Source: an uncultured Acidilobus sp. JCHS
GTDB taxonomy: Archaea; Thermoproteota; Thermoprotei_A; Sulfolobales; Acidilobaceae
Reading direction: 5' to 3'
Length of the DNA: 34,597 bases
Assembly: GCA_000495735.1 (NCBI GenBank)
Contig: AYMD01000010.1
Location: 5,286 to 39,882 of the forward strand
The position numbers and the translations under genes are program-made. Of the stretch, positions 1 through 34,597 are shown one piece after another (positions within the stretch are counted from its first letter, which is position 1; each line of letters opens with the position of its first letter). Under the pieces are notes generated by a model. It was not told the DNA's origin, did not search any database, and was given only the letters and a program-made list of their open reading frames with translations.

Positions 1-16
1 GAAAGCACTTGACCAC

Positions 17-127
17 TTTTCCCCAGAGGCCTGTGGGGAAAACCCAAGCGTTTTCCCCAGAAGGTTGTGGGGAGGCCCTCGGTACTGGGGGACCTGACGG
101 CTTTTCCACAGAAGCTTCTGGGGAAAC
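17..127. repeat. Three copies of a 26-bp palindromic element
   Basis: Three related palindromes start at 17, 51 and 102. Each opens TTTTCC(C/A)CAGA and closes TGGGGA. Copy 1 (17-42) is a near-perfect 26-bp palindrome with one mismatched pair. Copy 2 (51-76) keeps the left arm and the inner TGTGGGGA. Copy 3 (102-127) has a perfect 12-bp core, CAGAAGCTTCTG. A shorter stem, CGCTGGG/CCCAGCG, follows close behind. The gaps between copies are 8 and 25 bases, too uneven for CRISPR. Regulator sites, initiator-protein sites or the remnant of a longer array cut by the window edge are all possible; the sequence does not decide. Confidence 0.6.
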
Positions 128-312
128 GCCCTCGCTGGGCCTCCCCAGCGGGCCTGACCCCCTGTTACCTTAGGCCCTGAAGGTCAAACTCCCGCCAGAC
201 CTGGGAAAGCCCTGCGCGCCCTCACAGTATCAGAAGGCCGTCGCTCAGCCACGCCTTGGCTCTCCTCACCGACAGGTAATATTGCCTCCTGAGCAACGAC
301 CTGGCCGGCGCA

Positions 313-518
313 CTTCGTGAGGGTGTGGTCTGGGCGGCCGGCATGCTGTCGGCGCCCTACCGCTCGTGTATGCCAACCTCTTTGGCCCGATCGTGACGAC
401 CCTCCACACGCTGTTCAGGTACGAGTTCTACATAGGCATGACAGCCCTGGCCATTAACCTGGCAGTGGTGGGCCTGGGCACTGGCATAGCTTACGCGCTA
501 GGAGGGAGGCCGAAGTGA
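313..518 (+). pseudogene. Decayed C-terminal end of a membrane transporter (possibly sodium:solute symporter)
   Basis: From 360 to the TGA at 516-518 the frame reads as a hydrophobic C-terminus with LVYANLFGPIVTTLH followed by a last membrane helix (INLAVVGLGTGIAYAL). The upstream continuation (VVWAAGMLSA, about 328-354) lies in another frame, so there is a frameshift near 355-362, and a stop closes the downstream frame at 318-320. No start and no N-terminal part are present. The layout resembles the tail of sodium:solute symporter-type proteins, but assignment to that family is tentative. The remainder of 128-312 holds no gene I can support. Confidence 0.4.
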
Positions 519-569
519 GCCTGACCTGAGCTTAAGGCCTAGTCCTTTCTTGTCAGGGCCTTGGCTTCT

Positions 570-578
570 TTATTATAA
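570..578 (+). promoter_or_regulatory. TATA box for the HEPN/MNT pair
   Basis: The A/T-rich stretch TTATTATAA lies about 30 bases before the ATG at 605 in a GC-rich setting. That spacing predicts a transcription start at or just before the start codon, so the mRNA should be leaderless or nearly so. No Shine-Dalgarno motif precedes the ATG, which agrees. Confidence 0.6.
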
Positions 579-604
579 GCCTTGGCCGCCCAGCCTAAGG
601 CGGA

Positions 605-1018
605 ATGACGCAGCCCCTGGACTGCGACGAGTACCAAAGGTGGATGAGACAGGCTGAGCACACCCTGAGGTCCATAGAGGCCGACCTGAGCTTCGGCAGC
701 TACTCATGGGCCTGCTTCAAGGCCCAGCAGGCCGCCGAGCTGGCGATTAAGGCCATGCTCAGGGCCATGGGCAGGCCCGCCTTCGGCCACAACCTGGTGG
801 CCTTCTTCAACGACCTGGCCGAGCCCTGCGGCAACGTCAGCGACAGGCTGAGGTTCTGTGTTGGTTACCTGGATAAGATGTACTCCACAGCCCGCTACCC
901 TGACGCCCTGGTGGAGGGGGTGCCCTTCGAGAGGTTCACCAGGGAGGAGGCTGCTGAGGCCCTCAGCTGCGCCGGCCTCATTATCAGCTGGGTGAAGGGT
1001 TGCTCTCCATGTCGTTAG
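605..1018 (+). CDS. HEPN domain protein (toxin of a HEPN/MNT pair)
   Basis: A 137-aa all-helical protein with the layout of the PF05168-type HEPN domain. An early helix carries FKAQQAAELAIKAML (about 38-52), followed by the conserved GRPAFGHNL turn (56-64) and the ARYPDA motif near residue 97. R57 and H62 give an R-x4-H pair. HEPN proteins of this class are usually RNA-cleaving toxins, or their inactive relatives, held in check by a partner nucleotidyltransferase. The ATG at 605 follows a TATA box with almost no leader. The 3' end overlaps the next gene by 10 bases, so the two are translationally coupled. The family call is firm; toxicity is inferred from the family and the pairing. Confidence 0.88.
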   Translation: MTQPLDCDEYQRWMRQAEHTLRSIEADLSFGSYSWACFKAQQAAELAIKAMLRAMGRPAFGHNLVAFFNDLAEPCGNVSDRLRFCVGYLDKMYSTARYPDALVEGVPFERFTREEAAEALSCAGLIISWVKGCSPCR

Positions 1019-1383
1019 ACGACATAATAAGGGCCAGGAGGGCCGAGAGGGAGAGGGTCATAGGCGAGCTCAGGGAGTACGCCTCTAGGCTGAGGGTGAG
1101 GCTGGGCAGGCTCAGCATGGCGCTCTACGGCTCCTACGCGAGAGGCGACTTCAACCTGTGGAGCGACGTCGACGTAATAGTGGTCTCTGAGCGCTTCAGG
1201 GACAGGGAGTTCGTGACCAGGTGCGTTGAGCTGAGCGACGCGCCCCCAAGGCTTGAGGCAATATGCTGGACCCCCGAGGAGGCGAGGAAGGCCCTTGGCA
1301 AGCCCTGGTGGCGTGAGGCCCTCAGGGAAAAGGTGGTCATAGTTGACGACTATGGTCTCTTCGGCGGGCAGGGCAAGTCATGA
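1009..1383 (+). CDS. MNT-type minimal nucleotidyltransferase (antitoxin partner)
   Basis: A protein of about 124 aa with the minimal nucleotidyltransferase signature GSYARG (41-46) followed by WSDVDV, giving metal-binding D53 and D55. In HEPN/MNT modules this enzyme transfers AMP to, or otherwise silences, the HEPN toxin. I prefer the ATG at 1009 (MSLDDII); a TTG three codons upstream is the alternative. It overlaps the HEPN gene by 10 bases. Two helical segments rich in Arg and Glu come before the catalytic core. No separate promoter is visible, so it should be read from the HEPN promoter. Confidence 0.88.
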   Translation: MSLDDIIRARRAERERVIGELREYASRLRVRLGRLSMALYGSYARGDFNLWSDVDVIVVSERFRDREFVTRCVELSDAPPRLEAICWTPEEARKALGKPWWREALREKVVIVDDYGLFGGQGKS

Positions 1384-1470
1384 CGTGTTGCTGCCCTCTT
1401 GTCGCCAGGTCCGCGGCCCAGGCCTGCGGGCTGACGCCATGACCTGCAAGTGTTGAGGCCCCTGATGAAG

Positions 1471-1505
1471 CTTTTAACCCAATCCTCTACACCACTCTCA
1501 GGTGG
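1471..1505 (+). promoter_or_regulatory. TATA box and ribosome-binding site of the ABC-UbiD-UbiA operon
   Basis: CTTTTAAC at 1471-1478 is a good archaeal TATA box. The predicted transcription start is near 1500, followed by GGTGG (1501-1505) and an ATG at 1510. This fixes the start of the binding-protein gene at 1510; a TTG at 1450 would lie upstream of the promoter. Confidence 0.6.
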
Positions 1506-1509
1506 TTAC

Positions 1510-2514
1510 ATGAGGTCCCTGTGGGTCGCGGTCCTGGCCATCGTAATAGTGGTGGTCGTGGTGGCTGGCGCCTACGTCGCCCTCACTGCCAGCAGGCCCC
1601 CCACGGTCATCATAGGCAGCATAGCCGTGGGCCCCTCAGCCTTCGACTCCTACAGGGCTGACCCCTCGATATCCAACGTCTCGGTTAAGGTCAACTACGT
1701 CGCCTTCTCCCTCACGCCCTCGCTCTACGACGCCCTCATGAAGGGGGAGGTCGAGGTAGCCATACTCCCGGCTGACCTGGCCGGGCTCGCACTGCTTAAC
1801 AGCAACGACACCTACGTCATAGCCCTAGACTACCCGCTCTTCCAGGCCATAATAGTGCCCGCCAACTCAACCATAACCTCGCCGGCCCAGCTGGGCGGCA
1901 AGACCGTCGCTATACCGGTGGGCACGGGCACCTACTACCTCTTCGAGGTCATGATGAAGGCCCTCTACAACCTCACTGTGTCAACAAATGAGACGGGGCC
2001 AAACGTGATTCACGTCATAAACGTGGCCCCGGGCGAGGTGATAGACGCCGTCGCGACCGGCTCAGCCCAGGCGGGCGTCATATGGCAGCCCATGCTGGCG
2101 ATAGCCCAGTCGCAGTACCACATGAGGGTCCTCGCCACCTTCCAGCAGCTCTGGCAGAACCTGACTGGTGAGCCCACAGCACCGTTCCTGGTGTGGGTAG
2201 CGACCTCAAAGGTCGTCAACGACAGGCCCCTCCTGCTCAAGGTCCTGAGGCTTCACGCGGAGGCGGCCTACGCCTGGGACCACAACGAGACCCTGGCTGT
2301 AATAGCCCTCGAGAGGCTCTACAACGTGCCCCCGCAGGCCGCCCCGCTAGTCTGGGCCATGACGAACGACACGCCCGCCTCTCCCTGCATAACACAGCAG
2401 GGCTACCAGGAGCTCGTCTCCGAGTGGCAGTACCTGGTCAAGGCGGGCTTCCTCAGCTCAATGCCTAATACCTCCAGGATTCTAACGTGTAGCGAGCTGG
2501 GGCTAAGCCCTTGA
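1510..2514 (+). CDS. ABC transporter substrate-binding protein, NMT1/SsuA-like
   Basis: A 334-aa protein. An uncleaved or cleavable hydrophobic N-terminal helix (about residues 3-24, rich in Val) is followed by a periplasmic-binding fold of the NMT1/THI5/SsuA type: VIIGSIAVGPSAF, then EVEVAILPADLAGLAL, then SPAQLGGKTVAIPVGTGT, which is the usual 'GK-vaip-GS' ligand region, and a C-terminal helical part. There is no lipobox Cys, so anchoring is by the N-terminal helix. It is the first gene of an operon whose permease and ATPase follow with overlapping codons. Relatives bind sulfonates, nitrate, thiamine precursors, riboflavin or aromatic acids. The ligand cannot be read from the sequence, but the UbiD and UbiA genes downstream favour a small acid or aromatic compound. 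Confidence 0.85.
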   Translation: MRSLWVAVLAIVIVVVVVAGAYVALTASRPPTVIIGSIAVGPSAFDSYRADPSISNVSVKVNYVAFSLTPSLYDALMKGEVEVAILPADLAGLALLNSNDTYVIALDYPLFQAIIVPANSTITSPAQLGGKTVAIPVGTGTYYLFEVMMKALYNLTVSTNETGPNVIHVINVAPGEVIDAVATGSAQAGVIWQPMLAIAQSQYHMRVLATFQQLWQNLTGEPTAPFLVWVATSKVVNDRPLLLKVLRLHAEAAYAWDHNETLAVIALERLYNVPPQAAPLVWAMTNDTPASPCITQQGYQELVSEWQYLVKAGFLSSMPNTSRILTCSELGLSP

Positions 2515-3251
2515 GGGCTGCCAGGGCCGCAGGCTACCTGCTCGCGACCATCATAGTTGGCCTCGCGTGGCAGCTGGCCTCGTGGGCCTCAGGCTACCTG
2601 ATACCCGGCCCCGCCCCAGCGGTGGCTTACCTGGCAGGCCACCCAGGGCCAGCCCTGGGCGCGGTGGCGCTGACCCTCATTGACGCCGTGGGAGGCTACG
2701 CCGTCGCCGCCTCCCTGGCCATCCTGGGCCTGGCGATCTATGAGCTGGGGGGCCTAGGGGAGCCCGTGGTCGAGTCCTTCAGGGAGGTGCTCCACAGCGT
2801 GACCCCGGTGGCCTGGAGCCTCGCCCTGCTGATCCTGCTGGGGTTCTCGAGCAGGGCTGTCCCAATACTTGTCAGCGGCCTCTCCGCCTTCCCCCCGCTC
2901 ATGACGTCGCTCATAGAGGGCCTCAAGGCCTCTAGGGCGCGGTTCGGCGACCTGGCCGCCGCCCTCAGGCTCAGGGGGGTGAGGAGGATGGCCTACATAG
3001 ACCTGCCGGCCTCCGTGCCCTACTTCATATCGGGCTCAAGGTCAGCCATAGGGGTGGCGCTCATAGTCTCACCTGTGGCCGAGGCCTTCGGCACCGCCGG
3101 GGGCATAGGGTACGGCCTCTACCTGTTCTTCCAGCTCCATGAGTACGCTGCCTTCGTGGCCTGGTCTCTCCTGCTAGTCCTGGTAATGATAGCCATAGAC
3201 GCGGCCGCCCTCGGCCCGCTTGAGAGGTGGTCAAGGAGGTGGATGGAGTAG
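2511..3251 (+). CDS. ABC transporter permease, SsuC/TauC-like
   Basis: A 246-aa integral membrane protein with about six helices, of the BPD_transp_1 type used with NMT1/SsuA binding proteins. The cytoplasmic coupling loop is visible as an EAA-like stretch near residues 140-165 (ALRLRGVRRMAYIDLPASVPYFISG). It starts with TTG at 2511, sharing bases with the TGA stop of the binding-protein gene (TTGA), a typical tight coupling. The stop lies inside the start region of the ATPase gene. Together the three genes form one importer. The substrate is unknown. Confidence 0.88.
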   Translation: MRAARAAGYLLATIIVGLAWQLASWASGYLIPGPAPAVAYLAGHPGPALGAVALTLIDAVGGYAVAASLAILGLAIYELGGLGEPVVESFREVLHSVTPVAWSLALLILLGFSSRAVPILVSGLSAFPPLMTSLIEGLKASRARFGDLAAALRLRGVRRMAYIDLPASVPYFISGSRSAIGVALIVSPVAEAFGTAGGIGYGLYLFFQLHEYAAFVAWSLLLVLVMIAIDAAALGPLERWSRRWME

Positions 3252-3940
3252 CCGTAGAGCTGAGGAACGTCAGCAAGTCCTTCGGCAGGGCCAGGGTGCT
3301 CGACTCTGTGAGCCTTACAGCGAGGCGCGGCGAGGTGCACGTGATAGTGGGGCCCAACGGGGTCGGGAAGACCACGCTCCTGAAGATAATAGCTGGGGTC
3401 CTGAGGCCTGACTCGGGCGAGGTGATAGTCAGGGGCTCCGTGTCCCTGGTGCCCCAGGGCGACTCCCTGCTCCCCTGGAGGACAGCGCTCAGGAACATAA
3501 CCCTCCCCCTTGAGCTGAGCGGCCTTGACGGCGTGAAGGCGAGGGAGGCCGCCAGGAGGGTGGCCGAGGGGCTAGGGATATCGAGGTACCTTGACATGTA
3601 CCCACGGGAGCTGAGCGGGGGCACCAGGAGGAAGGTGGCCATAGCCAGGGCGCTGGTCACGAACCCTGACGTCCTTCTCCTCGACGAGCCATACAACGGC
3701 CTTGACGTGGACTCCGTCAGGTCGCTCAACGAGACCATAAGGGGGCTTAGCTCAGGCGGGAGGACAATTATACTTGTGAGCCACCAGGTCGCGGAGGCGG
3801 CCGAGGTGGCGGACTCCTTCACGGCCATAACCGGTAGGCCGGGCAGGGTGACGGCCTCAATGGACGTCAGGGGCCTGGGGCCTGACGAGAGGGCCAAGGC
3901 CATGAAGGCGGCCCTAGGGGTGGGAGTAGATGGCGCTTAG
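3227..3940 (+). CDS. ABC transporter ATP-binding protein, SsuB/TauB-like
   Basis: A 237-aa nucleotide-binding subunit with every catalytic motif: Walker A GPNGVGKTT (42-50), Q-loop VPQGDSLLPWR, signature LSGGTRRK (129-136), Walker B VLLLDEP with E154, D-loop and switch H186 (LVSHQ). The start is uncertain. GTG at 3227 gives 237 aa and overlaps the permease gene by 25 bases, while a strong AAGGAGG lies at 3233-3239, just inside the reading frame. That site may serve reinitiation at the GTG at 3239 or simply code for KEV. The 3' end overlaps the decarboxylase gene by 11 bases. Confidence 0.9.
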   Translation: MVKEVDGVAVELRNVSKSFGRARVLDSVSLTARRGEVHVIVGPNGVGKTTLLKIIAGVLRPDSGEVIVRGSVSLVPQGDSLLPWRTALRNITLPLELSGLDGVKAREAARRVAEGLGISRYLDMYPRELSGGTRRKVAIARALVTNPDVLLLDEPYNGLDVDSVRSLNETIRGLSSGGRTIILVSHQVAEAAEVADSFTAITGRPGRVTASMDVRGLGPDERAKAMKAALGVGVDGA

Positions 3941-5351
3941 GGACCTCAGGGCCTACCTTGAGCTCCTGGAGTCCAAGGGCATGCTGAGGAGGGTCAGGGC
4001 GCCCGTCTCGCCCGTCCTCGAGATCCCTGAGGTGCTGAGGAGGGTCATGAGGTCAAGGGGGCCCGCCGTGCTCTTCGAGAACGTCCAGGGCCACCCCGGC
4101 TGGAGGGTGGCAGGCAACATATTCTGCTGCGAGGAGGCGGTGGCCCTCGGGCTGGGGGTGAGCTCACTCGACGAGCTTGGCCAGAGGGTGCCGACCCCTG
4201 CCTCCCTGACCAGGGCTGACGTGACTACGCTCCTCAGGTACGCCTCCTACCTCCCCAGGGAGGCCAGGCCTGACTTCGAGGAGAGGCCAGACCTGAGGCT
4301 CACGGACCTGCCCGCCTTCAAGTCGTGGCCGAAGGACGCGGGCAGGTACCTTACCTACGCCCTTGTCGTACACAGGGAGAGGGGCGAGCTGGGCGAGTCG
4401 ACTAACTTCGGCGTCTACAGGGTGATGATAGTGAACGAGAGGGAGGCGGTGGTACACTGGCAGACCTACAAGAGGGGCTACGCAGAGCACCTGAGGGCTA
4501 TAGAGAGGGGCGAGACGAAGGTCCCCGTGGCCCTAGTCATAGGGGCCGACCCAGGGACCCTGCTGGCGGGGGCCATGCCAGCCCCTTACCCCCTTGACAA
4601 GTACCTTGTGGCTGGGGCGCTCAGGGGCGAGGGGGTTGAGGTAACAACGCTCCCCAACGGGGTCAGGGTGCCAGCCCACGCCGAGGTGGTCCTCGAGGGC
4701 ACGGTGGACCTCTCTGACCTGAGGGAGGAGGGGCCCTTCGGCGACCACGTGGGCTTCTACGACAAGCCCGACAGGCGCTTCCCCACGTTCAGGCTTGAGA
4801 GGGCCTACGCCAGGCCGGACCCCATATATTACGGCACGGTCGTCGGCAGGCCCCCCATGGAGGACTCGATCATAGCCAAGGTCGCGGAGAGGGCCTTCCT
4901 GCCCCTGGTCAGGTCGCTCTACCCGGAGGTCGTGGACTACTCCTTCCCTCCCTCTGGCTGGGCCCAGGGGCTGGCCGTAGTCTCAATAAGGAAGACCATG
5001 CCGGGCCAGGCGGTCAGGGTGGCAATGGGCCTCCTGGGCCTCGGCCAGTTCTCCCTAACCAAGGTAATCATAGTAGTAGACGCCGACATAGACCCCCACG
5101 ACATGGATCAGGTGACGTGGGCCTTCTCAACGTTCGTCGACCCCTCAAGGGACATCATAGTGGTCCCCCAGGCCCCGGCCGACGAGCTAGACGTTGCATA
5201 CCTGCCGAGGAGGAGGGTGGGGAGCAAGCTGATAGTCGACGCCACTAGGAAGCTAAAGGATGAGAGCGGCGCTGAGCCGCCCGAGGAGCTGAGGCCCGAC
5301 GAGGAGACCGTGAGGCTTGTTGACAGGAGGTGGGCGGAGTACGGGCTCTGA
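3930..5351 (+). CDS. UbiD family decarboxylase
   Basis: A 473-aa protein matching the UbiD family over its full usual length. UbiD enzymes use prenylated FMN to add or remove carboxyl groups on aromatic or alpha,beta-unsaturated acids. The cofactor segment STNFGVYRVMIV (157-168) carries N159 and R164, matching the spacing of the family's conserved Asn and catalytic Arg. The EGPFGDHVGFYD segment (267-278) carries E267 and D272, where the family has its acid pair. The ATG at 3930 overlaps the ATPase gene. No UbiX flavin prenyltransferase gene lies in this window, so prFMN must be made elsewhere. Being the fourth gene of a transporter operon, it probably acts on the imported compound; that is inference. 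Confidence 0.9.
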   Translation: MALRDLRAYLELLESKGMLRRVRAPVSPVLEIPEVLRRVMRSRGPAVLFENVQGHPGWRVAGNIFCCEEAVALGLGVSSLDELGQRVPTPASLTRADVTTLLRYASYLPREARPDFEERPDLRLTDLPAFKSWPKDAGRYLTYALVVHRERGELGESTNFGVYRVMIVNEREAVVHWQTYKRGYAEHLRAIERGETKVPVALVIGADPGTLLAGAMPAPYPLDKYLVAGALRGEGVEVTTLPNGVRVPAHAEVVLEGTVDLSDLREEGPFGDHVGFYDKPDRRFPTFRLERAYARPDPIYYGTVVGRPPMEDSIIAKVAERAFLPLVRSLYPEVVDYSFPPSGWAQGLAVVSIRKTMPGQAVRVAMGLLGLGQFSLTKVIIVVDADIDPHDMDQVTWAFSTFVDPSRDIIVVPQAPADELDVAYLPRRRVGSKLIVDATRKLKDESGAEPPEELRPDEETVRLVDRRWAEYGL

Positions 5352-6228
5352 GCTGAGGAGGTACCTCCTGGCCACAAGGCCCTACTCGCTCCTCAACAGC
5401 GTCGCCAGGGCCGTGGTGGGGGGAGTTATGGCCATGAGCTACTACGCGGGCTTCCGCCCGCTTCCAGTGGCGTTAACGGCCCTGGTAGCGCTTGGCGTCG
5501 CGGCCTTCCAGGCCTCAGAGAACGTTCTCAACGACTACTATGACGTTAAGAAGGGCGTTGACGCGCCAGGGGCCCCAGCGACCCTTCACAGGCTTCACAG
5601 CGTCTACGGCCTTGGCCTCAGCCTGAGGCAGGTCAGGGACCTGGGCATCTCACTGCTAGCCTTTGGCGTAGCCCTGGTGATCATAGCCACCGTGGCCCTC
5701 GACAGGCCCCTGCTGCCCCTGATCCTGGCCGTAGGCGCCCTGCTCCTAATATCGTACACGGGGCCCGGGGGCCTGAAGTACAGGGGCCTCGGGGAGCTTG
5801 ACGTCTTCGTGACGGCAATACTGATGGTGGTCGGGAGCGCCTACACAGTCTCGGGGAGGCTCAGCTGGTGGGAGGCAGCGCTCTCAGTGCCGATGGCGCT
5901 CCTGACGGCCTCGGTGGCCCTGGCTGACAACCTGAGGGACTACGAGTGGGACAAGGCCCACGGGGTCAGGACGCTGCCCGTCAGGGTCGGCAAGGGCATG
6001 GGGAAGGCCATGTATGCCGCCATGGTTCTGCTCGCGCTCGCCCTACCCCCCGTCATGCTGTGGCCCTGGGGGCTCCTCGTTGAGGCCTCCCTGCCCCTCG
6101 CGCTGCTCTCAATACTTCACGTGGCCGAGGTCTACGACCTAGGGCCCAGGAGGGCAGTGAGGTTCAGGTTCTATGTAACTATAACCTTCGCGTCGCTGTA
6201 CGCGGCCTCCATCGCCTTGGCGCACTAG
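5317..6228 (+). CDS. UbiA family prenyltransferase, MenA-like
   Basis: An integral membrane prenyltransferase of about 300 aa with eight to nine helices. The first Asp-rich motif is NDYYDVKKGVD (72-82) and the second is DNLRDYEWD (204-212) followed by GVRTLPVRVGK. The first motif continues DAPGAP rather than the NRPxRPIPSG of the archaeal lipid enzyme DGGGP synthase, so a MenA-type role (polyprenylation of an aromatic ring) fits better. The start is uncertain. TTG at 5317 or 5320 overlaps the UbiD gene by up to 35 bases, and an AGGAGGT at 5325-5331 falls within the proposed coding start. It ends the operon and pairs logically with the UbiD enzyme. Confidence 0.88.
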   Translation: MLTGGGRSTGSELRRYLLATRPYSLLNSVARAVVGGVMAMSYYAGFRPLPVALTALVALGVAAFQASENVLNDYYDVKKGVDAPGAPATLHRLHSVYGLGLSLRQVRDLGISLLAFGVALVIIATVALDRPLLPLILAVGALLLISYTGPGGLKYRGLGELDVFVTAILMVVGSAYTVSGRLSWWEAALSVPMALLTASVALADNLRDYEWDKAHGVRTLPVRVGKGMGKAMYAAMVLLALALPPVMLWPWGLLVEASLPLALLSILHVAEVYDLGPRRAVRFRFYVTITFASLYAASIALAH

Positions 6229-6308
6229 GCCAGGGCATCGAAGGGCCGCCTTAAAACGAGGCCATTGGCGATGTCGCGAGGCACAGGTTCACGTACAGAG
6301 GCCCCTGA

Positions 6309-6361
6309 GGCCTGTGGTCGCAGCCGCCTGCCGGGCGACCTCAGGGAGGGCTGCGCAGGCC
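6309..6361. other. Long stem-loop in the spacer after the UbiA operon
   Basis: GGCCTG-TGGT-CGCAGCC (6309-6325) pairs with GGCTGCG-CAGGCC (6349-6361), a 13-bp stem with a 4-base bulge around a loop of about 23 bases. No T-run follows, so it is not a typical archaeal terminator. The rest of 6229-6459 contains no convincing gene; short open stretches exist on both strands but have no start signals. Confidence 0.45.
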
Positions 6362-6459
6362 TACATTAAGTGGACAGAGTCAAGGCTCAACATACCTGTA
6401 ATGATAATGACGTCCCTCGGACCGTGGTAGCCGAGGACGAAGTAGTACTTTCATCTAAA

Positions 6460-6501
6460 CTTTTAAGCAGCCCTAAACCTATAACTAGTTAAGCGGTGAT
6501 G
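6460..6501 (+). promoter_or_regulatory. TATA box and ribosome-binding site for a small membrane protein
   Basis: CTTTTAAG at 6460-6467 is a TATA box. The predicted transcription start is near 6490. GGTGAT at 6496-6501 lies 8-9 bases before the TTG at 6510, a standard archaeal Shine-Dalgarno spacing. An ACTTTC at 6447-6452, upstream of the TATA box, resembles one half of the operator seen at 11729 and 19734, but the second half is missing. Confidence 0.5.
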
Positions 6502-6509
6502 CCCGTAAG

Positions 6510-6689
6510 TTGAAACGACGCCGAAGGCGGCTGTTCTACACCGTTCAGGCCGCGTCGCTCGCGGTCTCCCTTGCCTGGACCCTTGCCACGCGTGACCTCT
6601 CCCTGACGGGCCTGGCCGGGCCGCTGTTGGCCTCGCTTGCTGACGACATAGCCCTTGCCCTAGCGTTGCTGTTGGCCCGGCTGCTGTGA
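6510..6689 (+). CDS. Small basic membrane protein, function unknown
   Basis: A 59-residue reading frame from TTG at 6510 to TGA at 6687-6689. The N-terminus is MKRRRRRLF, followed by a hydrophobic helix (about 10-27) and a second one (about 34-59) rich in Leu and Ala. Support comes from the TATA box and the GGTGAT ribosome-binding site at correct distances, and from codon use like that of the neighbours. The poly-Arg head predicts a cytoplasmic N-terminus and a hairpin in the membrane. I do not recognise a family. It sits just before the beta-glycosidase gene, which has its own promoter signals. Confidence 0.45.
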   Translation: MKRRRRRLFYTVQAASLAVSLAWTLATRDLSLTGLAGPLLASLADDIALALALLLARLL

Positions 6690-6763
6690 AGCTTTTTCAG
6701 GCCTCACGCCTTTCTGGACCAGTCCTTATTTACATCTTTCACCGCGAGCTCAAGCTGGTATTA

Positions 6764-6796
6764 GGTTAAATTCCTGTCAGCCTCCCCTCTGGTGGG
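6764..6796 (+). promoter_or_regulatory. Putative promoter and ribosome-binding site of the beta-glycosidase gene
   Basis: GGTTAAATT at 6764-6772 is the nearest TATA-like element, predicting transcription start around 6795. A second candidate, CTTATTTA, lies at 6725-6732. GGTGGG at 6791-6796 is placed 7 bases before the TTG at 6804 and supports that start. Confidence 0.4.
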
Positions 6797-6803
6797 AACG
6801 GCC

Positions 6804-8261
6804 TTGACCGTGAGCTTTCCCAAGGGCTTCCTCTTCGGCTGGTCCCAGGCGGGCTTCCAGTCAGAGATGGGCACGCCCGGCAGCGAGGACCCCAACAGCG
6901 ACTGGTACGCCTGGGTGCACGACTGGGAGAACATAGCGTCTGGCCTGGTGAGCGGCGACCTGCCCGAGAACGGGCCGGGCTACTGGGGCAACTACCGCAG
7001 GTTCCACGACGCTGCCCAGGCCATGGGCCTGAGCGCCGCGAGGATAGGGGTTGAGTGGAGCAGGATATTCCCTAAGCCGACGTTTGACGTCAAGGTCCAC
7101 GCCGACGTCAGGGGCGAGGAGGTAGTCTCGGTTGACGTAAGCGAGCAGGCCCTTGAGCAGCTCGACAGGCTCGCCAACAGGGAGGCGGTGAACCACTACA
7201 GGGAGATGTTCTCAGACCTCAGGTCTAGGGGCATAACGTTCATACTTAACCTCTACCACTGGCCCCTCCCCCTGTGGCTTCACGACCCCATAGCGATCAG
7301 GAGGGGGAACCTCTCAGCGCCCTCAGGCTGGCTTGACGTCAGGACAGTCGTGGAGTTCGCCAAGTTCGCCGCCTACGTGGCGTGGAAGCTTGACGACCTA
7401 GTCTATATGTACTCAACTATGAACGAGCCAAACGTGGTCTGGAGCCTCGGCTTCACTCAGCCCAAGTCCGGCTTCCCGCCGGGCTACCTGTGCTTCGAGT
7501 GCTCTGGGAAGGCTATGAAGAACCTCCTGCAGGCCCACGCCAGGGCCTACGACGTAGTCAAGTCCATGACCAAGAAGCCCGTCGGCGTGATATACGCCAC
7601 GGCCGACTGGACCCCCCTCACGGAGAGCGAAGCTGACAGGGCAGCCGCTGAGGCGGCAAAGGCCGCTGACAGGTGGGCCTTCTTCGACATGCTCTCAAGG
7701 AGCTCGCCAAGGGACGACCTGAGGGGGAGGCTGGACTGGATAGGGGTCAACTACTACAGCAGGCTCGTGGTCAGGGCAGGCAGGGGCGGCTTCCAGGTGG
7801 TCCCTGGCTACGGGTTCGCCTGTGAGCCCAACTCCGTCAGCCCCGCCGGGAGGCCATGCAGCGACTTCGGCTGGGAGTTCTACCCAGAGGGCCTCTACCA
7901 CGCCCTCAAGGACTACTGGGAGAGGTACCGCCTGCCGCTCATGGTCACGGAGAACGGCATAGCTGACGAGGGGGACTACCTGAGGCCCTACTACTTGGTC
8001 TCGCACGTCTACCGGGTGCACAGGGCCATGCAGGAGGGGGTCAACGTCATGGGCTACCTGCACTGGTCCCTGGCTGACAACTACGAGTGGGCCTCAGGCT
8101 TCAGCAAGAGGTTCGGCCTCCTGATGGTCGACTACGAGGCCAAGAGGCTGTACTGGAGGCCCTCGGCCTTTATATACAGGGAGATAGCCAAGAACAACGC
8201 CATAACTGACGAGGTAGAGCACCTCAACAGGGTCCCGCCCCTGAGGCCTCTAAGGAAATAA
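6804..8261 (+). CDS. GH1 beta-glycosidase (LacS type)
   Basis: A cytoplasmic family 1 glycoside hydrolase closely resembling Sulfolobus LacS over its whole length of about 489 aa. It hydrolyses beta-glucosides, beta-galactosides and cello-oligosaccharides from the non-reducing end. Landmarks are [21 protein letters not shown] near the N-terminus, STMNEPNV with the acid/base Glu (E208 from this start) and VTENGIAD with the nucleophile Glu (E383). There is no signal peptide. I chose TTG 6804 (MTVSFPKGF) because LacS begins MYSFPNSF and a ribosome-binding site lies 7 bases upstream. GTG 6792 (four residues longer) and GTG 6810 are alternatives. It faces the GH12/binding-protein operon tail to tail and would finish the degradation of imported oligosaccharides. 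Confidence 0.95.
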
Positions 8262-8290
8262 AAATTTTAAAGAACTATATTTTCTTTTTA
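8262..8290. terminator. A/T-rich bidirectional terminator between convergent genes
   Basis: An A/T-rich stretch with TTTT and TTCTTTTT runs directly follows the stop of the beta-glycosidase gene and reaches the stop of the convergent GH12 gene. T-runs of this kind terminate archaeal transcription. On the minus strand the equivalent runs are weaker. Confidence 0.45.
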
Positions 8291-9487
8291 TCTGCCTCTC
8301 CTCAGGAGCACCGCGACCAGTGCCGCGATCAGCAAAACTATCACTAGGGACAGGGCCACAACGCTGTAGATCCCGACTCCTACGCGCTTGGTCACGGTCG
8401 CAGTTGACGTTACTGCAAGAGCGGACGTTATTGTAGAGGTTATTGTTGAAGTCACCGTAGCTGTTGAGGTGGTAGTGCTCGTGACCGTGGTCACCTGCCT
8501 CGGCGCCACCAGGAAGCCATAAGAGTACACCTTGTACCAGGCGCTCACGTTAACGTTCACGGGCGGCCACTGAACGGAGCTGTACTCCATGCCAAGCTCA
8601 ATATCATTTAGGTAGAGCTGGTCGAAGCTGTAGTTAGAGACCTGGGACCAGAGCAGGGAGGCATCGCTGAATATACTGCTGAGGGGCACGGCTATGGAGC
8701 CGTTGCCCAGGGGTGGCGTCAGCACGAAGGCCATGTAGGTCCAAGGGAAGTGGAGCGCTACGTAGGCCTGCCACGTGGCGTTGACGACCCTGCCGTCCAC
8801 CATGGTTGGTATGTAGAAGGTCGCGTTAGGCCTTGAGTAGCCGGCCGGGTTGAACCCGGGGCTGTAGTAGAGCCACACCATTATCTCGAGGTCATCCGCG
8901 CCGACTGAGGAGGGCTCATAGGACCTGGTCAGCCACATGTCGAAGGAGAAGTCGCCGCGCCCGTTAGGGAAGCCCAGGGAGTAGTTAATGTAGGCAACTA
9001 TGAGCGGCAGGTCGCCGACCTTGGCCGGGAGCTGAAGGTAGGGGCTCTGGCCCGTTATGATCCGCCCCCACGGCTTATACCCATAGATGATCTCAGGGTA
9101 GCCCATCACGGTGTCGTAGACGTTTGTGGCTGTGGCGTTGTAATTCACTACTGAGGCAAAGAAGCCATCGCCACACGCCCTAACTGTCACCTCGCCGCTG
9201 CCCGACCTTGTGTTCCACACGTCAGGCATTATGACAACACTGACGCCAGAGGCAAAGGTTAAGTTGTACTGAGAGTACTGCCCGCCAGGGGCCTGGGAGA
9301 GCGTCACGCAGGGCACAACCTCAAGTACTGTGGCGTTAACTGGGGGTATGAACTCTATGTACTCCCATGGACCGCCGCCCAGCGTTGTAACATAGGCTGA
9401 GGCTGCGGGGCTTAGAGATGATGCTAACGGGGCAGCAACGGCCAACAGGGTAAAAATACAAAGAAAGAGAAGGAAAAGGAACCTCAA
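8288..9487 (-). CDS. Secreted, membrane-anchored GH12 endo-beta-glucanase
   Basis: A 399-aa protein. A signal peptide (about 1-28) is followed by a GH12 jelly-roll domain (about 35-325), a Ser/Thr/Val stalk (about 333-368) and a C-terminal helix ending LLRRGR. GH12 signatures are DFSFDMWLTR (179-188), DLEIMVWLYY with the likely nucleophile E201, and LGMEYSS with the likely acid/base E301. Sulfolobus has homologous extracellular acid-stable endoglucanases with the same architecture. The many Asn-x-Ser/Thr sites suggest heavy glycosylation. The gene lies 28 bases behind the substrate-binding-protein gene on the same strand and is probably co-transcribed with it from the promoter at 11716-11747. 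It should cut beta-1,4-glucan outside the cell. Confidence 0.85.
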   Translation of the reverse strand: MRFLFLLFLCIFTLLAVAAPLASSLSPAASAYVTTLGGGPWEYIEFIPPVNATVLEVVPCVTLSQAPGGQYSQYNLTFASGVSVVIMPDVWNTRSGSGEVTVRACGDGFFASVVNYNATATNVYDTVMGYPEIIYGYKPWGRIITGQSPYLQLPAKVGDLPLIVAYINYSLGFPNGRGDFSFDMWLTRSYEPSSVGADDLEIMVWLYYSPGFNPAGYSRPNATFYIPTMVDGRVVNATWQAYVALHFPWTYMAFVLTPPLGNGSIAVPLSSIFSDASLLWSQVSNYSFDQLYLNDIELGMEYSSVQWPPVNVNVSAWYKVYSYGFLVAPRQVTTVTSTTTSTATVTSTITSTITSALAVTSTATVTKRVGVGIYSVVALSLVIVLLIAALVAVLLRRGR

Positions 9488-9515
9488 AGAAAAACACCCG
9501 AGGTCAGCTTGGGAG

Positions 9516-11681
9516 TTACCTCCTCATTACCGCCCAGACTATCAGCCCGACCACTATAGCTGTCACGACAACCGCTATGACAATGTAGGTCGTTGAAGTC
9601 ACCAGCTTGGTCACCGTCTTCGTCAGGGTGCTCACCGCTGACGAGACGACGGTCGTGACAGACGTGACGGTGGTCGTTGAGACTGTGGTCGTCGTTGTCG
9701 TGGCCGTCGTAGTAGTTGTCGTTGTCGTGGCCGTCGTGTAAGTGACGGTTATGGGCTTAGGCGTAGTCGTGGTGACCGTGACGCCCTTCGGGTGCAGGTG
9801 AACCAGTACGTAGGCGTTGCCTGGGTTGAACCATGGGGCAGGCGGGAAGAGGTAGCCTGTAGTCTCGTTGGGCCAGCCAGCCCAGTACGTTGTCGAGTAC
9901 TCATACCAGATGCCGTTGGTCAGGAGAGGTATGACAGGAGTGTAGTTTAACCAGATGGTGAGGACCTCGTTGTAGAGCGGCATGAGGGCACTTATGTTAT
10001 CAGGGTTAATGGTGAATATCTCCCTCAGGTCATTGTAGGCTGTCCAGGCGGCGGTGTTGTTGAACCTCTCCATGTCAGCCCATGCCCAGCTCCCCACGGG
10101 AGCTGTGCCTATTGTGTAGAAGTAGTACTCAAACCAGGTTGCTGGTATCACTCCACCCCAGCTCCACATAAGTGACATCGAGTACTCGCCCATGGCGACC
10201 TGTGTATACCACTGGCTGTACGTCGGGAACACGGTGGAGGCCTTAATGCCTATCTTTGACAGGTTCTGGGCTATGAGGTTGGCGTCCTCCATCCAGTCGG
10301 TCCAGCCGTAGGGCACGATTATGGTGGCGTTTACAACTGCCCCGTTGGGCATGACCCAGTAGCCCTCGGAGTTCTTGTGCCAGCCGTACTCGCTGGCCAC
10401 CTGCTGCATGAGCCGCTGGGCCTCCGTCAGGTTGAACGTCCAGCCGTACCTCTGGATTATCGACATGTTTATGTACTTGCCCCAGGCCGCTGAGTAGATG
10501 TTGTAGGGGGCGAAGAAGCCGAAGCCGTTGCTGATGTTGCACGGGAGCTCCTGCCCGTTCTCAGCTACCGCGGCCAGCTCCGAGGTGTTTATGGCGTAGG
10601 CTATGGCCCTCCTGACCAGGGTTATGTTGTAGGGCGGATACATCTCGTTCATCAGCAGCATAACCCACGGACCCTCCTGCAGGTTCCACGGCGGGTGGCT
10701 CAGGTAGGTGTAGATGCCCTGGCTCCTGAGGGTCCAGACGTTAGTGATGAAGTAACCTCCCCACGTCATCTCTCCCGTCTTGAACATGGATATGGCCTGC
10801 GGGTTTGACGTTATCACCACGTCAGCGACGTACTCAGGGGCGTACATGCCGTTGGCAGGGACGCCCCAGATGTTCCAGCCCCACCAGTTATCCCACTTAA
10901 TGAACACGACCTCACTTGGCGTGTAGGCGTAGATCCTATAGGGTCCGTCGCCTATTATCTCTGTGACGTCAGGGCTCCAGGTGAGCGGGCTCCACTTGGT
11001 GCCATTTGCGAAGAAGGCGCTCAGGTTGGGGTAGAACTCGTGTAGAGGCATGACGGGGTACGAGGGGCTTGTCAGTATGGCAAGTATGGTGCCCCACGGC
11101 GGCGACGAAGGGGTGCTGTTGAATATAAACATGACCTCCTTCTCGTTGACCGGGGTCACGTTAAGGATCGCTCCAGGGCCTGGGGTCCACATCCAGCCCC
11201 AGGCCAGTGACGGGAAGTACTTGCCCAGGTAGTAGGTGAACACGACGTCATCGGCCGTGACAGGGTAGCCGTCCTGCCACGTCGCGTTAGGCCATATCCA
11301 TATCTCGAGGGCAGCCCTGTCAACGGTACCCGTGGCGTTAGGCCCGTAGACAAGCGACGCGGGCACTGTGACTGAGGTCACGGTGAAGTTCTCCCCCAGG
11401 GCAGGGTAGTACTGCTGTGTAGCTGGAGACCACAGGAAGAAAGGCAGGTATACCAGGCCCAGCTCCAGGGCGTTTATGACGTTAGCTGTTGAGAACGGGT
11501 TAAGGGTAGTTATGGGCCCCCAGGTGACGCCTCCTATGTAGACCGTCTGGGAGGCGGGCAGCGCTATTAGCGAAGGCGCCTGGGCCCTGACGCTCGTGAC
11601 GCCAGAATACGGTGATAGGAAGCCGACGAGGGACAGGGCCAAGAGGGTGGCCGCCACCAGGCCTAAGGCTAACTTCCTCAA
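9516..11681 (-). CDS. ABC transporter substrate-binding protein, family 5, S/T-stalked (oligosaccharide type)
   Basis: About 721 aa. A signal peptide (MRKLALGLVAATLLALSLVG) is followed by a family-5 (dipeptide/nickel/oligosaccharide) binding domain, then a long Thr/Val stalk and a C-terminal membrane helix ending WAVMRR. Family-5 landmarks are WGPITTLNPFS, NATWQDGYPVTADDVVFTYYLGK and RRAIAYAINTSELA. In Sulfolobales such proteins bind cellobiose and other beta-glucosides rather than peptides. TTG 11681 is preferred because the decayed paralogue at 19799 begins at the equivalent TTG (MRRLVLSLV) and a short purine-rich leader precedes it; TTG 11705 adds eight residues. It partners with the permeases and ATPases at 15789-19686 and shares their operator. 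Confidence 0.9.
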   Translation of the reverse strand: MRKLALGLVAATLLALSLVGFLSPYSGVTSVRAQAPSLIALPASQTVYIGGVTWGPITTLNPFSTANVINALELGLVYLPFFLWSPATQQYYPALGENFTVTSVTVPASLVYGPNATGTVDRAALEIWIWPNATWQDGYPVTADDVVFTYYLGKYFPSLAWGWMWTPGPGAILNVTPVNEKEVMFIFNSTPSSPPWGTILAILTSPSYPVMPLHEFYPNLSAFFANGTKWSPLTWSPDVTEIIGDGPYRIYAYTPSEVVFIKWDNWWGWNIWGVPANGMYAPEYVADVVITSNPQAISMFKTGEMTWGGYFITNVWTLRSQGIYTYLSHPPWNLQEGPWVMLLMNEMYPPYNITLVRRAIAYAINTSELAAVAENGQELPCNISNGFGFFAPYNIYSAAWGKYINMSIIQRYGWTFNLTEAQRLMQQVASEYGWHKNSEGYWVMPNGAVVNATIIVPYGWTDWMEDANLIAQNLSKIGIKASTVFPTYSQWYTQVAMGEYSMSLMWSWGGVIPATWFEYYFYTIGTAPVGSWAWADMERFNNTAAWTAYNDLREIFTINPDNISALMPLYNEVLTIWLNYTPVIPLLTNGIWYEYSTTYWAGWPNETTGYLFPPAPWFNPGNAYVLVHLHPKGVTVTTTTPKPITVTYTTATTTTTTTTATTTTTTVSTTTVTSVTTVVSSAVSTLTKTVTKLVTSTTYIVIAVVVTAIVVGLIVWAVMRR

Positions 11682-11715
11682 GAGCCTCTCGCCACTAGTA
11701 TACAATATTGAGGAT

Positions 11716-11747
11716 GTATTTAAATACGACTTTCGTTATATGAAAGT
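11716..11747 (-). promoter_or_regulatory. Promoter with inverted-repeat operator upstream of the binding-protein gene
   Basis: On the minus strand, ACTTTCATATAACGAAAGT (11747-11729) is an inverted repeat, CTTTC(A/G)-N5-CGAAAG. It is followed within two bases by the TATA box GTATTTAAATAC (11727-11716). Transcription should start near 11695. The same arrangement of operator directly upstream of TATA is found at 19752-19721, so one regulator probably controls both units. The position overlaps the BRE region, which suits either a repressor or an activator. Confidence 0.6.
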
Positions 11748-11779
11748 AGGTCCCTTTTCCTGTTAATTTTTGAAAACCC

Positions 11780-14029
11780 TTACAGCGCCTTGGCGGTCGC
11801 CCAGAGAACCCCTCCCCTGCCCCTCAGCTCCAGGTCCTCCTTGATCTCCACCTCAGCCTTCAGCCTGAGGTCAGCCGACGAGGGGCCCGCGTAGAGCTCA
11901 TAGGTGCCCGCTGGAACCAGCAGGCGGCCTCCTGGCATGTAGACGGAGAGGGCCTCAAGGCCTACCTCAAAGCTGACGGTCTTTGACTCGCCGACCCCGA
12001 GGCGGACCCTCCCGAGGCCTATCAGCTCAAGGGAGGGTCTCTCGTAGAGCCTTGAAGGGGGCGACACGTAGAGCTGGGGCACCTCCTCAACCTCCAGGGG
12101 CCCTTCGTTAGTGAGCTTCAGGCCGGCCCTCAGCACGCCCCCCTCGAGGCCTGCCCTGAGGTCTGAGTAGGTGACCTTTGAGTAGCTGAGGCCGTGACCG
12201 AAGGGGAAGAGGGGCCTTGGCCTTCTGACAGTTATGTCTGATGCTGAGGACCTGCGGAGGCCGTGGCGGACCGGTACGTCGCCTACGGAGGAGGGGATAG
12301 TCACAGGCAGCCTCCCTGAGGGGTTTACGAGTCCCACGAGGGCCCTGGCTATGGCGTTGCCCCCCTCCTCGCCAGGGTAGAAGGTAAGGAGTACCGCTGA
12401 GGCGGCGTTAATTACATCATCTGGCAGCGATACGGGCCTGCCCGCGATGAGGACTATCACAAGCCTGGCCCCTGAGCCGACGAGGGACCTGAGCAGCCTG
12501 AGCTGGCAGTCAGGGAGCGTCGGGTCCCTGTCAACGCCCTCGCCTGAGAGGACCTCGCTATCCCTAAGCCAGAAGCCGCCTGACCTCTCGCCCACGACGG
12601 CCACCACCACGTCATGGCCCCTGGCCGCCTCCCTGGCGCCCTCTATCTCCTTATCTCTGCACGAAGCGAAGCTGCTCACAGGCCAGTGGTCCAGCCTGGG
12701 CAGCAGCGACCTGAGGCCCTCGAGGACCGTGACCACTGGCGTCACCTGCCTCCCGAGGCTCCTGTGCGCCTGGAGGTGGTAGTCGAACAACATGGCTAGG
12801 GGCTGTGAGGCCCCAGGTCCTGTCAGCAGGACCCTCAAGTCCCTGCTAAGGGGGAGTACGCCGTCGTTCTTGAGCAATATAATTGCCCTCTCGGCCGCCT
12901 CCCTTGCCAGGGCCCTGTCCTCGGCTGTCTCAACAGGGCCTCCGTCGTAGCTTAAGTATGGATTCTCCAGGAGGCCGAGCGACGCCTTAACTGCCACGAC
13001 CCTCTCCACGTGCCTGTCAAGTATGTACTCGGACAGCCTGCCTGACCTCACGGCCTCCACGAGGGACCAGAAGAGCCTCTCCCTCATGGGCGCATAGCTG
13101 TTTTCAACGTCGATGCCGGCCGAGAGCGACAGCAGGGCCGCCTCCTCAGCGTCCCTGGCGACCCTGTGAAGCCAGAGGAGCCTGGTAACCCCCTCGGCAT
13201 CAGATACCACGAAGCCCTCGAAGCCCCACTCGCCCCTGAGCACGCCACCTATCAGAAGCCCGTTGGCGTGGCTCGGCACCCCGTCAACGTCGTTATAGGA
13301 GGCCATGACTGACAGGGGGCGGGCCTCCTTAACCGCTGACTCAAAGGGCACGAGGGCCAGGTTCCTAAGGTCGAGCTCGCCGACCCAGCTGTTGGCCCCG
13401 TTCCTCCCTCCCTCAGACATGCCGTAGGCCACGAAGTGCTTGAGGGTGGCCACAACTCCGTGGGCCTGGACGGACTTGACATAGCTGACGCCCATGGCGG
13501 CGGCGAGCCTGGGGTCCTCGCCAAAGGTCTCCTCGCACCTTCCCCACCTCGGGTCAATGCATAGGTCCAGCACGGGGGAGAAGACCTGGTGCACCCCAAG
13601 GGCCCTTGCCTGCCTGCCTATCGCGTCAGCCACCCTTGACATGAGCTCCGGGTCAAAGGTGCTGGCCATGGCCAGCGGCGACGGGAAGGCTGTGGCCCCT
13701 GGCGCCATGAGCCCCCCGGCTGCCTCCTCCTCGATCATGGCCGGGAGCCTGGCCGTGGACCTCTTGACGAGGAACTCCTGGAGCCTGTTGAATTCCCTGG
13801 CCATCTGGGCGTTGTCAAGGAACGCCCCGTTCCCGTAGACCCTCTTGACTATGCCGACGCCGTACTTTGCTATCTCCTCTGCCTTCACCTCGGAGAACCT
13901 CCCGCTCTCATCAAGGAAGTGCGTGAAGGGCACGGCCTCAAGCTGGGCCACCTTCTCCTCAACGGAGAGCCTGGCCACGATCTCCCTGGCCCTCAGGATG
14001 TGTTCAGGCCTGATCGCGGCGTGAGGCAA
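11780..14029 (-). CDS. GH3 beta-glucosidase / beta-xylosidase
   Basis: A 749-aa family 3 glycoside hydrolase with the full three-part layout: (beta/alpha)8 barrel (about 15-330), alpha/beta sandwich (about 390-600) and a C-terminal fibronectin III-like domain (about 640-735). The catalytic nucleophile is D277 in GFVVSDAEGV, and KHFVAYG (197-203) is the conserved substrate loop. Length and domain order resemble the Sulfolobus XarS beta-xylosidase/arabinosidase, so beta-xyloside activity is as likely as beta-glucoside activity. There is no signal peptide, so it acts in the cytoplasm on imported oligosaccharides. The TTG at 14029 is preceded by AGGGGCT on the coding strand. Downstream, the binding-protein gene has its own promoter. 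Confidence 0.92.
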   Translation of the reverse strand: MPHAAIRPEHILRAREIVARLSVEEKVAQLEAVPFTHFLDESGRFSEVKAEEIAKYGVGIVKRVYGNGAFLDNAQMAREFNRLQEFLVKRSTARLPAMIEEEAAGGLMAPGATAFPSPLAMASTFDPELMSRVADAIGRQARALGVHQVFSPVLDLCIDPRWGRCEETFGEDPRLAAAMGVSYVKSVQAHGVVATLKHFVAYGMSEGGRNGANSWVGELDLRNLALVPFESAVKEARPLSVMASYNDVDGVPSHANGLLIGGVLRGEWGFEGFVVSDAEGVTRLLWLHRVARDAEEAALLSLSAGIDVENSYAPMRERLFWSLVEAVRSGRLSEYILDRHVERVVAVKASLGLLENPYLSYDGGPVETAEDRALAREAAERAIILLKNDGVLPLSRDLRVLLTGPGASQPLAMLFDYHLQAHRSLGRQVTPVVTVLEGLRSLLPRLDHWPVSSFASCRDKEIEGAREAARGHDVVVAVVGERSGGFWLRDSEVLSGEGVDRDPTLPDCQLRLLRSLVGSGARLVIVLIAGRPVSLPDDVINAASAVLLTFYPGEEGGNAIARALVGLVNPSGRLPVTIPSSVGDVPVRHGLRRSSASDITVRRPRPLFPFGHGLSYSKVTYSDLRAGLEGGVLRAGLKLTNEGPLEVEEVPQLYVSPPSRLYERPSLELIGLGRVRLGVGESKTVSFEVGLEALSVYMPGGRLLVPAGTYELYAGPSSADLRLKAEVEIKEDLELRGRGGVLWATAKAL

Positions 14030-14077
14030 CCAAAGCCCCTAATAGCTAGAAGGCCTCCGAGTAAAGAGGCCTCACCC

Positions 14078-14371
14078 TTGAGGCTGGCCCTTTACGTTAA
14101 CAGGTACTCCATGGAGCGCCTCTCGTCAGATAGCGTCCTCCTCTCCAGGCTCATTGACAGGGCCAAGGAGATGGGCTTCCAGAGGCTGTACCTGGAGAAC
14201 TACAGGGACGGCGTCACGGTCACGGCCTTCGGGGGAAGGGCCTTCGTGAGCAACGAGAACAGGCACTAGGTCAGGGCCCTCCTTGAGAGGAGGGACGAGG
14301 GGCGCGTCGAACTTGTCATACCGCCAGGGCGCGTAGCCCTCGCTGTGGGACAGGTTGTATACATTTTGTGA
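14078..14371 (+). pseudogene. Small unknown gene interrupted by an in-frame TAG
   Basis: From TTG at 14078 the frame reads MRLALYVNRYSMERLSSDS, a helix and FQRLYLENYRDGVTVTAFGG. It meets TAG at 14267-14269 (codon 64), then continues in the same frame as LLERRDEGRVELVIPPGRV to a TGA at 14369-14371, giving about 97 codons in all. The part after TAG has normal codon use and alternating beta/alpha character, so this looks like one gene with a single nonsense change, CAG to TAG being the simplest. A shorter 63-aa protein ending at TAG is the alternative. No family is recognised. It diverges from the GH3 gene with only 48 bases between starts. Confidence 0.4.
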
Positions 14372-14415
14372 CTCTTTTTTGTCCATTTTGTTTGATAAAA
14401 TAACCCCTACACACA

Positions 14416-14451
14416 TTTTTAAGCCTCAGAAAAGAAACTAGGATTGGGTGA
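14416..14451 (+). promoter_or_regulatory. TATA box and ribosome-binding site for a 41-aa protein
   Basis: ATTTTTAAG (about 14415-14423) is a TATA box in an A/T-rich stretch. Transcription should start near 14446. GGTGA at 14447-14451 lies 8 bases before the ATG at 14460. Just upstream, the T-run at 14375-14380 and A/T-rich DNA to 14400 may terminate the preceding plus-strand unit. Confidence 0.55.
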
Positions 14452-14459
14452 AAGTGAGA

Positions 14460-14585
14460 ATGGCACAGGCTAAGGAGGTTAGGTACGACTGGTCCCACCA
14501 GAGGGAGCTCACCTCAAGGTACGTGCTCTGCGAGAGGCTGGGCTACGCCCTCTGTGCAGCCCTTTACGGGCTGACCATAAAGTAA
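14460..14585 (+). CDS. Small protein (41 aa), function unknown
   Basis: ATG at 14460 to TAA at 14583-14585. The protein starts MAQAKEVRYDWSHQREL and continues with a helix containing two Cys (YVLCERLGYALCAALYG). A well-placed TATA box and GGTGA ribosome-binding site make it a credible gene despite its size. It is soluble to amphipathic, with the second half able to form a single amphipathic or membrane-associated helix. It lies tail to tail with the second GH12 gene, leaving only eight bases between stops. I do not recognise a family. Confidence 0.5.
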   Translation: MAQAKEVRYDWSHQRELTSRYVLCERLGYALCAALYGLTIK

Positions 14586-14593
14586 GGCCTTTT

Positions 14594-15784
14594 TCAGCCC
14601 CTCCTAGTCCTAACCGTTAGGGCAGCTGCGGCGGCCACAGCTATGACGGCCACGGCCGCCGCCACGATAATGGGCGTAAGCAGGACCTCCTTCACTACCT
14701 CCGTCACAGTCGAGTAGAGGGTCCTGTTAACCGTGCTCGTCAGGGTCGTGGTCGAAACGGACGTCAGAGTTGAGGTCACGGTCCTGGTCACCGTCTGCGT
14801 GACCGTGTAGGTCTGGGTGGCGCTGAGGTTGCCGCAGAGGTCCCAGCTGTAGACCGTGAAGTTCATCAACATGGTGCCGTTGCCTGAGGCGTCCACCTCG
14901 GCCCCCAGCTGGATCACGCTCAGGTAGAGGCCTGACTCCCACTGGGTCCCGTTGAACTCGCCTACTATGTTGACGGCCGTCGATATGAGGTCCCTGAGGT
15001 TGACGCCAAAGACCCCGCGCGTGAGGCCGTGGTAGGCGCCTTCGCTGTAGTTGAGCTCGGGTATCAGTATTATCAGCATCCAGCCAGAGGGGCCGCCGTT
15101 CCTGGGGAGTATGAAGACCTGGTATGACAGGTTCTTCAGCTGCCCATCTATGATTGTAGGCATGGTCACGCTATGCCAGGTGACCCAGTAGGGCAGGCCC
15201 GCCAGGGACTGGTTAGCGTACATCCAGAGCATCAGCTCCACGTCGCTCGGCCCAAGCGAGGTGGCGCCGGGGTGCCTCACGAGCCATATGTCATAGGAGA
15301 AGTCGTTGTAGCTCCCCTCCCTCAGCGACAGGGAGTAGTTAACTATGGACCACAGGCTGGGCACCTGGTCTGTAGGCATGGGGAGCCTGAGGAAGCTGTA
15401 AGTTGACGTCATGGTGTAGAAGGGCCCCCAGGAGTAGTCGCCGTACATTATGTCAGGGAAGCCGACGACCGGAATGAAGCTGATGGCCCTGACCACGCCC
15501 GTTATGTTTACGTAAACTGCAAGGTGACCATCGCTGAGGACCATCGTGACGTTCCCGTTGCCCCCTACGAGGTTCCACAGCATGGGCGATATCATCGCTG
15601 TGGCGCCCTGGGGGAGCTTCATGAAATAGGCGTTGTAGTTGTTGAGCACTGCGTAGGAGAACAGCGTGTAGCTGGCGTTTGATATCATTGGGTAGCAGAT
15701 CATGCACTGGGCCGAGGCCTGAGGGGCGACTGCCAGGGCTAAGAGGATGAGAACAGCTAACAGGGACAGGGCCCGCGGGCTCAA
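14594..15784 (-). CDS. Second secreted, membrane-anchored GH12 endo-beta-glucanase
   Basis: A 396-aa protein: a signal peptide ending near ASAQ (about residue 26), a GH12 domain (about 30-320), a Thr/Val/Ser stalk (about 324-362) and a C-terminal helix. DFSYDIWLVR (161-170), DVELMLWMY with nucleophile E183 and IQLGAEVDAS with acid/base E296 correspond position by position to the GH12 protein at 8288-9487. The two are therefore paralogues, diverged well beyond recent duplication. TTG at 15784 follows the ATPase stop by four bases, so this is the last gene of the importer operon. Extracellular cleavage of beta-glucan is thus coupled to uptake. The N-terminal CMIC pair may form a disulfide. Confidence 0.82.
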   Translation of the reverse strand: MSPRALSLLAVLILLALAVAPQASAQCMICYPMISNASYTLFSYAVLNNYNAYFMKLPQGATAMISPMLWNLVGGNGNVTMVLSDGHLAVYVNITGVVRAISFIPVVGFPDIMYGDYSWGPFYTMTSTYSFLRLPMPTDQVPSLWSIVNYSLSLREGSYNDFSYDIWLVRHPGATSLGPSDVELMLWMYANQSLAGLPYWVTWHSVTMPTIIDGQLKNLSYQVFILPRNGGPSGWMLIILIPELNYSEGAYHGLTRGVFGVNLRDLISTAVNIVGEFNGTQWESGLYLSVIQLGAEVDASGNGTMLMNFTVYSWDLCGNLSATQTYTVTQTVTRTVTSTLTSVSTTTLTSTVNRTLYSTVTEVVKEVLLTPIIVAAAVAVIAVAAAAALTVRTRRG

Positions 15785-15788
15785 GACC

Positions 15789-16766
15789 CTATACCCCCTT
15801 CCACAGCCCGGCGCTCTTGGAGGCGTAGTGGCAGGCCGCGTAGTGGTCAGGCTCCACCTGGGCCAGGCCCGGCTTAGTGGCCCTGCAGAGGTCGGTGGCC
15901 AGCGGGCACCTGTCGGCGAAGACGCAGCCCCTTATGTAGCCCGTCTTAAACTCTATCGTGGTGCTCGTTATGCGGCCCGTCCACCTCCTTGAGACCAGCG
16001 GTATGGATTTCATGAGCAGCTGTGTGTAGGGGTGGAAGGGCCTGCTGTAGACCGCCTCTACGTCGCCGTACTCCATGACCTCCCCCTTGTAAAGTATGAG
16101 TATCCTGTCGGCTATGTATGAGGCCAGGCTGAGGTCATGTGTCACGAAGAGCACAGACATGCCGGTCTCCTTCTTGAGCTTGTAGAGCAGGTTAAGGATG
16201 TTTACCCTGAGGGAGGCGTCAATCATCGAGACTATCTCGTCAGCTAGGAGGACCTTGGGCCCTATGACAAGCGCCCTGGCTATCATGACCCTCTGTAGCT
16301 GGCCCCCGCTAAGCTGGTGGGGGTACTTGCCAAGGATCTCATCTGGGTTGAGGCCAACGAACTCCAGGGCCTCCCTCACGGCCTTCAGCCTGTCAGCCTC
16401 AGAGGCCTCGGGCATGTAGGTCTTTGCGGCCATCAAGAGCGGCCTGCTGACCCTGTAGAAGGGGTTGAACGAAGAGTAGGGGTCTTGGAGGACGGCCTGG
16501 ACCTCCTTCCAGTACTTCCTGTTGTCCCACCTCTCAAGCGGGACCCCGCGGTAGAGGACTCTGCCAGAGGTCGGCTTCAGGGCCTTGAGGAGTACCTTGA
16601 GTAACGTGCTCTTCCCGCTGCCGCTCTCACCAACTATTGAAAGTATCTCGCCCTCCATGACGTTGAATGAGACGTTGTTCAGGGCGTAGATCCTGGTGGT
16701 CCTGAAGAAGCCTGTGCTGAAGACCTTGGTCAGACGATCAACCTCGTAGAGGACCTCCCTGCTCAA
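15789..16766 (-). CDS. Oligosaccharide/dipeptide-type ABC importer ATPase (DppF-like)
   Basis: 325 aa with Walker A GESGSGKST (46-54), signature LSGGQLQR (152-159), Walker B KVLLADEI and switch His (FVTHD). The Asp-Glu of Walker B is followed by IVSMIDAS instead of PTSALD, a common variation in DppF subunits. The C-terminal Cys-containing segment (GCVFADRCPLATDLC) is the oligopeptide/dipeptide-type extension that in relatives binds an iron-sulfur cluster or metal. TTG at 16766 shares bases with the stop of the other ATPase gene. It works as a heterodimer with the 16763-17743 product. Confidence 0.92.
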   Translation of the reverse strand: MSREVLYEVDRLTKVFSTGFFRTTRIYALNNVSFNVMEGEILSIVGESGSGKSTLLKVLLKALKPTSGRVLYRGVPLERWDNRKYWKEVQAVLQDPYSSFNPFYRVSRPLLMAAKTYMPEASEADRLKAVREALEFVGLNPDEILGKYPHQLSGGQLQRVMIARALVIGPKVLLADEIVSMIDASLRVNILNLLYKLKKETGMSVLFVTHDLSLASYIADRILILYKGEVMEYGDVEAVYSRPFHPYTQLLMKSIPLVSRRWTGRITSTTIEFKTGYIRGCVFADRCPLATDLCRATKPGLAQVEPDHYAACHYASKSAGLWKGV

Positions 16767-17743
16767 CCCCTCTCACCCCTGTAGAGCCAGCACTTCACTA
16801 GGCGCCTGCCCCCAACGCTTACCATCGGGGGCTCCTCGCTTGAGCATATCGGCATAGCTAATGGGCACCTCGGGTGGAACCTGCAGCCGCTGGGCGGGCT
16901 CAAGAGGGACGGCGGCTCCCCCTTCAGGCCTGTCAGGGGCCTCTTGACTATCCTGACTCCAGGCTCGGGTATGCTGACCATAAGGCCCTTAGTGTAGGGG
17001 TGCTTGGGGTCCCTTAGGACCTCGTCCACAGGCCCATACTCTACTGCTTGTCCCCCGTACATCACCAAGAGGTCGGTGGCCACCTCGTTGACGAGGGCTA
17101 TGTCGTGGGTTATAAATATCATTGACTTCACAGCGCCGTTGTCCAGCAGGTCCTTGAGGTACTGTATGACGAGCCTCTGGACCACCACGTCGAGGGCGCT
17201 CGTGGGCTCATCAGCTATCAGGACCTCAGGGTCCAGGAGGGTGCTTATCAGTATGGTGACCCTCTGCCTCATGCCCCCGCTCAGCTCTATCGCGTACCTG
17301 TCGAGGGCCCAGGGTGGCAGGCCCAGCTGTAGGGCCCTCTCCCTGGCCAGCTTCAGCCTGTAGTTGAGCTCGTCGGAGGACGCGTCATGGGACAGGAGGA
17401 GGTCCCTTATTATGTCCCTCACCCTGCTCGTGGGGTTGAGGGCGTTCATGGCGTACTGGGGTATTATTGATATCCCTCTTGCCCTCAGCTGCCTCAGCTT
17501 CTCGGGGTCCATTGAGTAGATGTTGGAGCCCCTGTAGAGGACCTGGCCCGAGATCAGCCTGAGCGGAGGCCTTATGACGTTCGCCAGCACGCTGCCCAGC
17601 GTGCTCTTCCCGCTGCCGCTCTCACCAACTATGCCCAGAACCTGTCCCTCCTCTAGGTCAAAGGAAATGCCGTCAACTGCCCTCACGGGGCCCTGGGGCG
17701 TGAAGTAGTAGGCCCTCAGGTCCTTCACCTCAAGCAGCTTCAT
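16763..17743 (-). CDS. Oligosaccharide/dipeptide-type ABC importer ATPase (DppD-like)
   Basis: 326 aa. Walker A GESGSGKST (40-48), signature LSGGMRQR (154-161), Walker B VLIADEPTSALD (174-185), switch His (FITHD) and the Cys-rich C-terminal extension GCRFHPRCPLAMPIC are all intact. ATG at 17743 follows the DppC-like permease stop by one base. Its stop overlaps the DppF-like start. It is the partner ATPase of the importer whose operon runs from 19686 to 14594. Confidence 0.93.
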   Translation of the reverse strand: MKLLEVKDLRAYYFTPQGPVRAVDGISFDLEEGQVLGIVGESGSGKSTLGSVLANVIRPPLRLISGQVLYRGSNIYSMDPEKLRQLRARGISIIPQYAMNALNPTSRVRDIIRDLLLSHDASSDELNYRLKLARERALQLGLPPWALDRYAIELSGGMRQRVTILISTLLDPEVLIADEPTSALDVVVQRLVIQYLKDLLDNGAVKSMIFITHDIALVNEVATDLLVMYGGQAVEYGPVDEVLRDPKHPYTKGLMVSIPEPGVRIVKRPLTGLKGEPPSLLSPPSGCRFHPRCPLAMPICSSEEPPMVSVGGRRLVKCWLYRGERG

Positions 17744-17744
17744 C

Positions 17745-18638
17745 TCATGTCCCCCTCAGCCTCGGGTTGAACACCCTGTCCATGCCCATGGCCACTGCCG
17801 TGAGGGACGTGGCTATGAGTATGATAACTATGACAGGCGGCAGCCACCACCACCACCAGTTGTAGACCAGTGCCCCCCAGCCCCACGCGTAGTTCAGCAT
17901 GAGGCCGAGGGTTATGGTGTTCCCAGGGCCCAGACCTATGGCGTCGAGCCCCACGTCAGCCATGAGGGACCCGTTGAGGGTCATGACGAGCATTATAGCT
18001 ATGTAGGGGAGCATCTGGGGCAGGACCTCCGTCAGGGCTATGTTGAGCCCGCTCATGCCGTTGAGCCTGGCGACGGTTACGTAGTCCCTGCTCCTCATGC
18101 TCAGGGCGAAGCTCCTGTACGCCCTGGCGCCCCATGGCCAGCCGAAGGCCCCTATTATTATGGCCTCGAGCTGAAGGCTCGGGTGCTTCACTATGGTTGC
18201 TATCAGCAGGAGTATCGTGAAGGTCGGTACGACCAGGAACGTGTTGGTGAGGAAGTTGAAGACGGCGTCAACTGCTCCCCCTAGGAAGCCCCCTATGACG
18301 CCGAGGGCCAGCCCTATGAGGGTCGCTATCAGCGCCGCTACAGTAGCCACGAACAGTGTATTGCGGGTCCCGAAGAGGAGCTGGGACAGGACGTCCTGGC
18401 CGAAGCCCGTCGTCCCCAGCGGGTACTTCAACGAGGGGGGCTGATTAGGCGCCCCAACCGTGGCGAGGAAGTTCTTGGAGGGGGCGACGTAAGGGGCCAG
18501 CAGGCCCATGAGGGCTACGGCCAGGATTATGATAAGACCTCCCATGAAAAACTTCTCCCTGACAAGCGAGCCCAGCAGGGGACCCCAAACCCCCCGCGGG
18601 CCCGCCGCCCTCCGTGGCCTCGGGAGCCTCCTGCTCAA
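17745..18638 (-). CDS. ABC importer permease, DppC-like
   Basis: 297 aa with about six membrane helices. A basic proline-rich N-terminus (SRRLPRPRRAAGPRG) is followed by the first helix (MGGLIIILAVALMGLL) and the family's SxxxPLGTTGFGQDVLSQLLFGTR segment. The EAA coupling loop reads RSRDYVTVARLNGMSGLNIALTEVLPQMLP. This is the DppC/OppC subfamily that pairs with a DppB-type permease. The TTG start lies 10 bases after the DppB-like stop. A run of Trp residues near the C-terminus (NWWWWWLPP) is unusual but sits at the start of the last helix. Confidence 0.92.
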   Translation of the reverse strand: MSRRLPRPRRAAGPRGVWGPLLGSLVREKFFMGGLIIILAVALMGLLAPYVAPSKNFLATVGAPNQPPSLKYPLGTTGFGQDVLSQLLFGTRNTLFVATVAALIATLIGLALGVIGGFLGGAVDAVFNFLTNTFLVVPTFTILLLIATIVKHPSLQLEAIIIGAFGWPWGARAYRSFALSMRSRDYVTVARLNGMSGLNIALTEVLPQMLPYIAIMLVMTLNGSLMADVGLDAIGLGPGNTITLGLMLNYAWGWGALVYNWWWWWLPPVIVIILIATSLTAVAMGMDRVFNPRLRGT

Positions 18639-18648
18639 ACGCCTCGCC

Positions 18649-19686
18649 TCACGTGCCTACCTCAGCGGCCCTGACCCTTGGATCCAGGACGCTGTAAAGG
18701 ATGTCAACTATGTAGTTGGCGAGGAGCACCACGGTCGCTATTATCACGAACGCGCCTGCCACCGTTAAGTAGTCGTTCTCCGTGGCCGCCACGCCCATTA
18801 TGTAGCCCATGCCGGGGTAGCCAAATATGAACTCTAGGACGTAGGAACCGCCGACCACCGTGCTCAGGCTGAGCGCGAGGCCCGTTATCTGGGGCAAAAA
18901 GGCGTTCTTCATGGCGTACCTCGCAAGTATCGAGCCGCGCAGCCCGAGGGCCTCGCCGTAGTTCATGTAGTCGCTGTTCTTCTCGTTTATTATGAGCTGC
19001 CTCATGCCGAGGACCCAGCCGCCCAGGGAGACCAGTGTGACCGAGAGGAACGGCATTATCCAGTGCTTCAGGAATATCTTTATGTACGCCCAGCTCAGCC
19101 TAGGTATTGCCGAGTACGTGTAGCCGGTGGCCGGGACCCAGTGGAGCTCGACCGCAAAGACCATGATCAGTATGAGGCCGAGGACGAAGAACGGTATGTT
19201 GTTCAAGGCCACGAAGGCCACCATGGAGGCCCTGTCAGTGAGGGTCCCGGTCTTCCTGTAGCCTATCTGGGCCCCGAGGAGGTTACCTATGACCCAGGCC
19301 ACCACGGTCGACGGTATTATGAGGATCAGGTCGTAGGGAAGAGACCTGGCTATGACCTGGCTGACCGTGGCTGGGAAGAACGCTATGGAGGGGCCGAAGT
19401 TGCCGTGAAAGAGGTCCTTCCAGAAGTTGACGTACTGAAGCCAGAGGGGCTCATGAGCCCCGAAGAGCCCCTCGATGTAGCTCACCATCTCCTTGTACTG
19501 CTGCGGTGAGACCATGGAACCGCTGGCCGCTAGGGACCTCTCCATGCTCGCCACCGTGATCTCGACAGCGTTATAGGGCAGCAGGCGCGGTATGAACCAG
19601 GCGAAGGAGACTGCCACGAACCAGGTGAGCGCGTAGTACAGGGCCTTGTACAGGGCGTGCTTCACGAACGGCGATAAGGACGCCAT
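18649..19686 (-). CDS. ABC importer permease, DppB-like
   Basis: 345 aa from ATG 19686 (MASLSPFVKHALYKAL), with about six helices. The first helix is followed by the family's FIPRLLPYN motif, and the EAA loop reads YMNYGEALGLRGSILARYAMKNAFLPQITG. GTG at 19698 adds four residues and would start almost exactly at the predicted transcription start, so a leaderless GTG is possible. Longer extensions run through the promoter and are not credible. It is the first gene of the operon DppB-DppC-DppD-DppF-GH12. A promoter with operator lies immediately upstream. Confidence 0.92.
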   Translation of the reverse strand: MASLSPFVKHALYKALYYALTWFVAVSFAWFIPRLLPYNAVEITVASMERSLAASGSMVSPQQYKEMVSYIEGLFGAHEPLWLQYVNFWKDLFHGNFGPSIAFFPATVSQVIARSLPYDLILIIPSTVVAWVIGNLLGAQIGYRKTGTLTDRASMVAFVALNNIPFFVLGLILIMVFAVELHWVPATGYTYSAIPRLSWAYIKIFLKHWIMPFLSVTLVSLGGWVLGMRQLIINEKNSDYMNYGEALGLRGSILARYAMKNAFLPQITGLALSLSTVVGGSYVLEFIFGYPGMGYIMGVAATENDYLTVAGAFVIIATVVLLANYIVDILYSVLDPRVRAAEVGT

Positions 19687-19720
19687 CCTCTTACCCACTT
19701 GTCCTAACAGCCGAGCGGAG

Positions 19721-19752
19721 ATTAATAAGGCGTACTTTCGTGTAGCGAAAGA
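19721..19752 (-). promoter_or_regulatory. Promoter with inverted-repeat operator for the importer operon
   Basis: On the minus strand, TCTTTCGCTACACGAAAGT (19752-19734) contains the inverted repeat CTTTCG-N5-CGAAAG. It is followed by the TATA box TTATTAAT (19728-19721), with transcription predicted near 19698. It matches the promoter of the binding-protein gene at 11716-11747 in both sequence and geometry. The operator also lies upstream of the divergent decayed binding-protein gene, whose own TATA-like element (GTATAGCA, about 19772-19780) is 25 bases before its TTG. Confidence 0.62.
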
Positions 19753-19798
19753 CGAGCTCAAACCCATGCACTGTATAGCATACCACACGGTAAACAAC

Positions 19799-20146
19799 TT
19801 GAGAAGACTTGTACTCAGCCTCGTAGCTGTCCTGCTTTTGCTCGCCCTTCCTCGTAGGCTTCGCGGCGCCCACGGCTGGCCTAGCACAGGTCAGGGCCCA
19901 GACGTCATCGCTTATAGCGCTGCCCAGGAGCGAGACCGTCTACATGGGAGGGGCCGTCTGGGGCCCATAACATCGCTTAACCCGTTCTCGCCTTCCAACG
20001 GCCAGCTCGACGATTACCTGCAGAGCATGGTCTACCTGCCCCTGTTCCTCTTCTCGCCTGTCACTGGCATCCTTTACTCTGCCCTGGGGGAGAACTTCAC
20101 AGTTACCTCGGTCACAGTGCCCGCCTCCCCGGTCTACGGGCCATGA
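19799..20146 (+). pseudogene. Truncated, frameshifted paralogue of the family-5 substrate-binding protein
   Basis: From TTG 19799 the signal peptide reads MRRLVLSLVAVLLLLAL. The frame shifts near 19850 to FLVGFAAPTAGLAQVRAQ and SLIALPRSETVYMGGAVWGP, then shifts back near 19963 at a TGGGGCCC run to PITSLNPFS and YSALGENFTVTSVTVPAS. It ends at a TGA (20144-20146) right after VYGP. The intact protein at 9516-11681 has SLIALPASQTVYIGGVTWGPIT and GENFTVTSVTVPASLVYGP at the same places. Only about the first 115 of some 720 residues remain, so it cannot be functional. It diverges from the permease operon, with the operator between them. Confidence 0.85.
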
Positions 20147-20164
20147 TGAGGTAACATAAACCAA

Positions 20165-20205
20165 ACTTTATTTTAATCTTTTTTAATTTTAAATTGGGTC
20201 TAAGT
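20165..20205 (+). terminator. T-rich stretch after the decayed binding-protein gene
   Basis: Several T-runs (TTTATTTTAATC and TTTTTTAATTTTAAATT) stand out in GC-rich surroundings. They may end any transcript from the plus-strand remnant and may also carry the TATA element for the DUF99 gene at 20265. The two roles cannot be separated by reading. Confidence 0.35.
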
Positions 20206-20264
20206 TTTTGCAAGGCCCGGACCTCTCCTGGAAAATCGGAAGGCAGTACTAAGGTGAATGACCT

Positions 20265-20828
20265 GTGGCCTTCACAGTAGTGGCCTGCGACGACGGCGAG
20301 GTCAGGAAGCTTGGGGGAGGGCTCACCACCGTGGCCTGCGTCGCCTACAGGGAGCTCTGGCCCTTTGACGCCTCATTGGGCCTCATAAGGGTCGACGGCC
20401 TTGACGCGACATCCGTGCTCTCCGGCATGATATCACTTATGGCGAGGCCTCCCGGCGCTGTCCTCCTCGACTCCATAACAATAGGGGGCTTCAACGTCGT
20501 CTCCCTCCCAGGCCTCAGCAGGCTCACCGGCATGCCAGCCATAGTTGTCTACTCCTACGAGCCGAGCGTCGAGAGACTTGAGGCCCCCCTGAGGCAGCAC
20601 TTCGCCGACGCCGAGCTCAGGCTCAGGGCCCTCGCGCCCATAAGGGGCGCCAGGAGGGTCATGACGAGGAGGGGGGAGCTCTACCTCGTTACCTGGGGCA
20701 TTGAGCTCAGCGAGGCGGTTAAGGTCGTTGAGGCCTACCAGTACTTCACCAAGGTTCCCGAGCCCATAAGGGTGGCCCACAGGCTCGCCTCAGAGGCCTC
20801 AAGGCTTATGGGCTTACAGCAGGCCTGA
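20265..20828 (+). CDS. DUF99 family protein (endonuclease V-like fold)
   Basis: A 187-aa protein of the archaeal DUF99/UPF0215 family. It shows VVACDDGE near the N-terminus, IRVDGLDATSVLSGMI and the family hallmark DSITIGGFNVVSLPGLS. The fold is related to endonuclease V, with the acidic residues in CDDG and LLDS as candidate metal ligands; the actual role is not established. GTG at 20265 is supported by AAGGTGA at 20251-20257, seven bases away. The last 23 bases overlap the end of the convergent hydrolase gene. Confidence 0.88.
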   Translation: MAFTVVACDDGEVRKLGGGLTTVACVAYRELWPFDASLGLIRVDGLDATSVLSGMISLMARPPGAVLLDSITIGGFNVVSLPGLSRLTGMPAIVVYSYEPSVERLEAPLRQHFADAELRLRALAPIRGARRVMTRRGELYLVTWGIELSEAVKVVEAYQYFTKVPEPIRVAHRLASEASRLMGLQQA

Positions 20829-21414
20829 CCCTGTCCCTTAGGAAGCCCACGACAAGCTCCGTGAAGCCCCTCGGGTCGTCTAGGTAGCAGGCGTGCCTCC
20901 TGCCGAACCTCACCAGCTCTGCCGTGCTGACCCTGCTGAGAACGGCCTCCGCGTTCGATATAGGGGACACGTCGTCCTCCGAGCCCCAGACCAGGAGTAT
21001 GGGCTTGCCCGAGAGGGCCTTGAACTGGGGCGCGTGCCTCTCGAGGCCCACGGCGCCTATCAGGACGAGGCCCAGGACCCTGTCAGGGTGGGCCAGGGCG
21101 TAGGTGGCCACCGAGTAGCCCCCAAGGCTGGCCCCCAGGAGGACCCCCCTCTCGAAGCCTACCAGGGGGAGGAAGTCCTCTAGGAACTCCCTCCTGCCGC
21201 CGAACTGGTACCTGCCCTGCGGCGTCTCCCCCTGGCCCGGTGGGTCAACAGATACGGCCCTGAAGCCAGCCTCTGCCACAGCCTTGACGAGGCCCACCTC
21301 GACCCACGTCCTTGCGTTAAAGGAGGCCCCTGGCATCATCACGACAGGCAGTCCAGAACCCTCCTCCACGTAGTGGACCCTCGTGCCCTTCACGTCAACG
21401 TACCCGTCAGGCAC
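20806..21414 (-). CDS. Alpha/beta hydrolase
   Basis: A 202-aa single-domain alpha/beta hydrolase. The triad is visible: nucleophile S96 in GASLGG, Asp at 147 or 148 (WGSEDDVSP) and H174 (RRHACYLDD). The oxyanion region is MMPGASFNARTW. The lid domain is very short, so it is near the lower size limit of the family. The substrate is unknown; relatives include esterases, lipases and carboxylesterase-like enzymes. No signal peptide, so cytoplasmic. It converges on the DUF99 gene with a 23-base overlap, so both reading frames constrain that stretch. Confidence 0.85.
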   Translation of the reverse strand: MPDGYVDVKGTRVHYVEEGSGLPVVMMPGASFNARTWVEVGLVKAVAEAGFRAVSVDPPGQGETPQGRYQFGGRREFLEDFLPLVGFERGVLLGASLGGYSVATYALAHPDRVLGLVLIGAVGLERHAPQFKALSGKPILLVWGSEDDVSPISNAEAVLSRVSTAELVRFGRRHACYLDDPRGFTELVVGFLRDRVRPAVSP

Positions 21415-21457
21415 CCTGGCCGCCCCCGCATAGCCGAGGGCCTCAGGGCTAAATGCC

Positions 21458-21654
21458 TAGGCCCGCTTGGAGGGCCTCATCCTGAGGCCTGGCCTCCTGA
21501 CCTTGCCCACAGCGTGCCTGGTTATCTCAAGGTTACAGGAGCCGTGTGACGTGCACCACTCCTCGCAGGCCTCCGCCAGCTCCCGGGACGCGTAAACCTG
21601 CCCGCAGGCCTCGCAGGCGAAGAACCTCGAGCCGCCTATGGCTATCTCGAGCGT
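21458..21654 (-). CDS. Small zinc-binding protein with an apparent ACG start
   Basis: The minus-strand frame from 21654 to the TAG at 21460-21458 encodes 65 residues. It contains FFACEACGQVYASRELAEACEEWC and TSHGSCNLEI, with CxxC followed by further Cys and His residues typical of small archaeal zinc-ribbon/C2H2-like proteins, and a basic tail (RRPGLRMRPSKRA). No ATG, GTG or TTG precedes the zinc motif in frame. The frame opens after a TAG at 21657-21655, and its first codon is ACG (21654-21652), five bases after a good ribosome-binding site, GGTGA. A TATA-like GCTTAAAG lies near 21690-21697. Either ACG initiates, or an ATG has mutated or been misread. Confidence 0.6.
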
Positions 21655-21769
21655 CTAAGTCACCTATGGGCCAATGATGACGAGGGGCTTTAAGCTTGAG
21701 CCTTAAGGGCTTTTATTCATAATTACTTTAATTTTCCTAATTATGCGAGTTAATACCTATAAGCCTGCC

Positions 21770-21794
21770 CTCTTAATTATACTTAATGATGAGG
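21770..21794 (+). promoter_or_regulatory. TATA box and ribosome-binding site for the helical protein gene
   Basis: CTTAATTATA (21770-21779) in an A/T-rich stretch is a TATA candidate. GATGAGG (21788-21794) sits one base before the ATG at 21796, too close for a standard Shine-Dalgarno. The mRNA may be nearly leaderless. Confidence 0.4.
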
Positions 21795-21795
21795 C

Positions 21796-22305
21796 ATGTA
21801 CCTGGAGCTGCTAGACGTAGAGGACGAGGGGCTGGCTCCAAGGGCCTGGCTGGAGGCGGCCGAGCTGGCCATAGAGGGGAAGGCCCCGGCTGACTTGCTT
21901 AAGCGGAAGCTGGGGAGGCTCCTCTCCCTCCTTATGTCATCGGTTGCGCCCGCCAGGGTAATGGCGTGGAGGGCCGCTGCATTGCTCCTCAGGGCTGCCG
22001 TAGTTGAGCCGAAGGAGCTTGCTGAGCGAAAGGAAGGCCTCCTGGAGCTCCTGAGGTTCCGCGGGCCAACCCCTGGCATCTACGCTGACGCCTGGGAGGT
22101 CGCGGAGGCCCTGGCCAGAGCTGGCCTGCTGAGCGCCAAGGACCTCAGGCCGCTGAGCGGCCTGCTCTGGGACGTGGTGAGGAGGTCCTCTGGCCGCGAG
22201 AGGGGAAGGCTGGCCTCGATCGCTTCAAGGCTGGCCTCATCCGGCCTCATTAGGGGGCCCAAGGCCAGGCTGCCCGTCCTAGCTGAGGAGGCCTATATAC
22301 TCTGA
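21796..22305 (+). CDS. Helical protein of unknown function
   Basis: A 169-aa protein made almost wholly of amphipathic Leu/Ala/Arg helices (for example AWLEAAELAIEGKAP, RVMAWRAAALLLRAAV and WEVAEALARAGLL), in the style of a HEAT- or TPR-like solenoid. There are no catalytic motifs, Cys clusters or membrane helices. The ATG at 21796 follows a TATA-rich region. The end overlaps the deoC gene by 13 bases, tail to tail. I do not recognise the family; it is probably a lineage-restricted crenarchaeal protein. Confidence 0.7.
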   Translation: MYLELLDVEDEGLAPRAWLEAAELAIEGKAPADLLKRKLGRLLSLLMSSVAPARVMAWRAAALLLRAAVVEPKELAERKEGLLELLRFRGPTPGIYADAWEVAEALARAGLLSAKDLRPLSGLLWDVVRRSSGRERGRLASIASRLASSGLIRGPKARLPVLAEEAYIL

Positions 22306-23060
22306 GAGGTCCTCTGGAGCTCCTCCCAGATCCTCCTGGCAGAGCTGGTGCCTACCCTGAAGAGCCTCGGGTCAAGGGGCCTCCCGGAGGCCTCGAGGAG
22401 CTCCATGACCTGGGACACCGACCTTATCCCGCCCGCCGGCTTTATGCCTATGTTGGGGTTGTAGGCCTTGGAGAGCTCAGCCATGAGCCTCACGTTCTCG
22501 ACCCTGGCGCCTACCTGGTTGCCGAGGGAGGAGGCGTAGGAGGGGTCCTCGAAGCCCGTGCTCGTCTTTATGAAGTCAGCCCCCGACAACATGACGACCT
22601 TGTACAGGGCCTCCTTCTCAGCCCTCGTGATGTAGGCGTCCTCAACTATCACCTTTATCAAGGCCCCCTCGGCGTGGGCGACGAAGGCCAGCCTCCTGAG
22701 GTCCCTCTCGACGGCCTCAAGCCTGCCAGACTTGACGTAAGTTATGGGGGCAACCACGTCGACCTCCTCTACCCCCTTGTCAACAGCCCTCCTTATCGCC
22801 TCGGCCCTGACGTCGGTCGTGGACGCCCCGAAGGGGAAGTCTATGACCGTGCAGAGCCTCAGCCTGTGGCCGCCCTCGTCTATCAGGTGCCTCGCATAAG
22901 CGGCGTGGGCCATGTTGACGCAGACGGAGTAGCAGCCCATGGCGGCCGCCTCCTCGACGAGGGAGCGGACCTCGGCGAGCGTCGAGTAGGGCCTGAGGAG
23001 GGTTGAGTCTATGACCCCCATGACCTGGGAGGGCGTGTAGCCGCGAAGCCCATACGCCAA
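22293..23060 (-). CDS. deoC: Deoxyribose-phosphate aldolase
   Basis: A 255-aa class I aldolase that splits 2-deoxyribose 5-phosphate into acetaldehyde and glyceraldehyde 3-phosphate. The Schiff-base lysine is K165 in ADFIKTSTGF, the second active-site lysine is K207 in GIKPAGGIR, and the active-site Asp is D101 in EVDVVAP. TTG at 23060 (MAYGLRGYTPSQ) is preferred: a purine-rich GGGGGAG precedes it, and longer versions would run through the divergent oxidase gene and the shared promoter. It lets the cell salvage deoxynucleosides for carbon. Confidence 0.93.
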   Translation of the reverse strand: MAYGLRGYTPSQVMGVIDSTLLRPYSTLAEVRSLVEEAAAMGCYSVCVNMAHAAYARHLIDEGGHRLRLCTVIDFPFGASTTDVRAEAIRRAVDKGVEEVDVVAPITYVKSGRLEAVERDLRRLAFVAHAEGALIKVIVEDAYITRAEKEALYKVVMLSGADFIKTSTGFEDPSYASSLGNQVGARVENVRLMAELSKAYNPNIGIKPAGGIRSVSQVMELLEASGRPLDPRLFRVGTSSARRIWEELQRTSQSI

Positions 23061-23100
23061 AATTTCTCCCCCGCCCGGCAGGTACAAAGGGGGATATTTT
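23058..23100. promoter_or_regulatory. Divergent promoter region between deoC and the FAD-linked oxidase gene
   Basis: Only 38 bases separate the two starts. Toward deoC, AAAATATC (minus strand, about 23101-23094) is a TATA candidate about 30 bases from its start. Toward the oxidase gene, AAAATTT (about 23059-23065) is a candidate about 35 bases upstream, and AAGGGGG (23087-23093) could be its ribosome-binding site. The promoters overlap face to face, so the genes may be regulated together or exclusively. Confidence 0.4.
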
Positions 23101-24487
23101 GGCTGACATAGTAAGTGAGCTGATGGGGGCCCTGGGCAGGGACAAGGTCTCAGCCGACCCGAACGTACTAAGGCTATACTCAGCCGAGCCCGAGGGTCTC
23201 TCAGGGCCTGTAGAGGCCGTGGTCTTCCCTGAGTCGCCTGAGGACGTCTCCTCCCTGGCATCGCTTGCCTACAGGCTGGAGTTCCCTATCTACCCCCAGG
23301 GCTCAGCGAGCAGCCTGAGCGGCAACGCCGTTCCTACCAGGAAGGGCGTTGTCGTCAGCTTTGAGCGGATGAACAGGGTCAAGGAGGTCAGCCTCGTTGA
23401 CAGCGTAGCAGTTGTTGAGCCAGGGGTGAGGATAGAGGAGCTTAACGTGCAGCTGGCCGAGGCCGGCTACATGTTCCCCGTGGACCCGGCGAGCCAGTCA
23501 GTGGCCACCGTAGGGGGCGCCATAGCCAACGGGGCTGGGGGTATGAGGGGGGCCAAGTACGGCACCATGAGGGACTGGGTGAACGGGCTTGAGGTCGTCC
23601 TAGTTGACGACCAGGGGACCAGGCTGAGGCTGGGCTGCAGGACAGTTAAGTGCAGGCAGGGCTACGATCTAGTGAGGCTCATGGTGGGCAGCGAGGGCAC
23701 CCTCGCCCTGGTCACCGAGGCCACCCTCAGGATAACGCCCCTACCCGAGACGGTGGTCACGGCCCTGGCCTTCTTCGACGGCCTCGAGGGGCTCGCCTCG
23801 GCCTACGTGGACCTCAAGTCGAGGAGGGTCCAGCCCTACATAGCTGAGTTCATGGACGCCCCGACCGTGAGGCTTGCCTCAGAGGGCCTTGACCTGCCCT
23901 TCGAGGCCAGGGGCGACATGTTCCTGGTAAGCCTTGAGAGCACGCCGGAGAGCGCGGAGAGGCACGCCAAGTTCCTCGAGGAGCTTATGAGGTCCCACGG
24001 GGCGAGGGAGGTGAGGGTCACAGCTGACCCCTTGGAGGCTGAGGAGCTCTTCAGGCTCAGGAGGAACCTCTTCCCCGCCCAGATATCCATGTTCAGGAGG
24101 CCCGGCAGGCCCCTGCTGCTCCTCATAGAGGACATAGTGGTGCCGCCCTCTAGGGTGCCCGAGGCCGTGAGGGCGCTCAGGGCGCTAGACAGCAAGTACG
24201 GGATTACTTCATCGCTTGGGGGCCACATAGGTGACGGCAATCTGCACCCCGCCATAGGCTTTGACCCCACAGACCCCGAGTCTACAAGGGTCGCGGCCGC
24301 GTGGTTCAACGACGTGGTTCAGGTGGCCCTCTCGCTGGGGGGAGCGGTGAGCGCAGAGCACGGCATAGGGTTGCTCAAGAGGGAGGCCCTGGCCAAGGCC
24401 TTAGGGGAGAGGCAGATAGAGGTAATGAGGGCGATAAAGGCCGTCTTCGACCCTAAGGGGCTCCTGAACCCCGGTAAGCTGTTCTAA
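23099..24487 (+). CDS. FAD-linked oxidase (GlcD / D-lactate dehydrogenase type)
   Basis: A 462-aa flavoprotein of the PCMH-type FAD family. The FAD-binding half includes AVVFPESPEDVSSL, IYPQGSASSLSG and VDPASQSVATVGGAIANGAGG, and then MVGSEGTLALVTEATLRITPLP. The C-terminal cap carries GGHIGDGNLHP and SAEHGIG, then ends DPKGLLNPGKLF as in GlcD and archaeal D-lactate dehydrogenases. A FeS partner gene (GlcF) is absent here, so a stand-alone D-lactate or 2-hydroxyacid dehydrogenase is more likely than glycolate oxidase. The TTG at 23099 lies in the divergent spacer with deoC. Confidence 0.88.
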   Translation: MADIVSELMGALGRDKVSADPNVLRLYSAEPEGLSGPVEAVVFPESPEDVSSLASLAYRLEFPIYPQGSASSLSGNAVPTRKGVVVSFERMNRVKEVSLVDSVAVVEPGVRIEELNVQLAEAGYMFPVDPASQSVATVGGAIANGAGGMRGAKYGTMRDWVNGLEVVLVDDQGTRLRLGCRTVKCRQGYDLVRLMVGSEGTLALVTEATLRITPLPETVVTALAFFDGLEGLASAYVDLKSRRVQPYIAEFMDAPTVRLASEGLDLPFEARGDMFLVSLESTPESAERHAKFLEELMRSHGAREVRVTADPLEAEELFRLRRNLFPAQISMFRRPGRPLLLLIEDIVVPPSRVPEAVRALRALDSKYGITSSLGGHIGDGNLHPAIGFDPTDPESTRVAAAWFNDVVQVALSLGGAVSAEHGIGLLKREALAKALGERQIEVMRAIKAVFDPKGLLNPGKLF

Positions 24488-24493
24488 GCGGGT

Positions 24494-24522
24494 CAAGAAA
24501 AGGGAAAATAAAAAAAGAAAAG
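24494..24522 (-). terminator. Terminator-like A/T run between convergent units
   Basis: On the minus strand this reads as a row of T-runs (CCTTTTCTTTTTTTATTTTCC) directly after the stop of the decayed binding-protein gene. It is a plausible archaeal oligo-T terminator for that strand. Confidence 0.45.
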
Positions 24523-24531
24523 GAGTCTAGT

Positions 24532-26141
24532 TCATGGGAACGCCCTGAAGGTCAGGGGAGCCATCTCGAGGAGCTGGAGGACCTCAGGCAGGGCCTGCTG
24601 AGGCGAGGCGGGGGCCGACGAAGCGGTCGTAGAGGAGCTGGTAGTGGAGGCCGCCAGCAGGCTCACGGTGGCCTGGGCCGCCTCCGGAGGGCCTGCATCG
24701 GGTTCGATATCTGCCCTGTCAGGTAGTCAAATATGTAGCTGTCGAACTCGCTGGTCCACGTGCCCGCCAGGGAGGTGAATATCGTCGGGTTCCCGGCGAA
24801 GGCGTGCTGAACTAGGTAGTAGGACTCGTTCAGCAGCTGCAGCATGTAGCTCGGCATGGACGTGTTGGCCAGGAGGATAGAGTAGGCCTGCCTGTTTATC
24901 GGGAAGAGGCCGAAGGTGTAGAAGGACTGGACCTGCACGTGGTCGACACTATGAGCTCGAGGAGTTGCATGGCCAGGTCCTTGTGCTGTGAGTACTTGCT
25001 TATGGCGAAGTACGTGGCGCCAGCCCCAGCGTACCCTCCTGGGGCAGGAGCGAACCTGAACATGGTCCTGTTCTGGGGCGTAAGCCACGCCATCTGTGAC
25101 ATGTAGGTGAAGCCTGCTGGCGCCTGCTCGCTGGCCAGCAGGCTCGGCGTGTTGTCAAATGACACCGTCAGGACGCTCGGGTTGGGCTCATAGCTGACGA
25201 GGGACTTGTACATCTTAAGAGCCTCCACGCCCACGCTGTTGTTGAAGGAGGGCGGGGGGAACGAGTAAGGCCAGCCCTTCGGGTAGCAGCCCATGAACAG
25301 CGTCATGTAGCCTGGCAGCCCAGCAGGGTTGCCGCAGTTGAGGGTGGAGTTGTGCATGTAGTACCACTCGAAGACCAGCGGGAACGCCTCGTTCAGGTCG
25401 TAGGCAGGGTCGTCATATATTAGGACGCCGTACTTGGTTATGTTGTGCGAGGTGAAGAACTGGTCAACGTCGAGGACCTGGGTCCAGTTCTGCCACGTCC
25501 ACGGGTTGAGGCTGAAGTGGTACTCGTTGTAGAACTCCTGCTGAAGCGTCACGTTGTCAAAGAACTTAATGTTGTACCACAAGACCAGCACGCTGGCCCA
25601 GGGCGCTATGCCGTAAAGCGTCGTCTGCCCCGTCTGCGGGTTGTAGTAGACGCCGCCGAAGTTCATGACAGTCATGATGAGGTTGCTGATGTTGAAGGCT
25701 GACTCGTTGAGGGGCGAGAGGTACGGGAGTATGTTGGGGCCTGGGCCCTGGGTGTAGGTAACTATGTCATACTGGGAGCTCCCGGCCTCAAGGACCGTCA
25801 TCTCCTTCTCGAGGTAGCTCGTGAACGGGTAGCTCAGGACCTGCACCTTCACGCCTGGGTGCTCCTGCTCGAAGAGCGGGATAACTATAGAGTTCAGGAG
25901 CTTCGCGGGCGAGCCCGCATACGTCACCACTGTCAGCGTTATGACCGAGGTGTTGGTCGGAGGCGGCGTCGTGGTGGTCATAGTTGTCATCGTTGTGCTG
26001 GTCGTGGTCACGTTGTGCGTGAGGTCGTGGTCACGTGACGCATGAAATATAGTAATAGGCTAGGCCGCCGGCGACGGCCACGACCACTATAACGATGACG
26101 ACAGCTGCCAGGGCCGCTGTTGAGATTGAGGCCCTATTCAA
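24532..26141 (-). pseudogene. Frameshifted family-1 sugar-binding protein gene
   Basis: Pieces of one extracellular substrate-binding protein lie in several frames. TTG 26141 starts an N-terminal anchor (MNRASISTAALAAVVIVIVV, ending GLAYYYIS), followed by frame breaks near 26020-26045 within a Thr-rich linker. A long intact part then runs from about 26011 to 24950 (VITLTVVTYAGSPAKLLNSIVIP ... YAGAGATYFAISKYSQHKDLAMQ). A shift near 24945 leads to VQSFYTFGLFPINRQAYSI, and another near 24690 to a Ser/Thr/Ala-rich tail, LPEVLQLLEMAPLTFRAFP, ending at 24532. The fold is like GlcS/AraS-type family-1 sugar-binding proteins. At least three frameshifts rule out a full product unless the assembly is wrong. 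No matching permease genes are nearby. Confidence 0.8.
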
Positions 26142-26280
26142 ACTGGGACCCGCTCAGCATGGGGACCACAGGAATTTTAGTATTCCTAAGCGTATACCTG
26201 AAATGGAGCTGTTCAGCCCTTACAGGTTAAGGGCTTGTAACTGCTTATAAGAGGTCAGCGTCGTAGAGGCTTAAACCAAC

Positions 26281-26288
26281 TTTTATTA
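26281..26288 (+). promoter_or_regulatory. TATA box for the LysE-type exporter gene
   Basis: TTTTATTA lies about 35 bases before the GTG at 26320, predicting a short leader. Another TATA-like CTTATAAG lies at about 26243-26250. Confidence 0.45.
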
Positions 26289-26319
26289 CCCTGTGTCCGC
26301 GTAAGCCCTCCGAATCACA

Positions 26320-26961
26320 GTGGACCCCCTGAACCTCATAATGTTGACCGTGGCCCTGAGCTCAAGCGGGGCCCTATCGCCCGGCCCCCTGACCATGGCC
26401 GCCGTCGTTGAGGGCGCGAGGGGCTCCTGGAGGGCCGGCCTCAAGGCGGCGACCGGCCACATGACCTTTGAGCTCCCTTACGTTGTGGCCATAGGGCTGG
26501 CCGCCTACCAGCTCAGGTACGCCCTCGATGACCCCGTGGTCAAGTACGCCCTGGCAGGCCTCATGGGGGCCTTCCTGGCCTACTTCTCAGCAGTGACGGC
26601 CCTCGACGGACTCAGGCTGGTAAGGGGCAGGGCCTCAGACGTGAAGGGGCTCACGAGTTCCCTCAGGGGGCCCTTCACCGCTGGCCTTGCGTTCACCGCC
26701 TTCAACCCGTTCTTCCTGCTGTGGTGGCTGACGGTCGGCCTTGTGCTTGTCGAGGCAGCCTCAGGGCTCGGGTTCCTGGTGGGCTACTCCATAATGTACC
26801 CGAGCCACGTGTGGATGGACTACGCCTGGCTGACGCTCATGGCCTCCCTCGGCGAGGGGGGCAGGAGGGTCCTCAGGAGCAGGGGCTACGGGGCCCTCCT
26901 AATAGCCTTGGCAGCCCTCATGGCTGGTGTGGGGGCTTACGCCCTCACGGGCCTGGCCTAG
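26320..26961 (+). CDS. LysE family translocator
   Basis: A 213-aa membrane protein with about six helices and the LysE/RhtB hallmark SPGPLTMAAVVEGARGSWRAG near the N-terminus (residues about 20-41). Another conserved region, FTAFNPFFLLWWLTVG, lies mid-protein. The family exports amino acids or small metabolites. GTG at 26320 (MDPLNLIMLTVALSSSG) gives the usual N-terminal helix directly before SPGP. The last four bases overlap the end of the convergent methyltransferase gene. The substrate cannot be inferred. Confidence 0.88.
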   Translation: MDPLNLIMLTVALSSSGALSPGPLTMAAVVEGARGSWRAGLKAATGHMTFELPYVVAIGLAAYQLRYALDDPVVKYALAGLMGAFLAYFSAVTALDGLRLVRGRASDVKGLTSSLRGPFTAGLAFTAFNPFFLLWWLTVGLVLVEAASGLGFLVGYSIMYPSHVWMDYAWLTLMASLGEGGRRVLRSRGYGALLIALAALMAGVGAYALTGLA

Positions 26962-27602
26962 CTGGGCGGCCTCCTCGTTATGAGGACCCCCTCTAGGGTC
27001 GGGACTATGGCGTACCTCCAGCCGGCCTTGACGAGGAGCTGGAACGTCTCCGCTGGGGGAGGGGGCCTTATGGCGTTGTGGAACATTGCGAGCCCTCCGG
27101 GCAATAGCTTCCTCGTCAACAGCTCGACGACCCTTGGGTAGAGCGACACCTGGACGTCTACGAAGGCCACGTCCACCCTGTCGTCCTCGGAGTCCTCAAG
27201 GACCTTCAGGGCGTCGCCGTGAACGAAGTTGATGGAGACCCTCTCGAAGGCCACGTCCCTGTACGCAGCCCTGGCGGCCTCAACCCTCTCGGGCCTTATC
27301 TCAACAGCTGTCAGCTCGCAGGGCCCCGAGCAGGCATCCTCAAGGGCCTTCGCGAGCCACAGCGTTGAGTACCCCATGGCTGAGCCCAGGTCATAGACCT
27401 TGAGCCCGCTCCTCCCGTGCGCGAAGGTGAAGAGGGCGGCGTATATGACGAGCCCGTCCTCGAAGTCTATCCTGCTTACGCCCGCGGAGTCCGAGTTGAG
27501 CCTGAGCCTGAGCTCGAAGTCCCTGAACTCGCTCTCCCTCAAGCTAACGCCCTGGGCTGAGGGCAGGACGTCTCTTAAAAAGCTAAGGTTATCGCTCAAC
27601 AT
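26958..27602 (-). CDS. Class I SAM-dependent methyltransferase
   Basis: A 214-aa Rossmann-fold methyltransferase. Motif I is KVYDLGSAMGYSTLWLAKAL (68-87), motif II is TAVEIRPERVEAARAAY, the acidic motif is VDVAFVDVQVSLYPRV, and LLPGGLAMFHN is the post-II region. The order resembles the O-methyltransferase (caffeoyl-CoA/COMT-like) group, but the N-terminal substrate part is not diagnostic. ATG at 27602; upstream there is no clear Shine-Dalgarno, so a leaderless mRNA is possible. The substrate is unknown. Confidence 0.85.
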   Translation of the reverse strand: MLSDNLSFLRDVLPSAQGVSLRESEFRDFELRLRLNSDSAGVSRIDFEDGLVIYAALFTFAHGRSGLKVYDLGSAMGYSTLWLAKALEDACSGPCELTAVEIRPERVEAARAAYRDVAFERVSINFVHGDALKVLEDSEDDRVDVAFVDVQVSLYPRVVELLTRKLLPGGLAMFHNAIRPPPPAETFQLLVKAGWRYAIVPTLEGVLITRRPPS

Positions 27603-27748
27603 AAAGGAGGGACGTTTTGACGTGAGGTTATGAGCCCGTTAGAACGACCTAGCGATGGCTTACCTACTTCCTTGTGAGCCTCGCCCGGAAGCCTGCCCAT
27701 AGGCTCTGCCTCAACAAGCCTCATAGTTCTTGGCTCCTTAGCGGCGCT

Positions 27749-27810
27749 CCTTAAAGCCCTTAAGGCGTAACGCCATCAGCTATAACCTTGAGGGGAAAGC
27801 CGCAATGCGG
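27749..27810. other. Cluster of short perfect hairpins in a gene-free stretch (27603-28001)
   Basis: The 400-base gap upstream of the TnpB element has no supportable gene before 28002. It does contain CCTTAA-AGCCC-TTAAGG (27749-27765), which overlaps GGCGT-A-ACGCC (27764-27774) by two bases, and CCGCA-A-TGCGG (27800-27810). Such tandem stems look like a folded RNA or the end of a mobile element. A short minus-strand frame (MKKNPPPQQGFSERQVAS, about 27881-27825) has no start signal and I do not call it. Confidence 0.35.
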
Positions 27811-27919
27811 TCTTCGGCCTACGCTAGCTGGCTACTTGTCTCTCGCTGAAGCCTTGCTGTGGAGGTGGATTCTTTTTCATGTCTATAGAAACCCCTTTGT
27901 AATCATTAATTACTAACTG

Positions 27920-27967
27920 GAGGGCTCCCTGGGGCCCTCGCCTTTAGGGCAGGGTAAAGGCTTTTAA
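27920..27967 (+). promoter_or_regulatory. Tandem hairpins and TATA box upstream of the antitoxin-tnpB unit
   Basis: GAGGGC-TCCCTGGG-GCCCTC (27920-27939) is followed at once by GCCTTTA-GGGCAGGG-TAAAGGC (27940-27961), both perfect stems. The second stem abuts CTTTTAAG (27961-27968), a TATA box placed 34 bases before the GTG at 28002. GGTG at 27993-27996 may be the ribosome-binding site. The stems may be the left end of the element, a regulator site, or both. Confidence 0.5.
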
Positions 27968-28001
27968 GCTACTGTTTGCTACTTCTGTAGTTGGTGCGAG
28001 A

Positions 28002-28145
28002 GTGCCTGCTACAGAGCCCATCAGGGTCAGGAGGGAGACCAAGGAGGAGCTGAACAGGCTGAAGGTTCACCCCAGGGAGACCTACGACGACGTGATAACA
28101 AGGCTCATCGAGGAGTACAAGAGGTGTAAGAGTGCACAGGGCTAA
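28002..28145 (+). CDS. VapB-like antitoxin-type small protein, coupled to tnpB
   Basis: A 47-aa protein from GTG 28002 to TAA 28143-28145. It begins MPATEPIRVRRETKEELNRL, then has KVHPRETYDDVITRLIEE, and ends in a basic tail. This matches small archaeal antitoxin-type proteins (VapB/ribbon-helix-helix-like, 'I-x-V-x-x-E-T-x-x-x-L-x-x-L-K-x-H-P-R-E-T-x-x-D-V-I'), which normally precede a PIN-domain toxin. No toxin follows. Instead the stop overlaps the tnpB start by 14 bases. TATA and GGTG signals are well placed. It may regulate the element's promoter, or be a host antitoxin whose partner was replaced by the insertion. Confidence 0.65.
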   Translation: MPATEPIRVRRETKEELNRLKVHPRETYDDVITRLIEEYKRCKSAQG

Positions 28146-29505
28146 CGCGGCCAAGCTGGCAACAGTTGATGAGGGGGCCGATGAAAGGCTGAGAGGAGTA
28201 AATGAAGCCATAAGGACAGTCACCGTAAGGTCCGAGCAGTTGCCCAGGAGGACTTTCAGAATATTTGTTGAGCTAGAGGGCATGTACAGGAACATGGTTG
28301 AGCAGCTGGTCCTCTACGCTGTGAACAATAACATAACTAAGTTCACCAGGCTTAAGGCTGAGAAGTACCGTGAGGTAAGGTCACTTTACCCTCAGCTGCC
28401 CTCTCACTACGCCTACACGGCCTGCCAGGACGCCGCCGAGAGGGCCCACTCGTTCCTCAGGATGAGGAAGATAGGGAGAGCAAGGAAGGCGTACCCTGAG
28501 GTCAGGAGCGTTAGCATATGGCTAGACGACCACCTGTGGAGGGCCGAGGGCCTGACGTCAGTGAGCCTGGCCACCCACAGGGGCAGGGTCAACGTTTCTA
28601 TTGAGCTTAACAAGCACTTCCTGAGGTATGTTAACAGGGGCTGGAGGCTCGCCTCCGAAGCGAAGTTCAAGCTTGACCGCAGGGAGAGGAGGCTGATATT
28701 CTATCTAGCCTTCAGGAAGGAGGTCAGCGAGTATAAACCGAAGGCCTACATAACGGTTGACGTAAATGAGGACGCCGAGGCGGTACTCATTGATGGCACT
28801 GTCTACCTCCTTGAGACAAACCTGAGCAGGGTGACGCTTGGCTACTACTACAGGAGGAAGAGGGTCCAGGAGAAGTATGACAGGGCCTACGGCCTGGGCA
28901 GCAGGCCAGCGAGGAGGGTGCTCAGGAGGCTGGGCAACAACGAGAGGGTCCTCAAGAGGGAGATAAGGTGGAAGCTGGCCGCGCTGATCGTAAGGGAGGC
29001 CGCCAGGAGGCAGGCCGCCATAGTACTTGAGAGACTAGGGAAGGAGCCAGCCAAGGGCATGATAGAACGTATCAAGAATTCCCAGCTCAGGCACAGGGTA
29101 TTCCAGGCCGCCTTCAAAGGAGTGTAGAGGGCCATAGAGGAGAAGGCAAGGGAGTACGGGGTGCCAGTCATTTACGTTGACCCCAGGAACACCTCAAAGG
29201 TATGTCCAATACACGGCGCTGAGATTATATACGGCAGAAATAGGCACGGCATCTGCTCAAGGGGAGGCGAGACGTGGCACAGGGACGTGGTTGGCTGCTA
29301 CAACCTCCTTCTGAGGGCCCTGGGCGGCGATGGGGGCGCTGCCCCAAGCCGCCTGAGGGCCTTTGTTGCCGTAGATGGGGGCCCCGTGCCGTTGGGCCCG
29401 AAGGAGTCCCATGACCCACCTACCGTTAAGCTCGGTAGGTGGCTAAGGGCTAAGTCCCTACACTCGATCATGACTGATCATAAAATGATTGAAATGAGAG
29501 TGTAG
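28132..29505 (+). pseudogene. tnpB: TnpB RNA-guided nuclease/transposon gene with an in-frame TAG
   Basis: The frame runs from GTG 28132 to the TAG at 29503-29505, about 457 codons, broken once by TAG at 29125-29127 (codon 332). RuvC-like residues are D210 (YITVDVNEDAEAV), E300 (IVLERLGKEPAKG) and D385 (WHRDVVGCYNLL). The zinc-finger Cys residues are in VCPIHG (C358) and GICSRGG (C375). TAG separates D210 and E300 from the zinc finger and D385, so the product is presumably inactive, unless the stop is read through or is an error. The C-terminus (RWLRAKSLHSIMTDHKMIEM) is typical of crenarchaeal TnpB. GAGGTG at 28121-28126 is a ribosome-binding site within the upstream gene. Confidence 0.85.
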
Positions 29506-29539
29506 GGACGAACGGCCTCAGGCCGTGAAGCCTCTTCAC
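29416..29539 (+). ncRNA. Putative omega (re)RNA at the 3' end of tnpB
   Basis: Four perfect stems follow one another across the end of tnpB: CCACCTACCG/CGGTAGGTGG (29416-29442, 7-base loop); GTCCCTACACTC/GAGTGTAGGGAC (29454-29509, 32-base loop); ACGGCCT-C-AGGCCGT (29512-29526); and GTGAAG-CCT-CTTCAC (29525-29539), which shares two bases with the one before. TnpB proteins use a guide RNA made from the 3' end of their gene and the right end of the element. This location and density of structure fit that RNA. The guide would be the flanking DNA from about 29540. Prediction only. Confidence 0.5.
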
Positions 29540-29635
29540 AGCTCAGAGGTCGGGCTCGCAGCGGGAACGTTTCTCCTCATCGGCCTGCGCATATGGTCCC
29601 CCAGGAGGCCTATAATGTTGTCGGAAGCCTCAAAC

Positions 29636-29643
29636 ATTTAAAA
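29636..29643 (+). promoter_or_regulatory. TATA box for tRNA-Trp
   Basis: ATTTAAAA lies about 30 bases before the mature tRNA 5' end, in the usual place for an archaeal tRNA promoter. Confidence 0.6.
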
Positions 29644-29669
29644 GTCTGGAAGGCGTTCACAATTCGCGG

Positions 29670-29747
<78 letters not shown>

Positions 29748-29882
29748 CATCCGGTCTTCCCATTTTGTGTGCAGGGCAGAGCTTTATCCTATGGATATGC
29801 TGGCGCTGGACGCTTATTACAGCGTGTTTTACGAGGATCGTGCCAGGGGCATCGGTGAAATTATTTAGTACCGCTTATCATT

Positions 29883-30683
29883 TTGATCAATAGGCGTTTA
29901 ATTGTGAGGTTGAGGAGACAATACGAGCTTGTTGAGCACTACTTTAGGGAATTTCAAAACAGGGTCCTGAGCGGTGGCGACAGGTTTTCGCTTGAGAGGT
30001 TAGGACAACTGATCATTCAGTCGTTGCTGGACTTAGCAGCGATGCTTGCCGTCAGCGAGGCCGGTAAGAAGCCCGAGACCTACCGTGAACTGGCCCTTTG
30101 GCTCTCTAGGAAGCTTAACCTAAGCGAGGAGCTTAGCAGGTTCCTTATGGGTTTAGCAGGCTTTAGAAACATACTGGTTCACGGCTATGCGGAAATAGAT
30201 GTCTCGATGGAGATGGAGACGTTTAGGGAAATTGTCAATAAGTTACCTGCCGTACTCAATAGGTTGAGGGACGCGGCTGGTAATGACCCAGGCCCTGGCC
30301 TAGTCACTGACGCCCTAGGCAGAGTCTTCGTTAAGCACGGCGTCAAGTACGCGTTCCTCTTCGGCTCAAGGGCCAGGGCCGGCGCTGGCAGAGATTACGA
30401 CATAGCCGTCGTCTTTGAGAGGAGGCCCAGCAACGCCCTTGAGCTAGGCCTGCTGATCGTCGACCTGGCTGAGGCGCTTGGCGTTCACGAGGACCTAATA
30501 GACCTGGTGGACCTCGACGCTGCACCACTAAACATAGTCAAGACAGTGATTGACGAGGGCAGGGTCTTGCTGGGCGGTGATGAGGCCCTTGATCACCTAT
30601 GGCGTAAGTACCTGGCGTACCTGGACGCCAACGAGATGGAGCGCCTCATAGCCCAACGAGGAGGGAAAGAAACGAGGACGTAG
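29883..30683 (+). CDS. HepT-MntA fusion: HEPN toxin and nucleotidyltransferase antitoxin in one chain
   Basis: A 266-aa protein joining two domains that are normally separate genes. Residues about 10-130 form a HepT/DUF86-type HEPN domain with the exact R-x4-H-x-Y motif: R95, H100, Y102 (RNILVHGY). Residues about 140-235 form a MntA-type nucleotidyltransferase with LFGSRARAG (159-167) and RDYDIAVVF giving D171 and D173. In studied pairs MntA adds AMP to the motif Tyr of HepT and so blocks its RNase activity; here that could occur within one polypeptide or dimer. The second residue after GSRAR is Ala rather than the usual Gly. TTG 29883 follows a TATA box (AATTATTTAG, 29859-29868); GTG 29904 is the alternative start. 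The N-terminal half is visibly richer in A/T than the C-terminal half. Confidence 0.85.
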   Translation: MINRRLIVRLRRQYELVEHYFREFQNRVLSGGDRFSLERLGQLIIQSLLDLAAMLAVSEAGKKPETYRELALWLSRKLNLSEELSRFLMGLAGFRNILVHGYAEIDVSMEMETFREIVNKLPAVLNRLRDAAGNDPGPGLVTDALGRVFVKHGVKYAFLFGSRARAGAGRDYDIAVVFERRPSNALELGLLIVDLAEALGVHEDLIDLVDLDAAPLNIVKTVIDEGRVLLGGDEALDHLWRKYLAYLDANEMERLIAQRGGKETRT

Positions 30684-30705
30684 TCAGGGCTAGGCCTCAC
30701 TAATC

Positions 30706-30722
30706 GTGAAGGACCTCTTCAC
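30706..30722. repeat. Second copy of the GTGAAG/CTTCAC hairpin
   Basis: GTGAAG-GACCT-CTTCAC has the same arms, and the same CCTCTTCAC right half, as the last stem of the TnpB right end at 29525-29539 (spacer CCT there). The two copies flank tRNA-Trp and the HepT-MntA gene. It may be an older element end or a terminator-like stem after the fusion gene. Confidence 0.4.
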
Positions 30723-30798
30723 TATGAAGCCCTCGTCTTAGGGCAGCGCTGCCTTCAAAGAGGAAACCGCATCAACGATTTGCAGACACCAGGGACGG

Positions 30799-30894
30799 CT
30801 CCTCGAGTCAAGGAAAGGACTCAAAAGGAGGTGGCAATATATAAAGTGCGCCCATGTGCCTTCTTGCACACCTAAAAGTATAAAGTATTTATTT
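30799..30894 (+). promoter_or_regulatory. Promoter region of the APC permease gene with an inverted repeat
   Basis: CTCCT-C-GAGTC pairs with GACTC-AAA-AGGAG (30799-30830), a bulged stem in the leader DNA. TATA candidates are AATATATAAAG (about 30836-30846) and TATTTATTT (30886-30894). The latter is about 30 bases from the ATG at 30925, giving a short leader. The inverted repeat could bind a regulator. Confidence 0.4.
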
Positions 30895-30924
30895 CTCTAA
30901 TTAGTTCCCTTAAAGGGCCCACCT

Positions 30925-32763
30925 ATGGCCGAGGACCTGGGCATCAGGACTGACAGGGAGCTGAGGAGGGCCCTTGACAGAAGGCGCCTCCTCTTCCTCT
31001 CCATTGGTGAGATAATCGGGGCAGGCTGGCTCTTCGCCCCCCTCTACGCAGCCTCGTACGCCGGCGGCGCTGCCCTGCTGGCCTGGATCATAGCGGGCGC
31101 CTTCGTCCTGCTCATAGCCTTCGCCAACGCCGAGATAGCCTCAGCCATACCGAAGTCAGGGGGCCTGGTGAGGTACCCCCACTACGCCTTCGGCGGGTTC
31201 GCGGGCTTCCTGACGGGCTGGGTCTACTTCCTCGCTATAACGGCTGTGCCCCCTACTGAGGCCCTCACAGCTACGCGGTACCTCTCCTTCTTCTTCCCGC
31301 AGCTTTACAACGCGGCGACTGGCAAGCTAACCCCCCTTGGCTACCTCGTGGCCTACCTGTTCCTGGCGCTCTTCGCCTACGTCAACTATATGGGGGTCAG
31401 GGCGGTCGGCGAGACCGTCTACGGGCTGGGCTGGTGGAAGGTGATCATACCTTCGCTTACGGCCATAATTATGATAGCCCTCGCCTTCGTCCCCTCCAAC
31501 TTCACGGCTGGAGGGGGCTTCGTGCCCACGAGCGGCACCGCCCCATACACGGGCTGGGCTGCCGTCTTCTACGCGATACCCTCGGCGGGCGTCATGTTCG
31601 CCTACCTGGGCTTCAGGCAGGCCATAGAGTACGGAGGGGAGGGCAAGGACCCGAGCAGGGACGTGCCCTTCGCCGTTATCACGGCCATACTGATAGCCAT
31701 GTCAATATACATACTGTTGGAGGTCGCCTTCATAGGGGCCATACACTGAAACGTCATAGGAGTTAACGAGGGCGCCTGGTCTGCCCTGAGGAAGTCATCA
31801 ATATCAAAGGCGCCCATAGCCCAGCTCTTCGAGTCCCTTAAGTACGTCGTCCCGGGCATGGGGGCCTTCATAGTGGCGTGGCTTATAGTGTTCCTGACGG
31901 ACGCCGTAGCATCGCCGGCTGGCACGGGCTTCGTCTCAACGGGCGGCGCCACCAGGGCGCTGTACGGGATAGCAGCCGATGGGTACCTGCCTGGCTGGTT
32001 CCTGAGCCTGAGCAGGACAAGGATACCAAAGTGGGCGCTGCTGACCATTTTCATACTCGGCGCGCTATACCTAATGCCATTCCCGACATGGCAGTCGATA
32101 GTCTCCTTCACGACGGCCGGAAGGGTGCTCACCTACCTGGTCGTAGGGGGCATAGCGGTTCAGGCGCTCAGGGTAACAGCCCCTGACCTCAACAGGTCCT
32201 TCAGGCTAAGCGCCGCAGCGGTACTGGCTCCGCTTGCGTCGGTGGCCGCCTCGCTGGTGATTTACTGGGCAGGCTTCGGCACTATCTCCAAGCTGTTCCT
32301 AGTGGCCTTCATAGGGCTGCCGATATACTTTGGTTACTATGCCTACAAGAGGCTGAAGGTCAGCCTAGGGCCCTCGCTGACTGTCGGCCTAGTGGACGCT
32401 GTCGCCGTTGTCCTGGCGTTCACATACCTTTACACCTCCACTAAGGGCCTTCACGAGCCCGCTGACCTGGCGCTCTGGGTCTACGTGCTGGTGGTGGCCG
32501 TTGTGACCTACGTCAGCGTCGCCCTCCTTTACAGGCTGGGCACGGAGTACCTGAGGACGGAGCTGAGGGCTGGCCTGTGGCTGCCGACCTACACGTTCGT
32601 CATGACCGTAATCTCCTACTACGGGGTGTTTGGGCCGCGTAAGCTCATACCGTTCCCGTGGGACACGGTGATAGCCATAGTCGTGACCCTGGCCTTCCAC
32701 TACTGGGCAGTCTTCAGCGCCTTCAGGACGAAGGCCATAGACCAGATACTGGGAAAGGCCTGA
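30925..32763 (+). pseudogene. APC-superfamily amino acid permease interrupted by an in-frame TGA
   Basis: One frame of 613 codons from ATG 30925 to TGA 32761-32763 reads as a complete amino acid/polyamine permease with twelve or more helices. It is broken only by TGA at 31747-31749 (codon 275, ...FIGAIH-stop-NVIGVNEG). TGG to TGA is the simplest change. The family motif LSIGEIIGAGWLFAPLYAASYAGG lies at the N-terminus, followed by SGGLVRYPHYAFGGFAGFLTGW. Both halves keep normal codon use and have no other stops, so the break is recent, an error, or read through. Selenocysteine is not expected in crenarchaea. The first half alone (274 aa) has about seven helices and is unlikely to transport. 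Confidence 0.82.
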
Positions 32764-32778
32764 GATACCCAATAAATT

Positions 32779-32793
32779 CCCTTTTTGGTTTTA
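32779..32793 (+). terminator. T-rich terminator after the APC permease gene
   Basis: CCCTTTTTGGTTTTAGG follows the stop by about 15 bases, with T-runs of five and four. It sits between the permease and acetyltransferase genes, which run in the same direction. Confidence 0.4.
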
Positions 32794-32812
32794 GGTCTCC
32801 GCGCGGGAGCTC

Positions 32813-33253
32813 GTGGTAGTGCTGAGGCGCTACAGGCCTGGCGACATGGAGGCCCTGCTAAGGGTTGAGGAGGAGAGCTTCCCTCCTGGGCAGAGGTACA
32901 GCGGGCTGGTCTTCGAGTACCTCCTCTCCCTCCCGGGCTCCGTTATTCTGCTGGCCGAGGAGGGAGGGGAGGTGATAGGCTACGCGGCCGGCTACATGGA
33001 GGGCAGGGGGGTAGGCCACGTAGCCTCCCTGGCCGTCAGGCCAGCCTTCAGGGGGAGGGGGGTAGGGAAGGAGCTCATGAAGGCCCTTGAGGCCGAGCTG
33101 ATGGCAAGGGGGGCGAGGAGGCTGAGGCTTGAGGTAAGGGAGTCCAACATGGTCGCCAGGAGGCTCTACGAGGGCTTGGGCTACAGGGTTGTGGGCAGGC
33201 TGCCCAAGTACTACGGGGACGAGGACGGGCTCCTCATGGTCAAGGAGCTCTAG
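32813..33253 (+). CDS. GNAT family N-acetyltransferase (RimI/Ard1-like)
   Basis: A 146-aa acetyltransferase with the acetyl-CoA-binding loop VRPAFRGRGVGKELM (75-89, R/Q-x-x-G-x-G/A form), preceded by the beta-strand VGHVASLAV and followed by LRLEVRESNMVARRLYEGLGYRVVG. This last motif (ESN...A...Y...GF/Y) is typical of RimI/Ard1 N-terminal protein acetyltransferases. GTG at 32813 starts MVVLRRYRPGDM; GTG 32819 is an alternative. GCGGGAG lies just upstream. The last four bases overlap the convergent nuclease gene. Confidence 0.88.
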   Translation: MVVLRRYRPGDMEALLRVEEESFPPGQRYSGLVFEYLLSLPGSVILLAEEGGEVIGYAAGYMEGRGVGHVASLAVRPAFRGRGVGKELMKALEAELMARGARRLRLEVRESNMVARRLYEGLGYRVVGRLPKYYGDEDGLLMVKEL

Positions 33254-33915
33254 GCCACCCTTATCCCCACCTCGTCAGCTACTGCCTCAAGGTACTCTAT
33301 GAAGCCCCTGAGCGCCAGGACTGGGACCACTGCCACTCCCTCCACGAACCTGGGCAGGTCCTCCCTGAGCACCACCAGGGCCGGGACCAGGACGCTGGCC
33401 CTGGGGAGGCCCAGGGAGCCCCAGATCGAGGCGAGCCTCTGTGACCTAAGCCTGTGCCTCCTGGCGGCCTCGCCTATCCTCGAGGGGGAGCTCGACCTGT
33501 AGGACCACCTCTTGCAGTCGACGGCCACCGCAACCCTGCCCGAGGCCCCAACGACGTCAACCTCGAGGCCTCCCCTCCCGGGCAGCCTGACGCTCCTGCT
33601 CACTGAGAAGCCGGCCTCCTGAAGGGCTGACGCCACCAGCGCCTCGAAGTCCCTCCAGTCCAGCCTCCTCGAGACCCTCTCCGGGTCGCCCCCGAGCCTT
33701 ATGGCAGCAGCCGCCAGCTCGGCCCTTGACCTGACGCAGGCTATGTCGTCCTTCAGCTCGATGGCGTTAGCTAAGGCCAGGGCCTCCAGGCTAGCTCTGG
33801 CCTGGACCTCGCTGAGCCCCAGGGTCTCGGCAACTGACCTAACGCTCGGGCAGCCCGAGGTCAAGAGCAGCGACTCAGCGACCTGGGTTATGAAGGTCGG
33901 CTTCAGGCTGGCCAA
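33250..33915 (-). CDS. Mrr-like restriction endonuclease-fold protein with winged-helix N-terminus
   Basis: A 221-aa protein. Residues about 10-80 form a helix-turn-helix-like part (SVRSVAETLGLSEVQARASLEAL). Residues about 85-200 form a PD-(D/E)xK nuclease core: WRDFEALVASALQEAGF with E91, LEVDVVG with D120, and AVDCKRW with D133 and K135, the spacing of the Mrr/RecB-like group. Such proteins may cut foreign or modified DNA, or be repair nucleases. No methyltransferase or helicase partner is adjacent. The start codon at 33915 has no strong ribosome-binding site. Confidence 0.78.
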   Translation of the reverse strand: MASLKPTFITQVAESLLLTSGCPSVRSVAETLGLSEVQARASLEALALANAIELKDDIACVRSRAELAAAAIRLGGDPERVSRRLDWRDFEALVASALQEAGFSVSRSVRLPGRGGLEVDVVGASGRVAVAVDCKRWSYRSSSPSRIGEAARRHRLRSQRLASIWGSLGLPRASVLVPALVVLREDLPRFVEGVAVVPVLALRGFIEYLEAVADEVGIRVA

Positions 33916-33976
33916 AGGGCCTCCCAGCGCTTAGGCTAAGGAGGTGAAGGAGAAAAAGAGGAGGTAGGTTCTAGGC

Positions 33977-34597
33977 TCAGGCCATGCCGAAGACTGTCCT
34001 CGTGTAGGCGCTGACGTAGCCCCTCAGGAGGCCTCCCGTGAGCTGAGGCTGGTACCTAGGTATGACCCAGTACTTCATGAGGGGCAGGTATATGAGGCCC
34101 GAGACGGTGAACGAGAGCAGCCAGGAGCCGTCGAAGAGGGCCCAGTGGTAGGGCAGGGGAGCGTAGATCAGCACGGCCACTATGATGAACGTTATGAGGG
34201 CCGCTGGGTTAACCCCGTTCCAGTACCTGAACATGCCGTTTGACTTGAAGATGTCGGCGAGCTCCAGCTTGAACCTCCTTATGACGGCGTAGTCAAATAT
34301 TATGACGCCCTCGACGCCGCCTAGCAGGCCCCCATAGGTGAGAAGCCAGTCGTTGATGTAGCTGTAGGCGTTGCCGTAGTAGCTCCAGGCCCCTATGCCG
34401 ACGGCTATAGCTATGAGGGCCAGGGAGCCCTTGAACCAGCTGAGGTACTTGGGGAAGGTGTTGGCTATGTCGTAAGCTGGCCCCACGGCGTTGGCGAAGA
34501 CGTTGACCAGGAAGGTGGCAAGCATTATCGCTATCAGTATGAAGTAGCTTAGGGGCGCCCTGACGTAGAGCGAGGTAGCCACTATCGGGTGGGGATC
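33977..34597 (-). CDS. NCS1-family nucleobase/allantoin/thiamine permease, C-terminal part (cut by window edge)
   Basis: The frame is open to the last base of the window (DPHPIVATSLYV before the GTG at 34582), so the N-terminal part lies outside. The visible 206 or so residues hold about five to six helices with the NCS1 landmarks NVFANAVGPAYDIANTFPKYL and WLLTYGGLLGGVEGVIIFDYAVIRR. These correspond to the second half of nucleobase:cation symporter-1 proteins of about 450-500 aa. The C-terminus (RTVFGMA) is complete. The substrate cannot be told from this half. Confidence 0.8.
   Translation of the reverse strand, partial: DPHPIVATSLYVRAPLSYFILIAIMLATFLVNVFANAVGPAYDIANTFPKYLSWFKGSLALIAIAVGIGAWSYYGNAYSYINDWLLTYGGLLGGVEGVIIFDYAVIRRFKLELADIFKSNGMFRYWNGVNPAALITFIIVAVLIYAPLPYHWALFDGSWLLSFTVSGLIYLPLMKYWVIPRYQPQLTGGLLRGYVSAYTRTVFGMA

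What the first reader, a model, noticed from the sequence alone, without database searches (positions are those of the whole stretch)
29416..29539. Four stacked perfect stems: candidate omega RNA of a crenarchaeal TnpB
Stems of 10, 12, 7 and 6 bp occur back to back across the last 90 coding bases of tnpB and 34 bases beyond, the place where TnpB guide RNAs are made. The 12-bp stem is inside a C-terminal protein segment, so the DNA serves both protein and RNA. The guide would read from about 29540, just before tRNA-Trp.
Basis: partly seen in the sequence, partly recalled or inferred. Interest (0 to 1): 0.6.

Follow-up and report, generated by a model that had tools for sequence, protein, structure and literature searches.

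The report
Archaeal transposon guide RNA, IS607 type

Summary
The finding is real, with wrong edges. The 10-bp and 12-bp stems are helices P3 and P4 of a strongly covarying RNA that overlaps the 3' end of tnpB. The scaffold runs from about 29319 to 29515. The 7-bp and 6-bp stems are at chance level and lie almost wholly in the target-site flank, which relatives lacking the element also carry. The guide therefore starts at 29516, not 29540.

The nuclease belongs to the IS607 line: sister copies in the same genome carry an IS607 serine transposase. This copy has no tnpA. Its tnpB has a nonsense codon at a nearly invariant glutamine (CAG to TAG, 29125-29127), and its scaffold is a mosaic of two subtypes. 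Any guide made here would need a TnpB supplied in trans; two open copies exist in the genome.

No Rfam family matches. The scaffold follows nearly every full-length relative of this TnpB, mainly in Thermoproteota. It also occurs without tnpB, in up to dozens of copies per genome. In this genus the guide-only copies are ~290-bp elements bounded by GG, with a promoter-like left end and different guides. Expression and cleavage are untested.

The parts
27936..27961 (+). Probable left part of the element: hairpin GCCTTTA/TAAAGGC, shared with two IS605-like elements of the same genome and one element of a sister species. Exact left edge not fixed.
   Evidence: Homology begins at 27936 (L007, L008) or 27941 (L022); inverted repeat I20
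28002..28145 (+). Small ORF (47 aa), DUF7557 / VapB-antitoxin-like; also precedes unrelated TnpBs at L007 and L008
   Evidence: Pfam PF24434 29.8 bits
28132..29505 (+). tnpB pseudogene: one frame with an internal TAG at 29125-29127 (residue 332, Gln in 13 of 14 relatives compared, Lys in the other). Motifs VDVN, LERLG and HRDV are present, but the last lies beyond the stop
29319..29357 (+). P0: lower helix 29320-29328/29348-29356, internal loop GAUG/AA, upper helix 29333-29337/29341-29345
   Evidence: covariation score 0.559 against 0.207 +/- 0.021 shuffled
29379..29399 (+). P1: 29379-29384 with 29394-29399
   Evidence: all 6 pairs show double-sided changes in A4
29389..29393 (+). Pseudoknot 5' side CCGUU, pairing with AACGG 29511-29515 next to the guide
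   Evidence: 99.3% of cells paired in A1 but nearly invariant, so no covariation support
29405..29451 (+). P2: 29405-29409 with 29447-29451; with P3 it encloses a kink-turn-like junction (CAU-GA at 29410-29414; AA at 29445-29446, GA in most relatives)
29416..29442 (+).
29454..29509 (+).
29511..29515 (+). Scaffold end AACGG; the last GG (29514-29515) is shared with empty sites and is the likely IS607-type crossover dinucleotide
29516..29535 (+). Predicted guide (about 16-20 nt): CCTCAGGCCGTGAAGCCTCT = target-site flank; the only exact copy in this genome
   Evidence: the guide length is taken from published TnpBs

Best explanation
Positions ~29319-29515 encode the scaffold of a TnpB guide RNA (omega RNA) of an archaeal IS607-type lineage, and the guide is the flanking DNA from 29516. 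Inferred mechanism: a transcript reading through the 3' end of tnpB is trimmed to scaffold plus ~16-20 nt; the RNA folds into P0-P4 with the CCGUU/AACGG pseudoknot next to the guide; a TnpB bound to it would cut an empty copy of this site (5'-..GG followed by CCTCAGGCCGTG..) in a sister chromosome or incoming DNA, and repair would restore the element. Shown: the covarying structure, position, right edge, empty sites in relatives, variable sequence after the edge, and the nonsense codon in tnpB. Inferred: transcription, processing, TnpB binding, cleavage, and use in trans of this guide by the intact TnpBs elsewhere in the genome.
For: 29 homologues: 94.1% of cells paired, covariation 0.361 against 0.125 +/- 0.010 shuffled, at most 0.105 when slid; RNAalifold finds the same helices unprompted. 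69 model matches in loci fetched by protein only: 29 of 31 pairs with double-sided changes, covariation 0.536 against 0.156. P0. Conservation stops after AACGG in every copy. Right flank without the element in G002 and G001, starting at 29514. An uninterrupted copy of another insertion site, in the same genome (L002 against L135). IS607 transposase beside sister tnpBs, 227 bits. Nonsense codon; two sister tnpBs without stops.
Against: No expression or cleavage data. This copy lacks tnpA and its tnpB is truncated before the third RuvC motif and the zinc finger, so the locus may be a relic. Its scaffold is a mosaic (100% identical to the own-genome type over the first 32 columns, 49-59% after; the reverse pattern with G003's L036), so fit to the intact TnpBs is uncertain. 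The pseudoknot shows no covariation. A4 was aligned to the model, which favours the structure, and a few of its sequences duplicate A1 members. The window's left edge was not fixed by an empty site.
Confidence: 0.86

Rival explanations
1. This particular copy is a dead relic: the scaffold is inherited from an active element but no longer makes or uses a guide.
For: tnpB nonsense codon at a nearly invariant Gln, no tnpA, mosaic scaffold, kink-turn GA changed to AA on one strand.
Against: All helices are perfect or near perfect in this copy and the frame downstream of the stop is open to the usual stop in P4, so any decay is recent; intact TnpBs 81% identical exist in the genome.
Confidence: 0.45
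2. The hairpins act as DNA: right-end structures read by a transposase, with no RNA role.
For: IS200/IS605 ends are read as DNA hairpins, and the left part of this element has an IS605-like hairpin.
Against: The lineage uses a serine (IS607) transposase, which acts on duplex DNA (PMC6188088, PMC4058570); G-U pairs are frequent within covarying helices (e.g. UG in 12 of 66 at column 58-96); the pseudoknot-like element and the kink-turn motif are RNA features; tnpB-less copies keep the whole fold.
Confidence: 0.05
3. The stems are a by-product of the protein-coding constraint at the TnpB C terminus or an mRNA terminator.
For: The frame is open through the scaffold in 21 of 26 tnpB-linked copies against 9 of 42 solo copies (P = 2.7e-6; copies are related, so not independent): the coding constraint is real.
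Against: Solo copies without any tnpB keep the same RNA fold, so coding cannot be the cause; there is no T-run after P4.
Confidence: 0.02
4. Domesticated guide: the RNA serves host regulation or defence, as TldR-like or Cas12-like systems do.
For: Some solo copies are kept at orthologous sites (L056 and G002, guide included with one difference in the first ten bases).
Against: Guides equal the insertion flank; nearly identical solo bodies carry different guides, as expected for mobile elements; this window's guide has one exact match in the genome, itself.
Confidence: 0.06

Closest known systems
RAGATH-18-derived reRNA of bacterial IS607 TnpB (ISFba1; PMC11061315)
   Same: IS607 transposase beside tnpB; structured RNA at the tnpB 3' side followed by flank-derived guide; kink-turn reported; purine-rich TAM containing GG (AGGAG or GAGGG)
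   Different: That reRNA is stated to be independent of the coding sequence, whereas here the scaffold overlaps the ORF and the stop codon lies in P4. No Rfam family reached its threshold here. Here the scaffold also exists in many tnpB-less copies.
SisTnpB1 of Sulfolobus islandicus (PMC10640517) and haloarchaeal sotRNAs (cited in PMC12558985)
   Same: Archaeal TnpB with guide RNA at the 3' end of tnpB, guide from the flank
   Different: IS200/IS605 lineage, TTTAA-type TAM; two hairpins reported near the 3' end. Here GG precedes the target and the fold is P0-P4 plus pseudoknot.
MITEs / non-autonomous IS derivatives
   Same: Short elements without transposase genes, moved in trans, with conserved ends
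   Different: The guide-only copies here carry a whole guide-RNA scaffold plus a promoter-like left end, so each insertion also gains its own guide

Membership tests
TnpB omega RNA | Structured RNA at or over the 3' end of tnpB, conserved by base pairing | tested here: met
TnpB omega RNA | Conserved scaffold followed at the element edge by variable, flank-derived guide | tested here: met
TnpB omega RNA | Transcribed, processed and bound by TnpB | not testable with these tools
   no RNA or protein data
TnpB nuclease | RuvC D-E-D motifs and zinc finger in one intact ORF | tested here: not met
   motifs present (Pfam PF07282) but the ORF is cut by TAG at residue 332; sister copies are intact
IS607 family element | Serine transposase tnpA of IS607 type | tested here: not met
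   absent from the window element; present beside tnpB of the same family in this genome (L004: NF033518, 227 bits)
IS607 family element | Insertion at GG without target duplication | tested here: met
   GG at 29514-29515 shared with empty sites in G001 and G002; same for L057, L059 and L002; only the right edge was tested for the window
IS200/IS605 element | Y1 tnpA and IS605-type right end | tested here: not met
   no Y1 gene among the ORFs; the right end is unlike that of L007/L008
RAGATH-18 reRNA | Match to the RAGATH-18 covariance model | tested here: inconclusive
   no Rfam hit of this kind even at E up to 10, but I did not confirm that the library holds RAGATH-18
Kink-turn RNA | 3-nt bulge, tandem G-A pairs, C-stem and NC-stem | tested here: inconclusive
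   GA on both strands in 59 of 69 homologues; one strand is AA in the window; binding to L7Ae not testable

The most novel reading that the evidence does not exclude
The scaffold has become a mobile element in its own right: ~290-bp guide-only units (GG - promoter-like left end - P0-P4 scaffold - GG) that borrow the IS607 transposase to move and TnpB to protect each new insertion with a guide taken from its flank, outnumbering tnpB in some genomes. The broken tnpB of this window would be a step on that path.
Probability: 0.55. Interest if true: 0.75.

Novelty: new variant of a known kind. Interest (0 to 1): 0.6.

Why it matters
If right, archaeal genomes of this group hold up to dozens of naturally dispersed guide RNAs served by one or two TnpB genes, an arrangement intermediate between one-guide transposons and many-guide CRISPR arrays, and directly testable by small-RNA sequencing in a culturable host. 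The family also gives a compact, hyperthermophilic IS607-lineage nuclease and guide with a defined scaffold and predicted GG-flanked target, and a dual-coded RNA/protein segment for study.

Tried and rejected
Guide start at 29540 after TTCAC: rejected, since the right ends of the IS605-like elements of this genome look different and the flank is ancestral. Solo copies as deletion derivatives of the full IS607 element with the same left end: not supported, since their 5' parts share with it only ~20 nt around P0; they have their own left end GG-CTGA. TAG recoding: rejected as needless, since relatives have Gln (one Lys) and only this copy has TAG here. Second genomic targets of the guide: none exact, two with 3 mismatches, not preceded by GG. 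Rfam: no family. One search printed 0 for one kink-turn strand because of a wrong column index; one search corrects it. The literature held no description of this scaffold or of guide-only IS607 elements; subscription papers are not held, so absence is weak evidence. From memory, standalone guide RNAs have been described for IscB; I could not verify this here.

Full report
OBSERVATION. The 10-bp and 12-bp stems are present and far beyond chance; the 7-bp and 6-bp stems are at chance level, and the 7-bp stem has a 1-nt loop and overlaps the next stem. The region folds with z = -5.8. The tnpB frame 28132-29505 is interrupted by TAG at 29125-29127.

RELATED COPIES. The window lies in a 1.48-Mb genome (99.4% complete). 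DNA and protein searches found four near-full tnpB relatives at 85-90% DNA identity in the same genome, fragments, and short matches confined to the tnpB 3' end. Aligning the right ends shows a scaffold conserved up to ...GGGACAAACGG and then abrupt divergence. In the window this edge is 29515.

STRUCTURE. On 29 sequences (A1) the structure P1, P2, P3, P4 plus a CCGUU/AACGG pseudoknot has 94.1% of cells paired; 20 of 36 pairs change on both sides; covariation 0.361 against 0.125 +/- 0.010 in shuffles and at most 0.105 when slid. RNAalifold returns the same four helices. A further helix, P0, lies upstream at 29319-29357 (covariation 0.559 against 0.207; its segments were picked by pairing, a bias, though the anchors GAUG and AA are conserved). 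A covariance model was run on 79 loci fetched through the protein alone, mainly Desulfurococcales, Acidilobaceae and other Thermoproteota, with single Methanomethylicota, Asgard, Nezhaarchaeota and other records: nearly every locus with the tnpB 3' end on the contig has a match there; 29 of 31 pairs change on both sides, covariation 0.536 against 0.156. A few of these sequences repeat A1 members and the alignment was made by the model, but the effect is far larger than either bias. The P2-P3 junction reads as a kink-turn (CAU bulge, GA on both strands in 59 of 69), with AA on one strand in the window.

EDGE AND EMPTY SITES. Two species of the same genus carry the window's right flank starting exactly at 29514 (GG) without the element; in G001 the methyltransferase gene left of the element lies about 43 bp from that flank. 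So stems 3 and 4 are part of the ancestral flank, apart from the first four bases of the 7-bp stem, and the guide begins at 29516. Another site, that of the L002 element, has an uninterrupted 96%-identical copy elsewhere in this genome. Right edges of L057 and L059 also meet GG in relatives.

WHICH ELEMENT. Sister tnpBs L002-L005 follow a serine transposase (NF033518 IS607, 227 bits for L004) in ~2.03-kb units. The window copy has no tnpA; instead a 47-aa DUF7557 / VapB-like ORF and an IS605-like left hairpin, shared with L007 and L008, whose TnpBs and right ends are unrelated, and with L022 in G002. Its scaffold is chimeric: columns 1-32 are 100% identical to the own-genome type, columns 33-151 only 49-59%, against 83% to L036 of G003.

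DUAL CODING. In tnpB-linked copies the frame runs through P0-P4 to a stop in the 3' arm of P4. It is open in 21 of 26 linked against 9 of 42 solo copies (Fisher P = 2.7e-6; relatedness not corrected). In this copy the segment is translated only if the upstream TAG is bypassed.

GUIDE-ONLY COPIES. The model finds 18 copies in this genome, 36 in G002, and matches in 38 of 60 related genomes, up to 44 copies each. Most of the G000 and G002 copies examined have no recognisable relative of this tnpB within 1.5 kb upstream. In G000 and G002 the solo copies share a left part that begins at GG-CTGA and holds BRE/TATA-like sequence (AATAGAA..CTTTTAT) and P0. L118, L119 and L121 have bodies 96-98% alike but different guides, which points to recent movement. 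L056 is kept at the same site in G002 with its guide region. A promoter function is inferred from sequence only.

MECHANISM. Shown: fold, edges, empty sites, nonsense codon, IS607 relatives. Inferred from established TnpB biology (PMC8612924, PMC10278001, PMC11061315): the RNA guides TnpB to cut empty sites, favouring retention. For this copy the nuclease would have to come from intact sister genes. Whether the mosaic scaffold is accepted is unknown.

KNOWN OR NEW. TnpB guide RNAs are a known kind; this scaffold is not in Rfam and differs from published IS607 reRNA in overlapping the ORF. The guide-only mini-elements are the most novel part. Novelty is judged from an open-access library only.

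Noticed in passing
28002-28145; L007 1568-1711; L008 1568-1705: A 47-aa DUF7557 / VapB-antitoxin-like ORF with an IS605-like left end precedes three unrelated TnpB types: module exchange between transposons.
   Followed up: partly
29516-29584 (- strand): Weak C/D-box sRNA-like matches (sR47, 22.5 bits, threshold 40, E 0.003) right at the insertion edge; the segment is conserved in relatives, but a search of those loci listed no such hit.
   Followed up: partly
29883-30683: One ORF matching both HepT toxin and MntA antitoxin models (both just below the curated cut-offs): an apparent fusion of the two partners.
   Followed up: no
L057 1340-1680; G002 817580-818406: A guide-only insertion coincides with loss of ~547 bp of coding sequence relative to G002.
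   Followed up: partly
L074 (G049:C13): The upper P0 hairpin appears inverted in place (reverse complement) while its lower helix is kept.
   Followed up: no
L135 against L002: The uninterrupted paralogue of the L002 site differs from the L002 guide at about positions 2 and 4 after GG, where mismatches would be expected to weaken cutting.
   Followed up: no
L065, L066, L068 (G000): Divergent scaffold copies share 1.2-1.6 kb of upstream similarity, with no recognisable relative of this tnpB; identity not worked out.
   Followed up: no

Follow-up and report, generated by a model that had tools for sequence, protein, structure and literature searches.

The stretch of DNA analyzed here (the window, 34,597 nucleotides of a contig from an uncultured Acidilobus sp. 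JCHS) carries a gene in which a HEPN domain and a minimal nucleotidyltransferase (MNT) are joined, and the question that it raises is whether this joined form is real and, if so, what such a protein might do. Among the predicted toxin-antitoxin modules of prokaryotes HEPN/MNT has been described as the most abundant, and where the two parts are separate genes MntA places AMPs taken from ATP on the tyrosine of the R-x4-H-x-Y motif, blocking the HepT RNase; AMP transfer by a GSx10DxD MntA was demonstrated also for an archaeal two-gene pair (PMC7641770). A sequence-only reading had described the gene as a 'single-chain HepT-MntA'. We found, with exactly the coordinates given there, a single uninterrupted open reading frame of 266 amino acids, running from a TTG codon to a stop codon (Table 1).

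Table 1. Features of the single-chain gene and of the tRNA gene upstream of it, in window coordinates.
Feature	Position	Strand	Basis or remark
tRNA-Trp gene, directly upstream of fused gene	29671..29747	+	shares mobile 1.15-kb block
Single-chain HEPN-MNT gene	29883..30683	+	TTG start codon; alternative GTG start at 29904
HEPN domain (HepT-like, PF01934), residues 16-127	29928..30263	+	Pfam match; fold match to HEPN toxin structures
R-x4-H-x-Y motif: R95 and H100 (predicted RNase residues), Y102 (predicted AMP acceptor)	30165..30188	+	conservation
Short linker with invariant D135-P136	30279..30293	+	alignment; model confidence low at 134-140
MNT (minimal nucleotidyltransferase) domain, residues 149-234	30327..30584	+	PF18765; MntA model
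MNT active-site motif G161-S162-x8-D171-x-D173	30363..30401	+	conservation; MntA motif from PMC7641770
Third MNT acidic residue D207	30501..30503	+	conservation

Both halves of the protein were recognized by domain profiles. The N-terminal half matched the HepT-like family PF01934 with an E value of 1.3e-16 and the C-terminal half matched PF18765 (Polbeta/NTP_transf) with an E value of 3.8e-11, each over the family cut-off. As had been claimed, the HEPN motif is intact (R95-NILV-H100-G-Y102) and the nucleotidyltransferase has both metal-binding Asp residues (D171-Y-D173), together with the G-S pair and the third Asp. The NCBIfam models HepT_toxin (54.2 bits, E 1.2e-14, on the HEPN half) and MntA_antitoxin (52.1 bits, E 4.8e-14, on the MNT half) both missed their curated cut-offs of 60 bits, and the protein is thus a clear HepT/MntA homologue that lies under the naming threshold and is not filed as plain HepT/MntA. 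An AlphaFold model (pLDDT 80.5, pTM 0.49) consisted of a helical bundle, a low-confidence linker at about residues 134-140 and a nucleotidyltransferase fold. Its top PDB matches were chains of HEPN-MNT complexes (7ae9, 7ae2, 7aer, 7bxo, 6m6u, 6m6w and 5yep), and five of these crystal structures (7ae9, 7aer, 7bxo, 6m6u and 5yep) were matched by either half. Because the pTM was only 0.49, the mutual placement of the halves, and with it the reach of Y102 to D171/D173, is not fixed by the model. The window protein therefore shares its two domain families, motifs and fold with the type VII HepT/MntA systems of Shewanella oneidensis (SO_3166/SO_3165) and Thermococcus cleftensis, but it is one chain encoded by one reading frame in place of two adjacent genes, and the spacing from GS to DxD is 8 residues (GSx8DxD) instead of the 10 in MntA.

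The joined form is not confined to this genome. The best relative comes from a genome of the genus that is assembled as a single contig, where the same joined open reading frame is present with 86% identity. Matches at E <= 1e-8 were obtained in 32 of 197 genomes of the same order, about 15 of which had near full-length joined reading frames with 43-86% identity, and a profile search of a phylum sample gave matches at E <= 1e-20 in 43 of 398 genomes. The order of G205 and another family of the class also hold the fused gene, and a 76%-identical fragment occurs in the Vulcanisaeta sp. MG_3 MAG, on a contig that has several frame breaks and may be mis-binned. When the fetched loci were sorted by domain order, we counted 54 uninterrupted HEPN-then-MNT single-chain proteins, which fall into four subfamilies across the Thermoproteota. 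In the HEPN tree the window protein groups with other HEPN-MNT proteins in a set of 27 rows (SH-aLRT 98); the tree gives no firm deeper branching among the four subfamilies, which may go back to one joining or to several. A sequencing error that joined two genes, which the sequence-only reading had named as one of its possible refutations, is ruled out by dozens of homologues built in the same way. In G219 the HEPN and MNT parts looked like two slightly overlapping genes, but this locus proved to be a frameshifted copy. The single-chain form is real and conserved, a slightly unusual version of a toxin-antitoxin type already known, and is present in many heat-loving archaea.

The residues that matter for the proposed activities are conserved. 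Y102 and both DxD residues were retained in all 54 single-chain proteins, D207 in 53, and both R95 and H100 in 50, the exceptions being L007 (H to Y), L020 (H to R), L116 (R to C, with D207 to N in addition) and L117 (R to M). R95, H100, Y102, G161, D171, D173 and D207 were invariant in a ten-sequence alignment across the subfamilies, whose members are 30-34% identical to the window protein. Nei-Gojobori dN/dS between the window gene and its nearest relative (G054) was 0.18 for the HEPN half and 0.12 for the MNT half, and three other pairs gave 0.04-0.15, values that indicate purifying selection on both halves. The other refutation that had been named, an inactive HEPN part, finds no support in the sequence, in which R95 and H100 are kept and RNase activity is predicted. 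For a Legionella pair the RNase site was proposed to lie elsewhere in HEPN, at Gln and Glu with Mg (PMC11586414); the RNA-cutting residues are thus disputed across the HEPN superfamily, and R95 and H100 are predicted RNase residues.

These residues bear on the possibility that the protein is a domesticated nucleotidyltransferase, in which HEPN would serve only for substrate binding or dimerization and the target would be another protein, an RNA or a small molecule. Anantharaman et al. (2013) reported that DUF86 HEPNs are 'occasionally fused to MNT' and that MNT-fused HEPNs are typically without RNase residues, having turned into substrate-binding domains (PMC3710099), and a DPANN MNT-HEPN fusion, cls.004259, occurs in housekeeping contexts (PMC6393860). 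Fusions of HEPN and MNT in one protein were thus known earlier and may include some of the same genes; the window family nevertheless departs from the reported loss, since its predicted RNase residues are kept, and it differs from the DPANN family of housekeeping contexts in being patchy and mobile. Kanamycin nucleotidyltransferase and GlnE/GlnD, to which a domesticated enzyme may be likened, also join a nucleotidyltransferase to a HEPN-fold domain, but they are reported to be without the RNase motif (PMC3710099) and differ in lineage and role. The four proteins that lost R or H while keeping an open frame and an intact DxD would fit domestication. However, R-x4-H-x-Y in 50 of 54 members and in four deep subfamilies is unexpected for a mere substrate-binding domain, and the patchy, mobile and often decayed copies described below are unlike a housekeeping enzyme, so that we consider domestication quite unlikely.

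The fused gene is movable. A 1.15-kb block that comprises the tRNA-Trp gene and the fused gene (window 29514-30654) is 85% identical to G054, where other genes surround it. The tRNA-Trp copy beside the fused gene in G054 (L078, about 7225-7310) has small deletions and was not called by ARAGORN, and an intact tRNA-Trp is present at another site of that genome. In another genome of the genus, G169 (84% complete), no match to the fused gene was found, and its tRNA-Trp locus resembles the window upstream, with similarity that stops just past the tRNA. The homologue search likewise found no fused gene in G037. The gene is present in two of the four genomes of the genus. The different flanks in G054 and the absence from G169 and G037 show that the gene is accessory and movable, with a patchy occurrence. 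As a side observation, the tRNA-Trp gene of the window was the sole near-identical copy found in its genome. A TnpB-like (IS605-type) gene at 28132-29505, split by one in-frame stop (29125-29127), precedes it; the sequences that flank this gene lie close together in G169 (L071), without a TnpB-like gene, and it therefore seems to have been inserted ahead of tRNA-Trp.

Many copies in the family are interrupted by stops or frameshifts or carry deletions. The HEPN half carried the lesions in 10 loci (L006, L019, L022, L048, L049, L052, L053, L056, L127 and L129) and the MNT half in 3 (L017, L026 and L047), a bias that is not significant alone (one-sided binomial p = 0.065) and that comes from lesion classes assigned by hand in partly non-independent loci, several of them from draft genomes. 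With broken copies included, R or H was lost in seven loci (L007, L019, L020, L047, L048, L116 and L117) and Y102 in none. Such a bias toward HEPN, with loss of R or H and no loss of Y102, is expected if HEPN is the harmful part; the excess of decay in the toxin half is suggestive only. One locus points in the opposite direction: in L017 (G063:C1:681590-682144), from a complete single-contig genome, the HEPN motif is intact and a frameshift lies inside the MNT half, which, if real, would free a toxin that should be harmful when expressed and thus counts against our best explanation, given below. The many decayed copies (L006, L019, L022, L047-L049, L052, L053 and L056), and the different neighbors of the gene in two species of the genus, might also suggest a selfish or relic toxin-antitoxin gene that is heading for loss and has no function in the genome of the window. 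We regard this as highly improbable, because neither the window copy nor its nearest relative is broken, and purifying selection acts on each of the two halves.

The order of the domains constrains how the fusion could have arisen. Wherever both genes of a separate-gene relative could be seen (L027, L028, L030, L098-L104, L106 and L107), MNT comes before HEPN, in contrast to the window protein, and the frames overlap or closely adjoin; the separate pairs from the same taxonomic order mostly overlap. Four single chains (L025, L029, L094 and L130) run MNT-HEPN as these pairs do and retain every motif. One of them, L029, falls inside the separate pairs in each of the two trees, and seems to have arisen recently when two overlapping genes were joined. 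An MNT-HEPN operon that loses a single stop codon would give an MNT-HEPN product, as in L029, and such a loss may be the origin of these four fusions; as the origin of the HEPN-MNT family it is ruled out, since the order is reversed. HEPN-MNT would instead require the genes to be rearranged, perhaps through a joining between tandem copies of the pair. The Asp-Pro of the junction (D135-P136) has a counterpart that closes the HEPN frame of L028 and L029 and that lies immediately ahead of the stop codon in L030, all of these relatives being separate-gene or MNT-HEPN forms. Because the junction Asp-Pro is the HEPN frame end in several relatives, the HEPN half of the fused protein appears to be complete.

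From the domains, their conservation and the recurrence of the fused form, we consider it probable that the window protein is a self-neutralizing single-chain toxin-antitoxin of a type VII-like kind. By analogy with the two-gene systems its likely function is that of a self-AMPylating RNase; we infer AMP transfer, RNase activity, dimerization and any trigger, taking the AMP chemistry from these relatives. The N-terminal HEPN half would be the RNase, probably working as a dimer, and the C-terminal MNT half would transfer AMP from ATP to Tyr102, either of its own HEPN half or of that in the partner chain, which would block the RNase site. Homology to the two-gene systems leads us to expect self-modification of this sort by the single chain, in cis or between chains. 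The joined chain would fix a 1:1 supply, new toxin would be modified once the MNT half folds, and the RNase would act only if modification failed or was undone; possible triggers are ATP shortage, AMP removal by a phosphodiesterase, or interference of an invader product with the MNT half. HEPN is translated ahead of MNT, an odd order for a toxin, which counts against self-neutralization. A single chain in which both active sites are kept strikes antitoxin loss from the possible triggers of the toxin, and a thermostable protein of fixed stoichiometry would offer a direct test bed for self-AMPylation, its action in cis or in trans, and de-AMPylation.

From the permanent joining of toxin and antitoxin, the sequence-only reading had argued that release by antitoxin decay is impossible and that the protein may hence be a sensor, possibly in phage defense. 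The first part holds, for joining does exclude release by antitoxin loss. The second does not follow, because the two-gene HepT/MntA already neutralizes by covalent AMP transfer (PMC7641770), so that antitoxin decay does not stand out as the step of release even in two-gene pairs and was never the only route. A sensor or phage-defense role is possible, although speculative, by analogy with CapRel, a fused toxSAS toxin-antitoxin that senses phage (PMC9712102). EzeT, a fused zeta toxin, likewise has toxin and antitoxin in one chain (PMC4826407). The window protein would resemble both in carrying a self-inhibited toxin with its antitoxin, whereas the domains are unrelated, and in CapRel its own antitoxin domain blocks the active site with no covalent AMP transfer.

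In a CapRel-like immune sensor, MNT would hold the HEPN RNase off until a virus product bound and freed it for abortive infection. The CapRel precedent, the joined chain, the patchy and mobile occurrence across the genus and the phylum sample, and the counting of PDC-M05, a nucleotidyltransferase and HEPN pair, among archaeal candidate defense systems (PMC12988326) would all fit such a role. However, we observed no conserved defense neighbors around family members: PaREP1 and ATPase_2 family genes recur near them, and the only directly adjacent recurrent gene among the family loci was a DUF3782/PDDEXK_10 coiled-coil gene that overlaps the fused-gene start in three genomes of one genus, so that we rejected a defense-island setting. 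No relatives were found in IMG/VR, searched with two alignments, or in phage records, and the single plasmid match was a partial MNT on one haloarchaeal plasmid; carriage by viruses or plasmids was rejected on these grounds. PADLOC matches (PDC-S09) were weak and covered the MNT part only, and the alignments showed no hypervariable, ligand-sensor-like insert in the MNT half. The proposed sensor and phage-defense role thus has no direct support in neighbors or viral records, and we consider an immune sensor of this kind unlikely. We would also entertain, as an unlikely extension of the self-neutralizing reading, that the Thermoproteota have a lineage-wide class of HEPN RNases that are permuted, single-chain and self-AMPylating, in which the MNT half would be both antitoxin and sensor of ATP level or a viral product, and the switch would be covalent self-modification, not antitoxin decay.

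Two minor observations concern neighboring and similar genes. At the three loci with the adjacent DUF3782/PDDEXK_10 gene (L083:4617-6820, L089:5281-7094 and L090:6528-8857), that gene is long, coiled-coil and nuclease-like, it is directly overlapped by the fused gene, and the fused gene comes after a very large secreted-looking protein. Elsewhere in the window, positions 605-1383 hold a separate HEPN (PF05168) and MNT pair, HEPN first, with a 19-base overlap. This pair had been taken for the separate form of the same module; however, its HEPN is without R-x4-H-x-Y and belongs to another HEPN/MNT class. A second MNT, similar to that of the pair, lies just upstream of the window (G000:C10:4700-4870).
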